Positions 1 to 64,000 of a DNA stretch of 64,000 bases are shown here, in pieces. The translations under genes were made by a program, and so were the position numbers. The stretch is from Bacteroidota bacterium (lineage in GTDB: Bacteria; Bacteroidota; Bacteroidia; Flavobacteriales_F; PHOS-HE28), in assembly GCA_029573495.1 (NCBI GenBank), contig JAKQEI010000246.1:1-64000 (forward strand). Reading direction: 5' to 3'. Below the pieces are notes generated by a model. It was given only the letters and a program-made list of their open reading frames with translations. It did not search any database and was not told where the DNA came from. Positions within the stretch are counted from its first letter, which is position 1, and every line of letters begins with the position of its first letter.

Positions 1-528
1 GGTGCCTTTGAACTGAACTGGACCTCGGGTCCGAACAGCAAGCGTTATGTGGTCGATTATCGCTTCAATTATTCCGAAGTCCGGAACGGCGTCGAGGGTG
101 AACGGAAGTCCTTCACCAGGCGTATGGCCACGGTGGTGAAACGGACCACGTCCACCAACGAGGCCATGAGCGCGACCCTGGAAGGGCGTCGGTTCTTCGA
201 AGAGGTCGCCTCCGCTATCCCCGCGGACGCATCAGTGCAACAGCGGAAGTTCTATGGGATCGATTTCATCGTCTCAGTGGCCAACGAGGAGTTCCACACC
301 TACCTGACCCTTACAGAGCCGATCTCCGGGATCATCGAGGACCGTCCGACCTACTCGAACGTGAACAATGGGTATGGTATCCTGGGCAGTCGCTACGTGC
401 GGGAGATCATCGGCAAGCGACTGGGTCCCAGCTCCTTGAACGAGCTGGCCGATGGGGATATCACCGGTGCGTTGCAGTTCTGTTCCACCTTCCCGGAGGA
501 CCAGGTGGGTACGCACTATTGCCCCTGA
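1..528 (+). CDS. C-terminal part of a probable secreted/lipoprotein-type protein (5' end outside window)
   Basis: The reading frame is open from base 1 and stops at 526-528, giving a 175-residue C-terminal fragment; the GTG at 49 is internal, because the frame continues upstream to the edge. The fragment is polar with alternating beta-type pattern and contains a short motif near its end (YSNVNNGYGILGSR) that resembles the tail of Bacteroidota DUF4249-type outer-surface lipoproteins. The last residues contain two cysteines (FCSTFPED and HYCP). No catalytic motif is visible. The signal peptide or lipobox that would confirm export lies outside the window. The gene is followed by a strong hairpin and then dnaK. 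Family assignment is tentative; that it is a real gene is supported by codon usage like its neighbours. Confidence 0.7.
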   Translation, partial: GAFELNWTSGPNSKRYVVDYRFNYSEVRNGVEGERKSFTRRMATVVKRTTSTNEAMSATLEGRRFFEEVASAIPADASVQQRKFYGIDFIVSVANEEFHTYLTLTEPISGIIEDRPTYSNVNNGYGILGSRYVREIIGKRLGPSSLNELADGDITGALQFCSTFPEDQVGTHYCP

Positions 529-551
529 CGATCTGTCGGTATGGCAGTGAT

Positions 552-576
552 GAAGTCCGCCCACCTGGCGGACTTC
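552..576 (+). terminator. Hairpin terminator after the first gene
   Basis: Perfect 10-bp stem (gaagtccgcc / ggcggacttc) with a 5-nt loop, 24 bases after the stop codon at 528. The T-run that follows is weak (caattctt), so termination may be partial. Confidence 0.6.
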
Positions 577-678
577 GCAATTCTTGGCAGTTCGTATCGC
601 TGAACAGGGGCATGGCATGGACCTTGACCAAGGCGGGCGTCGGCCATAACGGTATGGGCCGATGAACAACCAAGCAGT

Positions 679-2586
679 ATGAGCAAGATCATCGGGATCG
701 ATCTGGGGACCACGAACAGTTGCGTAGCCGTGATGGAGGGCAACGAACCGGTGGTCATCGCCAACAGCGAAGGGAAGCGGACTACGCCGAGCGTGGTGGC
801 GTTCGTGGAAGGTGGTGAGCGCAAGGTGGGAGACCCCGCCAAACGCCAGGCCATCACCAACCCGACCAACACCATCTTCTCCATCAAGCGCTTCATGGGC
901 AACTCCTTCGACGAGAGCGCGAAGGAGGCAGGGCGCGTGCCTTACAAGGTGGAGCGCGGACCGAACAACACCCCGCGTGTGCAGATCGGGGATCGCCAGT
1001 ACACCCCGCAGGAGATCAGCGCCATGATCCTGCAGAAGATGAAGAAGACGGCGGAGGATTACCTCGGCACCACGGTGTCCGAAGCAGTGATCACAGTGCC
1101 GGCCTATTTCAACGATGCCCAGCGCCAGGCCACCAAGGAAGCCGGCGAGATCGCTGGATTGAAGGTGCGCCGCATCATCAACGAACCAACTGCGGCAGCA
1201 CTCGCCTACGGCCTGGACAAGAAGAACAAGGACCAGAAGATCGTGGTCTTCGACTGCGGTGGCGGTACGCACGACGTGAGCGTGCTCGAACTCGGCGACG
1301 GTGTCTTCGAGGTGAAGGCAACCGACGGGGACACGCACCTGGGTGGTGATGACTTCGACCAGGTCATCATCGACTGGCTGGCCGAGGAGTTCCAGAAGGA
1401 CGAAGGCCTGGACCTGCGCAAGGACCCCATGGCCCTGCAGCGCCTGAAGGACGCGGCCGAGAAGGCCAAGATCGAGTTGAGCTCCACCACGAGCAGCGAG
1501 ATCAACCTGCCGTACATCATGCCGGTGAACGGCATCCCGAAGCACCTGGTGCGCACCCTGAGCCGCGCCAAGTTCGAACAGCTGGCCGATAGCCTGATCA
1601 AGCGCACCATCGCCCCCTGCGAAAGCGCCTTGAAGAACGCTGGCCTGAAGACCAGCGACATCGACGAAGTGATCCTGGTGGGTGGCAGCACGCGCATCCC
1701 GGCCATCCAGGAAGCGGTGAAGAAGTTCTTCGGCAAGGAGCCCAGCAAAGGTGTGAACCCGGATGAGGTGGTGGCCGTTGGTGCCAGCATCCAGGGAGGT
1801 GTGCTCACCGGCGAGGTGAAGGACGTGCTGCTGCTGGACGTGACCCCACTGAGCCTCGGTATCGAGACCATGGGCGGTGTGATGACCAAATTGATCGAGG
1901 CGAACACCACGATCCCCACCAAGAAGAGCGAGACCTTCAGCACGGCGAGCGACAGCCAGCCCAGTGTGGAGATCCATGTGCTGCAAGGAGAACGCCCCAT
2001 GGCGAGCGGCAACCGCACCATCGGTCGCTTCCACCTGGACGGCATCCCCCCCGCACCGCGTGGTGTACCTCAGATCGAGGTCACCTTCGACATCGACGCG
2101 AACGGTATCCTGCATGTGGGTGCCAAGGACAAGGCGACCGGCAAGGAACAGAGCATCCGTATCGAGGCGAGCAGTGGCCTGAGCAAGGAGGACATCGAGA
2201 AGATGAAGAAGGAGGCCGAAGCCAATGCGGACAGCGACAAGCAGGCCCGTGAGCGCGCCGACAAACTGAACCAGGCGGACAGCCTCATCTTCCAGACGGA
2301 GAAGCAGCTGAAGGACTTCGGCGACAAGATCCCGGCAGAGAAGAAACAACCGATCGAGGACGCTCTGGGCAAGCTCAGGACGGCGCATGGTGCGCAGGAC
2401 ATCGCAGGCATCGATAGTGCCATGGCCGAACTGAACAGCGTGTTCGCGGCCGCGAGCGAAGAGATGTACAAGGCCGCACAGGATGCCCAGGCCAGTGGTG
2501 CCTCTGGTGGCGCCCAAGCCGATGCTTCCGGCGACCCGGAAGTGAAGGACGTTGATTTCGAGGAAGTGAAGGACGAGAAGAAATAA
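679..2586 (+). CDS. dnaK: Chaperone DnaK (Hsp70)
   Basis: 635 residues, the usual DnaK length. ATP-dependent cytosolic chaperone working with DnaJ and GrpE. The nucleotide-binding domain starts with the phosphate-1 motif [14 protein letters not shown] (residues 5-18), the second phosphate motif is DCGGGTHD (192-199), and the linker [14 protein letters not shown] leads into the beta-sandwich substrate domain and alpha-helical lid. The protein ends in the acidic tail [15 protein letters not shown], close to the EEVK/EEVD type ending. Compared with E. coli (DLGGGTFD) the motif has Cys for Leu and His for Phe; the threonine that autophosphorylates in E. coli is kept (T197). dnaJ and grpE are not adjacent, so the gene appears to be monocistronic, flanked by hairpins at 552-576 and 2606-2633. 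No CIRCE element was found upstream. Confidence 0.98.
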
Positions 2587-2605
2587 GGGAACGGACCGAA
2601 AGCGA

Positions 2606-2633
2606 AAGCCCCGCACCGGATGGTGCGGGGCTT
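2606..2633 (+). terminator. dnaK terminator
   Basis: Perfect 12-bp stem (aagccccgcacc / ggtgcggggctt) with a 4-nt loop, 20 bases after the dnaK stop. It lies just 18 bases from the 3' end of the opposite-strand MORN gene and could work in both directions. Confidence 0.8.
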
Positions 2634-2651
2634 CGTGTTCCTATGACCTTA

Positions 2652-3392
2652 TCAACGCACTGTTGCTACCCGACCGTCCTGGTAGTCCTCGTGCTTAACC
2701 ACGGCCCCAGCCTGGTCGTAGTAGGTCCAAGTGCCGATGCGTTGGGTGTCCATGCGCGACGGATCGTAGCGTGCACGCCCCTCGGAACGGAGCGCGCCGC
2801 CAGGATGGTACTCCCTCTGCACGAACTCCACGCGCCTCTTGTCTACGAGTTGTAGTGTGCTCACCGGCTTGCCGTCCGCAGCAAAAAGATCCATCCGCAG
2901 GAAGTAGGGCTCGCTCCGATGCCTCTCCTCCGCATAGCGCAGGGTGCCGTCCACATAGTGATCCTCATACTGGACCGATCGTCCATCGATGTATTTCGTT
3001 TCCGAGCGCAGTTGCCCGTTCGCATGGTAGGTCCGCTGAACGCTGCGAACGGCATCGATCGAGCGGAACTCACGCTCCATGCTCCCGTCCGGCCGATAGT
3101 TCTTGTAAATGGTGAGTTGACCACCATCATAATACCCGCGGTGTTTGAGCGACCCATCCTTGTGTTGGTCCTCCACCCAGCCCAGGCACGGATTCCCACC
3201 ACATAGCCTCACCGAATCACCGCCCAGCGCCTTGTTCATGGCGTCGTACACGCTAAGGTCCGGCGAAGGGTCCTCACCGAGGTCGCCCATCACATAATGT
3301 TCGTCCGCAGGAAGCAGGTCCTTATCCTCCTGGGCATAAGCGACAAGTGCCCCACACAGGAGGGCCAAGCTGGAAAAAAAGCGAAGACGCAT
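2652..3392 (-). CDS. Secreted MORN-repeat (YwqK-like) protein
   Basis: 246 residues with the start placed at 3392, because the product then begins with a normal signal peptide (MRLRFFSSLALLCGALVAYAQ, cleavage after about residue 21); a longer frame to 3527 would bury it. The mature part carries repeated short beta-hairpin units of the MORN-2 type: YYDGGQLTIYKNYRPDGSME, TYHANGQLRSETKYIDG, REYHPGGALRSEGRA and the final TWTYYDQAGAVVKHEDYQDG. In this family such units are scaffolding or peptide-binding repeats; no enzymatic residue is visible. Two cysteines (CGGNPC) sit in the N-terminal third. The gene is isolated, converging on dnaK and divergent from the large T9SS protein. Expected location is periplasm or cell surface. 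Molecular role unknown. Confidence 0.8.
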   Translation of the reverse strand: MRLRFFSSLALLCGALVAYAQEDKDLLPADEHYVMGDLGEDPSPDLSVYDAMNKALGGDSVRLCGGNPCLGWVEDQHKDGSLKHRGYYDGGQLTIYKNYRPDGSMEREFRSIDAVRSVQRTYHANGQLRSETKYIDGRSVQYEDHYVDGTLRYAEERHRSEPYFLRMDLFAADGKPVSTLQLVDKRRVEFVQREYHPGGALRSEGRARYDPSRMDTQRIGTWTYYDQAGAVVKHEDYQDGRVATVR

Positions 3393-3714
3393 CGGTGGTT
3401 TGAACGGAGGAGCGGGGCGGATGGTTCCAGACCACTGATCCATTCGTCGATCACAATAAGCCATTCGCCGACAGTCAGGGATGATCAGTCCAAATAGCCC
3501 ATCGGGAGCGACGGAACAGCCTGCCATGACTTAACCATATGATTATCAGCTCATTAAATGGAATGGAACGTTAGGATAGCCCATTCACACAAGAACAACA
3601 TCATCTATATTATCTCATCATTCATCGACAATAAATAATGATTCATCGATAAAAAGAATTGACAAGAGACGCCTGATCCCCAAATCTTCCTGTCGCAAAC
3701 CAACTTTTTTCAAC
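3393..3714. promoter_or_regulatory. AT-rich divergent upstream region with two pairs of 9-bp direct repeats
   Basis: 322-base gap between the MORN gene and the giant T9SS gene. The half from about 3540 on is strikingly AT-rich compared with the rest of the window. It contains four copies of ATTCrtCGA-type 9-mers: 3442-3450 (attcgtcga), 3463-3471 (attcgccga), 3620-3628 and 3641-3649 (both attcatcga). In each pair the copies start exactly 21 bp apart, i.e. a 12-bp spacer. No exact TAnnTTTG box was found here, so the transcription start was not placed. Confidence 0.5.
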
Positions 3715-6700
3715 ATGAAGCACCTCTTCCACGAATCGATCCTCTCCCGGGTTTCCAGGGAGGGGCACCGCGCTGCGGAAACGAGGTCGGTCCATACGGT
3801 CGGCCTTCATGCAGCCCGGCCATCCAGGTCATGGGCCAAAGCCTTGCGGCTGAGCTCCTTGGCTATTCTCATAAGCCTCGTGACCAGCGCATGGGGCCAG
3901 ACCACTGAGACCTTCAACAGCTCCGGGACTTTCCTTGTTCCAGCCGGTGTGACCGAGGTCACGGTGGAGTGCTGGGGCGGTGGCGGTCGTGGCGGCTCAA
4001 GGACCTCGAGTTCGGCCGGCCGAGGTGGCGGTGGCGGCGGCGGCGCCTATGTGCGTAGCACGATCCCAGTGATCGAAGGCAACACCTACACGGTGACCGT
4101 CGGTTCCGGTAGCACCGGTACCGGAGCTGGAGGTGATTCCTGGTTCGGAACGGCAACCACCGTCATGGCCAAGGGTGGTTCCTCCTGTGGCAACAACAGC
4201 AGCAGCGGTGCCAACGGTGGTTCCGCCTCAGCCTCCATCGGAACAGTGAAATATAACGGTGGCGATGGTGCCAACGCCACTAGCAGCAGAGGTGGTGGTG
4301 GTGGTTCCTCTGCTGGGACGGCAGCGAACGGCGCTGATGGTTCAGGAGATAATGGAGGTAACGCGCCGGCCGGTGGTGGTGACGGAGGAGATGGTGGGAA
4401 TTCGTCCTTCAGCGGAGCACATGGCGATGATGGTTCCACCCCAGGCGGAGGAGGTGGTGGTTGTGAACGCAACTACTCAAGTGCGAGGAATGGTGGCGAT
4501 GGTGCCAACGGACGTGTCATCCTGACCTACACTCCATGTAGTGGTCCGACGGTCTCCGTTACCCCAACCACACCAACGATCTGTAGCGGTGGGAGCGTTG
4601 TGCTGACCGCCTCTGGTGCGACAGGTGGGTATACCTGGTCACCGAACATCGGATTGAGCGCGACAAGCGGTGCCATGGTGACCGCCAACCCGGGCACCAC
4701 GACCACCTATACCGTGACTGGCACGAACACCGGCTGCTCCATACCAGGATCGACCACGGTCACGGTCACCGTGTCCCAAGGACCGACCGGAGTTTCCGCG
4801 AACACTTCCAGCACTACGATATGCGCCGGCAGTACGGTGGACCTGACTGGATCGTTCGCAGCCCTACCGACCACCGTGTTCAGTGAGGATTTCAACGGCG
4901 GATTGGGCTCCTGGTCAGCTACGAACACCTCATCCGGTGGCACTCCCGCGGCAGCTGCCTGGACTTCGCGGCCGAACAACTATTTCTACAACGGCTACGG
5001 CAGCCCGGACCCGACCTTTTCCAGCAACGATGCCAGCCCCTTCGTGCTGAGCAATTCTGATGCTCAGGGATCCGGCACCACCGCCACCACCCTGGTCTCT
5101 CCTGGGTTCAGTACCCTGGGCTACAGTTCGCTGTCTCTCAGCTACTACCACTACTATCGATACAATGCCTCGGAAAGTGCGAACGTGGACATCTCAACGG
5201 ATGGTACCAACTGGACCACCGAACAGACCCACACGAGCACGCAAGGTGCTGACGACGGGTTCGTACAAGCCACGATCGACCTGAGCGCATACACCGGTCA
5301 ACCCCAGCTCTTCATCCGGTTCCGATACGAGGCCTCCTGGGATTGGTGGTGGGCCATCGACAATGTGACCGTCACAGGCACCCCCGCCCCCACGACCTTC
5401 AGCTGGACCTCCACCCCTGCCGGGTTCACGAGCACGGACCAGAACCCAACGAACGTGACGGTGAACGCGAACACGACCTTCCATTTCACCGCCACTCGTT
5501 CGGGTTGCGGGTCCACCGCGAGCACTGCTCTCGTGACCGCAGTCCCATTGCCCGACGCTGGCATTAATGGAACGCTCAGTGTGTGCAGCAGTGATGCTCC
5601 AGCGAGCCTGCTTGCCGCTCTTGGTGGAACTCCCGACGGTGGTGGTTCCTGGAGCGGTCCGAGCGCGGTGAGCGGTGGGCTGTACGCACCCGGAACCATG
5701 GATCCAGGTATGTACACCTATACGGTCTCTGCGGCACCGTGCGCGAATAGTACCGCCACGGTCATCGTGACAGAGCAAGCAGCGACAGCCTGGTATGCTG
5801 ATCTGGACGGCGATGGATTCGGTGATCCGAACGCAATGGTGATGGCCTGCAGCCAGCCCACGGACCATGTGGTGGACAACAGCGACTGTGATGACAGCCA
5901 GTTACTGTACGTGGATGGTGATGGTGACGGCTTCGGGACGGGAAGCCCCGTCGCTTGCGGTGTAGCGGACAACACCGACTGCAATGATGCCGAGACCCAC
6001 TATGCGGACACGGACGGTGATGGCTACGGAGCCGGTGCCCCGGTCGCTTGTGGTGTGACGAACAACACGGATGACTGTCCGACCGTTCCCGGCCTCATCG
6101 GCTCGAACTGCGACGCCCAGCCTGGCCCTGGCTTCGTGCTCGGTCAGTTGAACGGTTCCTGCAGCTGCGAGGCCATCGCCTGTACGGAGAACGTGGTGAT
6201 CGACCTGCGTTCGGACGCCAACAGCGAACAGATCGGCTGGGAGATCCTGGACCAGAACAGTGACCTGGTGCTATGCAGTGGTGGAGCACCGGATGAACCC
6301 TATCCCCACAACATCACCTCGCCGATCACCCCGACCTGCTGCCTGCCCGTGGGTTGCTATCGCCTGCGTGTGACCGATGCTGGTGGTGACGGATTCGTGA
6401 GCGGTGGCATCACCGGTGGTTACCAGCTGCGCGAGGCTGGTGCGAACGGCGCCCGCATCATCGACAACTTCGGGAACTTCACCAGTGGCAGTGTCAGCGG
6501 GCTCTCGGCCAGCATGGACAACGGCGCCTTCTGCCTGCCCACCGGCACCGACAAGCTCCTGTTCAGCAGCTGCGACAAGCTCGATTGGATCGACAACAAG
6601 ATGATCGTGTGCCACGCCAACCCCGCCGTATCGGCGCAGTATGGTGTGACCAACGCCACGAGCGGTTACGAGTTCTGGTTCTTCGACCCGAACGGCAGCT

Positions 6701-7635
6701 ACAGTTTCCGCCGATTCCGCAGCCATGCAACGACCGACGGATTCGGCCATGGCGCGACGCGTGCCTGCCACTTCAAGGTGAACGGCTGGTACAACAGCCT
6801 CGGCAGCCCGCATATCCCCTCTGACATGTTGTTGAACGTACGGGTGCGCGGTCGCGTGGCCGGCAACAACCTGCCCTTCGGTCCGGCCTGCCAGTTCCGT
6901 ATCGATGCGGCGCTCGCTCAATGCCCGCACGCCAAGCTCCAGGACGATCCGGCCAACCCGGATGACTACAGCTGTGGCGTGATGCGCAACTTCGGCGGAC
7001 CCAGCACACCTGCGAACCGCATCTATGCGAACCCGCCCCAGCCGATCCCAGTGGTGGCGAGCAACATGGTGCGCTACCAGTTCCGCTTCCGCATCGTGGC
7101 CGAGAACATCTGCATCGTGCGTCCGCCGCAGACCAGCCCGCGCATGGTATTGAACTGGACGAACGGCCCCGCGCTCGAATGCACGAAGACCTATGATGTG
7201 GATGTGCGTGTGAGCCTCGATGGCGGCGCCACCTGGTGCTTCGGCCCGGCCGGTGCGGGTCAGGCGGCCGCGTGCGCGGACACGGAGGATTGGGGTAAGA
7301 TGTGCAAGGTGACGATCAATCCCTGCGCGTCCGTGGGTGGAGGTGGTAGCAGCATGGCACTGTCCGCTGACGGCCAGTTCACCATCTACCCGAACCCGAA
7401 CAACGGCGAGAACCTGCGTGTGGACCTGGAACAGGTCGCCGCTGGCGTGGAACTGATCACCTTGGACATCTTCGACATGACTGGCAAGCGCGTGGTGGCC
7501 CGCACCATCACCCCGGCTGATGGTCGTGTGAACAGCACCATTGAACTGGACCGTGGACTGCAGAGCGGCATGTACATCGTACATGTCACCGCTGGCGAGG
7601 CCGCGTACACCGAGCGACTGGTGATCCAGCATTGA
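3715..7635 (+). CDS. Large glycine-rich multidomain surface protein with T9SS type A sorting domain
   Basis: 1306 residues. A long basic N-region precedes the hydrophobic stretch LRLSSLAILISLVTSAWG (45-61), read here as a signal peptide cleaved before QTTETF. Next come a glycine-rich domain (about 62-275, with runs such as GRGGGGGGG), Ig-like repeats with paired cysteines (276-355, 356-380), a jelly-roll domain like MAM/cleaved-adhesin modules starting FSEDFNGGLGSW (about 388-555), further Ig-like repeats to 690, and calcium-binding DxDGDG repeats like thrombospondin type 3 (694-790, e.g. DLDGDGFGDPN and DTDGDGYGAG). A cysteine-rich module containing DAGGDGF follows, then an unnamed region of about 230 residues, then a typical type A T9SS tail (about 1218-1306: IYPNPNNGENL...GMYIVHVTAGEAAYTERLVIQ). 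Likely exported by Sec, then T9SS, and anchored or released at the surface. Probably an adhesin or matrix protein; ligand unknown. Confidence 0.9.
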   Translation: MKHLFHESILSRVSREGHRAAETRSVHTVGLHAARPSRSWAKALRLSSLAILISLVTSAWGQTTETFNSSGTFLVPAGVTEVTVECWGGGGRGGSRTSSSAGRGGGGGGGAYVRSTIPVIEGNTYTVTVGSGSTGTGAGGDSWFGTATTVMAKGGSSCGNNSSSGANGGSASASIGTVKYNGGDGANATSSRGGGGGSSAGTAANGADGSGDNGGNAPAGGGDGGDGGNSSFSGAHGDDGSTPGGGGGGCERNYSSARNGGDGANGRVILTYTPCSGPTVSVTPTTPTICSGGSVVLTASGATGGYTWSPNIGLSATSGAMVTANPGTTTTYTVTGTNTGCSIPGSTTVTVTVSQGPTGVSANTSSTTICAGSTVDLTGSFAALPTTVFSEDFNGGLGSWSATNTSSGGTPAAAAWTSRPNNYFYNGYGSPDPTFSSNDASPFVLSNSDAQGSGTTATTLVSPGFSTLGYSSLSLSYYHYYRYNASESANVDISTDGTNWTTEQTHTSTQGADDGFVQATIDLSAYTGQPQLFIRFRYEASWDWWWAIDNVTVTGTPAPTTFSWTSTPAGFTSTDQNPTNVTVNANTTFHFTATRSGCGSTASTALVTAVPLPDAGINGTLSVCSSDAPASLLAALGGTPDGGGSWSGPSAVSGGLYAPGTMDPGMYTYTVSAAPCANSTATVIVTEQAATAWYADLDGDGFGDPNAMVMACSQPTDHVVDNSDCDDSQLLYVDGDGDGFGTGSPVACGVADNTDCNDAETHYADTDGDGYGAGAPVACGVTNNTDDCPTVPGLIGSNCDAQPGPGFVLGQLNGSCSCEAIACTENVVIDLRSDANSEQIGWEILDQNSDLVLCSGGAPDEPYPHNITSPITPTCCLPVGCYRLRVTDAGGDGFVSGGITGGYQLREAGANGARIIDNFGNFTSGSVSGLSASMDNGAFCLPTGTDKLLFSSCDKLDWIDNKMIVCHANPAVSAQYGVTNATSGYEFWFFDPNGSYSFRRFRSHATTDGFGHGATRACHFKVNGWYNSLGSPHIPSDMLLNVRVRGRVAGNNLPFGPACQFRIDAALAQCPHAKLQDDPANPDDYSCGVMRNFGGPSTPANRIYANPPQPIPVVASNMVRYQFRFRIVAENICIVRPPQTSPRMVLNWTNGPALECTKTYDVDVRVSLDGGATWCFGPAGAGQAAACADTEDWGKMCKVTINPCASVGGGGSSMALSADGQFTIYPNPNNGENLRVDLEQVAAGVELITLDIFDMTGKRVVARTITPADGRVNSTIELDRGLQSGMYIVHVTAGEAAYTERLVIQH

Positions 7636-7656
7636 CCATCCCGGCAACGGATACAA

Positions 7657-7681
7657 GGACCCCGGCGGACAGCCGGGGTTC
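7657..7681 (+). terminator. Terminator between converging genes
   Basis: Stem accccggc / gccggggt (8 bp, extended by a G-T and a G-C pair) with a 5-nt loop, followed by ttcttgcatt. It lies between the stop of the T9SS protein (7635) and the 3' end of the opposite gene (7705), so it may serve both. Confidence 0.65.
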
Positions 7682-7704
7682 TTGCATTCCAGACCAGGGT
7701 CATG

Positions 7705-8946
7705 CTAAGGATAGAGCAGGTACTTCTTGCGGATGACCGCGAAACGGTCCAGGCCTTCCTTCCAGGAGGCGCGGATGGCCTCTTCGCTCAAGCCTGCCTC
7801 CACCTGCTCACGAAGCGCAGGACCACCGGCCAGCTTGTCAAAGAAGGGCGTGAAGAACTTCACCCCGTCCTTCGCGGTGGTCTGCATACCGATGAGCCAC
7901 TGCAGGTTGATCCGATGATCCAGTCGGGCCTGGATCGCACCATACTCCGCGAGATCGAGCCCGCTGCACTCCTGAGCCTTGTACGGGGGATCCTTCGCCC
8001 CGGGCATGGAGCGCGGTGTGAACCGATAACGCCCAAGTGTCGCGCCCGGATAACCGATGCACTGGAAGGGCTTATCCGTCCCCCGACCGACGCTCACGAT
8101 CGTTCCCTCGAACAATCCCAATGATGGATAGAGGTACACGGCGGATGCGTTGGGCAGGTTCGGCGAGGGCTTCACCGGAAGCTCGTACAAGGTGGCATGA
8201 TCGTAACCCGCACAGGGCACCACCGTCAGGTCACACTGGACGCCCTTCTCGAGCCAGCCTTCTCCATTGATCATCCGCGCGAACTCCCCGATGGTCATGC
8301 CATGCACCAAGGGCACCGGATGCATGCCAACGAACGAACGATGCGCCGGGTCCAAAACCGGACCATCCACATAGAATCCATTGGGGTTCGGACGATCCAG
8401 CACGATGAGGGGTATGCCGTTCTCCGCCGCGGCTTCCATGACATAGTGCAGGGTGCCGATGTAGGTATAAAAGCGCACGCCAACGTCCTGGATATCGAAC
8501 AAGAGCACATCGATATCCGCGAGTTGCGCCTTCGTGGGCTTCTTGTTCGAACCGTACAGGGATATCAGAGGAAGGCCGGTTCGCGCATCACGTCCGTCCT
8601 TCACGTGTTCACCCGCATCGGCGTCCCCGCGGAAACCATGTTCCGGAGCGAAGACCTTCAACACCTGCACCTTCAGCGCCAACAAGGAATCGACCAGATG
8701 GGTGCCACCGATGCGACCGGTCTGGTTCGTGACCACGGCAACGCGCCTGCCTATCAACGGCGGGATGTATTCCGAAGTCCGTTCGGCGCCAACGAGCAGT
8801 GCTGGTGCGGAGGCTGAAGGTTCCTCGCCCAGCTGGACCGCCTGCGTACGCCCGCAAGCCGCGAACACCAGGAAGGCCGTAAGCGTGGCGCCTATCTTCG
8901 CCGCTGCCCAAGGCCCGCCACCTCCGTTGAACGTCGCCCACTTCAT
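7705..8946 (-). CDS. NamZ-like (DUF1343) exo-beta-N-acetylmuramidase, probable lipoprotein
   Basis: 413 residues from the ATG at 8946. The sequence matches the DUF1343 family, whose characterised member NamZ removes N-acetylmuramic acid from peptidoglycan fragments. Recognisable family segments are RRVAVVTNQTGRIGG, FAPEHGFRGDADAGE, LPLISLYGSNKKPT, DVLLFDIQDVGVRFYTYIGT, LDRPNPNGFYVDGPVLDP and the ending FAVIRKKYLLYP. The N-terminus has a hydrophobic stretch ending LVFAACG, which fits a lipobox with Cys31. The start is not certain: another ATG is at 8958, and a shorter signal peptide would need a non-ATG start. The start codon lies inside the 5' end of the divergent ABC permease gene (see findings). 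Likely role: cell-wall recycling at the periplasm or outer membrane. Confidence 0.88.
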   Translation of the reverse strand: MKWATFNGGGGPWAAAKIGATLTAFLVFAACGRTQAVQLGEEPSASAPALLVGAERTSEYIPPLIGRRVAVVTNQTGRIGGTHLVDSLLALKVQVLKVFAPEHGFRGDADAGEHVKDGRDARTGLPLISLYGSNKKPTKAQLADIDVLLFDIQDVGVRFYTYIGTLHYVMEAAAENGIPLIVLDRPNPNGFYVDGPVLDPAHRSFVGMHPVPLVHGMTIGEFARMINGEGWLEKGVQCDLTVVPCAGYDHATLYELPVKPSPNLPNASAVYLYPSLGLFEGTIVSVGRGTDKPFQCIGYPGATLGRYRFTPRSMPGAKDPPYKAQECSGLDLAEYGAIQARLDHRINLQWLIGMQTTAKDGVKFFTPFFDKLAGGPALREQVEAGLSEEAIRASWKEGLDRFAVIRKKYLLYP

Positions 8947-10462
8947 CGCTCGCCGCATCCTGGTGGACAAGGACCGGGCCGATCGGTTATCACGGCCCAT
9001 CGTCGGGATCGCGGTGCTGGGGATCATCATCGGCATGGCGGTCATGATCATCACGGTGGGCATCACCACGGGATTCCAGCGTGAGGTGCGGACGAAGGTA
9101 ACGGGAGCCGGAGGTCACCTGCAGATCACCTCCATCAGCCAGACCGACTCCAAGGAGACGCCGCGGGTGTTGATCGCGCAGCCCTTCTACCCCAGCCTGG
9201 ACACGGTAGCCGGCGTGCAGCACATCCAGGTCTTCGCCACACGCCCGGGGATCATCGAGACCGAGCAGGACATCGAAGGGGTGGTGCTGAAGGGGGTTGG
9301 CCGCGATCACGACTGGTCCTTCCTTGAGGAGCACCTGAAGGAAGGCACAGTGCCCGCCATTGGCGATACCACCCGGCCCATCGATCTGCTGCTCTCCACC
9401 TACTTGAGCGACCGGCTCCGCATCGGGGTGGAGGACACCATCACGGTCTACCTGATCAAGGACAATGATGACATCCGGCCGCGGAAGTTCCGGGTATCGG
9501 GCTTGTACGAGACAGGCATCGAGAACCTGGACCACCAGCTGGTGTTCGTGGACATTGAACACTTGCAGCGCTTCGCCCAATGGGGGCTGAAGGCGGAGAT
9601 CCTCGTGCATGACACTCTGGAACGCGGGCGGGTGAAGGTGGAAGGACTTGCCTTCGGCGGCGATCGGGTATACGACTACGAGTGGCCGGGTCTCGATCTC
9701 ACTGGAAAAGGGCCGCACTGGATCCCCTTCCAGCAGCGGGTGATGCTCATCGTGCATGATGCGAACGCCACGGTCCCGGACACGGCATGGGTGGATCTGG
9801 CCCCGATAGACGAAAACCTTCCCCTGAAGGAGAGCTTGACACCAGGCATGATCAAAGTGACCGCGCGAGGTGGAAGTGGTGGCAGCCACACGGCCTATGC
9901 GGGCGGTTTCGAGGTGATCCTCGACCGCTTCGAGGACCTGAACCGGATGGACGATCTGATCTACCGCGACTTCCTCGACATCCGGCTGCGATCGATCAGC
10001 GTGAAACAGCGTTTCCCGGAGATCTTCGCCTGGCTGGAACTATTGGACACGAACGTGGTGGTGATCATCGTGCTGATGGTGATCGTGGCGATCATCAACA
10101 TGACCTCCGCACTGCTCATCATCATCCTGGAGCGTACACCCATGATCGGCGTCCTGAAGGCACTTGGCAGCACCAGCGGTGCTATCCGGCGCATCTTCCT
10201 GATCGATGCCGCCTACATCCTCGGAACAGGGATCATCCTGGGCGACCTGTTGGGGGTGCTGCTATGCGTGGTGCAACAGCAATTCGGGATCGTCACCCTG
10301 CCGGTGGAGAGCTATTACGTGGACAAGGTACCGGTGGACCTCGACCTGTTGCCGGTGTTGTGGCTGAACCTGGGCACCCTGCTGGTTTGCGTGCTGGCCT
10401 TGATCGTGCCGAGCATGCTGGTCACGCGCATAGCCCCGGCAAGGGCCATCCGTTTCGCCTGA
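8927..10462 (+). CDS. FtsX/LolC-type ABC transporter permease
   Basis: 511 residues if translation starts at the TTG at 8927; an in-frame GTG at 8885 is the alternative, and no suitable ATG precedes the first membrane span. Architecture is that of MacB/LolCE-like permeases: N-terminal cytosolic stub, TM1 (about 25-48, RPIVGIAVLGIIIGMAVMII), a large periplasmic domain (about 50-370), then TM2 (376-400), TM3 (426-450) and TM4 (474-500) with the FtsX core. The coupling-helix region after TM2 reads ERTPMIGVLKALGSTSGAIR, typical of the family. It is longer than LolC/LolE (about 400), the extra length being in the periplasmic domain. No ATPase is adjacent, so its partner must be elsewhere. In this family the substrates are lipoproteins or other envelope molecules; the exact one cannot be read from sequence. 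Confidence 0.85.
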   Translation: MNVAHFIARRILVDKDRADRLSRPIVGIAVLGIIIGMAVMIITVGITTGFQREVRTKVTGAGGHLQITSISQTDSKETPRVLIAQPFYPSLDTVAGVQHIQVFATRPGIIETEQDIEGVVLKGVGRDHDWSFLEEHLKEGTVPAIGDTTRPIDLLLSTYLSDRLRIGVEDTITVYLIKDNDDIRPRKFRVSGLYETGIENLDHQLVFVDIEHLQRFAQWGLKAEILVHDTLERGRVKVEGLAFGGDRVYDYEWPGLDLTGKGPHWIPFQQRVMLIVHDANATVPDTAWVDLAPIDENLPLKESLTPGMIKVTARGGSGGSHTAYAGGFEVILDRFEDLNRMDDLIYRDFLDIRLRSISVKQRFPEIFAWLELLDTNVVVIIVLMVIVAIINMTSALLIIILERTPMIGVLKALGSTSGAIRRIFLIDAAYILGTGIILGDLLGVLLCVVQQQFGIVTLPVESYYVDKVPVDLDLLPVLWLNLGTLLVCVLALIVPSMLVTRIAPARAIRFA

Positions 10463-10480
10463 CCATCGCGAGCGGCCCGC

Positions 10481-10488
10481 TACCTTCA
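10481..10488 (+). promoter_or_regulatory. Possible -7 element of the CBS gene
   Basis: taccttca resembles the Bacteroidota -7 box TAnnTTTG (two mismatches) and lies 16 bases before the ATG at 10497. The same spacing and nearly the same octamer occur before the sigma-factor gene (52652-52659). No upstream TTG was demonstrated at the right distance. Confidence 0.3.
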
Positions 10489-10496
10489 CGGCCGCA

Positions 10497-11852
10497 ATGC
10501 AGATCCACGAGAACATCCTCAGCACCATCGGGAACACCCCGATGGTACGGTTGAACAAGATCACGAAGGACATCCCCGCCATGGTCCTTGCCAAGGTGGA
10601 GACCTTCAACCCGGGCAACAGCATCAAGGACCGCATGGCCATCAAGATGGTCGAGGACGCGGAAAAGGCGGGCCTGCTGAAGCCGGGTTACACCATCATC
10701 GAGGGCACCAGCGGCAACACCGGCATGGGTCTCGCTATCGCCGCCATCATCAAGGGCTACAAGTGCATCTTCACCACCACGGACAAGCAGAGCAAGGAGA
10801 AGGTCGACATCCTGCGCGCGTTCGGAGCCGAAGTGATCGTGTGCCCCACCAACGTTGATCCGGAAGACCCCCGCTCCTACTACTCGGTCTCTTCGCGTCT
10901 GGTGAACGAAACGCCGAACAGTTGGAAAGCGAACCAGTACGACAATCCGAGCAACGCACAGGCCCATTACGAGACCACGGGTCCTGAGATCTGGGAACAG
11001 ACCGGCGGCAAGATCGATCACTTCGTGGTGGGCGTGGGCACGGGCGGCACGATCTGCGGGACGGCGCGCTACCTGAAGGAGAGGAACCCGAACCTCAAGG
11101 TATGGGGCATCGACACCTACGGCTCGGTATTCAAGAAGCTGAAGGAGACCGGTGAGTTCGACAAGAACGAGATCTACCCCTACATCACGGAAGGCATCGG
11201 TGAGGACTTCGTGCCGGCCAACGTGAACATGGACCTGATCGATCACTTCGAGAAGGTGACCGATCGCGATGCGGCCATCTATACGCGGAAGATCGTACGG
11301 GACGAGGGCATCTTCGTGGGTAATAGTGCGGGTGCGGCCATGGCCGGGTTGATCCAACTGAAGGATAACTTCAAGAAGGGAGAAACCGTGGTGGTGATCT
11401 TCCATGACCATGGAAGCCGTTACGTGGGCAAGATGTTCAACGACGACTGGATGCGCGAGCGGGGCTTCCTTGTGGAGGAGAAGCCCACGGCCGGGGACCT
11501 GTTGAAGGGTAAGGACCTGCAACTGTTGAGCGTCGAAGCCGATGAACCGGTGCTGAACGCCATCGACAAGATGCGCCAGCACAACATCGACCAATTGCCG
11601 GTGTTCGAAGCTGGCAAGCCGGTGGGCACCATCACCGATGCGCGTCTGTTCGATGCGATCCTGGAGGATGCCGATGTGCGCACACAGGCCGCCCGCGTGG
11701 TGATGGGTCCTGCGTTGCCCGTGTTGAAGCTTGACGCATCTCTGGAGGAAGTGGCGAAGAAGCTCGGTAACGGATCCCCTGCTGTGTTGGTTGAACAGCA
11801 CAACGGTTATGGGATCATCACGAAGCAGGATATCATCGGGAAGCTGAAGTAG
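10497..11852 (+). CDS. Cystathionine beta-synthase-like PLP enzyme with C-terminal CBS pair
   Basis: 451 residues. Fold type II PLP enzyme: the Schiff-base lysine is K44 in FNPGNSIKDRMA, the substrate/phosphate loop is TSGNTG (71-76), and the glycine-rich PLP phosphate loop is GVGTGGTICGT. The C-terminal part (about 330-451) carries two CBS motifs (LLSVEADEPVLNAIDKMRQHN ... DQLPVFE and VLKLDASLEEVAKKL ... AVLVEQHNGYGIITKQDII). This layout is that of bacterial cystathionine beta-synthase, which condenses serine (or O-acetylserine) with homocysteine or sulfide; cysteine synthases of the CysK type lack the CBS pair. CBS domains commonly bind adenosyl ligands and regulate activity. Whether it mainly makes cystathionine or cysteine cannot be settled from sequence. 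It follows the ABC permease by 34 bases but probably has its own start site. Confidence 0.93.
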   Translation: MQIHENILSTIGNTPMVRLNKITKDIPAMVLAKVETFNPGNSIKDRMAIKMVEDAEKAGLLKPGYTIIEGTSGNTGMGLAIAAIIKGYKCIFTTTDKQSKEKVDILRAFGAEVIVCPTNVDPEDPRSYYSVSSRLVNETPNSWKANQYDNPSNAQAHYETTGPEIWEQTGGKIDHFVVGVGTGGTICGTARYLKERNPNLKVWGIDTYGSVFKKLKETGEFDKNEIYPYITEGIGEDFVPANVNMDLIDHFEKVTDRDAAIYTRKIVRDEGIFVGNSAGAAMAGLIQLKDNFKKGETVVVIFHDHGSRYVGKMFNDDWMRERGFLVEEKPTAGDLLKGKDLQLLSVEADEPVLNAIDKMRQHNIDQLPVFEAGKPVGTITDARLFDAILEDADVRTQAARVVMGPALPVLKLDASLEEVAKKLGNGSPAVLVEQHNGYGIITKQDIIGKLK

Positions 11853-11909
11853 CCACGGACCAAGGGTGATCACAGCACACCGAGAGATCCCAGCTTGACC
11901 GTAGACCCC

Positions 11910-11917
11910 TACTTTAG
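11910..11917 (+). promoter_or_regulatory. Possible -7 element just before the GT-C-like gene
   Basis: tactttag differs from TAnnTTTG at one position and ends 5 bases before the ATG at 11923. If used, the mRNA would have almost no leader. Confidence 0.35.
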
Positions 11918-11922
11918 GATCC

Positions 11923-13218
11923 ATGCGGATCACCCGATGGTCGCTCCTGCTGATCCTGGCTATTCTGCTCGTATGTGGTTCGAACATCAATTGGGGCAAG
12001 GAGCACTGGCGCACGGTCCTTCAGGTCGATGCCCGAGGTTATCATGCCTACCTCCCGGCATTGCTCCTCGATGGTGACCCGCACTTCTCCTCCTTCGACG
12101 CGATCGAACGGATCTACACCGATGACCCGGCGTATGTGTATGACTACCGGGCCATGGTCGATGGGGTCCACATCAACAAGTACTTCCTGGGAACGGCACT
12201 TGTTCAACTCCCCTTGTTCCTGGCAGCCCATGGGTATGCGCTGATGACCGAACAGCCTGCCGATGGTTGGTCCAAGCCGTATGTGGTGGCGGTGAACCTA
12301 TCGGCCATTGCCTCGATCATGCTTGGCCTGTGGTGTCTCGCCCACCTGCTTGCCACCTATGGGGTCCGGGATATCCATGTCGCCTTCACGCTGATATGCT
12401 TCGCGTTCGGCACCAACCTCTTCTATTACACGATCGTCGCACCGGGCATGAGCCATGTGTACAGCTTTGGGTTGTGTACCGCATTCCTGTACTTGGGAAG
12501 GCGTTCCGCCCTTGCACCGCGCGGTCGACACCTTCTCATGCTTGGGGCCATCCTTGGTCTCATCATGCTCATCCGCCCGGTCAATGGGCTCATTGTGCTG
12601 GCTCTACCGATCCTCTACGAGGATAAGGACCGGTTCATGGCGTTGCGGTCGATCGTGAGGACCGAACCGGCCATTGCCTTTGGTGCCACCTTACTGACCG
12701 TCCTGTTACTAAGCCTGCAGTTCCTCTACTACCACTGGGCCACGGGCCATTGGATCATTTACAGCTATGGGGAAGAAGGCTTCAACTGGTCCGATCCGCA
12801 CATGCTGGACCTGTTGTGGAGCTACCGGAAAGGCTTGTTCGTCTACACGCCCATCACCCTTTTGGCATGCGCTGGACTTGTTGGGCTTTGGCAGCGCTCC
12901 CGCCGTGCTGCGATGAGTTGGCTCCTGTTCTTCATCTTGCTCACCTATGTGCTCTCCTCCTGGTGGAACTGGTGGTACGGCGGGAGCTTCGGTTCGCGGG
13001 TCTTCGTGGAATACCTGGGGCTTTTCGCGCTCCCCTTCGCCCTGGCATTGACCTGTGCTCCGAAGAAGTGGCGCAAGGCCCTGGTGGTCTGTTCGATCAC
13101 GCTCGTCGTGGTCTGCCAGATACGGACCTATCAGGCCCGCTATTATCGGATCCATTGGTCGGACATGAACAAAGAACTCTATTGGGAGGAGTTCCTACGC
13201 ATCGACAGGCTCGTGTAG
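11923..13218 (+). CDS. Polytopic membrane protein, GT-C glycosyltransferase-like
   Basis: 431 residues, rich in hydrophobic segments (about ten predicted by eye), the first being RWSLLLILAILLVCGS at residues 5-20. A first periplasmic loop holds an Asp in QVDARGYHAYLP, the position where GT-C glycosyltransferases that use polyprenyl-phosphate sugars carry a catalytic acidic residue; a second loop contains NTLF-like and WNWWYGGSFGSR segments similar to Bacteroidota mannosyltransferase-like proteins. The assignment to the GT-C superfamily is inferred from topology and this motif, not from a named family. The gene ends 3 bases before the next start, suggesting cotranscription with the binding-protein gene, though no functional link is obvious. 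Confidence 0.72.
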   Translation: MRITRWSLLLILAILLVCGSNINWGKEHWRTVLQVDARGYHAYLPALLLDGDPHFSSFDAIERIYTDDPAYVYDYRAMVDGVHINKYFLGTALVQLPLFLAAHGYALMTEQPADGWSKPYVVAVNLSAIASIMLGLWCLAHLLATYGVRDIHVAFTLICFAFGTNLFYYTIVAPGMSHVYSFGLCTAFLYLGRRSALAPRGRHLLMLGAILGLIMLIRPVNGLIVLALPILYEDKDRFMALRSIVRTEPAIAFGATLLTVLLLSLQFLYYHWATGHWIIYSYGEEGFNWSDPHMLDLLWSYRKGLFVYTPITLLACAGLVGLWQRSRRAAMSWLLFFILLTYVLSSWWNWWYGGSFGSRVFVEYLGLFALPFALALTCAPKKWRKALVVCSITLVVVCQIRTYQARYYRIHWSDMNKELYWEEFLRIDRLV

Positions 13219-13221
13219 ACC

Positions 13222-14028
13222 ATGGCGCAAGTGTTTGACCAGATGCATCGCCTGATCCGGGTACCGGACCGACCGCAACGCATCATCTCCCTCGTTCCCT
13301 CCCAGACCGAGTTGCTGTATGATCTGGGCTTGGGCGATCGTGTTATTGGCATTACCAAGTTCTGCGTCCACCCGGAGGTGTGGTTCCGCAGCAAGGCACG
13401 CGTTGGCGGGACGAAGAAGGTGGACATCGACAAGGTGCGCACGCTGAATCCCGACCTCATCATCGGCAACAAGGAGGAGAACGAGCGCGCGGACATCGAG
13501 GTGCTGGAACGGGAGTTCCCCGTATGGATGAGCGATGTGCGCGACCTGGAAAGTGCACTGGAGTTGATCGCCCGCATCGGGTCGATCACTGCCGTGGAGG
13601 CGGTTGCCGAACAGATGATCCGGAACATCCGTGATGCGTTCAAGGTCCTGAAGCCGGTATCGCCCACGCTTGCGGCCGCGTATTTCATCTGGCAAGACCC
13701 GTTGATGGTGGCCTGTGGCGGAACCTTCATCCATGACATGATGCGGCATTGCGGACTGGTCAATGTCTTTGAGCACCGCCTGGAACGGTATACGGAGATC
13801 ACGGCCCGGGACCTTGCCGCCGCAGACCCGGATGTGATCCTGCTTTCCTCCGAGCCCTTTCCCTTCGCGGAGGAACATATCCGGGAGTTCAACATGATCT
13901 GTCCGGGCACACTGGTACGCCTTGTCGACGGCGAGTTCTTCAGCTGGTACGGAAGTCGCTTGTTGCTTGCTCCAGCTTACCTCCGTTCGCTATTGGTGAC
14001 GTTCGCACATCCGGGCGATCGGGCTTGA
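13222..14028 (+). CDS. BtuF/TroA-like helical-backbone binding protein without signal peptide
   Basis: 268 residues. Matches the periplasmic binding protein fold of the BtuF/FhuD (cobalamin/siderophore) class: the N-terminal strand PQRIISLVPSQTELLYDLGL, the VIGITKFCVHP segment, KVDIDKVRTLNPDLIIGNKEEN and the C-terminal lobe with DPDVILLSSEPFPF. Such proteins normally deliver vitamin B12 or metal chelates to an ABC importer. Here the product starts MAQVFDQMHRLIRVP and has neither a signal peptide nor a lipobox, and no ABC permease or ATPase is adjacent. Related signal-less proteins are found in many Bacteroidota, so this is probably genuine rather than a misplaced start. Substrate is unknown. 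It sits 3 bases behind the GT-C-like gene. Confidence 0.85.
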   Translation: MAQVFDQMHRLIRVPDRPQRIISLVPSQTELLYDLGLGDRVIGITKFCVHPEVWFRSKARVGGTKKVDIDKVRTLNPDLIIGNKEENERADIEVLEREFPVWMSDVRDLESALELIARIGSITAVEAVAEQMIRNIRDAFKVLKPVSPTLAAAYFIWQDPLMVACGGTFIHDMMRHCGLVNVFEHRLERYTEITARDLAAADPDVILLSSEPFPFAEEHIREFNMICPGTLVRLVDGEFFSWYGSRLLLAPAYLRSLLVTFAHPGDRA

Positions 14029-14102
14029 TCGTCCATCCCTCGTCCGCATACTTGAACGGTCGAAGGAGCGTTCCAACGGCGGCCCGTCCTCTGCTGGTCG
14101 GC

Positions 14103-14110
14103 TACTTTTG
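14103..14110 (+). promoter_or_regulatory. -7 promoter element of the patatin gene
   Basis: tacttttg is an exact match to the Bacteroidota -7 consensus TAnnTTTG, 16 bases before the ATG at 14126. No TTG was found 17-23 bases upstream, so the -33 part is missing or degenerate. Confidence 0.5.
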
Positions 14111-14125
14111 CCGGTGATCCGCATC

Positions 14126-16402
14126 ATGCGCTCGATCCTCTCCTTCCTCCTGTGCCTTGGCCTGTCGCTGGCGTATGGTCAGCGCGTGGGTCTTGTGTTG
14201 AGTGGCGGCGGTGCGACAGGGCTCACCCATATCGGTGTGATGAAAGCCCTGGAGGAGAACGGTGTGCCCATCGACTACATCGCGGGCAGCAGCATGGGAG
14301 CCTTGGTCGGTGGCCTTTATGCTGCTGGCTATTCACCGAACCAGATCGATTCGCTCTTCCACACCGAACTCTTCCAGATCATGGCCGCCGGAGGGATCGA
14401 GCCACGCTACCAATACTATTTCAAGCAGGATGCACAGGATGCCTCGCTCATCACGCTCCGCCTCGATCTGGACACCCTGCTGCAATACTCCCTGCCCACG
14501 AACCTTCGCGAACCGGCGTTGATCGACTTTGAGCAGATGACCAGCCTCGGGCCGGTTTCCGCTGCTGCGGGCTATGATCTGGACAGCCTCTTCGTTCCAT
14601 TCCGATGCGTGGCATCGGACATCACCGACCAACGGTCCGTGGTATTCCGGGAGGGGGACCTGGCCCAGGTGATAAGGGCGAGCATGAGCTACCCCTTCTA
14701 CTTCAAGCCGATCCGTGTGGACGGGCATTTGATGATGGACGGGGGGTTGTACAACAACTTCCCGAGCGATGTGATGTACAGTGACTTCATGCCGGACCTG
14801 ATCGTGGGCAGCAACGTGGCCTACAACAGTCCACCACCGACCGAGGACGACCTCATAGGCCAGTTGCGGGCCATGATGCAGGAACGGACGATGTACGAGA
14901 TCCAGTGCGAGAACGGCATCATCGTGGAACCCCGCACGAACACCTCCCTCTTCGACTTCACCGATCCGGCCACGGCGATCGCGGATGGATATGCAGCGGC
15001 CATGGAACGCATGCCGGAGATCCTGGCCCAGGTGCACCGACGGGTTGATCCGGAGGAACTCGCCCTCAAGCGTCACGCATTCCGGCGTAGCCTCCCGCCG
15101 ATGGTCTTCGAGCAGGTGCGCATCCATGGCCTCAACCGGCCGCAGACCCGTTTCGTGGAACGAAGCCTGGACCGTCGCCGCGGACTGCTCATTCCCGAGA
15201 CCTTGAAGCCGGTCTACTTCCGGCTGGTGGCCGACAACAACATCGCCAGCATCTATCCGAAGGCCACTTATATCCCCGAGCGTGACCGGTTCGACCTCGA
15301 CCTCATCATCAAGCGCGAGAAGAACCTGCAGGTGCGGTTCGGTGGTATGTTCTCCTCCCGACCGGTGAACACCGGCATGGTGGCATTGCGCTACCATCTC
15401 TTCGGCCGCAGCTCCGCACATGTGGAGGCCTCCTCCTACTTCGGCAAGTTCTATGCGGCGGGTCAACTGAAGTTCCGCGCCTACCTGAGCACGAAAGCAC
15501 CGATCTACCTCGAGCCCGTGTTCAACCTCCATCGCTGGGACCATTTCCGCAGCTTCAGCACCTTCTTCGATGAGGTGAAGCCGTCCTACATCGTTATCCG
15601 CGAGGTATATGGAGGCCTCAATGCCGGGCTGGGCCTTGACAACAAGGGGCTGCTTCGCTACGACGTGCGGTTGGGCGAGACCCTGGACCGCTATTACCAA
15701 GGGCTGGACTTCACCGCGTTCGACACCACGGACGCCACCTATTTCCGGCACCTCACAACGGGCATGACCATCGAGCGGAACTCACTGAACCGCAAACAAC
15801 ACCCGAACGCCGGGGAATCCTTGATGGCATCACTGCGCTACGTGGGGGGCGACGAGCGGACCGAACTCGGGTCGACCAGCCCGGACAAGTCGCAATTCAA
15901 GTCGCGTCATGACTGGGTCGTGGCCAAGGTGACCCTTGACAAGTACTTTCTGCCTCGCGGGATATTCAAGTTCGGCTTCCTCGCGGAAGGGGTGTATAGT
16001 ACCATGCCCGCCTTCCAGAACTACACGGCCAGTGTGATCCGGTCACCGGTCTTTCAGCCCACGCCGGAGATCAAGACCTACTTCATCGATCGCTTCCGTT
16101 CTCCGAAGTACCTCGCTGGTGGTGTCCGCACCATCATCGCCGTGGCCCGGAACAAGTTCGACCTACGGCTCGAAGGCCACGTCTTCCAGCCATACGAACC
16201 GTTCCTGCAGTCCGCGGATAATACGGCGAGCACGTCCGCAGCGTTCTCTGAACGGTATTTCATCGGTTCGGGCTCCTTGATCTATCAGAGCCCGCTGGGG
16301 CCCGTGTGGTTCAACCTGAGCTACTTCGATGGGCTGCGTGAACCGTGGGCCTGGAGCCTGAACTTCGGCTACATCCTGTTCGATCAGAAAGGCTTGGAAT
16401 GA
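14126..16402 (+). CDS. Patatin-like phospholipase fused to an outer-membrane beta-barrel
   Basis: 758 residues from ATG 14126, chosen because it gives a clean signal peptide (MRSILSFLLCLGLSLAYGQ). The patatin domain (about 20-310) has the oxyanion loop GGGATG (27-32), the nucleophile in GSSMG (Ser56) and the catalytic Asp in DGG (Asp205), the Ser-Asp dyad of patatin lipases. The rest (about 330-758) looks like a POTRA-like segment followed by alternating beta strands ending in aromatic/hydrophobic residues (final YILFDQKGLE), as in Omp85-like barrels. The order lipase-POTRA-barrel is that of PlpD-type (type Vd) autotransporters, widespread in Bacteroidota as 'patatin-like phospholipase family protein'. 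It may hydrolyse lipids at the outer membrane. The catalytic residues are intact. Confidence 0.9.
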   Translation: MRSILSFLLCLGLSLAYGQRVGLVLSGGGATGLTHIGVMKALEENGVPIDYIAGSSMGALVGGLYAAGYSPNQIDSLFHTELFQIMAAGGIEPRYQYYFKQDAQDASLITLRLDLDTLLQYSLPTNLREPALIDFEQMTSLGPVSAAAGYDLDSLFVPFRCVASDITDQRSVVFREGDLAQVIRASMSYPFYFKPIRVDGHLMMDGGLYNNFPSDVMYSDFMPDLIVGSNVAYNSPPPTEDDLIGQLRAMMQERTMYEIQCENGIIVEPRTNTSLFDFTDPATAIADGYAAAMERMPEILAQVHRRVDPEELALKRHAFRRSLPPMVFEQVRIHGLNRPQTRFVERSLDRRRGLLIPETLKPVYFRLVADNNIASIYPKATYIPERDRFDLDLIIKREKNLQVRFGGMFSSRPVNTGMVALRYHLFGRSSAHVEASSYFGKFYAAGQLKFRAYLSTKAPIYLEPVFNLHRWDHFRSFSTFFDEVKPSYIVIREVYGGLNAGLGLDNKGLLRYDVRLGETLDRYYQGLDFTAFDTTDATYFRHLTTGMTIERNSLNRKQHPNAGESLMASLRYVGGDERTELGSTSPDKSQFKSRHDWVVAKVTLDKYFLPRGIFKFGFLAEGVYSTMPAFQNYTASVIRSPVFQPTPEIKTYFIDRFRSPKYLAGGVRTIIAVARNKFDLRLEGHVFQPYEPFLQSADNTASTSAAFSERYFIGSGSLIYQSPLGPVWFNLSYFDGLREPWAWSLNFGYILFDQKGLE

Positions 16403-16638
16403 TCACACACGACCTGCTGGATGCGTACGAGTCCGTGAAGGGTGACTATGATCGGTTGCCCTGCGGCAAGCGGCCGGATGAGAAGCTATGGGAAGCTGTG
16501 GACGGTCTGCTGCTCGACCTGCATCTCGCGAAGCATGGCTATGCCAGGGCAGGGTACGAGAAGTTCCTGGAAAAGGAATTGAACCGGCTGTGCGCGGATG
16601 ACACCGTGGTGGAAAGGCTGCGCGGACTTGAACTCTAG
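16399..16638 (+). CDS. Small hypothetical protein (79 aa) coupled to the patatin gene
   Basis: 79 residues. Its ATG at 16399 overlaps the TGA of the patatin gene (ATGA), a layout typical of translational coupling. The product is a soluble, charged, mostly helical protein (MITHDLLDAYESV...ERLRGLEL) without signal peptide or membrane span. No family recognised. A strong terminator follows at 16743. A real gene is supported by the overlap and codon usage, but it has no identifiable function. Confidence 0.65.
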   Translation: MITHDLLDAYESVKGDYDRLPCGKRPDEKLWEAVDGLLLDLHLAKHGYARAGYEKFLEKELNRLCADDTVVERLRGLEL

Positions 16639-16742
16639 GGATACGGTCCAGTTGGAGGAGAGCTGACAGGAAGCCTATCGTTCGGTGTACATGTTCATCC
16701 GTCGGCGGGCGGAGCTTCCCGGCCCCCTTGCCAGGTTGAAAT

Positions 16743-16773
16743 GAAGATGGCCCTCTTTCGGAGGGCCATCTTC
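16743..16773. terminator. Bidirectional terminator between the patatin operon and DUF3467
   Basis: Perfect 13-bp stem (gaagatggccctc / gagggccatcttc) with a 5-nt loop, between the converging stops at 16638 and 16789. Confidence 0.8.
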
Positions 16774-16788
16774 AACAGGTCGGTATGA

Positions 16789-17109
16789 TCAAGCCTGTGC
16801 CGTGGGGCCGCCGAAGTTCATCGGCACCTCGGGCATCTCGCTCTCGCGGATGGTTCCGTGGACCTGCTCGAACTTCTGCACGTTGTCGGCCAGCGCGCGC
16901 ATGAGGCGCTTGGCGTGCTGCGGGGTCAGCAGGATGCGCGAGCGCACCTTCGCCTTGGGCACACCGGGCATCACACGCACGAAGTCCACCACGAACTCCG
17001 AGTTGCTGTGCGTGATGATGGCGAGGTTGCTGTAGATGCCATCGGCCACTTCCTCGCTGATCTCGATGTTCAGCTGGTTGGGGCGGTTCTGGTCGTTCTG
17101 GTCTGCCAT
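16789..17109 (-). CDS. DUF3467 family protein
   Basis: 106 residues. The sequence matches DUF3467: LNIEISEEVADGIYSNLAIITHSN followed by EFVVDFVRVMPGVPKAKVRSRILLTPQHAKRLMRALADN, and a short proline/alanine-rich tail. It is a small soluble protein of unknown biochemical role. It starts 62 bases behind rpoC in the same direction, an arrangement often seen in Bacteroidota, with a strong hairpin in between (17129-17156); it could be reached by read-through from the rpoBC operon or have its own start. Confidence 0.92.
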   Translation of the reverse strand: MADQNDQNRPNQLNIEISEEVADGIYSNLAIITHSNSEFVVDFVRVMPGVPKAKVRSRILLTPQHAKRLMRALADNVQKFEQVHGTIRESEMPEVPMNFGGPTAQA

Positions 17110-17128
17110 GTTCGGATCCTATTGAACG

Positions 17129-17156
17129 CGCAGGGGCGCGAATGCTCGCGCCCCTG
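17129..17156 (-). terminator. Hairpin after rpoC
   Basis: Perfect 12-bp GC-rich stem (gcaggggcgcga / tcgcgcccctgc) with a 4-nt loop, 15 bases beyond the rpoC stop. On the minus strand it is followed by gcgttcaata, a poor U-tract, so it may act as partial terminator or mRNA 3'-end protector before DUF3467. Confidence 0.65.
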
Positions 17157-17171
17157 CCACGTTGGTCATTG

Positions 17172-20100
17172 TCAGTCGTTCACCTCTTCGGAGGTCACAC
17201 TCTCCGCCTGGAGGCGTGCGTACTCCTCCTTGTTGGCCACGATGGAGTTCTGGTAGGCACGTGCACCGGTACCTGCAGGGATCAGGTGACCCACGATCAC
17301 GTTCTCCTTCAGGCCCAGCAAGTGGTCCTCCTTCGCGCTCACAGCAGCTTCGTTCAACACCTTGGTGGTCTCCTGGAAGGAAGCCGCCGAGATGAAGCTG
17401 TCGGTCTGCAACGATGCGCGGGTGATCCCCTGGAGCATGATGCGTGCCGTGGCGGGCTTGGCCGGGCGGGCCTCCACTAATGCGGCATCCTTGCGCTTCA
17501 GGGCGCTGTTCTCGTCACGCAGCCTGCGCATGGTGACGATCTGGCCCTCCTTCATGGTCGTGCTGTCACCGGCGCTTTCCACGACCATCTTGTCGTAGAC
17601 CGCGTCGTTCTCCTCCATGAACTCGGTCTTGTTCACGCTCTGCTTCTCCAGGAAGCGGGTATCCCCCGGATCCTCGATCTCGACCTTGCGCATCATCTGG
17701 CGCACGATCACCTCGAAGTGCTTGTCGTTGATCTTCACACCCTGCATCCGGTACACCTCCTGCACCTCGTCCACGAGGTACTCCTGTACGCGCGTCGGGC
17801 CCTGGATATCAAGGATGTCGCCAGGACTGATGGATCCGTCGCTGAGCGGTGCACCCGCCTTGACGAAGTCGTTCTCCTGCACCAGGATGTGCTTGCTCAA
17901 AGGCACGAGGTAGAACTTCTTCTCGCCGGTGCGGCTCTCCACGATGATCTCGCGGTTGCCCCGCTTGATCTTCCCGTAGGAGATGATGCCATCGATCTCG
18001 CTCACCACGGCCGGGTTGCTCGGGTTCCGCGCCTCGAACAATTCCGTCACACGAGGCAGACCACCGGTGATGTCACCACCCTTGCCGGAGCTGCGGGGGA
18101 TCTTCACCAGCACGTCACCGGCCTCGATCTTCTTGCCATCCTCCACGATGATGTGGGCACCCACCGGCAGGCTGTAGCTCTTCAGCTCCTCCTTGCCCTT
18201 GGGGTCCATGATCTTGATGGTCGGGTTCTTGCGCTTGTCGCGGCTTTCCACGATCACCTTCTCCGCAAAGCCGGTCTGTTCGTCGATCTCCTCACGGTAG
18301 GTCGCATTCTCCTCGATGCTCTCGAACTCCACCTTACCGGCCAGTTCAGAGATGATCACCGCGTTGTACGGGTCCCAGGTGCAGATCAGGTCGTTCTTCT
18401 TGATCGCCTTGCCACCCTTGTTGTAGATCATCGCGCCGTAGGGGATGTTGCTCGTGGTGAGCACGATGCCCGTGTTGGCGTCGATGATCCGCATCTCGGT
18501 ACTGCGGCTGATGACCACTTCGGCGTTCTCGCCCTTGCGGTCCTTCTTCGCCACGGTGCGCAGCTCGTCGATCTCCAGGATGCCGTCGTACTTGGCTCGG
18601 ATCTCGCTCTCCTCGGTGATCTTGCCGGCCACACCACCCACGTGGAAGGTCCGTAGGGTAAGCTGGGTTCCCGGTTCACCGATGGATTGTGCGGCGATGA
18701 CACCCACGGCCTCGCCACGCTGCACCATGCGGCCGGTGGCCAGGTTACGGCCATAGCACTTGGCGCATACGCCCTGTTTCTGTTCGCAGGTGAGCACGCT
18801 GCGGATCTCCACCTCCTCGATCGGGCTGTCCGCGATCGCCTTGGCGATGTCCTCCGTGATCTGCTCACCGCTCTGTACCAGTAGTTCACCCGTCTGCGGG
18901 TGGTAGACGTCATGCACCGCGCTGCGACCCAGCACGCGATCGTAGAGGGTCTCCACGATCTCCTCGTTCTTCTTCAGGGCGGTGGCCACGAGGCCGCGGA
19001 GCGTGCCGCAGTCCTCATTGGTGATCACCACGTCCTGCGCCACGTCCACCAGACGACGCGTCAGGTAACCGGCGTCAGCGGTCTTGAGCGCCGTATCGGC
19101 CAGACCCTTACGGGCACCGTGGGTGGAGATGAAGTACTCGAGGATGGACAGGCCCTCCTTGAAGTTCGAGAGGATGGGGTTCTCGATGATGTCCTGACCG
19201 CCGCCGCCGCCGCTCTTCTGTGGCTTGGCCATCAGGCCCCGCATGCCGCTGAGCTGACGGATCTGCTCCTTTGAACCACGGGCGCCACTGTCCATCATCA
19301 TGTAGATGGAATTGAAGCCCTGGCGATCGTTCTTGATGCGCTCCATCAGGGTGAAGGTCACCTTGCTGTTGGTGTGCGTCCAGATGTCGATCGTCTGGTT
19401 GTACCGTTCGTTGTTGGTGATCAGACCCATGTTGTAGTTGCCCGTCACCTCGTCCACCTCGGTCTGGGCGGCCTTCACCAGCTTGTCCTTCTCGGCGGGG
19501 ATCACCACGTCGTCCAGGTTGAAGCTGAGGCCACCGCGGAAGGCGCTCATGAAGCCGAGTTCCTTGATGTCGTCCAGGAACTGTGCTGCACGCGCGGTAC
19601 CGGTGACCTTGGTCACCAGCCCGATGATGTCGCGAAGCGCCTTCTTGGTGAGCACCTCGTTGATGAAGCCCACTTCGTTCGGCACCACCTCGTTGAAGAG
19701 GGTGCGACCGCAGGTGGTCTCGATCATATGGGTCTTGCCCTCGGCATCGGTCCAGCGCAGCTTGATCCATGTGTGCAGATCGAGCTGGTTCTCGTTGTAC
19801 GCGATGATGACCTCCTCGGGGCTGTAGAAGGTGCGGCCCTCGCCCTTCATGGTGCGCTCCTTGTCGGTCTTGCGGCCTTTCGTGATGTAGTAGAGGCCCA
19901 ACACCATGTCCTGGCTCGGTACCGCGATGGGCGCCCCGTTGGCAGGGTTCAGGATGTTGTGGCTGGCCAGCATGAGCAGCTGCGCCTCCAGGATGGCGGC
20001 GTTGCCCAGCGGCACGTGCACGGCCATCTGGTCACCGTCGAAGTCAGCGTTGAAGGCCGTACAGACGAGCGGGTGCAATTGGATCGCCTTGCCCTCGATC

Positions 20101-21467
20101 AGCTTCGGCTGGAAGGCCTGGATACCGAGGCGGTGCAGGGTCGGAGCACGGTTGAGGAGCACGGGGTGGCCCTTCAGCACGTTCTCCAGGATGTCCCACA
20201 CCACGGGCTCCTTCTTGTCCACGATCTTCTTCGCGCTCTTCACGGTCTTCACGATCCCCCGCTCGATCAGCTTGCGGATGATGAACGGCTTGAAGAGCTC
20301 GGCGGCCATGTCCTTCGGCAGACCGCACTCGTGCAGTTTCAGCTCAGGACCAACGACGATCACCGAACGGGCGCTGTAGTCCACACGCTTACCGAGCAGG
20401 TTCTGACGGAAGCGGCCCTGCTTGCCCTTGAGCGAATCGCTCAGCGACTTCAGCGGACGGTTGCTCTCGCTCTTCACGGCGCTGCTCTTGCGGCTGTTGT
20501 CGAAGAGGCTGTCAACGGCCTCCTGCAGCATCCGTTTCTCGTTCCGCAGGATCACCTCCGGCGCCTTGATCTCCATCAGGCGCTTCAGGCGGTTGTTGCG
20601 GATGATCACGCGGCGGTACAGGTCGTTCAGATCGCTGGTGGCGAAACGACCACCGTCCAACGGTACCAACGGACGCAGTTCGGGCGGGATAACCGGAACC
20701 ACTTTCACGATCATCCATTCCGGGTTGTTGGAGCGACGGCTGATCGCATCGCGGAAGGCCTCCACGACGTTGAGTCGCTTCAGGGCCTCGTTCTTCCGCT
20801 GCTGACTGGTCTCGGTGTTCGCCTTGTGGCGCAGGTCATAGCTCAGGCTGTCGAGGTCCAGACGCTTCAACAGGTCGTGCAGGGCATCGGCGCCCATCTT
20901 GGCCACGAACTTGTTGGGGTCCGAATCATCGAGGTATTGGTTGTCCTTGCCCAGCGTCTCCAGGATGTCGAGGTATTCCTCCTCGGTGAGGAAGTCCAGG
21001 TATTGCACCGGGTTCCCCTCCTTGTTCATCGCCGTACCGGGTTGGATCACCACGTAGCGCTCGTAGTAGATGATCTGATCGAGCTTCTTCGTGGGCAGGC
21101 CCAATAGATAGCCGATCTTGTTCGGCAGGCTGCGGAAATACCAGATGTGCGCCACGGGCACCACCAGCTGGATGTGGCCCATGCGCTCACGACGCACCTT
21201 CTTCTCGGTCACTTCGACCCCGCAGCGATCGCACACGATCCCCTTGTAGCGGATGCGCTTGTACTTGCCGCAGTGGCATTCGAAGTCCTTCACCGGACCG
21301 AAGATCCGCTCGCAGAAGAGGCCATCACGCTCCGGCTTGTAGGTCCGGTAGTTGATCGTCTCCGGCTTGATCACCTCACCATGGCTGCGCTCGAGGATCT
21401 GCTCGGGGCTGGCCAGGCTGATGACGATCTTGTTGAAGTTGCTGTTCAGCTTCACTTCCTTCTTCAT
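17172..21467 (-). CDS. rpoC: RNA polymerase subunit beta'
   Basis: 1431 residues, normal for Bacteroidota. Forms the catalytic centre of RNA polymerase with RpoB. The N-terminal zinc site is seen as [13 protein letters not shown] ... CDRCGVEV (about residues 70-90), the absolutely conserved Mg-binding motif is [12 protein letters not shown] (about 478-489), and the second zinc cluster includes [13 protein letters not shown]. The bridge-helix/trigger-loop region ([20 protein letters not shown]) is intact. It starts 49 bases after the rpoB stop and is the last essential gene of the operon. Confidence 0.99.
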
Positions 21468-21516
21468 GTTCTCGCGTTGCTTGCTAGCGTTCGACGTTCA
21501 GTTGCTCACCGGGGGA

Positions 21517-25338
<3,822 letters not shown>

Positions 25339-25478
25339 GAGTGCGGGATAAGGAGAACGTGTACGACCGTTCGGGCTACGGATCCGCCTTCTATCTGCCG
25401 GACACCCGGGCTGGATCAGCGCCCGGGCATGCGTTATGTCCGCCTGTCTGCGGACCTTCGATCACAGAACAGCCGGAA

Positions 25479-25496
25479 AGGCCCGCCGTGGGGCCT
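25479..25496 (-). promoter_or_regulatory. Hairpin in the rplL-rpoB intercistronic region (possible attenuator)
   Basis: Stem aggccc / gggcct with a 6-nt loop, 36 bases beyond the rplL stop. A second GC-rich palindromic stretch (cccgggctggatcagcgcccggg) lies nearer rpoB at about 25407-25429. In many bacteria this gap holds an attenuator or RNase III site; the sequence here shows only that structure is possible. Confidence 0.4.
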
Positions 25497-25531
25497 CTCC
25501 GTGCTGCTGTGACGCTAGCGCGTATGCGGTC

Positions 25532-25912
25532 TTACTTGACCTCAACCTCTGCGCCGGCTTCCGTCAGTTGCTGCTTCAGGCTCTCAGCGTCTTCTTTCGA
25601 GACGCCTTCCTTCAGCGGCTTCGGAGCACCGTCAACGAGGTCCTTCGCTTCTTTCAGTCCGAGACCGGTGAGTTCCTTCACCAGTTTCACGACGGCCAAC
25701 TTGTTGGCGCCGCCGGACTTGAGGATCACATCGAAGCTGGTCTTCGCAGCAGCGGCGTCACCGCCACCTGCAGCTGCACCTCCCGCTGCCACTGCCACTG
25801 CAGCTGCTGCCGGTTCGATCTTGTATTCCTCTTTCAGGTATTGAGCGAGCTCGTTCACCTCTTTCACGGTGAGGCCCACGAGCTGGTCGCCCAAGGTCTT
25901 GATATCTGCCAT
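25532..25912 (-). CDS. rplL: 50S ribosomal protein L7/L12
   Basis: 126 residues. N-terminal dimerisation helix region, a flexible Ala/Gly-rich hinge ([19 protein letters not shown]) and the C-terminal factor-binding domain ([19 protein letters not shown] ... [20 protein letters not shown]). Four copies bind L10 to form the ribosomal stalk that recruits EF-Tu, EF-G and release factors. It follows rplJ by 96 bases in the same operon. Confidence 0.98.
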
Positions 25913-26008
25913 TTTTCGGGTTTGTTACTTGTGTTCGGGGAAGCGGACTGTGCGTAACGCGTTTGATGGATCGCCCACCACAGGATGGAGGGCGGTCCTT
26001 GATGTCTG

Positions 26009-26539
26009 TTAGGCTGCTCGTTCTTCGAGGGTCTTGAGCAGGCCTGCGATCTTCTGACCACCGCTGCCCTGAAGGCCGCTGATGACGTTCTTGATCGGAC
26101 TTTGGAGCAGGCCGATGATCTCGCCGATGAGCTCCTCGCGACCTTTCAGGTTGCTGAGCATCACCAGTTGGTCATCACCCACGAAGACGGCTTCCTCCAC
26201 CCAGGCGCTCTTCAGCACGGGTTTGTCGGCCTTCTTGCGGAACTCACTGATCAGCTTCGCTGGAGCGTTGCCCTTCTCGGACATGAGCAGGGAGGTCTGA
26301 CCCTTCAGCGTGGGGATCACGCCGGTGTAGTCCTTCCCTTCCACGCTTTCCATCGCCTTGCGGAGCAGGGTGTTCTTCACCACCTTCATGCGGATGCCGC
26401 TTTGGTGGCAGGCACGGCGCAGGTTGCTCGTCACCTCGGCGGTCATGCCGGAGGTATCGGCGAGGTAGATCACGTTGGTGGACTTGATGTCCTCCACCAG
26501 CTCGGCGATCGCTTGGTCTTTTTCGGTACGGGTTGCCAT
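26009..26539 (-). CDS. rplJ: 50S ribosomal protein L10
   Basis: 176 residues. Base of the L12 stalk; binds 23S rRNA through its N-terminal domain ([16 protein letters not shown] ... [20 protein letters not shown]) and L12 dimers through its C-terminal helix. Only 20 bases separate it from rplA, so the long L10-binding leader that autoregulates rplJ in E. coli is absent here. Confidence 0.98.
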
Positions 26540-26559
26540 GGTTGTCGCTGGTTATGTGA

Positions 26560-27258
26560 TCAACCCACGGAAACGGTGCGGGTATCCACCTGCACGCCGG
26601 GGCTCATGGTACTGCTGATGCTGATGCTCTTGATGTACGCTCCCTTGGCGGTGCTGGGCTTCAGCTTCACCAGGGTCTGCAGGAGTTCGGTGGCGTTCTC
26701 GCTCAACTTGTCCGCATCGAACGAGGCCTTGCCGATCACCGCGTGGATGATGCCGGCCTTGTCCACCTTGAAGTCGATCTTACCGGCCTTCACCTCTTTC
26801 GTGGCCTTGGCCACGTCCATGGTCACGGTACCGGTCTTCGGGTTCGGCATGAGGCCGCGGGGACCGAGCACACGGCCCAGGGCACCCACTTTCGCCATCA
26901 CGGCCGGTGTGCAGATGATCACGTCCACGGACGTCCAGCCGCCCTTGATCTTCTCGATGTAATCGTCCAGACCAGCCATGTCAGCGCCGGCGGCCAGGGC
27001 CTCCTCGCACTTGGCGGGGTCGGCGAGCACCAGCACGCTCACCGTGCGACCAGTGCCATGCGGCAGGCTCACGGTTCCGCGCACCATCTCGGTGCTCTTC
27101 TTGGGGTCCACGCCCAGGCGCACGGCGATGTCCACCGTGGCGTCGAACTTCGTGGTGCTCACCTGCTTCACGATCTGGGCCGCTTCCTGCAGGGTGTAGA
27201 TCTTGGTCGTGTCGAACTTCGACAACGCGGCTTTACGCTTCTTGGTCACAGTTGCCAT
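26560..27258 (-). CDS. rplA: 50S ribosomal protein L1
   Basis: 232 residues, standard length. Family landmarks [20 protein letters not shown] and [19 protein letters not shown], the latter being the L1 signature. Located at the L1 stalk near the ribosomal E site; in many bacteria it also represses its own L11 operon mRNA. It starts 11 bases after the rplK stop. Confidence 0.99.
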
Positions 27259-27269
27259 GGTCGTCGGGT

Positions 27270-27707
27270 TCAGAAGGGTTTGTCACCGGTCACGGTCACG
27301 CCCATGCTGCGGGCGGTGCCCGCCACCATGCTCATGGCGCTCTCGATGGTGAAACAGTTCAGGTCGGGCATCTTGTCCTCGGCGATCGCCTTGATCTGTG
27401 CCCAGGAGATGCTGCCCACCTTGTTGCTGTGCGGCACACCGCTTCCCCCCTTGATCTTGGCGGCATCCATGATCTGGACGGCCGCCGGTGGGGTCTTGAT
27501 GATGAAGTCGAACGACTTGTCGCTGTACACGGTGATCACCACGGGCAGCACCTTGCCTGCCTTGTCCTGCGTGCGCGCATTGAACTGCTTGCAGAACTCC
27601 ATGATGTTCACGCCCTTGGCACCCAGTGCGGGACCGATGGGCGGTGAGGGGTTGGCGGCGCCACCCTTCACCTGTAGTTTCACGAGACCTGAGATCTCCT
27701 TGGCCAT
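27270..27707 (-). CDS. rplK: 50S ribosomal protein L11
   Basis: 145 residues. N-terminal proline-rich segment [21 protein letters not shown] (binding area of thiostrepton-type antibiotics and of the stringent-response sensor) and C-terminal rRNA-binding domain ending [11 protein letters not shown]. Part of the GTPase-associated centre. 101 bases separate it from nusG. Confidence 0.99.
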
Positions 27708-27808
27708 GGTTCTTGGTTTGTGTCCTTGTTAGCGCTTTCCTCTCGGTCAGCTCGGACGGGTTTGCTTTTCGTTCGGGCACGGGATCCGCACCCTTGTTGT
27801 TCTATGGA

Positions 27809-28363
27809 TCAGACCTCCTTTTCCACCTGCATGAAGCTCAATTCCAACGGGGTCTTCCTGCCGAAGATCTTCACCATCACCTTCAACTTCTTCTTCTCCT
27901 CGTTGATCTCCTCGATCACCCCGTTGAACCCGTTGAAGGGACCATCGATCACCTTCACCCCTTCACCGACATGGTATGGGTTGAAGTTCGTCTCGACGTT
28001 CTCGGCGAGTTCATCCACGGTGCCGAGGATGCGGTTCACCTCGCTCTGACGCAAGGGAACGGGGTCGCCCCCTTTCTCCGCACCCAGGAAGCCGATCACG
28101 TTGGGCAGGTTCTTGATGCTGTGCGCGATCTCACCGGTCAGGTCGGCCTCCATCAGCACATAGCCCGGGAAGAAGTTGCGCTCCTTGCTCACCTTCTTTC
28201 CATCACGGATCTGGTAGAACTTCTCCGTGGGGATCAGCACCTGCGCGATGTAGCTGCCCATCGATTTGGAGCGGGAGACCTCCAGTTCGATGGTCTCCTT
28301 CACCTTCTTCTCCTTGCCGGAGATGGCGCGGACCACATACCACTTCTTGCCGGTTTCAGCCAT
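27809..28363 (-). CDS. nusG: Transcription termination/antitermination factor NusG
   Basis: 184 residues. NGN domain opening with KKWYVVRAISGKEKKVKETI, then FFPGYVLMEADL, and a C-terminal KOW domain (GEGVKVIDGPFNGFNGVIEE). Binds the RNA polymerase clamp, suppresses pausing and couples to Rho or ribosomes. It starts 5 bases after the secE stop. Confidence 0.98.
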   Translation of the reverse strand: MAETGKKWYVVRAISGKEKKVKETIELEVSRSKSMGSYIAQVLIPTEKFYQIRDGKKVSKERNFFPGYVLMEADLTGEIAHSIKNLPNVIGFLGAEKGGDPVPLRQSEVNRILGTVDELAENVETNFNPYHVGEGVKVIDGPFNGFNGVIEEINEEKKKLKVMVKIFGRKTPLELSFMQVEKEV

Positions 28364-28368
28364 GGTCG

Positions 28369-28599
28369 TTAGGCGCCGATGAGTTTGTAGATGAACCCGA
28401 GCATACCTTTCCAGAAGCTGGTTTCGTTCATGTTCTGCACCCCGAAGATGAAGTCCATGAGGAAGACGATGAGCGACAGGATCAGGGCCGATACCAGCAC
28501 GATGATGGCACTGCTCTGCAGTTCCTTCCAGGTGGGCCAGCTCACCTTGTTCACGAGCTCGTTATAGCTCTCGCTCAGGTATGTCTTGAAGCTTGCCAT
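28369..28599 (-). CDS. secE: Preprotein translocase subunit SecE
   Basis: 76 residues, the short single-span SecE type. The amphipathic helix precedes the conserved VSWPTWKELQSSAIIVL, followed by the membrane span ALILSLIVFLMDFIFG. Clamps SecY in the inner-membrane channel. Begins 29 bases after tRNA-Trp and is in an operon with nusG. Confidence 0.97.
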   Translation of the reverse strand: MASFKTYLSESYNELVNKVSWPTWKELQSSAIIVLVSALILSLIVFLMDFIFGVQNMNETSFWKGMLGFIYKLIGA

Positions 28600-28628
28600 C
28601 GATGGTCTTTCGTTCGGGTCGCTGTTGG

Positions 28629-28701
28629 CACGGGTGGCAGGAATCGAACCCGCAGCCTAAGGTTTTGGAGACCTTCGCTCTACCAATTGAGCTACACCCG
28701 T
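28629..28701 (-). tRNA. tRNA-Trp (CCA)
   Basis: 73 bases. Acceptor stem ACGGGTG/CACCCGT, D-arm with TAGCTCAATTGGTAGAGC, anticodon loop ctccaaa with anticodon CCA, T-arm GGGTTCGATTCC. The 3' CCA is not encoded. Sits between tuf and secE as usual in this phylum. Confidence 0.97.
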
Positions 28702-28736
28702 AGATTCCTTGTCTTGGTCCTTTTTTCGGCGGCGAA

Positions 28737-28762
28737 GGCCGTCCGCCGAATGGCGGACGGCC
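28737..28762 (-). terminator. Hairpin after tuf
   Basis: Perfect 11-bp stem (ggccgtccgcc / ggcggacggcc) with a 4-nt loop, 22 bases after the tuf stop and before tRNA-Trp. On the minus strand no U-run follows (ttcgccgccgaaaaaa), so it may be a processing or partial-termination signal. On the plus strand the T-run is on the other side. Confidence 0.5.
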
Positions 28763-28784
28763 CAGCCTCCGTTGGTCGTTATCC

Positions 28785-29972
28785 TTACTTGATGATCTCG
28801 GTCACCTGGCCGGCACCCACCGTACGACCACCCTCGCGGATGGCGAAACGCAGGCCCTTGTCCATGGCGATCGGAACGATCAGTTTCACGGTGATGGTCA
28901 CGTTGTCACCCGGCATGATCATCTCACGGCCGGCCTCCATCGTGATCTCGCCCGTTACGTCCGTGGTGCGGAAGTAGAACTGCGGGCGGTACTTGTTGTG
29001 GAAGGGCGTGTGACGGCCACCTTCCTCTTTCTTCAGCACATAGATCTCGGCCTTGAACTCGGTGTGCGGGGTGATGCTACCGGGTTTGGCGATGACCATG
29101 CCACGACGGATCTGGTCCTTCTCGATGCCACGGAGCAGCAGACCCACGTTGTCGCCGGCTTCGCCGCGGTCGAGCAGTTTGCGGAACATCTCCACACCGG
29201 TGCAGGTGCTCTTCATCTTCTCCTCCTGCATGCCGATGATCTCCACTTCGTCGCCGGTCTTCACCACGCCGGTCTCGATACGACCGGTGGCCACCGTACC
29301 ACGACCCGTGATGGAGAACACGTCCTCCACGCTCATCAGGAAGGGCTTTTCCACCTCGCGGGGGGGGACCGGGATCCAGTTGTCCACCGCGTCCATGAGT
29401 TCCATGATCTTCTCCACCCACTTGGCCTCGTTGTTCAGGCCACCCAGGGCGCTGCCGCGGATGATGGGGGTGTTGTCACCGTCGTACTCGTAGAAGCTCA
29501 GGAGTTCGCGGATCTCCATTTCGACCAGGTCGAGGAGTTCCACGTCATCCACCATGTCCACCTTGTTCATGAACACCACGATCTTGGGCACGCCCACCTG
29601 ACGACCGAGCAGGATGTGCTCACGGGTCTGGGGCATGGGACCATCCGTCGCGGCCACCACCAGGATGGCACCGTCCATCTGGGCGGCACCCGTCACCATG
29701 TTCTTCACATAGTCGGCGTGGCCCGGGCAATCCACGTGGGCGTAGTGACGGTTGGCCGTCTGATACTCCACGTGTGCGGTGTTGATGGTGATACCACGTT
29801 CCTTCTCCTCCGGGGCGTTGTCGATGGAGTCGAAGCTGCGCTTCTCGGACAGACCTTTTTCGGCCAGTACGGTGGTGATAGCTGCAGTAAGCGTGGTCTT
29901 GCCATGGTCAACGTGGCCGATAGTGCCGATGTTGACGTGCGGCTTGTCCCTTTTGAAGGTCTCCTTTGCCAT
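28785..29972 (-). CDS. tuf: Elongation factor Tu
   Basis: 395 residues. GTPase that delivers aminoacyl-tRNA to the ribosome. G1 [11 protein letters not shown]3 DCPGHADY, G4 NKVDM and G5 SAL (RGSALGG) are all intact; effector loop residues KERGITI and the domain II/III segments follow. Preceded by four tRNA genes and followed by tRNA-Trp, a co-location of EF-Tu with its ligands that is typical of Bacteroidota. Confidence 0.99.
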
Positions 29973-30040
29973 GGTCGGTCGTTGTGTTGTTTCTGCGGTT
30001 CGTTTTCGTTCAGTTCCGATCCTTCTATGCTGTACGGGCC

Positions 30041-30058
30041 GACCGCATCGCTGCGGTC
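30041..30058 (-). other. Small hairpin between tRNA-Thr(GGT) and tuf
   Basis: Perfect 7-bp stem (gaccgca / tgcggtc) with a tcgc loop in the gap separating the last of the four tRNAs from tuf. It could mark tRNA processing or the tuf leader; nothing more can be said. Confidence 0.3.
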
Positions 30059-30081
30059 TGTAACATCGGCGGCTTCGCTGG

Positions 30082-30153
<72 letters not shown>

Positions 30154-30174
30154 CTATGACTTCTTTGGTGGTGG

Positions 30175-30247
30175 AGCGGGAGACGAGACTCGAACCCGCG
30201 ACATTCAGCTTGGAAGGCTGATGCTCTACCAACTGAGCTACTCCCGC
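30175..30247 (-). tRNA. tRNA-Gly (TCC)
   Basis: 73 bases. Acceptor GCGGGAG/CTCCCGC, anticodon stem tcagc/gctga with loop cttccaa (anticodon TCC), T-arm GGGTTCGAGTC. Confidence 0.97.
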
Positions 30248-30318
30248 ATATCGATCGTGGACCACACCCCTGCCACATCCGCAAGGATGGTGGCGATCGG
30301 CTCCGTGAAGAGTGATGG

Positions 30319-30401
30319 TGGGGAGAGCAGGATTCGAACCTACGAAGCTGTGAAGCAGCAGATTTACAGTCTGCCCCCGTTGGCCACTTGGGTATCTCCC
30401 C
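30319..30401 (-). tRNA. tRNA-Tyr (GTA)
   Basis: 83 bases, class II tRNA with a long variable arm (tgcttcacagcttcgta region). Acceptor GGGGAGA/TCTCCCC, anticodon stem cagac(t)/(a)atctg with anticodon GTA. Confidence 0.96.
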
Positions 30402-30416
30402 TCTTCCGATTCACGG

Positions 30417-30489
30417 AGCCAATGGACGGATTCGAACCCCCGACCTGCTGATTACAAATCAGCTGCTCTACCAGCTGAGCTACATTGGC
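30417..30489 (-). tRNA. tRNA-Thr (TGT)
   Basis: 73 bases. Acceptor GCCAATG/CATTGGC, anticodon stem gctga/tcagc with loop tttgtaa (anticodon TGT), T-arm GGGTTCGAATCC. First gene of the tRNA-tuf-rpoBC cluster. Confidence 0.97.
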
Positions 30490-30552
30490 CTGTACAACAG
30501 AAAAAGAACGTTTTCCACCCGCTCCGGAGCACAAGGCCCCGAATTGGGCCTG

Positions 30553-30582
30553 CAAATGTAGTAAGAATACCCACTGCTCCAA
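30553..30582 (-). promoter_or_regulatory. Promoter of the tRNA-tuf-secE-nusG-rpl-rpoBC cluster
   Basis: On the minus strand TTG (30580-30582), a 19-bp spacer, and TACATTTG (30553-30560), an exact Bacteroidota TTG-N19-TAnnTTTG promoter. Transcription would start near 30546, about 57 bases before tRNA-Thr(TGT). It is directly downstream of the hpf terminator. Confidence 0.85.
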
Positions 30583-30587
30583 ACGAA

Positions 30588-30613
30588 AAGGCCACGACTT
30601 TCATCGTGGCCTT
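30588..30613 (-). terminator. hpf terminator
   Basis: Perfect 10-bp stem (aaggccacga / tcgtggcctt) with a 6-nt loop; on the minus strand it is followed by ttcgttt. It isolates the xerC-hpf unit from the tRNA-tuf promoter just beyond. Confidence 0.8.
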
Positions 30614-30659
30614 CCCGGTGGACGCCGCTACCGCAACGCCCACCACAGGGGTCCTTGGA

Positions 30660-30989
30660 TCACAGGGCCTTACGCGGGCTTTCCTTCGCTCGGGTGACCT
30701 GGCTCCGCAATGCCTCGACGGTGGTGATGGCGGCCTCCTCGAAGCTCTTGCCCTGTCGTTTGGCGAACAGGTCGTTCCCGGGGACGGCGAGACGGATCTC
30801 CACCACCTTGTTCTCCCGGTTCTCCCCATCGTGCTCCAAGCGCAGGAACACCTCGCCTGATAAAATGCTATCGTGGAACTGGTTCAACTTGGCCAACTTT
30901 TCCTTGATGAAACCGACCAGCTTGACGTCGGCGTCGAAATGGATGGAATGCACGTTCACGTTCATATTCAGGTTCCGTTGGTTGTTCAT
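30660..30989 (-). CDS. hpf: Ribosome hibernation-promoting factor (HPF/YfiA family)
   Basis: 109 residues from 30989; the internal ATG at 30965 gives MNVNVHSIHFDADVKL, which fits the usual family N-terminus better and may be the true start. The short HPF fold beta-alpha-beta3-alpha is visible (FDADVKLVGFIKEKLAKLNQF ... EVFLRLEHDGENRENKVVEIRL ... SFEEAAITTVEALRSQV). It lacks the C-terminal dimerisation domain of long HPF, so it is the short YfiA/HPF type that occupies the mRNA/tRNA channel of idle ribosomes. It starts 8 bases after xerC, so the two are probably cotranscribed, an order common in Bacteroidota. Confidence 0.9.
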   Translation of the reverse strand: MNNQRNLNMNVNVHSIHFDADVKLVGFIKEKLAKLNQFHDSILSGEVFLRLEHDGENRENKVVEIRLAVPGNDLFAKRQGKSFEEAAITTVEALRSQVTRAKESPRKAL

Positions 30990-30997
30990 GTGACGCC

Positions 30998-31888
30998 CTA
31001 CTTGCCACCGCGTGGGTGGGCCTGGGCGTGGACTTTGCGGAGTTTGTCGACCGTGTTATGGGTGTACACCTGGGTGGCCGCCAGGTTCGCATGACCCAGC
31101 AACTCCTTCACCGCGTTCAGATCGGCGCCATGCTCGAGCATGTGGGTGGCGAAGGTGTGTCTCAAGACGTGCGGACTACGTTTGCGCTGAGTGGTGACCC
31201 CACTAAGGTAACGACTTACCAAGCGTTGTACGGAGCGCCGTGCCAACGGTTCGCCCTGTGCATCCACGAGCAAGGGAGCTGTCATGACGTCCACCGCACC
31301 AGTGGCCGTTCGACCCTGCAGGTATACCTTCAGCCCATCCATCAGTTCAGGGCCGATGGGGATGATCCGTTCCTTCTGCCGCTTGCCCATCACCCGGAGG
31401 GTGCCACGCCGCAGGTCCGCATCGCCCACGGTAAGGCCGAGCAGTTCGGCCAGTCGCATGCCGGTCTGGTACAGCAGTTCGATCACCAGCCGTTCCGTAG
31501 CCCCTTGGTGGCCGCTGGGCCATACCACCTCGTCCAGTAGGAGGGCCATCCCTCTTTCCTCCACGAACTCAGGCAGTCGTTTGGGGGTCTTGGGCGGGTC
31601 CAGGAGCGCGGTGGGGTCATGTTCAGCCGCACCCACCAACCGGGCGAACCGGAAAAAACCACGGAGCGCGCTCAACTTGCGGTTCACACTGCGGGCACCG
31701 ATCCCCTCCTCCATCAGTTGCATCATCCAGCGCCGAACGGCCTTGTCCGTGGCATGTTCGAGTTCATCCACTCCGGAACCGGCAAGGAAGGCCTGGAACC
31801 GTTCCAGGTCCTGTCGATAAGCCTTCACCGTATGTGGGCTGTATCGTTTCTCGTAGGTCAGGTGGTCAACGAACCGGTCCAGCAGCAT
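30998..31888 (-). CDS. xerC: Tyrosine recombinase XerC-type
   Basis: 296 residues starting at ATG 31888 (MLLDRFVDHLTYEKRYSPHT), the normal Xer length; longer upstream frame is not family-like. SAM-like N-terminal domain, then the catalytic domain with the first Arg in YQTGMRLAELLGL, the HxxR box HVLRHTFATHM, LLGHANLAATQVYTH with the second His and the nucleophile Tyr. Resolves chromosome dimers at dif; in Bacteroidota XerC and XerD paralogues exist and the naming between them is approximate. Housekeeping context (hpf, rpsU) argues against a phage or transposon integrase. Confidence 0.92.
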   Translation of the reverse strand: MLLDRFVDHLTYEKRYSPHTVKAYRQDLERFQAFLAGSGVDELEHATDKAVRRWMMQLMEEGIGARSVNRKLSALRGFFRFARLVGAAEHDPTALLDPPKTPKRLPEFVEERGMALLLDEVVWPSGHQGATERLVIELLYQTGMRLAELLGLTVGDADLRRGTLRVMGKRQKERIIPIGPELMDGLKVYLQGRTATGAVDVMTAPLLVDAQGEPLARRSVQRLVSRYLSGVTTQRKRSPHVLRHTFATHMLEHGADLNAVKELLGHANLAATQVYTHNTVDKLRKVHAQAHPRGGK

Positions 31889-32014
31889 CCCTGCTAAGGA
31901 ACGTGGCCGGTACATCCAAGCGTATGGATGGCGCACTGAAGTTGTGCGCGGACCCGCTGTTAATTCGGTTGGCGCACAAGGTTCCCTACGAACCATACCC
32001 AACCCCGGTAATGA

Positions 32015-32040
32015 GGAAAGCCCCATTGCTGGGGCTTTCC
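32015..32040 (-). terminator. rpsU terminator
   Basis: Perfect 11-bp stem (ggaaagcccca / tggggctttcc) with a 4-nt loop, 24 bases after the rpsU stop. With the promoter at 32285 it makes rpsU a unit of its own. Confidence 0.8.
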
Positions 32041-32063
32041 GTGAGTTCACTGATGCGAGGACC

Positions 32064-32255
32064 TTATTCCTCGTTCTTCTGCAAGGTCAGCTTGTAAGCC
32101 GCCCGGATGATCTCCTTGCGACGGGCCACCGAAGGCTTCGTAAAGCTTTGACGCTTACGCAGTTGACGCATCGTTTGGGTGCGCTCGAACTTCTTCTTGA
32201 ACTTCTTGAGCGCCTTGTCGATGCTCTCGCCTTCCTTGACCGGGATGATCAGCAT
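32064..32255 (-). CDS. rpsU: 30S ribosomal protein S21
   Basis: 63 residues, very basic: MLIIPVKEGESIDKALKKF and RRKEIIRAAYKLTLQK are S21 signatures. Binds near the anti-Shine-Dalgarno region of 16S rRNA in the 30S platform. In Flavobacteriia S21 has been linked to hiding the anti-SD, which agrees with the poor SD sequences throughout this window. Confidence 0.97.
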   Translation of the reverse strand: MLIIPVKEGESIDKALKKFKKKFERTQTMRQLRKRQSFTKPSVARRKEIIRAAYKLTLQKNEE

Positions 32256-32284
32256 GGTCGTTTGTCCTTTTCGCTTAGGGGGTG

Positions 32285-32314
32285 CAAATATAAGCGGGAG
32301 AATGATCCGTGCAA
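32285..32314 (-). promoter_or_regulatory. rpsU promoter
   Basis: On the minus strand TTG (32312-32314), 19-bp spacer, TATATTTG (32285-32292): exact TTG-N19-TAnnTTTG. Predicted start near 32278, leader about 24 bases. The -33 element lies in the stop region before the 3' end of the acyl-CoA dehydrogenase gene. Confidence 0.85.
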
Positions 32315-32318
32315 TACC

Positions 32319-33482
32319 CTATGCCCTCAGCACATTCCTACTGATCACCAGCTTCTGGATCTCGCTGGTGCCCTCACCGATGGTGCAGAGCTTGCTGTCG
32401 CGATAGAACTTCTCCACCGGGAAATCCTTGGTGTAGCCATAGCCACCGAAGATCTGCACGGCCTCATTGCTGGCCCACACGCACACTTCGCTGGCGTAAT
32501 ACTTGGCCATGGCTCCGGCGGTGGTCACCTTCTTGTTCTGGCCGGTGTTCTTGTAGTGGCTCGCCTGCTGGATAAGGAGCTCCGCGGCCTCGATGCGCGT
32601 GGCCATATCCGCCAGTTTGAAGGCGATGGCCTGGAAGTTGGCGATGGGCTGGCCGAACTGTTCACGCTCCTTGGCGTACTTCACGCTCGCATCATACGCC
32701 CCTTTGGCGATCCCCAGGCTCAGCGCCGCGATGCTGATCCTGCCACCATCGAGGATCTTCATGGCCTGCTGGAAGCCCTCCCCCTCCTTGCCGAGTATAT
32801 TATCCTCCGGAACGCGACAATCCTCGAAGATCACCTCTGCCGTCTCGCTGGCACGCATACCCAGCTTGTTCTCCTTCTTGCCGGCCTTCATGCCCGGGTT
32901 ACCCCGCTCAATCACGAAGGCGGTCATACCCTTGCTGTCCAACAACTCGCCGGTGCGCACGATGGCCACCACCACATCACTGCTCTTGCCGTGCGTGATC
33001 CAGCACTTGGTGCCGTTCAGCACCCACTCCTTCCCTTCCTTCCGGGCCGTACACTTCATGCGCATGGCGTCACTTCCGGTGTTGGGTTCCGTCAAGGCCC
33101 AGGCACCGAGCCATTCGCCCGAGGCCAGCTTCGTGAGCCATTTCTTCTTCTGGGCTTCATTCCCGAAGTAATTGATATGGCCGGTGCACAGGCTGTTATG
33201 CGCCGCCACGCTCAACCCGATGCTCCCGCAGATACGCGCCACTTCCACGATGGTCTCGACATACTCGTGGTAGCCCAGTCCCGATCCACCGTATTCCTCT
33301 GGAACGAAGACGCCCAACACGCCCGCCGGGCCGAAGTGCCGGGTGAAGAGCTCCTTCGGGAAGTGCTGGCTCTCGTCCCATTCCATCACATTCGGGCGCA
33401 CTTCACGTTCGCACAGGTCACGCACGCTCTGTGCGATCATCGACTGGTTCTCGGTCCGGGTGAATTCCATGGTCTGTGCCAA
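32319..33482 (-). CDS. Acyl-CoA dehydrogenase
   Basis: 387 residues (an internal ATG at 33470 is possible). FAD-dependent alpha,beta-dehydrogenation of acyl-CoA. The family signatures are GAWALTEPNTGSDA with FAD/substrate contacts and, at the C-terminus, FGGYGYTKDFPVEKFYRD followed by TIGEGTSEIQ, whose first Glu is the catalytic base in short/branched-chain enzymes such as SCAD. Chain-length preference cannot be assigned from sequence. Stops 4 bases before the rpsU -33 element. It begins 12 bases after apt, so apt and this gene may share a transcript. Confidence 0.95.
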   Translation of the reverse strand: MAQTMEFTRTENQSMIAQSVRDLCEREVRPNVMEWDESQHFPKELFTRHFGPAGVLGVFVPEEYGGSGLGYHEYVETIVEVARICGSIGLSVAAHNSLCTGHINYFGNEAQKKKWLTKLASGEWLGAWALTEPNTGSDAMRMKCTARKEGKEWVLNGTKCWITHGKSSDVVVAIVRTGELLDSKGMTAFVIERGNPGMKAGKKENKLGMRASETAEVIFEDCRVPEDNILGKEGEGFQQAMKILDGGRISIAALSLGIAKGAYDASVKYAKEREQFGQPIANFQAIAFKLADMATRIEAAELLIQQASHYKNTGQNKKVTTAGAMAKYYASEVCVWASNEAVQIFGGYGYTKDFPVEKFYRDSKLCTIGEGTSEIQKLVISRNVLRA

Positions 33483-33494
33483 CCGGTGGCAGGA

Positions 33495-34028
33495 TCAATA
33501 TGTGACAAGGCGAACGACCTCGGCTCCATAAGGACGAAGGCGGTCGAGCCCATTGAGGAAAGCAAGTTCTATCAGGAAACTGAAGGCCGTGACGACACCT
33601 CCCTGTTTCCGGATCAATTCGGCTGCTGCGGCCGCGGTGCCTCCAGTGGCTAGCAGGTCGTCGTGCACCATCACATGCATACCAGGTCGCACGCTGTCCA
33701 CGTGCATCTCGACCTCCGCGCTGCCGTATTCCAGGTCATAGCTGTGGCTCACGGTCTTCCAAGGTAATTTGCCCTTCTTCCGCACGGTGACGAAGGGAAC
33801 ATCGAGCGCCAGGGCCAGCGGCATCCCGAAGAGGAAGCCGCGACTCTCGATCCCGGCGATCGCGTCGATGCGGCGTCCGGCAAGCGCTTCGCGGAAACCA
33901 TCCAGGGTGGCGCGACCCAAGGCTGGGTCCTCGAGCAAGGGGGTGATGTCGAGGAACAGGATACCAGGCTTCGGAAAGTCCGGAACGGCACGGATGGCCC
34001 CTTTCAGCCTCTGCTCAAGGTCGTTCAC
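33495..34028 (-). CDS. apt: Adenine phosphoribosyltransferase
   Basis: 177 residues. Converts adenine and PRPP to AMP (purine salvage). PRPP-binding motif VMVHDDLLATGGTA and the adenine-recognising N-terminal PDFPKPGILFLDITPLLEDP are both typical; catalytic Glu is in GIESRGFLFG. Its ATG overlaps the stop of the preceding helix-hairpin-helix gene (ATGA at 34025-34028), indicating translational coupling. Confidence 0.97.
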   Translation of the reverse strand: MNDLEQRLKGAIRAVPDFPKPGILFLDITPLLEDPALGRATLDGFREALAGRRIDAIAGIESRGFLFGMPLALALDVPFVTVRKKGKLPWKTVSHSYDLEYGSAEVEMHVDSVRPGMHVMVHDDLLATGGTAAAAAELIRKQGGVVTAFSFLIELAFLNGLDRLRPYGAEVVRLVTY

Positions 34029-35005
34029 TCCAACGTGAGGTAAGGCGCAAGTTTACGGAAGACCTCCGCATCGATGGCCGCACATCCCTGGAGATCGGCC
34101 AGTTCCTTGAACGGGCCGTGCTGGGTCCGGTAGGCGATCAGCGGTTTCGCAAGCTTCCAGCGGACGTAGGGATGGACCGCCAGTTCTTCAACGGTACACG
34201 TATTGATCGGTATCCGCTTCACAGCCATCGGATCGAGGATCAGAAGCTGCTTCAACCTCAGAACGGCATCGGGCTTGTCCTTCAGCACATAAACCTCGGC
34301 CAGTTGGTCGAGGGAGACGAATCCCCCGAGCAGGTCCCGGTATTTCACGATGCCCCGAGCGAAGGCTGGGCCGATCCCCGGCAAGGCGATCAGAGCGGTT
34401 GTGTCGGCCGAGTTCACTTCAACCGATCGTGGCACATCCGGGACGTAGTTCGCTGGTTCCCGGATCCTTCCTTCATCGGATCCATCAGCGACCACCGCTT
34501 CACTCCGTTGCCCTGCGCGCTCCCATGCTGGTGGACCATCCTTCCAGCGGCTCTTCCCGGCGAGGGAGTCCGGCAATTGGATGTATGGCTCGAGCATCGC
34601 GAACTGCTCAGGCTTGATGGTGTACATCCGGCGGAGATCACGCTTGGTGCGGAACCGTCCACCCTTGCCTAGGTAGCGCTCGATCCCATCCACCTGCCTA
34701 TCCGTGAGGCCCAGCGATCTCCACTCCTCACGAGTATTGGAGTTGGGATCAAAGGGGAACAACCTGATCCGGACGCTATCTCCCTGAGCCTCGGATCGTG
34801 ATGCGATCCAGGCTTCGACCCGCGCCCGCTGGACGGATAGGTCCTGCCGATCAGGCGGACGCAACCACTGTTCATACACCACCCAGCCCGCCGCACCGAT
34901 CAGCAAGACCATGAGTGCGAGCACCCCGCGACGCTCACCGCGATGGAGGTCGAACAGGTCCTTGAGCTGTTCCCTGCGATCAGCCCATCGACGCTTGTGC
35001 TCCAT
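34025..35005 (-). CDS. Membrane-anchored helix-hairpin-helix (ComEA-like) protein
   Basis: 326 residues. A basic cytosolic N-terminus (MEHKRRWADRREQLKDLFDL) precedes one membrane span (GVLALMVLLIGAAGWVVY, about 28-45). The periplasmic part has three HhH-type segments: GLTDRQVDGIERYLGKGGRF, then VEVNSADTTALIALPGIGPAFARGIVKYRDLLGGF, which is a textbook ComEA motif, and INTCTVEELAVHPYVRWKLAKPLIAYRTQHGPF. ComEA proteins bind incoming DNA in the periplasm during transformation. Related three-HhH proteins are common in Bacteroidota and their DNA-uptake role is mostly inferred. Overlaps apt by 4 bases. Confidence 0.88.
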   Translation of the reverse strand: MEHKRRWADRREQLKDLFDLHRGERRGVLALMVLLIGAAGWVVYEQWLRPPDRQDLSVQRARVEAWIASRSEAQGDSVRIRLFPFDPNSNTREEWRSLGLTDRQVDGIERYLGKGGRFRTKRDLRRMYTIKPEQFAMLEPYIQLPDSLAGKSRWKDGPPAWERAGQRSEAVVADGSDEGRIREPANYVPDVPRSVEVNSADTTALIALPGIGPAFARGIVKYRDLLGGFVSLDQLAEVYVLKDKPDAVLRLKQLLILDPMAVKRIPINTCTVEELAVHPYVRWKLAKPLIAYRTQHGPFKELADLQGCAAIDAEVFRKLAPYLTLE

Positions 35006-35113
35006 GGATCAAGGGATGATGGGGACCCGGGAGCAGGAGGTCGATGAGGAGCTTAAGATAGGTCGTACCTGGACAATGCATTGTTGGGTGATCGGCATGG
35101 TGCCCGTGGTAAC

Positions 35114-35151
35114 GATCGGGCGTTCTTACAAGTATAACGCCCATCCCGATC
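35114..35151 (-). terminator. Possible terminator after the reductase gene
   Basis: Nested inverted repeats gatcggg (35114-35120) / cccgatc (35145-35151) around gggcgtt / aacgccc with an 11-nt loop, 23 bases beyond the stop at 35174. No clear U-tract follows on the minus strand. Confidence 0.35.
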
Positions 35152-35173
35152 CGGTCTCGAATTTCTCAGCGGA

Positions 35174-36082
35174 TCATTCCCTGGCTGCGAGTTGCTGGCT
35201 CAAGACCTCAAGACCCGCCTCGAATCCCCTGGGCTGATACCCGAGTTCCGTGCGCGCCTTATCGAGGATGAAACCGGTACGCGGTGGGCGTCTGGCGGGC
35301 TGCCCCAGGGAGTCGCTCTTCACTGCGGAGACCACCGACGTGTCGAGTTGGAAAAAGGCCCCCACCCGTTCAACCAGCTCAAGGATGCTCATGCCATCCG
35401 GACCGCTGAGGTGGTAGATACCAGTGGCGCCCTGCTTGGCGATCCGGATGCATCCATCGGCCAGGTCCTCGGCAAGGGTGGGCATGCGCCATTGATCATC
35501 GACCACCTTGATGGGCTGCCCCTTCTCCAGGGCACCCTTCGCCCAAAGCACGACATTGCTCCTGCTGAGGCCTTCAGCAACGCCATAAACGATGATGGTA
35601 CGCGCGATGGCCCAACGCGATAACCGACTGGTGATCACGATCCGCTCAGCGTCCAACTTGCTTTGACCATAAACGCTCAAAGGAGCCGCTTCGTCATCCT
35701 CCCGGTAGGGTCCAGCCTCACCATCGAATATGAAATCGGTGCTGAGATGGATGAAATGCGCCCCGAGTCTTTCCGCAGCCCGGACGAGGTGCTCGGTGGC
35801 GACCACGTTCTGGGATCGGCAAGCTGCTGGATCCAACTCGCAGGCATCGACGTTCGTCATGGCCGCGGTATGGATGACCACCTCCGGGTGGAAGGCATCG
35901 AATACCGCATCCACCTCATCCACGTCGGTGATGTCCATCGTGCGGTAGTGGGATGTAAGTGGGACCGGACTTCGGTCCTCTCCCCTGCTGGTCGCCAACA
36001 GGTCGACCGAGGTATCCTCCCGAAGAACAGCAACCAACTTCTGGCCCAACAAACCGTTGGAGCCTGTGATCAGGATCCGCAT
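35174..36082 (-). CDS. RmlD-like NAD(P)-dependent sugar-nucleotide reductase
   Basis: 302 residues. Extended short-chain dehydrogenase fold: N-terminal Rossmann motif GSNGLLGQKL (7-16), HTAAMTNVDACE, STDFIFDG and the active-site YGQSK (Tyr-x-x-x-Lys). The overall pattern and length match dTDP-4-dehydrorhamnose reductase (RmlD) family members. None of the other rhamnose genes (rmlABC) is nearby, so it may act on another nucleotide sugar or an unrelated substrate. It lies 37 bases behind the PspC gene and probably belongs to that operon. Confidence 0.85.
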   Translation of the reverse strand: MRILITGSNGLLGQKLVAVLREDTSVDLLATSRGEDRSPVPLTSHYRTMDITDVDEVDAVFDAFHPEVVIHTAAMTNVDACELDPAACRSQNVVATEHLVRAAERLGAHFIHLSTDFIFDGEAGPYREDDEAAPLSVYGQSKLDAERIVITSRLSRWAIARTIIVYGVAEGLSRSNVVLWAKGALEKGQPIKVVDDQWRMPTLAEDLADGCIRIAKQGATGIYHLSGPDGMSILELVERVGAFFQLDTSVVSAVKSDSLGQPARRPPRTGFILDKARTELGYQPRGFEAGLEVLSQQLAARE

Positions 36083-36119
36083 CGAGGGCTAAACTAACGG
36101 CTGACCCCGGCCGGAAGGC

Positions 36120-36350
36120 TCAAAGTTCCCAAACGGTGCTCCGTTTGCGGAAGGGGCGTTTGATATGCTCCTTGTGGGCCAGCACGAAAGCCATGACCAG
36201 ATAGACCACCAGGTGAAGACCGGCGGTGATGAAGCTCAGGTAGATGAACGAAAGCCGGACCTGCTCCAGCTTGATGTTGAGCTTGTGGGCCCACCACTCA
36301 CAAACACCGAAGGCCTGACGCTCGAAGACGGTCTTGATTCGATCGATCAT
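36120..36350 (-). CDS. PspC-domain membrane protein
   Basis: 76 residues from 36350. PspC-type sequence: FGVCEWWAHKLNIKLEQVRL (matching the GVCaGlAeyl...vRl part) followed by the hydrophobic FIYLSFITAGLHLVVYLVMAFVL and a basic tail. In E. coli PspC is a membrane regulator of the phage-shock response; single-domain homologues in Bacteroidota have unknown targets. Its ATG overlaps the DUF2851 stop (36347-36350), so translation is coupled. Confidence 0.85.
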   Translation of the reverse strand: MIDRIKTVFERQAFGVCEWWAHKLNIKLEQVRLSFIYLSFITAGLHLVVYLVMAFVLAHKEHIKRPFRKRSTVWEL

Positions 36351-37717
36351 TTCTGCGGACCCATTGGCCCCTTCCCTTTGACGCTGGCACGGAGCAGATG
36401 GTTGCCGATGGCGCAATTTAAACAACGTCGTTTGGCACAATAATGATCCTTCAGCTCCAGCAAGGCCTGACCATGGGTCGCGTTGCCCGCCCTCACCCCC
36501 AGGGATGCCCATCTGGCCAGCAGCGAGTTGCTCTCCGCAGGAAGTGACCCCAGGAGATCCAAGGCCTTGTCGATCAGCCGTCGTTCACCATGTATCCGAC
36601 CCCTGGCGTACAGGACCGGAACGATGGCATTGATGATCAGGTGATCGGCCATGTTCCTGCCGAGGCGTTTGGCACCAGGCGCTGCGAGTCTGTCGAAGTT
36701 GAAGTGGTCGGTCCAATAATCGCTGGCGGTCACATCGAGCACGGCCCGGAGGCTCTCGATCGAGCCACCTTCCAGGAGGTCCATGAGGTTCCCTCGACAC
36801 CGGACCAGTACCTGTGCCATCTGTGCGATGCGTATGGTGGGGAAGTTCACCGGGCGCATCCGTCCGAACTTCCAGGAAGCCAGTGGAGCTGGCCTGAGCC
36901 CATGCAAGCGGGACAGCAGGAAATGCTCCTGCTGCAGCGCTCGCGGGTACTCATCGACGAAATCCACCTGCAAGAGACCTGCCTGGCCGAAGAGCAGGGC
37001 CTCGGTGCGGAAAAGGTCCTGTGCGACACGATGGACCACTCGGACAGGTACGGCGTTGGCAAGCATCCCGAACGGCTCAGCATTCACCTTGAGTCCGAAG
37101 GCGCGAGCGAACTGGTGGAACAGTAAGCTCGACAGGTCCCCTTCAAGTGATCGGAGCTGACCTCGCAGGGCATCCGCTCTTCGTTCCATCCGCTCCAAGG
37201 CGAGCCGATCAAGCCAGCGGGACCATTGGTCAACGCCGATCCGATCCAGTTCACCCGAACATGGTACAAAGCCGCGTGCTCGCAACAAGCGTCCATGGGA
37301 GGTCAACAAGGCGGTATCGATCCGCGTCTGGAGTTCAAGGGTCGGGAGCAGCCGTCCACAAGACGTCCGGACCTCGGCATCGTGTTCATGGACCACATGC
37401 AGGACCACGCTATCATATGCCGGGTCGAACTGGTGTCCATGGGCATTCCATTCGCTGCTGCGCGCATGCACTTCCACGGTACCCGCCCAAAGTTGTCCGT
37501 CGATGCGGATCCGGGCGTCCTCCAGATCGGGACCACTGTTCCTTTGAATGCGGCCCGGGTGCACCACTTCCATGGAGCGTCGGTCGGTGGTCCTCAGCGC
37601 GTGCGTCTCAAAGAGGCCTTCGGCCCAAATGAACTGAAGGAGGTCCTCTCCATAGGGGAAACCCGGATCATGAAAGGTCTGCTCTGGACCTGATGCAAGC
37701 CAGGTCGTTGAATGCAT
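36347..37717 (-). CDS. DUF2851 family protein
   Basis: 456 residues from ATG 37717; an upstream ATG at 37765 is less likely. Matches DUF2851: FPYGEDLLQFIWAEGLF, VHPGRIQRNSGPDLEDARIRIDG, WAGTVEVHARSSEWNAHGH, YDSVVLHVVHEHD and the ASWKFGRMRPVNFPTIRIAQ block. The VEVH...EW...H pattern together with a conserved acidic GPDL suggests a nuclease-like fold, but this is inference. The C-terminal end has a CAKRRCLNC cysteine cluster typical of the family, possibly a metal site. Function unknown. Confidence 0.92.
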   Translation of the reverse strand: MHSTTWLASGPEQTFHDPGFPYGEDLLQFIWAEGLFETHALRTTDRRSMEVVHPGRIQRNSGPDLEDARIRIDGQLWAGTVEVHARSSEWNAHGHQFDPAYDSVVLHVVHEHDAEVRTSCGRLLPTLELQTRIDTALLTSHGRLLRARGFVPCSGELDRIGVDQWSRWLDRLALERMERRADALRGQLRSLEGDLSSLLFHQFARAFGLKVNAEPFGMLANAVPVRVVHRVAQDLFRTEALLFGQAGLLQVDFVDEYPRALQQEHFLLSRLHGLRPAPLASWKFGRMRPVNFPTIRIAQMAQVLVRCRGNLMDLLEGGSIESLRAVLDVTASDYWTDHFNFDRLAAPGAKRLGRNMADHLIINAIVPVLYARGRIHGERRLIDKALDLLGSLPAESNSLLARWASLGVRAGNATHGQALLELKDHYCAKRRCLNCAIGNHLLRASVKGKGPMGPQK

Positions 37718-37830
37718 CGTTGGACCAATCGGCCCCATCCCCATGATCTGCGGAAGCATGGTCATTGGTTGACGAATAAGACGTCAGCCCGTGGATCATA
37801 AGGTAATCCGCTCTGCGGACTTCACGCCGA

Positions 37831-38655
37831 TCAGACCAGCACTCCGACGAGGGCATTCGCCATCTGGGCCTGCAAGGCCTGTGCTGCGGCACGGGCGGCC
37901 GGGATGGCTTCCTGATCACTTCCAGCGTAGAGGATCCCCCGGCTGCTATTGATGAGAAGTCCTCCCTGGACGGTCAGGCCGGCCCGCATCACGGCCTCCA
38001 GGTCACCTCCTTGCGCACCCACGCCAGGTACGAGCAGGAAGTGTTCGGGGACCAACGCGCGGATCTCGGCAAGCACCTGTGGCCGCGTGGCCCCGACCAC
38101 GAACATCAGGTCATCCGAGCGCCCCCACGATGCGGCACGTTCGATCACGGTCTCGTAAAGCGGGCGGCCAGCTTCGGTCCGAATGAACTGCACATCCTCC
38201 GCCCCGGCATTGCTCGTCACACCAAGCACGATGGCCCATTTCCCCCGGCGACCAAGGAACGGAGCGATGCTGTCGCGGCCCATGTATGGGCTCAGGGTGA
38301 TGGCGTCAACATCGAGCCGGTCGAAGAAGGCCTCGGCATACTTGCGGGCTGTGTTCCCGATATCCCCGCGCTTGGCATCAGCAATGATGAAATGATCCCC
38401 CTTGCTCCGGATCAGACCGATCGTGGCCTCCAGATCCAACCAGCCTTGATCACCCAGCGCCTCGTAGAACGCGAGATTCAACTTATAGGCCACCGCAAAA
38501 GGATGGGTCACCTCCACGATGGCCTCATTGAACGCCCGGACGGGATGACTTTCGGCCCGAAAATGCTCCGGTACCAGATGCTCTTCCGTATCCAGACCTA
38601 CACAGAGGAGGCTCCTTTTGCGACGGATGAGTGCAACGAGTTCAGCACGTGTCAC
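37831..38655 (-). CDS. pyrF: Orotidine 5'-phosphate decarboxylase (type 2)
   Basis: 274 residues. Last step of UMP synthesis. The active-site block is DAKRGDIGNTA, with the catalytic Lys and Asp residues; LCVGLDTEEH and VGATRPQ complete the type-2 pattern (longer than the E. coli type). Start at 38655 is the only suitable ATG. Separated from prfA by a 142-base gap containing an inverted repeat (see finding). Confidence 0.96.
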   Translation of the reverse strand: MTRAELVALIRRKRSLLCVGLDTEEHLVPEHFRAESHPVRAFNEAIVEVTHPFAVAYKLNLAFYEALGDQGWLDLEATIGLIRSKGDHFIIADAKRGDIGNTARKYAEAFFDRLDVDAITLSPYMGRDSIAPFLGRRGKWAIVLGVTSNAGAEDVQFIRTEAGRPLYETVIERAASWGRSDDLMFVVGATRPQVLAEIRALVPEHFLLVPGVGAQGGDLEAVMRAGLTVQGGLLINSSRGILYAGSDQEAIPAARAAAQALQAQMANALVGVLV

Positions 38656-38663
38656 GGGGGCAA

Positions 38664-38794
38664 AGATCAGATGATCGGACGATCAGAGGATCAGAAAATG
38701 GAATGTGCAGGACTCGCGAGGGTGCGCAAGGGTGCAAGTGAGTGCACACCGCCCATTAAAGGGGCTGATCATCTCATTCTCTGATCCACTGATC
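38664..38794. repeat. Imperfect inverted repeat element between pyrF and prfA
   Basis: Two 20-bp arms with 18 of 20 matching: 38681-38700 and the reverse complement of 38775-38794. They bracket a 74-base core with tgca-rich short palindromes. The left side has extra GATCAGA-like copies from 38665. It occupies almost all of the intergenic gap. No gene is inside. Confidence 0.55.
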
Positions 38795-38797
38795 ACC

Positions 38798-39880
38798 CTA
38801 GATGCCGGCCTCGGCCTTCAGCTTCTCGGTACGCTCGGCGAGTTGCAAGGCGTCAATCAACTCCTGGAGATCACCGTTCATCACTTGCGGCAGGTTGTGC
38901 ACCGTGAATTCGATGCGATGGTCGGTCACCCGGCTCTGCGGGTAGTTATAGGTCCGGATCTTGGCGCTGCGATCCCCGCTGCTCACCTGGCTCTTCCGCT
39001 GGGCTGCGACCGCCGCCTCCTGGTCCCGCACCTTGTCCTCGTATAGCTTGGTACGAAGCATCTGCATGGCCTTCATGCGGTTGCCCAGCTGACTGCGCTC
39101 GGTCTGGCACATCACGACCAGACCGGTGGGGATATGGGTCAGGCGCACCTTGGTCTCCACCTTGTTCACGTTCTGGCCACCCGCCCCACCGCTCCGGGCC
39201 GTCTCCATCCTCACATCGCTCTCCTTCAATTCCACGTCGGTCTCCTCCGCCTCGGGCAGGACATTCACCGTGGCCGCACTGGTATGGATGCGACCGCTGG
39301 CCTCGGTGGCCGGTACCCGCTGCACACGATGCACACCGGCCTCGAACTTGAGCACGCCATAGGCTCCGTCACCGATCACATTGAAGACCACTTCCTTGAA
39401 GCCCCCCACTGTTCCCTCGCTCACATCGGCCACCTCCACCTTCCAACCGCGGCTCTCGCTGTACCGCGTGTACATCCGGTAGAGGTCACCAGCGAAGAGG
39501 CTGGCTTCATCGCCACCCGTGCCCGCCCTCACCTCCACGGTGCAGTTCCTGGCATCATTCGGATCCTTGGGCACCAGCATCAGCCGCACCTCCTCCTCCA
39601 TCGCCTCGATCGCCTCGCGGCTATCGTCGCGCTCGGCACGCGCCATGTCCAGGATATCCGGGTCCTTCTCCGAGCGAAGGAGTTCCTCCGCACCGCTCAG
39701 GTCATCGTGCAGCTTCTTGAAGCGATGGTAGACCGTGATGATCGGCTCCAGATCGCGGTAGGTGCGGTTCAGTTCCACGAATCGCTTCTGATCGGCGATG
39801 ACGCTCGGGTCGGCCAGTTGTTTCCCGATCTCCTCGCGACGATCGAAGAGGGCGGATAACTTGGAAAGCAGGTCGGACAT
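38798..39880 (-). CDS. prfA: Peptide chain release factor 1
   Basis: 360 residues. The catalytic GGQ is present ([14 protein letters not shown]), and the PAT codon-recognition motif ([13 protein letters not shown]) is that of RF1, which reads UAA and UAG. The SPF and coiled-coil domains are complete. Stop lies at 38798, 3 bases beyond the inverted repeat, so the repeat is directly downstream. Confidence 0.98.
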
Positions 39881-39927
39881 GGGAAGGTGACCGGATGGTC
39901 GTATGATCGCCGAAGAGTGGAACGGTC

Positions 39928-41097
39928 TCAGGAATAGGTGAAGGTGCCGTGCGGGCCCGTGAGCACGATCTCCTTGGAAGGCGCCGTCTCCACCCGGCCG
40001 ATCACCCTCGCCTCAATGCCGAAGGTCTCGGAGATGGCTATGATCTCCCGCGCTCGCGCCGGAGGAACGTAGAACTCCAAGCGGTGTCCCATGTTGAAGA
40101 CCTTGTACATCTCCTTCCAGTCGGCGCCGCTCATGCGCTGGATGGCCTCGAACAATGGCGGTGTCGGCAGTAGATCGTCCTTGATCACACGAAGTCCCTC
40201 GATGAAGTGCAGCACTTTGGTCTGCGCACCACCGCTGCAATGCACCATGCCATGCACTTCACCACGCATTGCGTCCAGGACCTGCCTGACCACCGGTGCA
40301 TAGGTACGTGTGGGTGAGAGGACGGCCTTCCCGAAGTCCAAGGGAGTGCCTTCCAATGGCTCGGTCAGGTCGGCCTGGCCGCTGTACACGAGATCCGCCG
40401 GCGTGCCGGGGTCGAAGGTTTCGGGGAATTCAGAGGCAAGGACCTTGGTGAACACATCGTGACGAGCGCTGGTCAGGCCATTGCTTCCCATGCCGGCGTT
40501 GTACCCATCCTCATAGGTGGCCCTTCCGGAACTGGCCAGGGCAACGATCACGTCTCCGGACCGTATCCGGGCATTATCAATGACCTGATCACGTCGCATC
40601 CTACAGACCACTGTACTGTCCACGATCACCGTCCGGACAAGATCACCCACATCGGCCGTTTCCCCGCCCGTACTGTGGATCCCGATCCCCAGGTCACGCA
40701 TGCGCTGCAGGAAGGCCTCCGTGCCTTCGATCAGCGCGGCGACCACCTCTCCGGGGACCAGGCGCTTGTTCCGTCCAATGGTGCTGCTGAGCAGGATTCC
40801 ATCCGTGGCACCCACGCAGAGAAGGTCATCCAGGTTCATCACGATGGCGTCCTGCGCGATACCGTGCCACACGGATACGTCACCGGTGCGTTTCCAGTAG
40901 GCGTAGGCCAGTGCGCTTTTCGTACCCGCACCGTCAGCGTGCATCACGATGCAATGGTCCGCATCACCGGTCAGACCGTCGGCGACCACCTTGCAGAAGG
41001 CCTTGGGGAAAAGTCCTTTGTCAAGGCCGGCTATGGCCTTGTGGACGTCCTCCTTGTCAGCAGAGACGCCGCGTTGCGCGTAACGGTCGATGCTCAT
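39928..41097 (-). CDS. purM: Phosphoribosylformylglycinamidine cyclo-ligase (AIR synthase)
   Basis: 389 residues from ATG 41097 ([17 protein letters not shown]), a better fit than the upstream ATG at 41121. Purine synthesis step 5, forming AIR from FGAM with ATP. Family segments: [10 protein letters not shown] (ATP/Mg site), [56 protein letters not shown]. Longer than E. coli PurM (345) as is typical for Bacteroidota. The 5' end follows a terminator by only 10 bases, see findings. Confidence 0.96.
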
Positions 41098-41102
41098 GGT
41101 AA

Positions 41103-41140
41103 CAAATGGAAGAGCATCCACCTGGGGCGGATGCTCTTCC
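41103..41140 (-). terminator. Terminator of the PorE-like gene, tail overlapping a putative purM -7 box
   Basis: Perfect 12-bp stem (ggaagagcatcc / ggatgctcttcc) with a 9-nt loop, ending 15 bases beyond the stop at 41155. On the minus strand the tail reads catttgttaccATG; tccatttg (41103-41110) matches TAnnTTTG at 7 of 8 positions and overlaps the stem. Confidence 0.75.
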
Positions 41141-41154
41141 TTTCAATGCGCCAG

Positions 41155-43137
41155 CTAATTGGCCTTCGGCACGTAATCGTAGCCCAGGATCTTGAAGTCC
41201 GTCCGCCGGTTGCGCTGGTGGGCGGCCTCCTGCTCCTCCTTGGTGGCCATCTTCTTGATCACCTCCATGGCGATCACCGGTTCTTCGGCACCACGACCGA
41301 CCGGTACCAGACGGGCCGGATCGATACCACGCTGGATCAGGTAGTTCACGCAACTCTGGGCGCGGAGCTGGCTGAGCTCCATGTTGCCGCCTTTGTAGCG
41401 GCGGGTCGGACGTGCATCCGTGTGGGAGCGCAGTTCAACGACCAGGGTCGGGTTGTCCACCAGGGTCTGGAAGGCCAATTCCAAGGAATCCTTGCTCGCA
41501 TCCAGCAGATCGAACTTATCCACTTCGTAGATCACACTGGGCAGGTTCACCACACCGCCCTTGGCAGCCGGTTGCAGGAAGTACTCCTTCACGAAGGTGG
41601 TGCTTTCCTGCAGGTTCACGGTGGTCACCTGATCCTTCACCACCAGGTAACCCTCCTTCTCGGCAAGGATGCTGTAGGTGGTGTTCTCCTTGATGTAGCG
41701 GTCCTTGCCGTTCTCGATGAAAGTGAATCCACCGTTGTCATCGGTGATCGCGCTGAAGTTGCTTCCGTTGGTACCCACCACGCTGATCTTGGTACCCGGT
41801 AGAGGCTGTCCCGTGGCCTTGTCATAGGCGGTGCCCTGAAGGCCGAACACGAGGTCCGGCAGGTAGAAGCGCCAGATGTCATCCTGACCCTTGCCACCGG
41901 GACGGTTGCTGGTGAAGAAGCCGCGCTCCTCCTCATCCTCGAACACGATACCGAAGTCATCCGAGGAGCTGTTGATCGGGGACTTGAGGTTCTCGATGGC
42001 GGTCCACGTCTCTCCCGACTTCTCCGCGTGGAAGATGTCCATACCCCCCATGCCAGGTCGGCCCGTGGAAGAGAAGTACAGGCTGCCATCGTGACGAATG
42101 AAGGGGAACATCTCGTCCTTCGGCGTGTTCACTTCACCCAGGTTCACCGGAGAGCCGGTCGGCATGCCGTCCTTGTTCAACTTCACCATGTAGAGGTCCT
42201 TGCCGCCTTTGTGCCCGGGCCACTTCATATCGCTGGCGAAGACCAGCATGGTCTCGTCCTTGTCCAAGGCCGGATGTCCGATGGTGATCGTATCGTTCTT
42301 GTCCGGACGGAGCGCCAGCTTCACGGGCTCTGCATAATTGTTCCCCACCTTCTTGCTCACCCAGATGTCGCAGCCGTAGACTTTCTTCTTCTCCATAGGG
42401 CAGCGCGTGAAGTACATCATGGTGCGCTTGCTGTTGAAGATCGGCGCGCCTTCGTTCCCCTCGGTGTTGATGGAGATGGGCAATTTGGTCGGTTCGCTCC
42501 ACTTTCCAAGGCGGTCGCGGCTGCTGGTGAACAGGTCGCTGAAGCTTTCCCCGATGATCTGATCGGTCTCCGTTCCGGTCGATCCAGGTCGGGTGCTGGT
42601 GAAGACCACCATCTCGTTCTTCTTATCGGCGAACGCAGGCGTGAAATCGTATTGCTGCGTGTTCAACAGCACTTCCGGATCCACGCTGTAGCGGGTCGGG
42701 GAGTCCTTCCAAGCTTGTGCTTGCTGGCATTCCGCGATGCTGGCATCCGCCCGCACATCCCCGGGTTTCTTCTCCTTGAAGCGGTTGTAGGCGGCAATGG
42801 CATCGGCGTATTTCCCTTCCTGCTTCAGCATATCACCGATGTACAGGTAGGTGATCGGATCGGTGTACTGGGCCTTGTTCGCCTTCTCATACCACACGGC
42901 CGCCTGCTGCGCATCGCCCAACGCCTTGTAAGCCTCCCCCACTTTGAAGATCAGTTCGGCCTTGGTGCTGGCCTTCTTCTCCACGGTGTACGCCTTCTTG
43001 TACAGCTCAATGGCGTTGAAGTAGAAGCCCTTCTTGAACGCATCATCCGCTTCCTCCGCCAGTTTCCCTTGGGCGGCTGCCGTACTTACGAACAGGATGC
43101 TGACGAACAGGCTTGCCAGGAGTTTCCTTGATGTCAT
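41155..43137 (-). CDS. PorE-like TPR / PD40 beta-propeller / CNA-B / OmpA protein
   Basis: 660 residues from ATG 43137 (signal peptide MTSRKLLASLFVSILFVSTAAAQ). Domains in order: TPR repeats (about 24-150), a PD40-type beta-propeller (about 175-445), a carboxypeptidase-regulatory-like beta-sandwich (about 448-535, GLQGTAYDKATGQPLPG) and a C-terminal OmpA peptidoglycan-binding domain (about 540-655, with VELRSHTDARPTRR and RRTDFKI). This order is that of PorE, which links the T9SS to peptidoglycan in Porphyromonas gingivalis. Similar proteins of unknown role also exist in Bacteroidota, so PorE identity is inferred from architecture. Has its own promoter at 43176-43203 and terminator at 41103. 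Confidence 0.9.
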   Translation of the reverse strand: MTSRKLLASLFVSILFVSTAAAQGKLAEEADDAFKKGFYFNAIELYKKAYTVEKKASTKAELIFKVGEAYKALGDAQQAAVWYEKANKAQYTDPITYLYIGDMLKQEGKYADAIAAYNRFKEKKPGDVRADASIAECQQAQAWKDSPTRYSVDPEVLLNTQQYDFTPAFADKKNEMVVFTSTRPGSTGTETDQIIGESFSDLFTSSRDRLGKWSEPTKLPISINTEGNEGAPIFNSKRTMMYFTRCPMEKKKVYGCDIWVSKKVGNNYAEPVKLALRPDKNDTITIGHPALDKDETMLVFASDMKWPGHKGGKDLYMVKLNKDGMPTGSPVNLGEVNTPKDEMFPFIRHDGSLYFSSTGRPGMGGMDIFHAEKSGETWTAIENLKSPINSSSDDFGIVFEDEEERGFFTSNRPGGKGQDDIWRFYLPDLVFGLQGTAYDKATGQPLPGTKISVVGTNGSNFSAITDDNGGFTFIENGKDRYIKENTTYSILAEKEGYLVVKDQVTTVNLQESTTFVKEYFLQPAAKGGVVNLPSVIYEVDKFDLLDASKDSLELAFQTLVDNPTLVVELRSHTDARPTRRYKGGNMELSQLRAQSCVNYLIQRGIDPARLVPVGRGAEEPVIAMEVIKKMATKEEQEAAHQRNRRTDFKILGYDYVPKAN

Positions 43138-43175
43138 CACGTGCGTGTGGGTGAGTCGGGTTTTCCGGTTCCGGG

Positions 43176-43203
43176 CGAAGATAAGCAGATCCCGAAATGG
43201 CAA
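43176..43203 (-). promoter_or_regulatory. Promoter of the PorE-like gene
   Basis: TTG (43201-43203), 17-bp spacer and TATCTTCG (43176-43183) on the minus strand; one mismatch to TAnnTTTG. About 39 bases before the ATG. Confidence 0.6.
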
Positions 43204-43240
43204 GCACCGACTTTTTGTGGGGGATCCGCGCCGTTCGACC

Positions 43241-45433
43241 CTACCGCGTGAACATCAGTTCCCGCATCTTGGGCAGCGGCCAAAGCTCGTCGTCCACCAG
43301 GAGCTCGAGCTTGTCGCTATGGTACCGGATCCGATCCAGGAAGGGTTTGACCTCGTCGCAATACGCGATGGCCTTCTTCCGGGTGTCCTCCACCGCGTTC
43401 GCCTTCTTCCGGGCTTCGGTCATCTCCTCGACGAGGGAAACGATCAGATTCACATGTTCACTGATCTCTTCGATGAGCTTCACTTGGGTGGCACCCGCTT
43501 TTTTCGCCTTTTCGGCACCGAGCACCTCACGCAGGCCCCGCACGTTCTCCAGCAGCCTGTTCTGGTAGGCAATGGCCGTTGGCACGATGTGGTTCTGGGC
43601 GAGATCACCACATACGCGGCCTTCGATCTGGAGCTTGAGGACGTAGTTGTGCAGTTCGATCTCGTGCCTGGCCTCAAGCTCCTTGGCCGTGAGCACGCCC
43701 ATGCTGGCGAACAGTTCCTTCGTCTCCTTCCGCTCCCAAACGTCCAGGGCACGGGGTGTATCCGCGATATTGCTCAGGCCCCGCCTGGCCGCTTCCTGTT
43801 TCCAGGCTTCACCGTAACCGTTGCCTTCGAAGCGGATCGCCTTGCTTTCCACGATGAGGTCGCGCAACACGCGCAGTACGGCCTCATCCTTCTTCGTGCC
43901 CTTGTCGATCAATGCATCCACGCTCTTCTTGAAGGCCTGGAGCTGGTGGGCCACGATGGTATTGAGCACGGTCATCGCCGCGGCGCAGTTGGCGCTGCTG
44001 CCTACCGCCCGGAACTCGAACTTGTTCCCGGTGAAGGCGAACGGGCTGGTGCGGTTGCGATCCGTGTTGTCCAGCATCACCGAGGGGATCCGACCGATGT
44101 CCAGCTTAAGCTCGGTCTTGCGGTCCGGCGTCATCGCTCCTTTGATGTTCTTCTCCAACCCATCGAGCAGATTGCTCAGGTGCTCGCCGATGAACACGCT
44201 GATGATGGCTGGCGGGGCCTCGTTCGCACCCAGCCGGTGATCGTTCCCGGCGGAACCGATGCTGGCGCGAAGCACATCGGCGTGACGGTGGATGGCCTTG
44301 ATGGTGTTCACGAAGAAGGCCAGGAAGAGCATGTTCTCCTTCGGTGTCTTGGCGGGGCGCAGCAGGTTCTTGCCGGTGTTGGTGGCGAGGCTCCAGTTGT
44401 TGTGCTTCCCGCTGCCGTTGACGCCGGCGTAGGGCTTCTCGTGGAACAGCACGCGGAAGTGATGTTTCCGGGCCGTCTTCTCCATCACGTCCATGAGGAG
44501 CATGTTGTGGTCCACCGCGAGGTTGAGCTCCTCGAAGACCGGGGCACACTCGAACTGATTGGGAGCCACTTCGTTGTGGCGTGTCTTCACCGGGATGCCC
44601 AGCTTCAACGCCTCGGTCTCGAAATCGCGCATGAAGGCAACGGCCCGATCGGGAATGCTTCCGAAGTAGTGATCCTCCAATTGCTGGCCTTTCGCCGGCA
44701 AATGACCGAACATGGCACGTCCGGTCATCATGATGTCCGGGCGGGCATGGTAAAGGGCCTCATCGATGAGGAAATACTCCTGCTCCCAGCCCAGGGTGCA
44801 GGTCACCTTGGTCACGTCCTTGTCGAAGTACTGGCACACGGCCGTGGCGGCTTCGTCCACCGCTTTAATGGCGCGGAGCAGAGGCATCTTGAAGTCGAGG
44901 GCCTCACCCGTGTAACTGATGAAGATGGTGGGGATGCAGAGGGTACGCCCCATGATGAATGCCGGACTGCTCGGGTCCCAGGCCGTGTAGCCGCGGGCTT
45001 CGAAGGTGTTGCGGATGCCACCGTTCGGGAAGCTGCTCGCATCAGGCTCCTGCTGTACGAGCATGCTTCCGTCGAATCGCTCGATGCTGCGCCCCCCGCC
45101 AATGGGTTCGAAGAAGGCATCGTGCTTCTCGGCGCTCGTCCCGGTGAGCGGCTGGAACCAGTGGGTATAGTGGGTGGCGCCCTTGCTGGCGGCCCACTCC
45201 TTCATACCGCTGGCGACCTGGTCGGCCAGCTTGCGATCGATCCGTGACCCTTGATGAATGGCCTGCCGGACCGCGAACCAGGCGTCCTCCGTCAGGAACA
45301 TGCGCATGGCATCCTCGTTGAACACGTTGCTCCCGAAATACTCGGAGATCTTGGCCGTGGGCATTTCGACCACCTTCGGAGCACGGTTCATCACACTTTC
45401 CAGCGCCTGTTGACGGAATCGGGGGGTGTTCAT
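43241..45433 (-). CDS. glnN: Glutamine synthetase type III
   Basis: 730 residues, the large GSIII class. ATP-dependent formation of glutamine from glutamate and ammonia, cytosolic. Recognisable: LGWEQEYFLID (metal-binding Glu), KTRHNEVAPNQFECAPVFEE, NGSGKHNNWSLATNTGKNLL (active-site His/Asn), and FRAVGSSANCA. The N-terminal GSIII extension (FRQQALESVMNRAPKVVE...) and the long C-terminal helical region are present. Possible promoter box taccttcg at 45456-45463 on the minus strand. Confidence 0.95.
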   Translation of the reverse strand: MNTPRFRQQALESVMNRAPKVVEMPTAKISEYFGSNVFNEDAMRMFLTEDAWFAVRQAIHQGSRIDRKLADQVASGMKEWAASKGATHYTHWFQPLTGTSAEKHDAFFEPIGGGRSIERFDGSMLVQQEPDASSFPNGGIRNTFEARGYTAWDPSSPAFIMGRTLCIPTIFISYTGEALDFKMPLLRAIKAVDEAATAVCQYFDKDVTKVTCTLGWEQEYFLIDEALYHARPDIMMTGRAMFGHLPAKGQQLEDHYFGSIPDRAVAFMRDFETEALKLGIPVKTRHNEVAPNQFECAPVFEELNLAVDHNMLLMDVMEKTARKHHFRVLFHEKPYAGVNGSGKHNNWSLATNTGKNLLRPAKTPKENMLFLAFFVNTIKAIHRHADVLRASIGSAGNDHRLGANEAPPAIISVFIGEHLSNLLDGLEKNIKGAMTPDRKTELKLDIGRIPSVMLDNTDRNRTSPFAFTGNKFEFRAVGSSANCAAAMTVLNTIVAHQLQAFKKSVDALIDKGTKKDEAVLRVLRDLIVESKAIRFEGNGYGEAWKQEAARRGLSNIADTPRALDVWERKETKELFASMGVLTAKELEARHEIELHNYVLKLQIEGRVCGDLAQNHIVPTAIAYQNRLLENVRGLREVLGAEKAKKAGATQVKLIEEISEHVNLIVSLVEEMTEARKKANAVEDTRKKAIAYCDEVKPFLDRIRYHSDKLELLVDDELWPLPKMRELMFTR

Positions 45434-45455
45434 TAGAATTTTATCTTTTCAGCGA

Positions 45456-45463
45456 CGAAGGTA
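45456..45463 (-). promoter_or_regulatory. Possible -7 element of the glutamine synthetase gene
   Basis: taccttcg on the minus strand is one base from TAnnTTTG and lies 22 bases before the ATG. No TTG was found at the proper upstream distance. Confidence 0.4.
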
Positions 45464-45543
45464 TGCTGATCCCATGGGGGTGCCCTCTGAATTTTTGAAC
45501 ATTCTGACGCCCACCCCCCCATTAGAAGTAGGTCTCGAACGAA

Positions 45544-45568
45544 GAAAAGCACCGTTTCGGTGCTTTTC
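45544..45568 (-). terminator. tatA terminator
   Basis: Perfect 11-bp stem (gaaaagcaccg / cggtgcttttc) with a 3-nt loop just past the tatA stop; on the minus strand it is followed by ttcgttcg. Confidence 0.75.
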
Positions 45569-45578
45569 GGTTCCTGAA

Positions 45579-45905
45579 TCAGGGTTTATCCTTTTCCTCG
45601 GGAGGCGGCGGCTCGGGCGTCCCGCCTTCGCCGGGAGGTGGTGGGATCGCCGGTGGCTTCGCCTGCGCAGCGGCCACTTCCTGTTGGAAGGCCCGCCGCT
45701 GCTCGTTCACCGTGCGGGTCACCTCGTTGGCACCCCGCTGGATCTCGCGTTGCACCTCATTGCTCGCGTCGCGAACCTGCCGCATCGTCCGGCCCAGGGT
45801 CCGTGCGAGGTCGGGAATACCCTTGGAGCCGAAGAATAGCAGGGCGAAAAGCAGGATGATGATGAGTTCTCCCCCACTGATGTCGAATAGTAATGGCCGG
45901 CCCAT
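45579..45905 (-). CDS. tatA: Twin-arginine translocase subunit TatA/TatB
   Basis: 108 residues from ATG 45905 (MGRPLLFDISGGELIIILLFALLFFGSKGIPDLARTLG). Single N-terminal span, the conserved FFGSKGIPDLARTLGR hinge and amphipathic helix, then a charged helix and a proline-rich tail (PPPPGEGGTPEPPPPEEK). The Phe-Gly hinge is the TatA/TatE pattern, with FGSKGIPDLAR rather than the TatB Glu-Pro form, but the distinction is soft in this phylum. tatC is not adjacent. An ATG at 45965 would add 20 residues and lies beyond the terminator, so it is rejected. Confidence 0.88.
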   Translation of the reverse strand: MGRPLLFDISGGELIIILLFALLFFGSKGIPDLARTLGRTMRQVRDASNEVQREIQRGANEVTRTVNEQRRAFQQEVAAAQAKPPAIPPPPGEGGTPEPPPPEEKDKP

Positions 45906-45913
45906 GGTCGGGT

Positions 45914-45921
45914 CAAAAATA
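45914..45921 (-). promoter_or_regulatory. -7 element of tatA within the secDF terminator tail
   Basis: TATTTTTG on the minus strand, an exact TAnnTTTG match, made up of the U-tract just behind the secDF terminator stem; 8 bases separate it from the ATG at 45905. No TTG at 17-23 bases upstream, since that place is the hairpin. Confidence 0.45.
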
Positions 45922-45949
45922 GACCGGCCCGGAAGGTTCCGGGCCGGTC
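45922..45949 (-). terminator. secDF terminator
   Basis: Perfect 11-bp stem (gaccggcccgg / ccgggccggtc) with a 6-nt loop, followed on the minus strand by tatttttg; 19 bases after the secDF stop. Textbook Rho-independent terminator. Confidence 0.9.
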
Positions 45950-45968
45950 CAAGAGGAATGCGCAAGGA

Positions 45969-48900
45969 TCAGGCGGTGGCGAGCTTCGCCTCCTTCACCT
46001 TCTTGCGCTCCAGACGCGCCACCAGGTCAACAGCGATGCCGGAACCGATGAAGATGGACGAGTAGGTACCCACCAGCACACCGAAGAAGATACCGAACAC
46101 GAAGCCCTTGATGGCCACCCCGCCGAAGAGGTAGATGACCACGAGCACCAGCAGGGTGCAGAAGCCGGTGTTCACCGTCCGCCGCAATGTGCTGTTGAGC
46201 GCCTTGTTGAAGACGGTGACGGTATCCTCCCGCTTGTGATCACGCAGGTATTCACGGATCCTGTCGAACACCACCACGGTATCGTTGATCGAGTACCCGA
46301 TGACCGTCAGGATCACGCCGATGAAGGCTTCATCGATCTCCAGGGAGATCGGCAGGAGGCCCCAGAGCAGTGCATACAGGCCAAGCACGATCACCACGTC
46401 ATGGAAGAGCGAGATCAGCGCACTGAGGCCGTAGCTGAGGTTGTTGAACCGGATACCGATGTAGATGAACATGAATACCAGGGCGATGGAGACGGCGATC
46501 GCCGCGTTCCGCTTGATGTCATCGGAGATCGTGGCGTCCACCTTCCGGGTCTCTTCGATACGGTAGTCCACCCCGGTGAGCGCGAGGCCTTCGCGCAGCT
46601 TCGCCTCCACTTTCCCGTCCGTGGAAGCATCCAACTCATCGATCAGGTAGTTGGTCGTGATCTTCAGCTGGTGCTGGCTTCCGTAAGTCTTCGCCGTCAC
46701 CGTGTACTGGCGGCCACTGGCATCGGTCATCAACGGTTCCAAGGTCGCCTTGACCTGCTCGGAGTCCATGTCATCCTTGAAGTCGACCACGTAGGTGCGC
46801 CCCCCGGAGAAGTCGACACCCAGGTTGAAACCACGGGTCACCATGGCGCCGATGCTGAGCGCCACCAGCACGAAGGAGATGGCATAGTACATCTTGCGCT
46901 TGCCCATGAAGTCGTAGTTCGCGTTGGCCAGGATGTTCTCGGACCACTTGTTCCAGAAGGTGATGGTCTTACCCTTCTCCAAGCGCCACATCATGAGCAG
47001 GCGTGCGATGAAGATGGCGGTGAAAAGCGAGGTGAGGATACCGAGGCCGAGTGTGGTAGCGAAGCCACGGATCGGTCCAGAACCGAAGTAATACAGGATG
47101 ACCGCCGTGATGAACGAGGTGATGTTCGAATCGAGGATGGCCGAGAGCGCACCCTGGTTGCTGAAGGCCGCTTCCAGGGCTGGACGAAGCGCCCGGCCAG
47201 CCTTCATCTCATCACGGACACGCTCATTGATCAGCACGTTGGCATCCACCGCCATACCGATGGTAAGCACGATACCGGCGATGCCGCTCAGGGTCAGTGT
47301 GGCCTGCAAGGAGGCCATGCTTCCGAGCAGGAAGAACACGTTCGCCATGAGGGCCACATCCGCGATCCAGCCGGCCCGGGCATAGTACAAGCCCATCACA
47401 AGCAACACGCCGATCAGCGCGATCCCGAAGGAGACGAGGCCCTTGTTGATGTTCTCCTCACCGAGCGATGGACCCACCACCGTCTCATCGATGATGCGCG
47501 CCGGAGCAGGCAGCGCACCAGCCTTAAGGATGTTGGCCAGGTCCTCCGCCTCTTGGATCTGCTTGTTCAGGTCACCGGAACCCATGGAGATCGACGACCT
47601 GCCACCGCTGATCTCCCCTTGGACCACCGGTCCGCTGTAGACATAATCATCCAGCACGATGGCGACCACGCGTCCGATGTTCTCACCGGTCATCAGGCGC
47701 CACACCTGGGCCCCTTCGGCGTCCATCTGCATGTTCACCTCCACGGCGCCCTTGTAATCGAAGTCCTGGTTGGCAGTAACGATGGAGCTACCATCCAAGC
47801 GGGGCTTGCCGCCTTTAGGCACCTCCAGGGCATAAAGGCTCAGCACCTGCACTTTGCCGCCATCCTGGGTGTCATAGCTATCCGGTTTAGCGGTCCAAGC
47901 CAGCTTCACATCGGGCGGGAGCAAGGACTTCGCCGTGGCTGAACGCAGGTAGCCGTTCACGGCGGCCGTATCAGCTACCAAGGCGGTGCCCACGATGGGA
48001 CCTTTGGCCTGGTTGGAAGGTTGGAACACCGCGAACAACGGGTTCTTGCGGCGCAGCTCGGCACGTTCCGCTTCGGTCATCTCTTGGTTGGCGGTATCGG
48101 CCAGGAGGCTGTCCGCGGCAGCGGTGGAGTCGGCGACAACGGCCGCATCAGCCAGCGCGGTCGTATCAGCCATCGTCGTATCCGCCGCAACGGAGGTGCT
48201 ATCCACTGGTACCGCGATCTGGCCCAGGCGGGTGTTGATCCGCTCCAGGACCGGATACACCACCTCGTTATCCACCGTCTCCCAGAATTCAAGATTGGCG
48301 GTGCTCTGAAGCACTTTCCGCACCCGCTCCTTGTCCTTCACACCGGGCAGTTCGATCTGGATCCGACCGGAGAAGGCCTGCTTCTGGATCAAGGGCTGCG
48401 CCACACCGAACTTGTCGATACGGGTGCGCATGATCCGCTCCGTGTTCTCCACAGCCGCATTGGCCTCCTTGCGCAGGGCGGCGATGTAGTCCTCATCAGA
48501 GCCGTCGCGGGCGAAGAGGTCGCTACGGTCCGGCGTATAGAAGATGGCGGAGAGAGGGCCTCGACCCTGCACCTTCGCATACTCCTCACCGAAGAGGGTG
48601 ATGAAGTCGGCATCGCTGCTCAACATCCGCTGCCGAGCCGCATCCATGGCGGCAAGGAAAGATGGGTCTGTGCTATTGCCGCTGAGGTTCTCCACCAGTT
48701 CGGGGACGCTCACCTCCAAGGTCACCGCCATACCACCTTTGAGGTCAAGGCCCATGTTCATCTCGCGCTCCTTGCACTCGGCATAGCTGTACCCGAAAAC
48801 GGGGTACACCTTCTCGTCGCCGTGGGTGCGCAGGTAGCGGTTCTCGTAGATGATCTCGAGCGAATCGCGATCAAGTTCCGCCATGGCGGGCTCGGCCTGG

Positions 48901-49040
48901 ATCAGGGAGTCAACGGAATACCCGGCTTCCACCCGTGCACGCTTCTCCATCCGTGAGGTGAAGAAGGAGAAGGACAATTGCCACAAACACGCCAGCGCTA
49001 GTAGGATAGTGAAGATCCAAAGCGCGCCCCGATTCTGCAT
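45969..49040 (-). CDS. secDF: Protein translocase subunit SecDF (fused)
   Basis: 1023 residues from ATG 49040 (MQNRGALWIFTILLALACLW). RND-family proton-driven accessory of SecYEG. First membrane span near the N-terminus, large periplasmic P1 region (about 60-560), then the SecD set of spans (GLVSFGIALIGVLLVMGLYY ... GMAVDANVLINERVRDE, with the conserved DAN/N acidic pair), then the SecF half beginning GFNLGVDFSGGRTYVVDF and its spans, including TVIGYSINDTVVVFDRIRE. A long alanine/threonine-rich insert (TSVAADTTMADTTALADAAV) lies in the periplasmic part. The fused form is characteristic of Bacteroidota. Confidence 0.97.
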   Translation of the reverse strand: MQNRGALWIFTILLALACLWQLSFSFFTSRMEKRARVEAGYSVDSLIQAEPAMAELDRDSLEIIYENRYLRTHGDEKVYPVFGYSYAECKEREMNMGLDLKGGMAVTLEVSVPELVENLSGNSTDPSFLAAMDAARQRMLSSDADFITLFGEEYAKVQGRGPLSAIFYTPDRSDLFARDGSDEDYIAALRKEANAAVENTERIMRTRIDKFGVAQPLIQKQAFSGRIQIELPGVKDKERVRKVLQSTANLEFWETVDNEVVYPVLERINTRLGQIAVPVDSTSVAADTTMADTTALADAAVVADSTAAADSLLADTANQEMTEAERAELRRKNPLFAVFQPSNQAKGPIVGTALVADTAAVNGYLRSATAKSLLPPDVKLAWTAKPDSYDTQDGGKVQVLSLYALEVPKGGKPRLDGSSIVTANQDFDYKGAVEVNMQMDAEGAQVWRLMTGENIGRVVAIVLDDYVYSGPVVQGEISGGRSSISMGSGDLNKQIQEAEDLANILKAGALPAPARIIDETVVGPSLGEENINKGLVSFGIALIGVLLVMGLYYARAGWIADVALMANVFFLLGSMASLQATLTLSGIAGIVLTIGMAVDANVLINERVRDEMKAGRALRPALEAAFSNQGALSAILDSNITSFITAVILYYFGSGPIRGFATTLGLGILTSLFTAIFIARLLMMWRLEKGKTITFWNKWSENILANANYDFMGKRKMYYAISFVLVALSIGAMVTRGFNLGVDFSGGRTYVVDFKDDMDSEQVKATLEPLMTDASGRQYTVTAKTYGSQHQLKITTNYLIDELDASTDGKVEAKLREGLALTGVDYRIEETRKVDATISDDIKRNAAIAVSIALVFMFIYIGIRFNNLSYGLSALISLFHDVVIVLGLYALLWGLLPISLEIDEAFIGVILTVIGYSINDTVVVFDRIREYLRDHKREDTVTVFNKALNSTLRRTVNTGFCTLLVLVVIYLFGGVAIKGFVFGIFFGVLVGTYSSIFIGSGIAVDLVARLERKKVKEAKLATA

Positions 49041-49066
49041 GACGGATGGTTTTTCTAAAGAGGCGG

Positions 49067-49074
49067 CAAATATA
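49067..49074 (-). promoter_or_regulatory. -7 element of secDF
   Basis: TATATTTG on the minus strand, exact TAnnTTTG, 26 bases before the ATG at 49040. No clean TTG at 17-23 bases upstream. Confidence 0.6.
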
Positions 49075-49213
49075 GCGTTGTTGGGCACTGGGGAAAGGAG
49101 GTACCGATGGCTGGTATCGCGGGGGATGGAATGCCGTGGTTTTGAACAGATAGGCTTGCATGAACAGCACAGGGTGAGGTGCCGTGGGGATGGGATCCAC
49201 CCGACATTTGCAC

Positions 49214-51487
49214 ATGATCGCATCTATTGGGCCGCTCCGGTGGCTTCTCCTCAGTGCACCCTTGTTGTTCTGTGGGACCACCTTCGGGCAGATGGACCTT
49301 CATTTCGATGGCACGGTACCCGTGGAGCGGGGGGCTGCGGACCTGGATCTCGCATGGGCGGGTGGGATGAACTCCCCCCAATTCGGGGAACTGGACCTCG
49401 ACCAGGATGGCTTGTTGGACCTCGTCGTCTTCGATCGCATCGGCGACCGGGTGATGACCCTGTTGAACACGGGAGGTACAGGCACCAATCGATACCACCT
49501 CACTCGCGCCTTCGAGCACGTGTGGCCATTCCGCGTGCTCCACGACTGGGCCTTGTTCCGCGATTACGACTGTGACGGACTGATGGACATCTTCACGTAT
49601 TCGCAGGCCGGCTTCTCCGTCTATCGGAACACCTCGGCCAATGGATCCCTCTCCTTCGAGCTCCTCGTGTTCCGCGCGGAATGTGATTATGTCTTCACCG
49701 ATGGAACCTTCCAACGGTCCAACCTCTTCGTGTCGGCCGATGACCTTCCCGGCATCGTCGATGTGGACGGCGACGGCGACCTGGATGTGCTCACCTTCAG
49801 CCAGCTCGGCACCTTCCTCGAGTATTACAAGAACCTGAGCGTGGAGACCTATGGCACCTGTGATAGTCTGACCTACGTGCGCAGGAACGCCTGCTGGGGC
49901 CGGTTCGCCGAGAACGCTTCCACCAACGCGGTCACGCTGAACGTCGACTGCCCCTTCAATGTGCCCGCGCCTGAGATCGGCCCGGGTCCTGGCGGGCATG
50001 ACCCAACGGCCGAGGAGGATCGAGCAGAAGCGCACTCGGGCAGCACCATCACACCGTTGGACCTGGATGGCAACGGGGTCATGGACCTCTTGCTCGGTGA
50101 CATCGCCTACGCCAACATCGTCGCGCTGACCAACGGTGGGACGGTGGACAACTCCCTGATGATCTCGGAGGACACCCAATTCCCGATCACGGACGTACCG
50201 GTGGACCTGCCGATCTTTCCAGCAGGCTTCCATCTGGATGTGGATGGCGATGGCCAGCGCGACCTGTTGGTGTGTGCCTCGGCCAGGGGGCTCGCTCAGA
50301 ACTACGAAAGCGTTTGGTACTACCATAATGCGGGCTCCGACCTCCAGCCTGTCTTCGAGTATCAGCAGCGCGACCTGTTCCAGAGCCGGATGCTTGACCT
50401 CGGTGAAGGCGCGAACCCGGTCCCTTTCGACCACAATGGGGACGGCCGGATGGACCTGATCGTCTCGAATGAAGGCTACTACCACCCATCCGGCAATTAC
50501 GTGGGCAAGCTGGCCTTGTTGGAGAACATCGGAACCACCACTTCCCCGGCCTTCCGGTTGGTGACGGATGATTACATGAACCTGAGTGCGAGCGGCATAG
50601 GAACGTCGATGTATCCGGCATTCGCGGACCTGGACGGCGATGGGGACAAGGACATGTATATCGGTGACCTACAAGGTCGTCTGCACTTCTACCGGAACAC
50701 TTCGTCGGGACCGGTCGCCCAGTTCACGCTGGTCCAGCCCAACGTTGCCTACGCGAACGGTACGGAGATCGACGTGGGCAGGCAGGCCACCCCACAGTTC
50801 ATCGACCTGGACCGGGACGGCCTCAGCGACCTGGTGATCGGCGAGCAGAACGGCAACCTGAACTATCTGCGGAACACCGGGAGCACCTTGGCTGCCAGTT
50901 GGACCCTGGTGACCGACTCGCTGGGCCACGTGCGCACCGTTACGCCATACACCCTGGGTCATTCAGTACCCTTCGTGTTCAGCAATTCCGTCGGAGCCTA
51001 TGAGATCCTGGTCGGGTCCGAGGCTGGCACGCTCTGGCATTACACCGGGATCGACGGGAACCTGGACGGAACCTGGACCCTGCAGGACAGCAGTTTCCTG
51101 GACATCGATGAAGGTTTCCGCGCCACGGTCTGCCTGCATGACTACACCGGCGATGGCGAACTGGACCTCGTGGTGGGCAACTTCGACGGGGGACTAGGAT
51201 TCTGGCGCAGCGATGCGGAGGTGGGTATCAGGCCTAGGACCGACGCGGTAGAGATGAGCATCCGCCCCAATCCGAGCACGGGCCTTATCGAGATCATCCT
51301 GCCGGGAACGATCGTCAACGGTCGGACCGACTTGATCGTGCGCAACGCGATCGGTCAGGAAGTCCTGCGCATCAGTGCGGTCCCTGGGCTCAATTCGATC
51401 GACCTTGGTCGACTCGGCCCGGGTGTGTACACGCTGCAGGCTCCGGTGGCCGGTGGGATATCGCCTGCCCGGGTGGTGATCCGATAG
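49214..51487 (+). CDS. VCBS/FG-GAP repeat protein with T9SS type A sorting domain
   Basis: 757 residues from ATG 49214 (signal peptide about MIASIGPLRWLLLSAPLLFCGTTFG; an ATG at 49184 would add 10 residues). The body has repeated DxDxDGxxD calcium-binding turns of the VCBS/FG-GAP type, e.g. LDQDGLLDLVVF, VDGDGDLDVLTF, LDGNGVMDLLLG, NGDGRMDLIVS and DLDGDGDKDMYIG, consistent with a beta-propeller surface protein. The end (SIRPNPSTGLIEIILP ... GVYTLQAPVAGGISPARVVI) is a type A T9SS tail. Likely surface-exposed and calcium-stabilised. The gene is divergent from secDF and closed by a 17-bp hairpin terminator. Ligand unknown. Confidence 0.88.
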   Translation: MIASIGPLRWLLLSAPLLFCGTTFGQMDLHFDGTVPVERGAADLDLAWAGGMNSPQFGELDLDQDGLLDLVVFDRIGDRVMTLLNTGGTGTNRYHLTRAFEHVWPFRVLHDWALFRDYDCDGLMDIFTYSQAGFSVYRNTSANGSLSFELLVFRAECDYVFTDGTFQRSNLFVSADDLPGIVDVDGDGDLDVLTFSQLGTFLEYYKNLSVETYGTCDSLTYVRRNACWGRFAENASTNAVTLNVDCPFNVPAPEIGPGPGGHDPTAEEDRAEAHSGSTITPLDLDGNGVMDLLLGDIAYANIVALTNGGTVDNSLMISEDTQFPITDVPVDLPIFPAGFHLDVDGDGQRDLLVCASARGLAQNYESVWYYHNAGSDLQPVFEYQQRDLFQSRMLDLGEGANPVPFDHNGDGRMDLIVSNEGYYHPSGNYVGKLALLENIGTTTSPAFRLVTDDYMNLSASGIGTSMYPAFADLDGDGDKDMYIGDLQGRLHFYRNTSSGPVAQFTLVQPNVAYANGTEIDVGRQATPQFIDLDRDGLSDLVIGEQNGNLNYLRNTGSTLAASWTLVTDSLGHVRTVTPYTLGHSVPFVFSNSVGAYEILVGSEAGTLWHYTGIDGNLDGTWTLQDSSFLDIDEGFRATVCLHDYTGDGELDLVVGNFDGGLGFWRSDAEVGIRPRTDAVEMSIRPNPSTGLIEIILPGTIVNGRTDLIVRNAIGQEVLRISAVPGLNSIDLGRLGPGVYTLQAPVAGGISPARVVIR

Positions 51488-51496
51488 GCGCGATCT

Positions 51497-51535
51497 GAAT
51501 GAAGAACGGCGCCTGCTCGGCGCCGTTCTTCATTC
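51497..51535. terminator. Very strong bidirectional terminator
   Basis: Perfect 17-bp stem (gaatgaagaacggcgcc / ggcgccgttcttcattc) with a 5-nt loop, 9 bases after the VCBS gene and 13 bases before the mdh stop (51549). Serves both converging genes. Confidence 0.9.
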
Positions 51536-51548
51536 CAAGGGTCGGGGA

Positions 51549-52487
51549 TCAGGCGGTCACCTGCATCTTGTCCAGCACGTCCATCACCTCCTTCACCGCT
51601 TTGGCGCTGGAGTCGCACAGTGCTTGCTCGTCCTTGTTCAACTTCAGTTCGATGATCCGTTCGATGCCATTGTGGCCGAGGATCACCGGCACGCCCATGT
51701 ACACGTCCTTAAGGCCATATTCGCCTTGAAGCCAGGCACATACCGGGAACACACGCTTCTGGTCACGAACAATGGCCTCGACCATCTGGGCGGCGGCGGT
51801 ACCTGGCGCGTACCAAGCGCTCGTACCGAGCAGGTTCACGATCTCACCACCTCCTTTCTTCGTCCGTTCCACGATGGCGTCGAGCTTTTCAGGGGCGATC
51901 AGCTCGGTCACCGGGATCCCACCAACCGTGGTGTAGCGCGGCAGGGGGACCATGGTATCTCCATGACCGCCCATGAGGACCGCCTGGATATCCTTCGGGC
52001 TCACGTTCAACTCGGTGGCCAGGAAGGCGCGGTAGCGGGCCGTATCCAGGATCCCCGCCATGCCGAACACCCGGTTCGCCGGGAATTTACTGGTGATGAA
52101 GGCACAGTAGGTCATCACGTCAAGCGGGTTGCTCACCACCACGATGATCGCCTTCGGTGAATGCTTGATGATGTTCTCGGTGACGCTCTTGACGATTGCC
52201 GCGTTGGTGGCGATCAGGTCGTCGCGACTCATGCCGGGTTTGCGCGGCAGACCACTGGTAATCACCACCACATCGCTGTCCGCGGTCTTCGCATAATCGT
52301 TGGTACTGCCCACCAAACGGGAGTCGAATAGGCTGATCGGGGCGGTCTGCCAGATGTCCAGTGCCTTGCCCTCGGCGACCCCTTCCTTGATGTCCAACAA
52401 CACCACTTCATTGGCCAGTTCCCAACGGGCAACGGCATCGGCACAGGTGGCACCCACGTTCCCTGCGCCCACAACGGTGACTTTCAT
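51549..52487 (-). CDS. mdh: Malate dehydrogenase
   Basis: 312 residues from ATG 52487; the long upstream frame is non-coding. NAD-dependent TCA-cycle enzyme of the LDH-like MDH class. Rossmann motif GAGNVGATCADAVA, substrate-selective Arg in LPRKPGMSRDDLIATN, and the catalytic His in GGHGDTMVPLPR. Divergent from the ECF sigma gene (181-base gap). A possible -7 box (tactttcg, 52538-52545) lies 50 bases upstream on the minus strand. Confidence 0.97.
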   Translation of the reverse strand: MKVTVVGAGNVGATCADAVARWELANEVVLLDIKEGVAEGKALDIWQTAPISLFDSRLVGSTNDYAKTADSDVVVITSGLPRKPGMSRDDLIATNAAIVKSVTENIIKHSPKAIIVVVSNPLDVMTYCAFITSKFPANRVFGMAGILDTARYRAFLATELNVSPKDIQAVLMGGHGDTMVPLPRYTTVGGIPVTELIAPEKLDAIVERTKKGGGEIVNLLGTSAWYAPGTAAAQMVEAIVRDQKRVFPVCAWLQGEYGLKDVYMGVPVILGHNGIERIIELKLNKDEQALCDSSAKAVKEVMDVLDKMQVTA

Positions 52488-52537
52488 CTTCTGAGCTTGG
52501 TTATTGCGTGCTTGCCGGGGACTTTCCCGGGGCGGGG

Positions 52538-52545
52538 CGAAAGTA
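52538..52545 (-). promoter_or_regulatory. Possible -7 element of mdh
   Basis: tactttcg on the minus strand, one base from TAnnTTTG. No matching TTG upstream was seen. Confidence 0.35.
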
Positions 52546-52651
52546 CTACCCTCCGACCACCGTTCCGTGACCAGGATCAGGTTTCCAAGGCAGGGGACCT
52601 CCAGGCAGGCATCCTTTTTCAACCGCTGCCGTCTACTAGGTCAGGAATGGC

Positions 52652-52659
52652 TACCTTGA
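52652..52659 (+). promoter_or_regulatory. Possible -7 element of the sigma-factor gene
   Basis: taccttga, two mismatches to TAnnTTTG, starting 16 bases before ATG 52668, the same spacing as at the CBS gene (10481/10497). It favours 52668 as start, because the other ATG (52647) would lie upstream of it. Confidence 0.3.
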
Positions 52660-52667
52660 CCGCTGTC

Positions 52668-53321
52668 ATGCTCCAGCGACCCTCTGCTCCCCCGGCCTCC
52701 GAGCGCAGCAACCTGCGTTTGGTGCAGGACCAGGTGGTCATGGAGGCACAGGAAGCCGCCTATGGCGCACTGATCGATGGCTGCCTGAAGGAGGAGCGTC
52801 GCGCGCAGCAAAGGGTGTATGAGCTTTTCTACGGCAAGATGATGGCCGTATGTCTCCGGTACACTAAGAACGCCGACCAGGCCAAGGACATCCTCCAGGA
52901 TGGATTCATCAAGGTGTTCAAGAGCGTCAATAAGTTCAACCGGGCCGGATCATTCGAAGGGTGGATCCGACGGATCATGGTGAACACGGCGATCGACCAT
53001 TTCCGCAGGACCAAGAACTCCTACCTGCTATTGGGCGAGGAACGCAGCATCGAGGATTTCGGCGATCACGACGAGGAGGACATCCTGGCCGAGGAGAGCG
53101 GTGAGGATTACCTGGACCTGAAGCCCGCGGACATCATCAATGCCATGCAGAAATTGACCCCGGCCTACCGGACGGTATTCAACTTGTATGTGTTCGAGGA
53201 GTTGACGCACAAGGAGATAGCCGACATGCTCGGGATCAACATCGGCACCTCCAAGAGCAACCTGGCCAAGGCCAAGCACAATCTGAAGAAATTCCTATCG
53301 AAGGAGCACAAGCTCCATTAA
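52668..53321 (+). CDS. ECF-type RNA polymerase sigma factor
   Basis: 217 residues from ATG 52668; ATG 52647 would add 7 residues. Region 2 is MMAVCLRYTKNADQAKDILQ and DGFIKVFKSVNKF, with FEGWIRRIMVNTAIDHFRR at its end; region 4 is LTPAYRTVFNLYVFEELTHK then EIADMLGINIGTSKSNLAKA. Between them lies an acidic linker (EERSIEDFGDHDEEDILAEE). No region 1.1 or 3, so it is ECF class. Twelve bases after it comes the PKD membrane protein, a layout seen in many Bacteroidota; the partner probably controls it. Similar to the T9SS-linked SigP class in general form only. Confidence 0.93.
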   Translation: MLQRPSAPPASERSNLRLVQDQVVMEAQEAAYGALIDGCLKEERRAQQRVYELFYGKMMAVCLRYTKNADQAKDILQDGFIKVFKSVNKFNRAGSFEGWIRRIMVNTAIDHFRRTKNSYLLLGEERSIEDFGDHDEEDILAEESGEDYLDLKPADIINAMQKLTPAYRTVFNLYVFEELTHKEIADMLGINIGTSKSNLAKAKHNLKKFLSKEHKLH

Positions 53322-53333
53322 CGGACGAGGAAC

Positions 53334-54572
53334 ATGAGTGGACCGACGGGATTCGAACAAGCGGTGAAGGAGGCGCTCGAGCCGTACGAGGTGCCCTACA
53401 ATTCCGCTGACTGGGGCCATCTGGAGCGGGCGCTCGATGGCCGCACGGACGATGTGGCACGTGTGTCGCGCTCCGGCCTTTACGCCCTTTTGATCGGTGG
53501 ATCGCTCGCCGCGGTGAGCAGCTTCATGATCCTGACCAAACCGACCTTATCCGTGACTGGCGAGCCAGTGAGTGCCAGTACGATCATGTCACCGACGCTG
53601 ACGCCCACGCTTGGCACCGAAGCCATCAAAGAGGCCGAGGTAGCGATCCAGGAGACCGCTCCGGTGGTGGCCATGGCACCTGTGGAGACGCCGGCCAAAG
53701 TGGAGGTCAAGGAGAAGGTGTCCGTGACACCGGAGCCCGTCACGAGCACGATCTCCGCATCGGCGGTGAAACCGACGCACCCGATGAACCATGAGCCGGT
53801 CGTGAAGCCGAGCATCACGGAAGGTTGTCCTGGTTCTGTCATCGATTTCGAGGCTGAGAACGTGTCCGGTGAAGGAATGTACCTCTGGAACTTCGGGGAT
53901 GGCAGCTTCTCCAACAAACCAAGACCGAGCCATGTCTTCGCCAAATCAGGAAGCTTCGAGGTCATGTTGTCTCATTCGACCTCCGATGGTGGCGGCATTC
54001 GGAACAAGGCGGTGGCGGACCGCATCGTGATCCACGAGGCTCCGGAAGCCTCGTTCAACGTGTTGAAACAGGAATACGACAACACCGTACCCTCCATCCA
54101 TTTCGAGAACCGCAGCCTGGGTGGTCGGTCCTACCGCTGGGACTTCGGCGATGGAGGTACCAGTACAGTCGCCCACCCCGACCATATCTACAAGAAAGCG
54201 GGCGTGTATACCGTGAGCCTGGTCGTGGTGAACGGTAATGGTTGTGAGGATCACGCCGAGCGGACGGTGCGGATCGAGAACGACTACAACCTGGACGCCC
54301 CCGGGACTTTCTCCCCGAACGGCGATGGCACCGATGACGTGTTCATTCCGGAAGCATTGAAGACCCTGGGCGCACGCTTCGTGCTTACCGTCATGGAGTC
54401 CAAGACCGGAGTGGTGGTATACGAGACCAACGACCCTCAGCGGCCATGGAACGGCAAGGTCGCCAACAAAGGAGATGCCTGCTCACAGGGCGAATATGTG
54501 TGGTTGGTGGAGATGAAGGATGGGGAGAAGTTGGGAGGGACCTACACCGGTAGCATTCAATTGGTGCGTTAG
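53334..54572 (+). CDS. Single-span PKD protein with gliding-motility C-terminal domain (candidate anti-sigma/sensor)
   Basis: 412 residues. Cytosolic N-terminus (1-46) containing FEQAVKEALEPYEVPYNSAD, a conserved-looking opening seen in Bacteroidota proteins that follow ECF sigma genes; one membrane span (about 49-67, LYALLIGGSLAAVSSFMIL); a low-complexity Thr/Pro/Val stretch (70-155); two PKD domains (about 165-245, NFGDGSFSNK; and 252-335, DFGDGGTSTV) and a C-terminal gliding-motility (CHU_C/T9SS type B-like) domain (about 338-412, FSPNGDGTDDVFIPEA). There is no cleavable signal peptide, so the protein is anchored in the inner membrane and its tail domain probably stays in the periplasm. 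Role as regulator of the upstream sigma factor is inference from context. Confidence 0.88.
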   Translation: MSGPTGFEQAVKEALEPYEVPYNSADWGHLERALDGRTDDVARVSRSGLYALLIGGSLAAVSSFMILTKPTLSVTGEPVSASTIMSPTLTPTLGTEAIKEAEVAIQETAPVVAMAPVETPAKVEVKEKVSVTPEPVTSTISASAVKPTHPMNHEPVVKPSITEGCPGSVIDFEAENVSGEGMYLWNFGDGSFSNKPRPSHVFAKSGSFEVMLSHSTSDGGGIRNKAVADRIVIHEAPEASFNVLKQEYDNTVPSIHFENRSLGGRSYRWDFGDGGTSTVAHPDHIYKKAGVYTVSLVVVNGNGCEDHAERTVRIENDYNLDAPGTFSPNGDGTDDVFIPEALKTLGARFVLTVMESKTGVVVYETNDPQRPWNGKVANKGDACSQGEYVWLVEMKDGEKLGGTYTGSIQLVR

Positions 54573-54599
54573 TTCTTTCGTTGACAAAGGCCTGGACCG

Positions 54600-54625
54600 G
54601 ATCCCCCGAGCGACCTCGGGGGATC
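54600..54625 (+). terminator. Terminator of the sigma/PKD operon
   Basis: Perfect 11-bp stem (gatcccccgag / ctcgggggatc) with a 4-nt loop, followed by tatttttg. Begins 28 bases after the stop at 54572. Confidence 0.85.
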
Positions 54626-54633
54626 TATTTTTG
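54626..54633 (+). promoter_or_regulatory. -7 element overlapping the terminator tail, upstream of the first giant paralogue
   Basis: TATTTTTG, exact TAnnTTTG, is at the same time the U-tract of the terminator. A leader of roughly 85 bases would precede ATG 54725. No TTG at 17-23 bases upstream, where the hairpin is. Confidence 0.45.
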
Positions 54634-54724
54634 TGGACATAGGCAACGGACCGGTCACCGGCGCGGTCACTCGTTCAGCTGGTCAATGGTCAACTCCCAT
54701 GCGGCTATCCCAAACCGGAGAATA

Positions 54725-57700
54725 ATGGAGAAGAAGCTCTACACGCGGCTATTCCTCATCCCCCTCCTCCTACTTCTCGTTCATACGGCACAGGCGCAGC
54801 AGTTCAGCATCACCGCTGGTAGTGTGACCACCTGTGCCGGGGTTCTGGAGGATTCTGGTGGGCCCTCGGCTTCTTACGGGGACAACGAGAACTATACGGT
54901 GGTGATCTGTCCGGACAATCCAGGTGATGGGATCTCTCTTCAATGGATCGTTGCGAACCTGAGCCTTGCCGGCCCGAACAACACCCAGGACAGGCTCCTG
55001 ATCTGGGATGGGGACAACACCAGCGCGACCCCTTTGGGTGATTACACGGGGTCAGCACTGCAAGGCTTGATCGTTTCCGCCACCACCTTCAATACGACGG
55101 GATGCCTCACTGTTCGCTTCATTTCCAATGGAACGGGAACGGGAGACTTCGCTGCATCCATCACCTGCTTCACGCCATGTGAACGCCCGGTCGCTGTGGC
55201 TTCCATGAGCGAAGCCGTTCCTGCCCTGGTCTGTGTGGGAGAAGAGGTCTCCTTCGATGGAAGCGCTTCATATGCTGCGGCGGGGTTCAACATCGTCTCC
55301 TACACGTGGAACTTTGACGATGGTGCATCGGCTACCGGACCGACCTCAAGCCATGCGTTCTCCGTACCTGGCGAGTACATCGTACAACTGAACCTGTTGG
55401 ACGATAACGATTGTGTGAACTCGAACGTGGTGGACCTTCAGGTATTGGTGAGCACGACACCGTTGTTCGTGGGCACGGTACAAAGTGTGGAGACTTGTCT
55501 CGGTGCCACGGTGGACCTTGCTGCCATTGTGACACCTGTAACCTGGACCGGGATCCCGGATGCCAATTTCGGGGAGGGGGTCTTCTTACCGGATGATGTG
55601 GGTCAGCCTTTCACCTCCGACCTGACCTTCACGCAGTTCGATCCGGGTCAATCCGTACAAAGCGTGGGCGATATCCTCTCGATCTGTGTCGAGATGGAGC
55701 ACACCTACATGGGCGACCTTGTCCTCCAGGTCATTTGTCCGAACGGACAGACCATGATCTTCCATCAGCAAGGTGGTGGTGGTACCTATCTGGGCTCCCC
55801 GAATGATACGGACAGCAACCAGAACCCGATCCCAGGGGAATGCTGGGAGTACTGCTGGAGCCCGACCGCAACGAACGGCACCTGGGTGGACAACTCGAAC
55901 CAAGGCAGCCAGAATACCACTTCAGCCGGTACGCCGCCCGCGCAATCGTTGAACCCGGGGACCTACGAACCGGTGCAGCCCTTCACCAACCTGGTCGGTT
56001 GTCCGTTGAATGGTGAGTGGACCTACCAGAGCACCGATCTATGGGGTGCGGACAATGGGTTCATTTGTTCCTGGTCGATCAACTTCGACCCGAACATCAT
56101 CCCGGATGTGACCCAGTTCACACCGAACCTTGGAACGGCCACGCTGGATAGTGCTGGATGGTCTGGTCCTGAACTGACCCAGGATCCGGTGGTGCCGCTG
56201 AACGCCACGGCCACCCCTTCCGGCCCGGGGACCTACCCTTACACCTTCTTCGTAACGGATGACTTCGGTTGTTCCTACGACACCACGGTCACGATCACGA
56301 TCGACCCGCAGATCGTACTTGACGCGGGACCGGACCTCGTGCTGTGTTCCGATCCGTCGCCCATGGCAGGGGCCATCGTGGCCAACGGTCCGCCGCCCAC
56401 ATGTACGTGGGAGCTGCTCCTGTTGGAATCCTGGGGGGATGGATGGAACGGTGGTGCGAACCTTATGGTGACCATTGATGGCAACGTCACGAACTATTCG
56501 GTTCCGAGCGGTCCGGAGGAAGTTCCGATATCCTTGAGCGTGGAAACCGGCCAATCGATCGAACTGTTCTATACGGCTGGCACCGTTTTCAATAACGAGA
56601 ATTCCTTCACGCTCACCGATGACGCGGGCAATGAGGTCTACGCCTCACCGAACGGACCACCCACTGGACTGGCATACAGCGGCACTGTTGTCTGTGGTGG
56701 CGGAAGTACGCCGTTCGTGTTCGAATGGACCCCGGTAGATGGCCTGACCGACCCGAGCGATCCGGAGACGGACGTTTATGTAACTGAGCCGACGTGGTTC
56801 TACCTGTCCTCTTATCCGACCGGACATCCGGAGTGTGCGGTGATGGACAGCGTGCTGGTCAGTCCGGACCCGTCCATCGATGCCGGACTTCCTGCGTCCA
56901 TCATTCTTTGCGAGAGCGACCCGGTGATCACGATGGTGGATTCCCTCGGCGGCACTCCGGACCAGATCGGGAGCTGGACCAGTTCCATTGGCACGAACGT
57001 ACCCGGGGTCTTCGACCCGAGCATGGATCCTGCGGATGTGTATACCTACACCGTGACCAGTGGTGCGGGCTGCGTGGCCACGAGCACACTGGAGATCACC
57101 GTATTGCCGGCCGATGACCCGACATGCTGCGGGGTGGTGGATGCCGGACCGAACACATTCTCCTGCGACCTCACCACCGTTTTGGAAGCGGTAAGGGGGA
57201 ACACCGGCGTTGGTAATTGGGTGGGTCCTGTTGGCGCGGTCTTCGAAGATGCGTTCAATAACGTCACCTTGGTGACCGTGCAGCCCGGCATGGGTGGCCC
57301 GCAGATGTTCTATTGGGTGGAGAACGACGGCGCCTTCTGTGACCTGATCGACAGCGTGGAGATCGTGTTCACCGACGCGTATGCGTTCACGCCGACCATC
57401 ACCAACGCACTTTGTTTCGGCTATTGCGATGGCGGGATCACGGTGGACGTCGCTGGCGGTAATGCAGCCACCGCACTGGATTACTCGTGGTCCACTGGCG
57501 ATGCCGGCAATGGGCTGGATGCGATCAGTGGGTTGTGTGCCGGGGGTTACACCGTGACCGTGACGGATGACAATGGCTGTGCTGGAAGCTTCGACATGAT
57601 CGTGACCGAACCGGCCCTGTTGCAGGTGGATTCAGTAACCAGCACGCCGGTGACCTGTTCCGGTGATTGTGATGGTACCATCACCATACATGACGTGGCT

Positions 57701-58384
57701 GCGGTGGAGTACAGCTTCGACAACGGCGACAGTTGGGGCATTGACGCGGTGCGTACAGAGGCGTGCGAGGGTACCTGGGTCGTTCGCATCAAGGATGCGG
57801 ACGGTTGCATCGGCCTCGCGAGCGAAGAAGTCACCGGTCCACCACCCGTTGTGGCCTCGTTCATCTGGGGTCCGCAACCAGCCAACGTGGACGCACCTAC
57901 CATCACTTTCTCGAACACCTCCACCGGAGCCGACCATTTCTTCTGGAACGTGGATGAGCAGTACTCCACGACCGAACTGAACACGCTCTTCACCTTCAGC
58001 AATAAAGAACCCGGCACCTACCAGGTCTGCCTCACGGCGTACAACTACAACGAATGCGTGGATACGGTATGCAACGACATCGTGATCGACGATGTGCTCT
58101 TCACCTACATACCGAACGCGTTCACGCCGGATGGGGACGGCGAGAACGATGCGTGGTGGCCTACCGCCAACATACCCGTTCGAACGAACTACGAATTACT
58201 CGTGTTCGACCGTTGGGGACAGGTGGTCTTCAGCACCACGGATCCGTACATGGCTTGGGAAGGCAGCTTCCAGAACAGTGGGGAGGTCTTGAAGAGCGAT
58301 GTGTATGCCTACCGGCTCCTATACGGTATCGGGAACACCGAAACGAGGAAGGAGATACTCGGGCATGTGACCTTGTTGAAGTAA
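54725..58384 (+). CDS. Giant surface protein 1: CUB, PKD, P-domain, GDGW module, SprB repeats, T9SS type B tail
   Basis: 1219 residues from ATG 54725, preceded by a good Shine-Dalgarno (ggag, unusual here). Signal peptide MEKKLYTRLFLIPLLLLLVHTAQAQ. Domains: CUB (about 37-148, CAGVLEDSGGPSASYGDNEN opening), PKD (154-243), proprotein-convertase P-domain (about 296-454, MEHTYMGDLVLQVICPNG ... GADNGFICSWSINF), an unnamed GDGW module (557-657, LLESWGDGWNGGAN), Ig-like region (660-800), two SprB-like repeats (about 890-1035), a PKD-like unit (1042-1122) and the gliding-motility C-terminal domain (1128-1219, FTPDGDGENDAWW ... FDRWGQVVF). Expected to be exported by Sec then T9SS. Likely a cell-surface or matrix protein; no enzyme active site seen. 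Confidence 0.92.
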   Translation: MEKKLYTRLFLIPLLLLLVHTAQAQQFSITAGSVTTCAGVLEDSGGPSASYGDNENYTVVICPDNPGDGISLQWIVANLSLAGPNNTQDRLLIWDGDNTSATPLGDYTGSALQGLIVSATTFNTTGCLTVRFISNGTGTGDFAASITCFTPCERPVAVASMSEAVPALVCVGEEVSFDGSASYAAAGFNIVSYTWNFDDGASATGPTSSHAFSVPGEYIVQLNLLDDNDCVNSNVVDLQVLVSTTPLFVGTVQSVETCLGATVDLAAIVTPVTWTGIPDANFGEGVFLPDDVGQPFTSDLTFTQFDPGQSVQSVGDILSICVEMEHTYMGDLVLQVICPNGQTMIFHQQGGGGTYLGSPNDTDSNQNPIPGECWEYCWSPTATNGTWVDNSNQGSQNTTSAGTPPAQSLNPGTYEPVQPFTNLVGCPLNGEWTYQSTDLWGADNGFICSWSINFDPNIIPDVTQFTPNLGTATLDSAGWSGPELTQDPVVPLNATATPSGPGTYPYTFFVTDDFGCSYDTTVTITIDPQIVLDAGPDLVLCSDPSPMAGAIVANGPPPTCTWELLLLESWGDGWNGGANLMVTIDGNVTNYSVPSGPEEVPISLSVETGQSIELFYTAGTVFNNENSFTLTDDAGNEVYASPNGPPTGLAYSGTVVCGGGSTPFVFEWTPVDGLTDPSDPETDVYVTEPTWFYLSSYPTGHPECAVMDSVLVSPDPSIDAGLPASIILCESDPVITMVDSLGGTPDQIGSWTSSIGTNVPGVFDPSMDPADVYTYTVTSGAGCVATSTLEITVLPADDPTCCGVVDAGPNTFSCDLTTVLEAVRGNTGVGNWVGPVGAVFEDAFNNVTLVTVQPGMGGPQMFYWVENDGAFCDLIDSVEIVFTDAYAFTPTITNALCFGYCDGGITVDVAGGNAATALDYSWSTGDAGNGLDAISGLCAGGYTVTVTDDNGCAGSFDMIVTEPALLQVDSVTSTPVTCSGDCDGTITIHDVAAVEYSFDNGDSWGIDAVRTEACEGTWVVRIKDADGCIGLASEEVTGPPPVVASFIWGPQPANVDAPTITFSNTSTGADHFFWNVDEQYSTTELNTLFTFSNKEPGTYQVCLTAYNYNECVDTVCNDIVIDDVLFTYIPNAFTPDGDGENDAWWPTANIPVRTNYELLVFDRWGQVVFSTTDPYMAWEGSFQNSGEVLKSDVYAYRLLYGIGNTETRKEILGHVTLLK

Positions 58385-58393
58385 GGAACGGCA

Positions 58394-61300
58394 GTGGGAT
58401 CGAACAAAGTCAAACGTGCGTTTCCCGCTGCTGGACCGGAGGTCGTTGAAGGACCCTCCATTCCTGATGTGGTCCGGAAACCGCTGCTGGCTTGCGTATT
58501 AAGCGTCGCATGTGGCTGTGCGCTGTTCGCCCAGCCAACGATCCATCCGATCACCGAAGGTTCGATCATCGCTTGTACCGGTGGTTTCGTGGGCAGTGGA
58601 GGAGTCGTTGGCGGATACGAGGACAATGAGGACTACACCGCGACGATCTGCCCGGACCAACCGGGACAGGGGATCTTCCTGACGTTCATTTCATTCGATC
58701 TGAGCCAGGACGGCGCTGCACCGTACGACCAGATGTTCATCTACAACGGGTCGGACACGAACGCCCCATTGATCGGAACCTACACGGACGGGGAGCTCCA
58801 GGGCCAGATCGTCGCCACGACACCGGACAACCCGACAGGCTGCCTCACGGTGCGGTTCACCTCGAACGCGATCGGGACCGGGACCTTCAGCGCCGCCATC
58901 TCCTGCGGAACACCGTGTTGGCCACCTGTACCGGACGCGGTGATCGTTGGTGAAACCTTGCCGGCCAAGGTGTGCATAGGGGAACCCGTGCAGTTCGATG
59001 CAAGCGCCTCCCAACCTCACCCAGGCCGCACCATCGTTGAATATTCCTGGGACATGTTCGATGGCACGGTGTTGAACGGGGCGGCCGTGGAACACGCGTT
59101 CGATGAACCTGGACAATACCTGGTATCGCTTACGGTGACCGATGATCTGGGTTGTACCAACACGCAGCAGACCACGGTGGCCGTATGGGTGGGCACGGAA
59201 CCGCTCTTCTTCGGCACAACGGGGGATACCACCGTCTGCGCGAATGGGACGATCCCATTGCAGGGCCAAACCGAAGCGGTCACATGGAACCAATTGCCCG
59301 TGGTCGACCTCGGTGGCGAGATCGCCTTACCGGACGAGCAGGGGGTACTCTTCACGAGTGAGATCGAGTTCTCCATCTTCCCACCAGGTGCGACGGTCCT
59401 GACGCCTTCGGATCTGAGCACTTTCTGCGTGAGCATGGAGCATTCCTTCATTGGGGACTTCGTGCTAAGCTTGACCTGCCCGAATGGACAGAACGTGGTG
59501 ATGCACCAGCAAGGTGGTGGGGGGACCTACGTTGGGGACGCCAGCGATGCGACGGAAGGAATTCCGGGTGAATGCTGGGATTACTGTTTCAGCAACTCGG
59601 CCACTTGGGGTACGTGGGTGGAAAGTTCCGCGAACGGAGCGACCCCACACGTGATGCCCGCGCCCTCCACACCTGGAGCACAAACGTTGATACCAGGCAC
59701 CTACACGCCGATAGACCCCTTCTCCGACTTCATCGGATGTCCGCTCAATGGGATCTGGACGCTGAACTACATGGACAACTGGGGAGCAGATGACGGCACG
59801 ATGTGCAGTTGGTCCATCAGTTTCGACCCGGCGCTCTACCCGGACCTGGTGGAATTCACACCGGTGATCGGTACGACCGCGGATAGCGTGTGGTGGGAAG
59901 GGGACGACCTGACCACGAACGCCGGCACACCCGCCCAAGCCAGCGCCACCCCGACGGAGACAGGCGTTCATCCGTACACCTTCCACGTGATCGACGATTT
60001 CGGTTGCGAGCACGACACCACCATCAACATCACCGTGACCCCGCCGCCGGTGGTGGACGTCACCTCGACCGAAGGCATCTGCACCGAACCATCCCAGCTG
60101 CTGGCCTCCGTCGTCGCCGATCCACCTCCTCCCCTGCCGTGCACCTACAGCCTCATCTTGAACGACTCCTTTGGCGATGGTTGGGCTGGCGGAGCGCATG
60201 TGACGATCACCATCAATGGCCAGGCGACTGACTACACGCTGGCATCGGGCGCTACCATCACCATACCGATCGAGGTCCCGTTCGGCACACCGTTCCAGGT
60301 GAACTACACGGCTGGTACGTTGTGGAACGGTGAGAACTCCTTCCAACTGATCTCTCCCGCCGGCACCCTCATCTACTCCTCCCCGAACGGGCCTTTGTCG
60401 GGCAATGTCTGGAACGGTGCGGGGGTATGCGCGATCGTTTCCCCCGTGACCTACATATGGACGCCGAACAACGCCGTTTCCGTGAACAACATCCCGAACC
60501 CGACCGCGACGATCAGCGCGCCGACGTTCATCACGGTGGCCATCCACCCGGTCGGCCAACCCTGGTGTACCACACAGGACACGATCACAGTGGAACCGCC
60601 GTCGGTCCTGGAGAACGACAGCTTGATCACGGATGTGCTGTGCTTCGGCGGGACCGGTAGCGCGGAGATCACGACCACCGGTCTCGGCGGGCCTTGGAAC
60701 TACCGCTGGACGGACGCTGCGAACAGCGTCATCAGGGAAGTGGGTCCGTTGAACGGAGACCTTTTGACCGCACCAGCGGGCGACTACAGTGTGGTCGTGA
60801 CCGAAGGCCCGAACGGGAACGGATGCTCGGACACGGTGCGGGTCACCATCACGGAACCTCCGCTCCTCGTCTGGTCCCTTGTTCCGATGGACACGACCAT
60901 TTGTGTGGATGGGGTGGCCGTGCTGGCCGCAGAGACCGAGGGCGGGACAGCACCGGTAACCTATGTGTGGGACCAGGGTCTGGTCGGCTCAGGTCCGCAT
61001 CAGGTCAGCCCTTCCGACAGCACGGTCTATACCGTCCAGGCGGTGGACGCACATGATTGCATCACCTCCACGGTGACGCTGCTCGTGGGAGTGCTGGATT
61101 CCCTGCACTATGATCCGCTCGTCGACTTCGAGCAGTGCAGCGGCGTGCCGTTCGATCTGGAGGTGTCGAACCTTGTCGGTGGCGATGGCAACTATGGGTA
61201 TGGCTGGAGCTCCGGCAACTCCGAAACCGCACTCCTGACGGACTCCCTTGTCGACGATGCCACCTACTGCGTGACCGTCTCGGACGGGTGCGAAACGCCA

Positions 61301-62125
61301 CCCATCACCTCATGTACGGAGATCACGGTGTTGCATACCCCTGCGTTCGAATTGACCATGGATACGGTCCTGGGTTGTCGACCCTTCGAAGTGGCCTTCG
61401 CATTGCGCGATACCACCAATGGTGCCCAGGTCGCATGGCGCTTCGGTGAGGGCGAGTCCGCGATCGCTGGTCCGCTGTTGTCCCATATCTACGACCGATC
61501 AGGCACCTTCGATGTGAGCACCGAGGTCACCTGGCCGAACGGATGTGTCACCGACACTAGCTGGATCGACCTGATCACGGTGATACCGGTACCGAAGCCG
61601 GAGTTCTCCTATTCCCCTGAACCGCTCACGATCTTCGAACCGCACGCACGATTCACCGAACTGGCGGGCCCGAACGAGGTGGGATATGCATGGGACTTCT
61701 TCGATCTGGGGGTCTCGGACGAACCCGATCCGGAGGTCACGTTCTCGAACATCGTTGGTGACCTTTACCCGGTGCAACTGGTGGTGTGGAATGAACTGGG
61801 CTGTTCGGATACGTTGTTGCGGTACGTCCCTGTCGAGGATGCCTTCCTGATCCATGCACCGAACAGCTTCACCCCGAACGGGGATGACCTGAACGAGGAA
61901 TTCAGGATCCTGGGCAATGACCTTTCGCGTGACGAGTTCACGCTGGACATATTCGACCGTTGGGGGCACGTTGTGTTCAGTGCCACAAGCCCGGAGCTTG
62001 GCTGGGACGGCAAGGTGAATGGCACTGTGGCGGAAGTGGGTGTTTACGTCTGGCGTCTGAAGGCTCGCTCTTTGCAGACCCTGGAGAAGCATATCCTTTT
62101 CGGCCACGTGAGCCTGTTGCGCTGA
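58394..62125 (+). CDS. Giant surface protein 2: paralogue of protein 1
   Basis: 1243 residues, starting 9 bases after protein 1, so probably cotranscribed. The N-terminal 30 residues before the hydrophobic segment (PLLACVLSVACGCALFAQ) are long for a signal peptide; a GTG at 58469 is an alternative start. Same domain order: CUB (about 60-172), PKD (178-265), P-domain (about 320-478), GDGW module (582-680, LNDSFGDGWAGGAH), several Ig/SprB-like repeats (690-985), PKD (990-1065 and 1070-1147), and the gliding-motility C-terminal domain (1150-1243, NSFTPNGDDLNEEFRI ... FDRWGHVVFS). Differs mainly in the middle repeats. T9SS type B cargo. Confidence 0.91.
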   Translation: MGSNKVKRAFPAAGPEVVEGPSIPDVVRKPLLACVLSVACGCALFAQPTIHPITEGSIIACTGGFVGSGGVVGGYEDNEDYTATICPDQPGQGIFLTFISFDLSQDGAAPYDQMFIYNGSDTNAPLIGTYTDGELQGQIVATTPDNPTGCLTVRFTSNAIGTGTFSAAISCGTPCWPPVPDAVIVGETLPAKVCIGEPVQFDASASQPHPGRTIVEYSWDMFDGTVLNGAAVEHAFDEPGQYLVSLTVTDDLGCTNTQQTTVAVWVGTEPLFFGTTGDTTVCANGTIPLQGQTEAVTWNQLPVVDLGGEIALPDEQGVLFTSEIEFSIFPPGATVLTPSDLSTFCVSMEHSFIGDFVLSLTCPNGQNVVMHQQGGGGTYVGDASDATEGIPGECWDYCFSNSATWGTWVESSANGATPHVMPAPSTPGAQTLIPGTYTPIDPFSDFIGCPLNGIWTLNYMDNWGADDGTMCSWSISFDPALYPDLVEFTPVIGTTADSVWWEGDDLTTNAGTPAQASATPTETGVHPYTFHVIDDFGCEHDTTINITVTPPPVVDVTSTEGICTEPSQLLASVVADPPPPLPCTYSLILNDSFGDGWAGGAHVTITINGQATDYTLASGATITIPIEVPFGTPFQVNYTAGTLWNGENSFQLISPAGTLIYSSPNGPLSGNVWNGAGVCAIVSPVTYIWTPNNAVSVNNIPNPTATISAPTFITVAIHPVGQPWCTTQDTITVEPPSVLENDSLITDVLCFGGTGSAEITTTGLGGPWNYRWTDAANSVIREVGPLNGDLLTAPAGDYSVVVTEGPNGNGCSDTVRVTITEPPLLVWSLVPMDTTICVDGVAVLAAETEGGTAPVTYVWDQGLVGSGPHQVSPSDSTVYTVQAVDAHDCITSTVTLLVGVLDSLHYDPLVDFEQCSGVPFDLEVSNLVGGDGNYGYGWSSGNSETALLTDSLVDDATYCVTVSDGCETPPITSCTEITVLHTPAFELTMDTVLGCRPFEVAFALRDTTNGAQVAWRFGEGESAIAGPLLSHIYDRSGTFDVSTEVTWPNGCVTDTSWIDLITVIPVPKPEFSYSPEPLTIFEPHARFTELAGPNEVGYAWDFFDLGVSDEPDPEVTFSNIVGDLYPVQLVVWNELGCSDTLLRYVPVEDAFLIHAPNSFTPNGDDLNEEFRILGNDLSRDEFTLDIFDRWGHVVFSATSPELGWDGKVNGTVAEVGVYVWRLKARSLQTLEKHILFGHVSLLR

Positions 62126-62263
62126 ACGGCGGGGTGTTCCATCCCTCCTTGGACCGGTTTGGTCCTCAACCAATCCCTGTTCGTCCAATTGCCTTGACAG
62201 GAAGGTCCTTCGTACCTTATTACCGAGTACTTTCCCAACGCAAAGACCACCTGACCGCTTCAC

Positions 62264-64000
62264 ATGGGAGAACGATACGCCTGGACCTGCCACCCGAGGT
62301 CGAAGGGACCCGTTCAACCGCGAACCTGGATCGTGGTCCTGGTGGTCGCCGTGTGGTGGGCAGCCATGAACCCTTCGCGTTCTTTCGGCCAGGCCTTCCC
62401 CATCTTCAACGGTTCGGTGAACACCTGTGTCGGTGCTTTCCTGGATAGTGGCGGCGAGGGGGGCTCGGGCTACGGGAACAACGAGAACTTCACCTACACG
62501 ATCTGCCCGGACAACCCGAACGATGCGGTATCGCTGAACTTCATCACCTTCCAACTTGACAATACTGGTCCCGGGCCCACGGACCAGATGACCATCTACG
62601 ACGGGAACAGTACGGCAGCTCCTTCGTTGGGCACCTATGCTGGCAATACCCTGGAAGGATATGTCGTCAACGCATCCCCGTTGAACACGTCCGGCTGCCT
62701 GACGGTCGTTTTCCGATCCAACGCCGCGGGCACCGGCATCTTCGCAGCGAGCATCTCCTGTTACACGCCATGTCAACGCCCCACTGCGGTCGCTGCGATG
62801 AGCGAGGCCGCGCCCGCGATGGTCTGTCCGGGCGAAGTGGTCTCTTTCAACAGTGCGGGATCATTCGCTGCTCCGGGCTTTTCCATAGCCAACCGGCGAT
62901 GGGAATGGGGAGATGGGACCGTGACCGATCCAGCCCCTGTTAACGCCACGCACGCCTATGCGCAACCAGGCTATTACCAGGCCCAGTTGTACCTGCTGGA
63001 CGACAATGGCTGCGCCAGTACCAACCGGGTGGACCTTGAGGTCCTGGTGGGAACTGAGCCGACCTTCAATGGAACGGGCGGTGATGTGCTAGGCTGTGTA
63101 GGCGAGATCCTCTGCCTCGATGCCGTGGTGAACCCGGTCACCTTCAACGAGCTTCCCTCGGGCGACTTAGGGAATGGTGTGTTCCTCGCGGATGAAGTGG
63201 GTTCGTGTTTCACGGCGGAGATCGAGTTCACACAATTCGACCCAGGACAAACATTGAACTCCATCGCGGACCTGTTCTCCATCTGCATGAACATGGAGCA
63301 CTCCTTCATTGGGGACCTGGTCGTTCGCATCATCAGCCCGACCGGACAAACGGTGACGATGCATCAGCAGGGCGGTGGGGGCACCTTCCTAGGTATACCG
63401 GTCGACAATGACGCACAACCGAATGCCCAGGGCACATGTTGGCAGTATTGTTTCAGCCCCACGGCGACCAATGGTACCTGGGTGGACAATGCGGGAGGCA
63501 CGCTTCCATCCGGGACGTACGAAAGCCTCAACAACCTGAGCGGCCTGTTGGGTTCGCAGTTGAACGGTATCTGGCAATTGCAGATCTGCGACCTGTGGGC
63601 ATCGGACAACGGTTTCGTGTGTGACTGGAACATCAGCTTCGATCCGGACCTCTTCCCCGATCTGGTGGAGTTCACACCAGTGTATGGCACCGATTGTGAC
63701 AGCAGTAGTTGGTCAGGTCCGAACATCTCCTCGACCTCTTCCACCTGCCAGGGGATATGCATCACGCCGCCGAGCACCGGGGTATTCCCCTACACCTACA
63801 CTGTCACCGACAACTTCGGATGTACTTACGACACCACGTTGTCGATCACGGTGATCCCGCCGGCGATCATCAATGCCGGGGCTGACGTCTCCACGTGTGA
63901 TACACCTGTTCCGCTGAACGCGACGATCATATCAGGCGGATTCCCGTCACCCTGCAACTATCAGCTCATTCTGAATGATTCTTTCGGGGATGGGTGGACG
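62264..64000 (+). CDS. Giant surface protein 3 (partial, 3' end outside window)
   Basis: The frame from ATG 62264 is open to base 64000, giving the first 579 residues. The N-terminus has a long basic leader then a hydrophobic stretch (TWIVVLVVAVWWAAMNP) and SFGQA, read as signal peptide. The CUB domain (from about 55, CVGAFLDSGGEGGSGYGNNE), PKD (GDGTVTDPAPVN), P-domain (MEHSFIGDLVVRIISPTGQT and WASDNGFVCDWNISF) and the beginning of the GDGW module (LILNDSFGDGWT at the very end) follow in the same order as in proteins 1 and 2. Gap to protein 2 is 138 bases with no terminator; a weak TTG/taccttat pair sits at about 62189-62220. Confidence 0.88.
   Translation, partial: MGERYAWTCHPRSKGPVQPRTWIVVLVVAVWWAAMNPSRSFGQAFPIFNGSVNTCVGAFLDSGGEGGSGYGNNENFTYTICPDNPNDAVSLNFITFQLDNTGPGPTDQMTIYDGNSTAAPSLGTYAGNTLEGYVVNASPLNTSGCLTVVFRSNAAGTGIFAASISCYTPCQRPTAVAAMSEAAPAMVCPGEVVSFNSAGSFAAPGFSIANRRWEWGDGTVTDPAPVNATHAYAQPGYYQAQLYLLDDNGCASTNRVDLEVLVGTEPTFNGTGGDVLGCVGEILCLDAVVNPVTFNELPSGDLGNGVFLADEVGSCFTAEIEFTQFDPGQTLNSIADLFSICMNMEHSFIGDLVVRIISPTGQTVTMHQQGGGGTFLGIPVDNDAQPNAQGTCWQYCFSPTATNGTWVDNAGGTLPSGTYESLNNLSGLLGSQLNGIWQLQICDLWASDNGFVCDWNISFDPDLFPDLVEFTPVYGTDCDSSSWSGPNISSTSSTCQGICITPPSTGVFPYTYTVTDNFGCTYDTTLSITVIPPAIINAGADVSTCDTPVPLNATIISGGFPSPCNYQLILNDSFGDGWT

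Follow-up and report, generated by a model that had tools for sequence, protein, structure and literature searches.

How do Bacteroidota other than Porphyromonas gingivalis adjust the synthesis of giant surface proteins to what their type IX secretion system (T9SS) can handle? In P. gingivalis, the CTD protein PorA feeds the PorXY-SigP system, and the sigma gene is autoregulated (PMC7712824). The window analyzed here (64,000 nucleotides, the start of contig JAKQEI010000246.1 from a Bacteroidota bacterium) contains an ECF sigma factor gene followed by a gene for a membrane protein with a C-terminal CHU_C domain, and giant cargo genes lie further downstream. What might such a domain do on an apparent anti-sigma factor, and does the pair control its neighbours?

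An ECF sigma factor gene and a membrane-anchored partner

The operon comprises the following features.

52608..52635, plus strand: ECF-type promoter GGCATCC-N15-CGTCTA of the sigma/anti-sigma operon (conserved motif, top window match)
52647..53321, plus strand: ECF sigma factor gene, 224 aa (Pfam Sigma70_r2/r4_2, TIGR02937)
53334..54572, plus strand: putative transmembrane anti-sigma factor, 412 aa, 12-nt gap after the sigma gene
53352..53438, plus strand: cytosolic helix-turn-helix unit of 29 residues (7-35), proposed sigma-binding element (alignment, unit profile)
53472..53537, plus strand: transmembrane helix, residues 47-68 (hydropathy and model)
53547..53786, plus strand: predicted periplasmic linker, variable and of low complexity, residues 72-151 (alignment; pLDDT below 50)
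53790..54281, plus strand: two PKD domains, residues 153-316 (Pfam PKD_4; Z of 13 to PDB PKD domains for the second)
54288..54569, plus strand: CHU_C domain without RWG motif, residues 319-412 (Pfam PF13585, 40.9 bits)

The sigma gene product matched Pfam Sigma70_r2 (1.7e-16) and Sigma70_r4_2 (1.2e-14). With only sigma70 regions 2 and 4 (residues 51-116 and 156-203 of 217) in about 200 residues, it falls into the ECF group (group 4). This numbering refers to a possible alternative start at 52668 (217 aa); the in-frame ATG at 52647 is conserved in relatives. The 12-base gap to the membrane protein gene, described in an earlier note on this DNA, was confirmed.

In the 412-residue protein, Pfam recognized two PKD_4 domains (6e-27 for the protein) and a CHU_C domain at residues 322-410 (40.9 bits, cut-off 27). 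The NCBIfam type B sorting model TIGR04131 scored 22.8, below its cut-off of 35, indicating that the CHU_C tail is divergent. The protein has one hydrophobic segment (best window from residue 49) and an N-terminus that is not hydrophobic; in each relative examined, a single hydrophobic segment was found at the same place, behind 42-52 residues. A single span with cytosolic N-terminus and periplasmic C-terminus is therefore predicted. An AlphaFold2 model built on an alignment of 34 relatives, which replaced a poor alignment-free fold (pLDDT 38), has a helix-turn-helix at residues 6-34, a transmembrane helix at 47-68, a disordered linker at 72-151, two PKD domains and a CHU_C sandwich, with pLDDT mostly above 85 from residue 161 on. 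Pfam, hydropathy and the model thus agree with the earlier picture of a short cytosolic N-terminus, one span, two PKD domains and a C-terminal CHU_C domain, the topology being a prediction.

Within the N-terminal unit, F7, L15, E19, V20, P21, Y22, N23, S24, D26 and W27 are invariant in the 34 relatives, and a profile of the 29-residue unit gave one match in the window protein (57.8 bits). Known anti-sigma families such as FecR did not match in Pfam or NCBIfam up to E 1, and no FecR or STN domain was found in the protein with Pfam. Sequence searches of the PDB gave no solved structure related to the CHU_C domain or to the SprF neighbour described below. Fold searches with the model returned mostly PKD and other Ig-like domains, with an Aureispira grappling-hook protein at the top of the Foldseek list, and did not resolve a relative of the CHU_C domain.

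Conservation of the pair and of its promoter

The N-terminal 169 residues were present in 42 of 58 relatives searched (E<=1), including nearly all genomes of the genus. All relatives that carry names are Flavobacteriales or Bacteroidetes/Bacteroidota assembled from metagenomes. In each of the 29 genus loci that were read, an ECF sigma gene immediately precedes the gene, which retains PKD and CHU_C (a contig end truncates one locus). Given this distribution and invariable adjacency, the pairing is not due to chance.

The motif GGCA[TA]CC-N15-CGTCT was found upstream of the sigma gene in 29/29 genus loci, suggesting that the operon may be autoregulated. In the window, the copy at 52608..52635 was the best-scoring match of the promoter scan (26 bits). 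A similar pattern occurred 97 times among the matches listed for 45 genus genomes, compared with 2 for the reversed control. The genome of the window itself had two matches, the sigma promoter and a site before the gene of a 257-residue protein with a type A sorting domain (Por_Secre_tail). This other strong site (L370, 2344-3394) is syntenic in relatives, and the 257-residue gene recurs behind such sites in many of them, in some beside a TraB/GumN-like gene. TraB/GumN-like genes, a family named from sequence only, also lie behind the same motif in several relatives (L247, L257, L300-L303). Other ECF factors could use the motif as well.

A wider family in Bacteroidia

A profile of the N-terminal region matched in 164 of 395 Bacteroidia genomes (E<=0.01), some of the matches being weak. 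Sixty of the better matches (E below about 1e-6) were taken with their flanks as a survey set. An ECF sigma gene was directly upstream on the same strand in all 60 loci, often with overlapping frames, which strengthens the earlier reading of a sigma/anti-sigma pair. The 29-residue cytosolic helix-turn-helix would then define a wider, putative anti-sigma family in Bacteroidia.

Behind the common N-terminus, three main architectures were found. Type A anti-sigmas (35 loci; 12 families besides that of the window, 13 with it) carry CHU_C, nearly always together with PKD. The survey for pair and cargo that the earlier note had proposed thus recovered the pair in 60/60 Bacteroidia loci and a CHU_C or PKD gene next to it in 18 of the 35 CHU_C-type loci. 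Type B anti-sigmas are 20 short proteins without CHU_C, and a PorP/SprF-like gene is next in 14 of these loci; two such neighbours were run against Pfam and matched at 3e-63 and 2e-62. In type C (one family), the anti-sigma chain itself ends in a PorP_SprF domain (Pfam 2.8e-23 and 1.9e-19), and a short CHU_C protein with a lipoprotein-like start is encoded immediately behind. A few family members carry other barrels, a generic outer-membrane barrel in the case of L210 and of C143 from the window's own genome. Architectures cluster by family, and independent origins are fewer than the locus counts. The link of the periplasmic part to the T9SS, surmised in the earlier note, is supported by CHU_C fusions in 13 families, a PorP/SprF fusion in one further family, and a PorP/SprF neighbour combined with an SprF-like peptide (see below) in 3 families.

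Loci of the window type have no PorP/SprF neighbour. PorP/SprF proteins were present in 387 of the 395 sampled genomes, which makes their mere co-occurrence uninformative; the genome of the window encodes SprA and 15 PorP/SprF genes.

By profile, type C proteins contain the 29-residue unit 4-5 times in tandem (the fifth call in L191 is spurious), and L210 is weakly repeated. Four to five tandem copies of the proposed sigma-binding unit were seen in L183, L191 and L212, the latter two fused to PorP/SprF and L183 interrupted by N. Such arrays suggest that one anti-sigma factor could bind several sigma molecules.

The window's own genome (G000) has further loci of this kind. On C159 (L066, 2080-5817), there is another sigma/anti-sigma pair; its anti-sigma combines a CHU_C domain without RWG with an N-terminal unit that is weakly repeated, and an 879-residue CHU_C cargo gene follows. 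Two more ECF sigma genes (L067 and L068, on C83 and C143) are each followed by a putative single-span partner; the one on C143 has a weak match to an outer-membrane beta-barrel, the one on C83 none in Pfam.

The RWG motif is absent from anti-sigma CHU_C domains and usual in cargo ones

The C-terminal domain had been noted earlier as one otherwise found on exported type B cargo. The assignment to CHU_C holds (40.9 bits), but the domain is not an ordinary cargo tail, as RWG is absent from every anti-sigma examined. At the position where cargo CHU_C domains read FDRWG or FNRWG, the window protein reads MESKTG. A search of its own genome yielded 50 CHU_C matches. Among those read, almost every domain has RWG or a variant near to it; it was lacking only in the window anti-sigma, the second anti-sigma on C159, a lipoprotein-like protein on C32 and two divergent domains. 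RWG was found in none of the anti-sigmas (0/28 full-length genus orthologues, 0/33 named metagenome-assembled relatives and 0/35 type A proteins of the survey) and in 26 of 32 neighbouring CHU_C proteins. The six neighbours without it were three CHU_C proteins of type C loci, one protein with NRHG and two divergent domains. The lipoprotein-like protein on C32 (L122, G000 C32:22403-22576; 185 residues) resembles the CHU_C partner of type C.

We infer that RWG may mark exported CHU_C domains, which is not a published rule. Since the anti-sigma domains do without it while nearly all exported ones have it, the anti-sigma CHU_C domain looks like a retained sensor and not like an export tag.

An SprF-like peptide in type B anti-sigmas

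The periplasmic part of 16 of the 20 type B anti-sigmas contains the motif FGD[MQ][IL]D, in many cases with a KGF/KGI-like stretch behind it, and two more have clear variants. A close form was present in 14 of 16 SprF matches of the survey loci, compared with only 1 of 689 other ORFs in these loci as a control. Local alignments between anti-sigma and SprF scored above 200 shuffles in most pairs. Among 33 SprF proteins read from five genomes, only 5 had the motif, and two of these five were sigma-linked. In SprF, the peptide sits in an apparent long loop that could be extracellular, where a periplasmic mimic would not reach it.

A terminator separates the pair from the giant cargo genes

The region behind the anti-sigma gene contains the following features.

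54599..54633, plus strand: intrinsic terminator behind the anti-sigma gene (12-bp stem and T run)
54642..54669, plus strand: degenerate, weak ECF-like element GGCAACG-N16-GGTCA upstream of cargo 1 (highest score behind the anti-sigma gene; p=0.37)
54725..58384, plus strand: giant T9SS type B cargo 1 (PKD, P-domain, CHU_C with DRWG)
58394..62125, plus strand: giant T9SS type B cargo 2 (three PKD, P-domain, CHU_C with DRWG)
62264..64000, plus strand: 5' part of giant cargo-like gene 3, which continues beyond the window (CUB-like, PKD, P-domain)

Three giant T9SS cargo genes had been reported here. Two of them do end in CHU_C, but the third can only be called cargo-like, as its end lies past the window (the contig ends at 65169). 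Many genus orthologues have similar hairpins behind the anti-sigma gene, according to sequences read by eye. A TAnnTTTG element behind the gene was considered as a housekeeping promoter and rejected, since its position is that of the terminator's T run.

The earlier suggestion that the pair regulates the adjacent cargo genes did not hold up for this genome. A terminator intervenes, and the window scan found no sigma-type promoter before the cargo genes, so that their control by the sigma factor is not supported in this genome; sigma-type promoters lie elsewhere, before the sigma gene and before the type A cargo gene. The idea that the cargo genes share the sigma promoter was likewise dropped for this genome (p=0.37 for the site, and a scan that was empty before them). 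Among the 10 closest relatives, 6 have an ECF-like site with a spacer of 16 ahead of the following gene (p 0.003-0.027, uncorrected); elsewhere in the genus it is mostly missing.

Discussion

In our judgment, the locus probably encodes an autoregulated ECF sigma/transmembrane anti-sigma system that takes its input from the CHU_C-PorP/SprF (type B) branch of the T9SS. The 29-residue cytosolic helix-turn-helix would hold the sigma factor, a role to which the observed adjacency and conservation point, and the membrane helix and flexible linker are predicted to place the PKD-PKD-CHU_C part in the periplasm. Presumably kept in the cell, the CHU_C domain without RWG may engage the same partner as cargo CHU_C domains. 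The pattern of fusions and neighbours, together with the published binding of type B cargo by PorP and SprF (PMC9143113), makes a PorP/SprF-type outer-membrane barrel the most likely candidate. A change in barrel or cargo occupancy would then free or destabilise the anti-sigma, probably by regulated proteolysis, and the freed sigma factor would act at its own promoter, which is evident as a sequence, and at a few others. The working mode would be like that of FecI-FecR-FecA, with a T9SS partner in place of the TonB receptor. On the strength of three reports taken together (PMC9143113, PMC7712824, PMC11637429), cell-surface signalling in a T9SS form is the most likely reading.

The known systems each share a part of this arrangement. 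PorX/PorY-SigP with PorA also couples an ECF sigma factor to the T9SS and has an autoregulated sigma gene. However, in P. gingivalis SigP is activated by PorX/PorY, and the CTD that interacts with PorV sits on PorA, a surface protein of its own; here a one-component transmembrane anti-sigma itself contains the CHU_C domain. FecI-FecR-FecA and FoxI-FoxR-FoxA combine an ECF sigma factor, a single-span anti-sigma and an outer-membrane barrel, and FoxR-type anti-sigmas carry a domain homologous to the signalling domain of the outer-membrane partner (PMC11637429). Their outer-membrane barrel is a TonB receptor that has an STN domain, and FecR-type signalling includes site-1/site-2 proteolysis of the anti-sigma. 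The corresponding pieces here are CHU_C and PorP/SprF, and neither FecR nor STN was detected in the protein. PorP/SprF with type B CTD cargo (PG1035, SprB) involves the same two domain families, but as parts for secretion and anchoring, and PMC9143113 reports no regulatory role. The SM6 promoters of Flavobacterium psychrophilum are predicted to form one ECF regulon, with T9SS genes as well as an ECF sigma/anti-sigma pair among its members (PMC9723704); the likeness lies in this predicted regulon, and the SM6 sigma factor is not known to be related to that in the window.

The pair could instead be an ordinary envelope-stress system. Its periplasmic domains would then be generic Ig-like ligand binders taken over from genes that are common in the genome, and its signal would be unrelated to secretion. 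With 50 CHU_C matches in this genome, CHU_C and PKD domains are indeed so abundant that chance recruitment would be easy, and the generic barrels of L210 and C143 fit such a history. Yet each of the three main architectures involves CHU_C or PorP/SprF, which are known to bind each other (PMC9143113), and the anti-sigma CHU_C domain has been kept while being consistently altered at RWG. We therefore regard the envelope-stress explanation as unlikely.

The original model of the earlier note has the CHU_C/PKD arm monitor the giant proteins encoded next door, with their genes under control of the sigma factor. It gains from the giant CHU_C/PKD genes behind the pair in large parts of the genus and at half of the remaining CHU_C-type loci, and from the ECF-like sites of the closest relatives. 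Against it stand the terminator, the weak site in the window, the empty scan and the absence of the site from most of the remaining genus, which leave this model quite improbable. Least credible is a secretion accessory that is anchored in the membrane and merely co-transcribed with the sigma factor. Such a protein would explain why Pfam and NCBIfam recognize no anti-sigma domain, but hardly the adjacency to a sigma gene in 60/60 loci with often overlapping frames, or a short conserved unit that is common to otherwise entirely different proteins and repeated 4-5 times in some.

Input from the type B branch of the T9SS thus remains our preferred reading. More tentatively, and with some doubt, we propose a new class of trans-envelope ECF signalling across Bacteroidia: by means of a decoy of a T9SS partner, the anti-sigma would report occupancy of the type B route for secretion and anchoring to transcription. 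The putative decoy would take the form of a CHU_C domain without RWG, a fused PorP/SprF barrel or an SprF-like peptide. In the open-access literature searched, we found no paper describing this architecture, although it may be described elsewhere.

For the matching of giant surface protein synthesis to T9SS capacity, the fusions name likely sensor parts and partners, so that removing a few genes would put the question to the test. From the RWG contrast comes a simple, testable hypothesis on what may separate exported from retained CHU_C domains.
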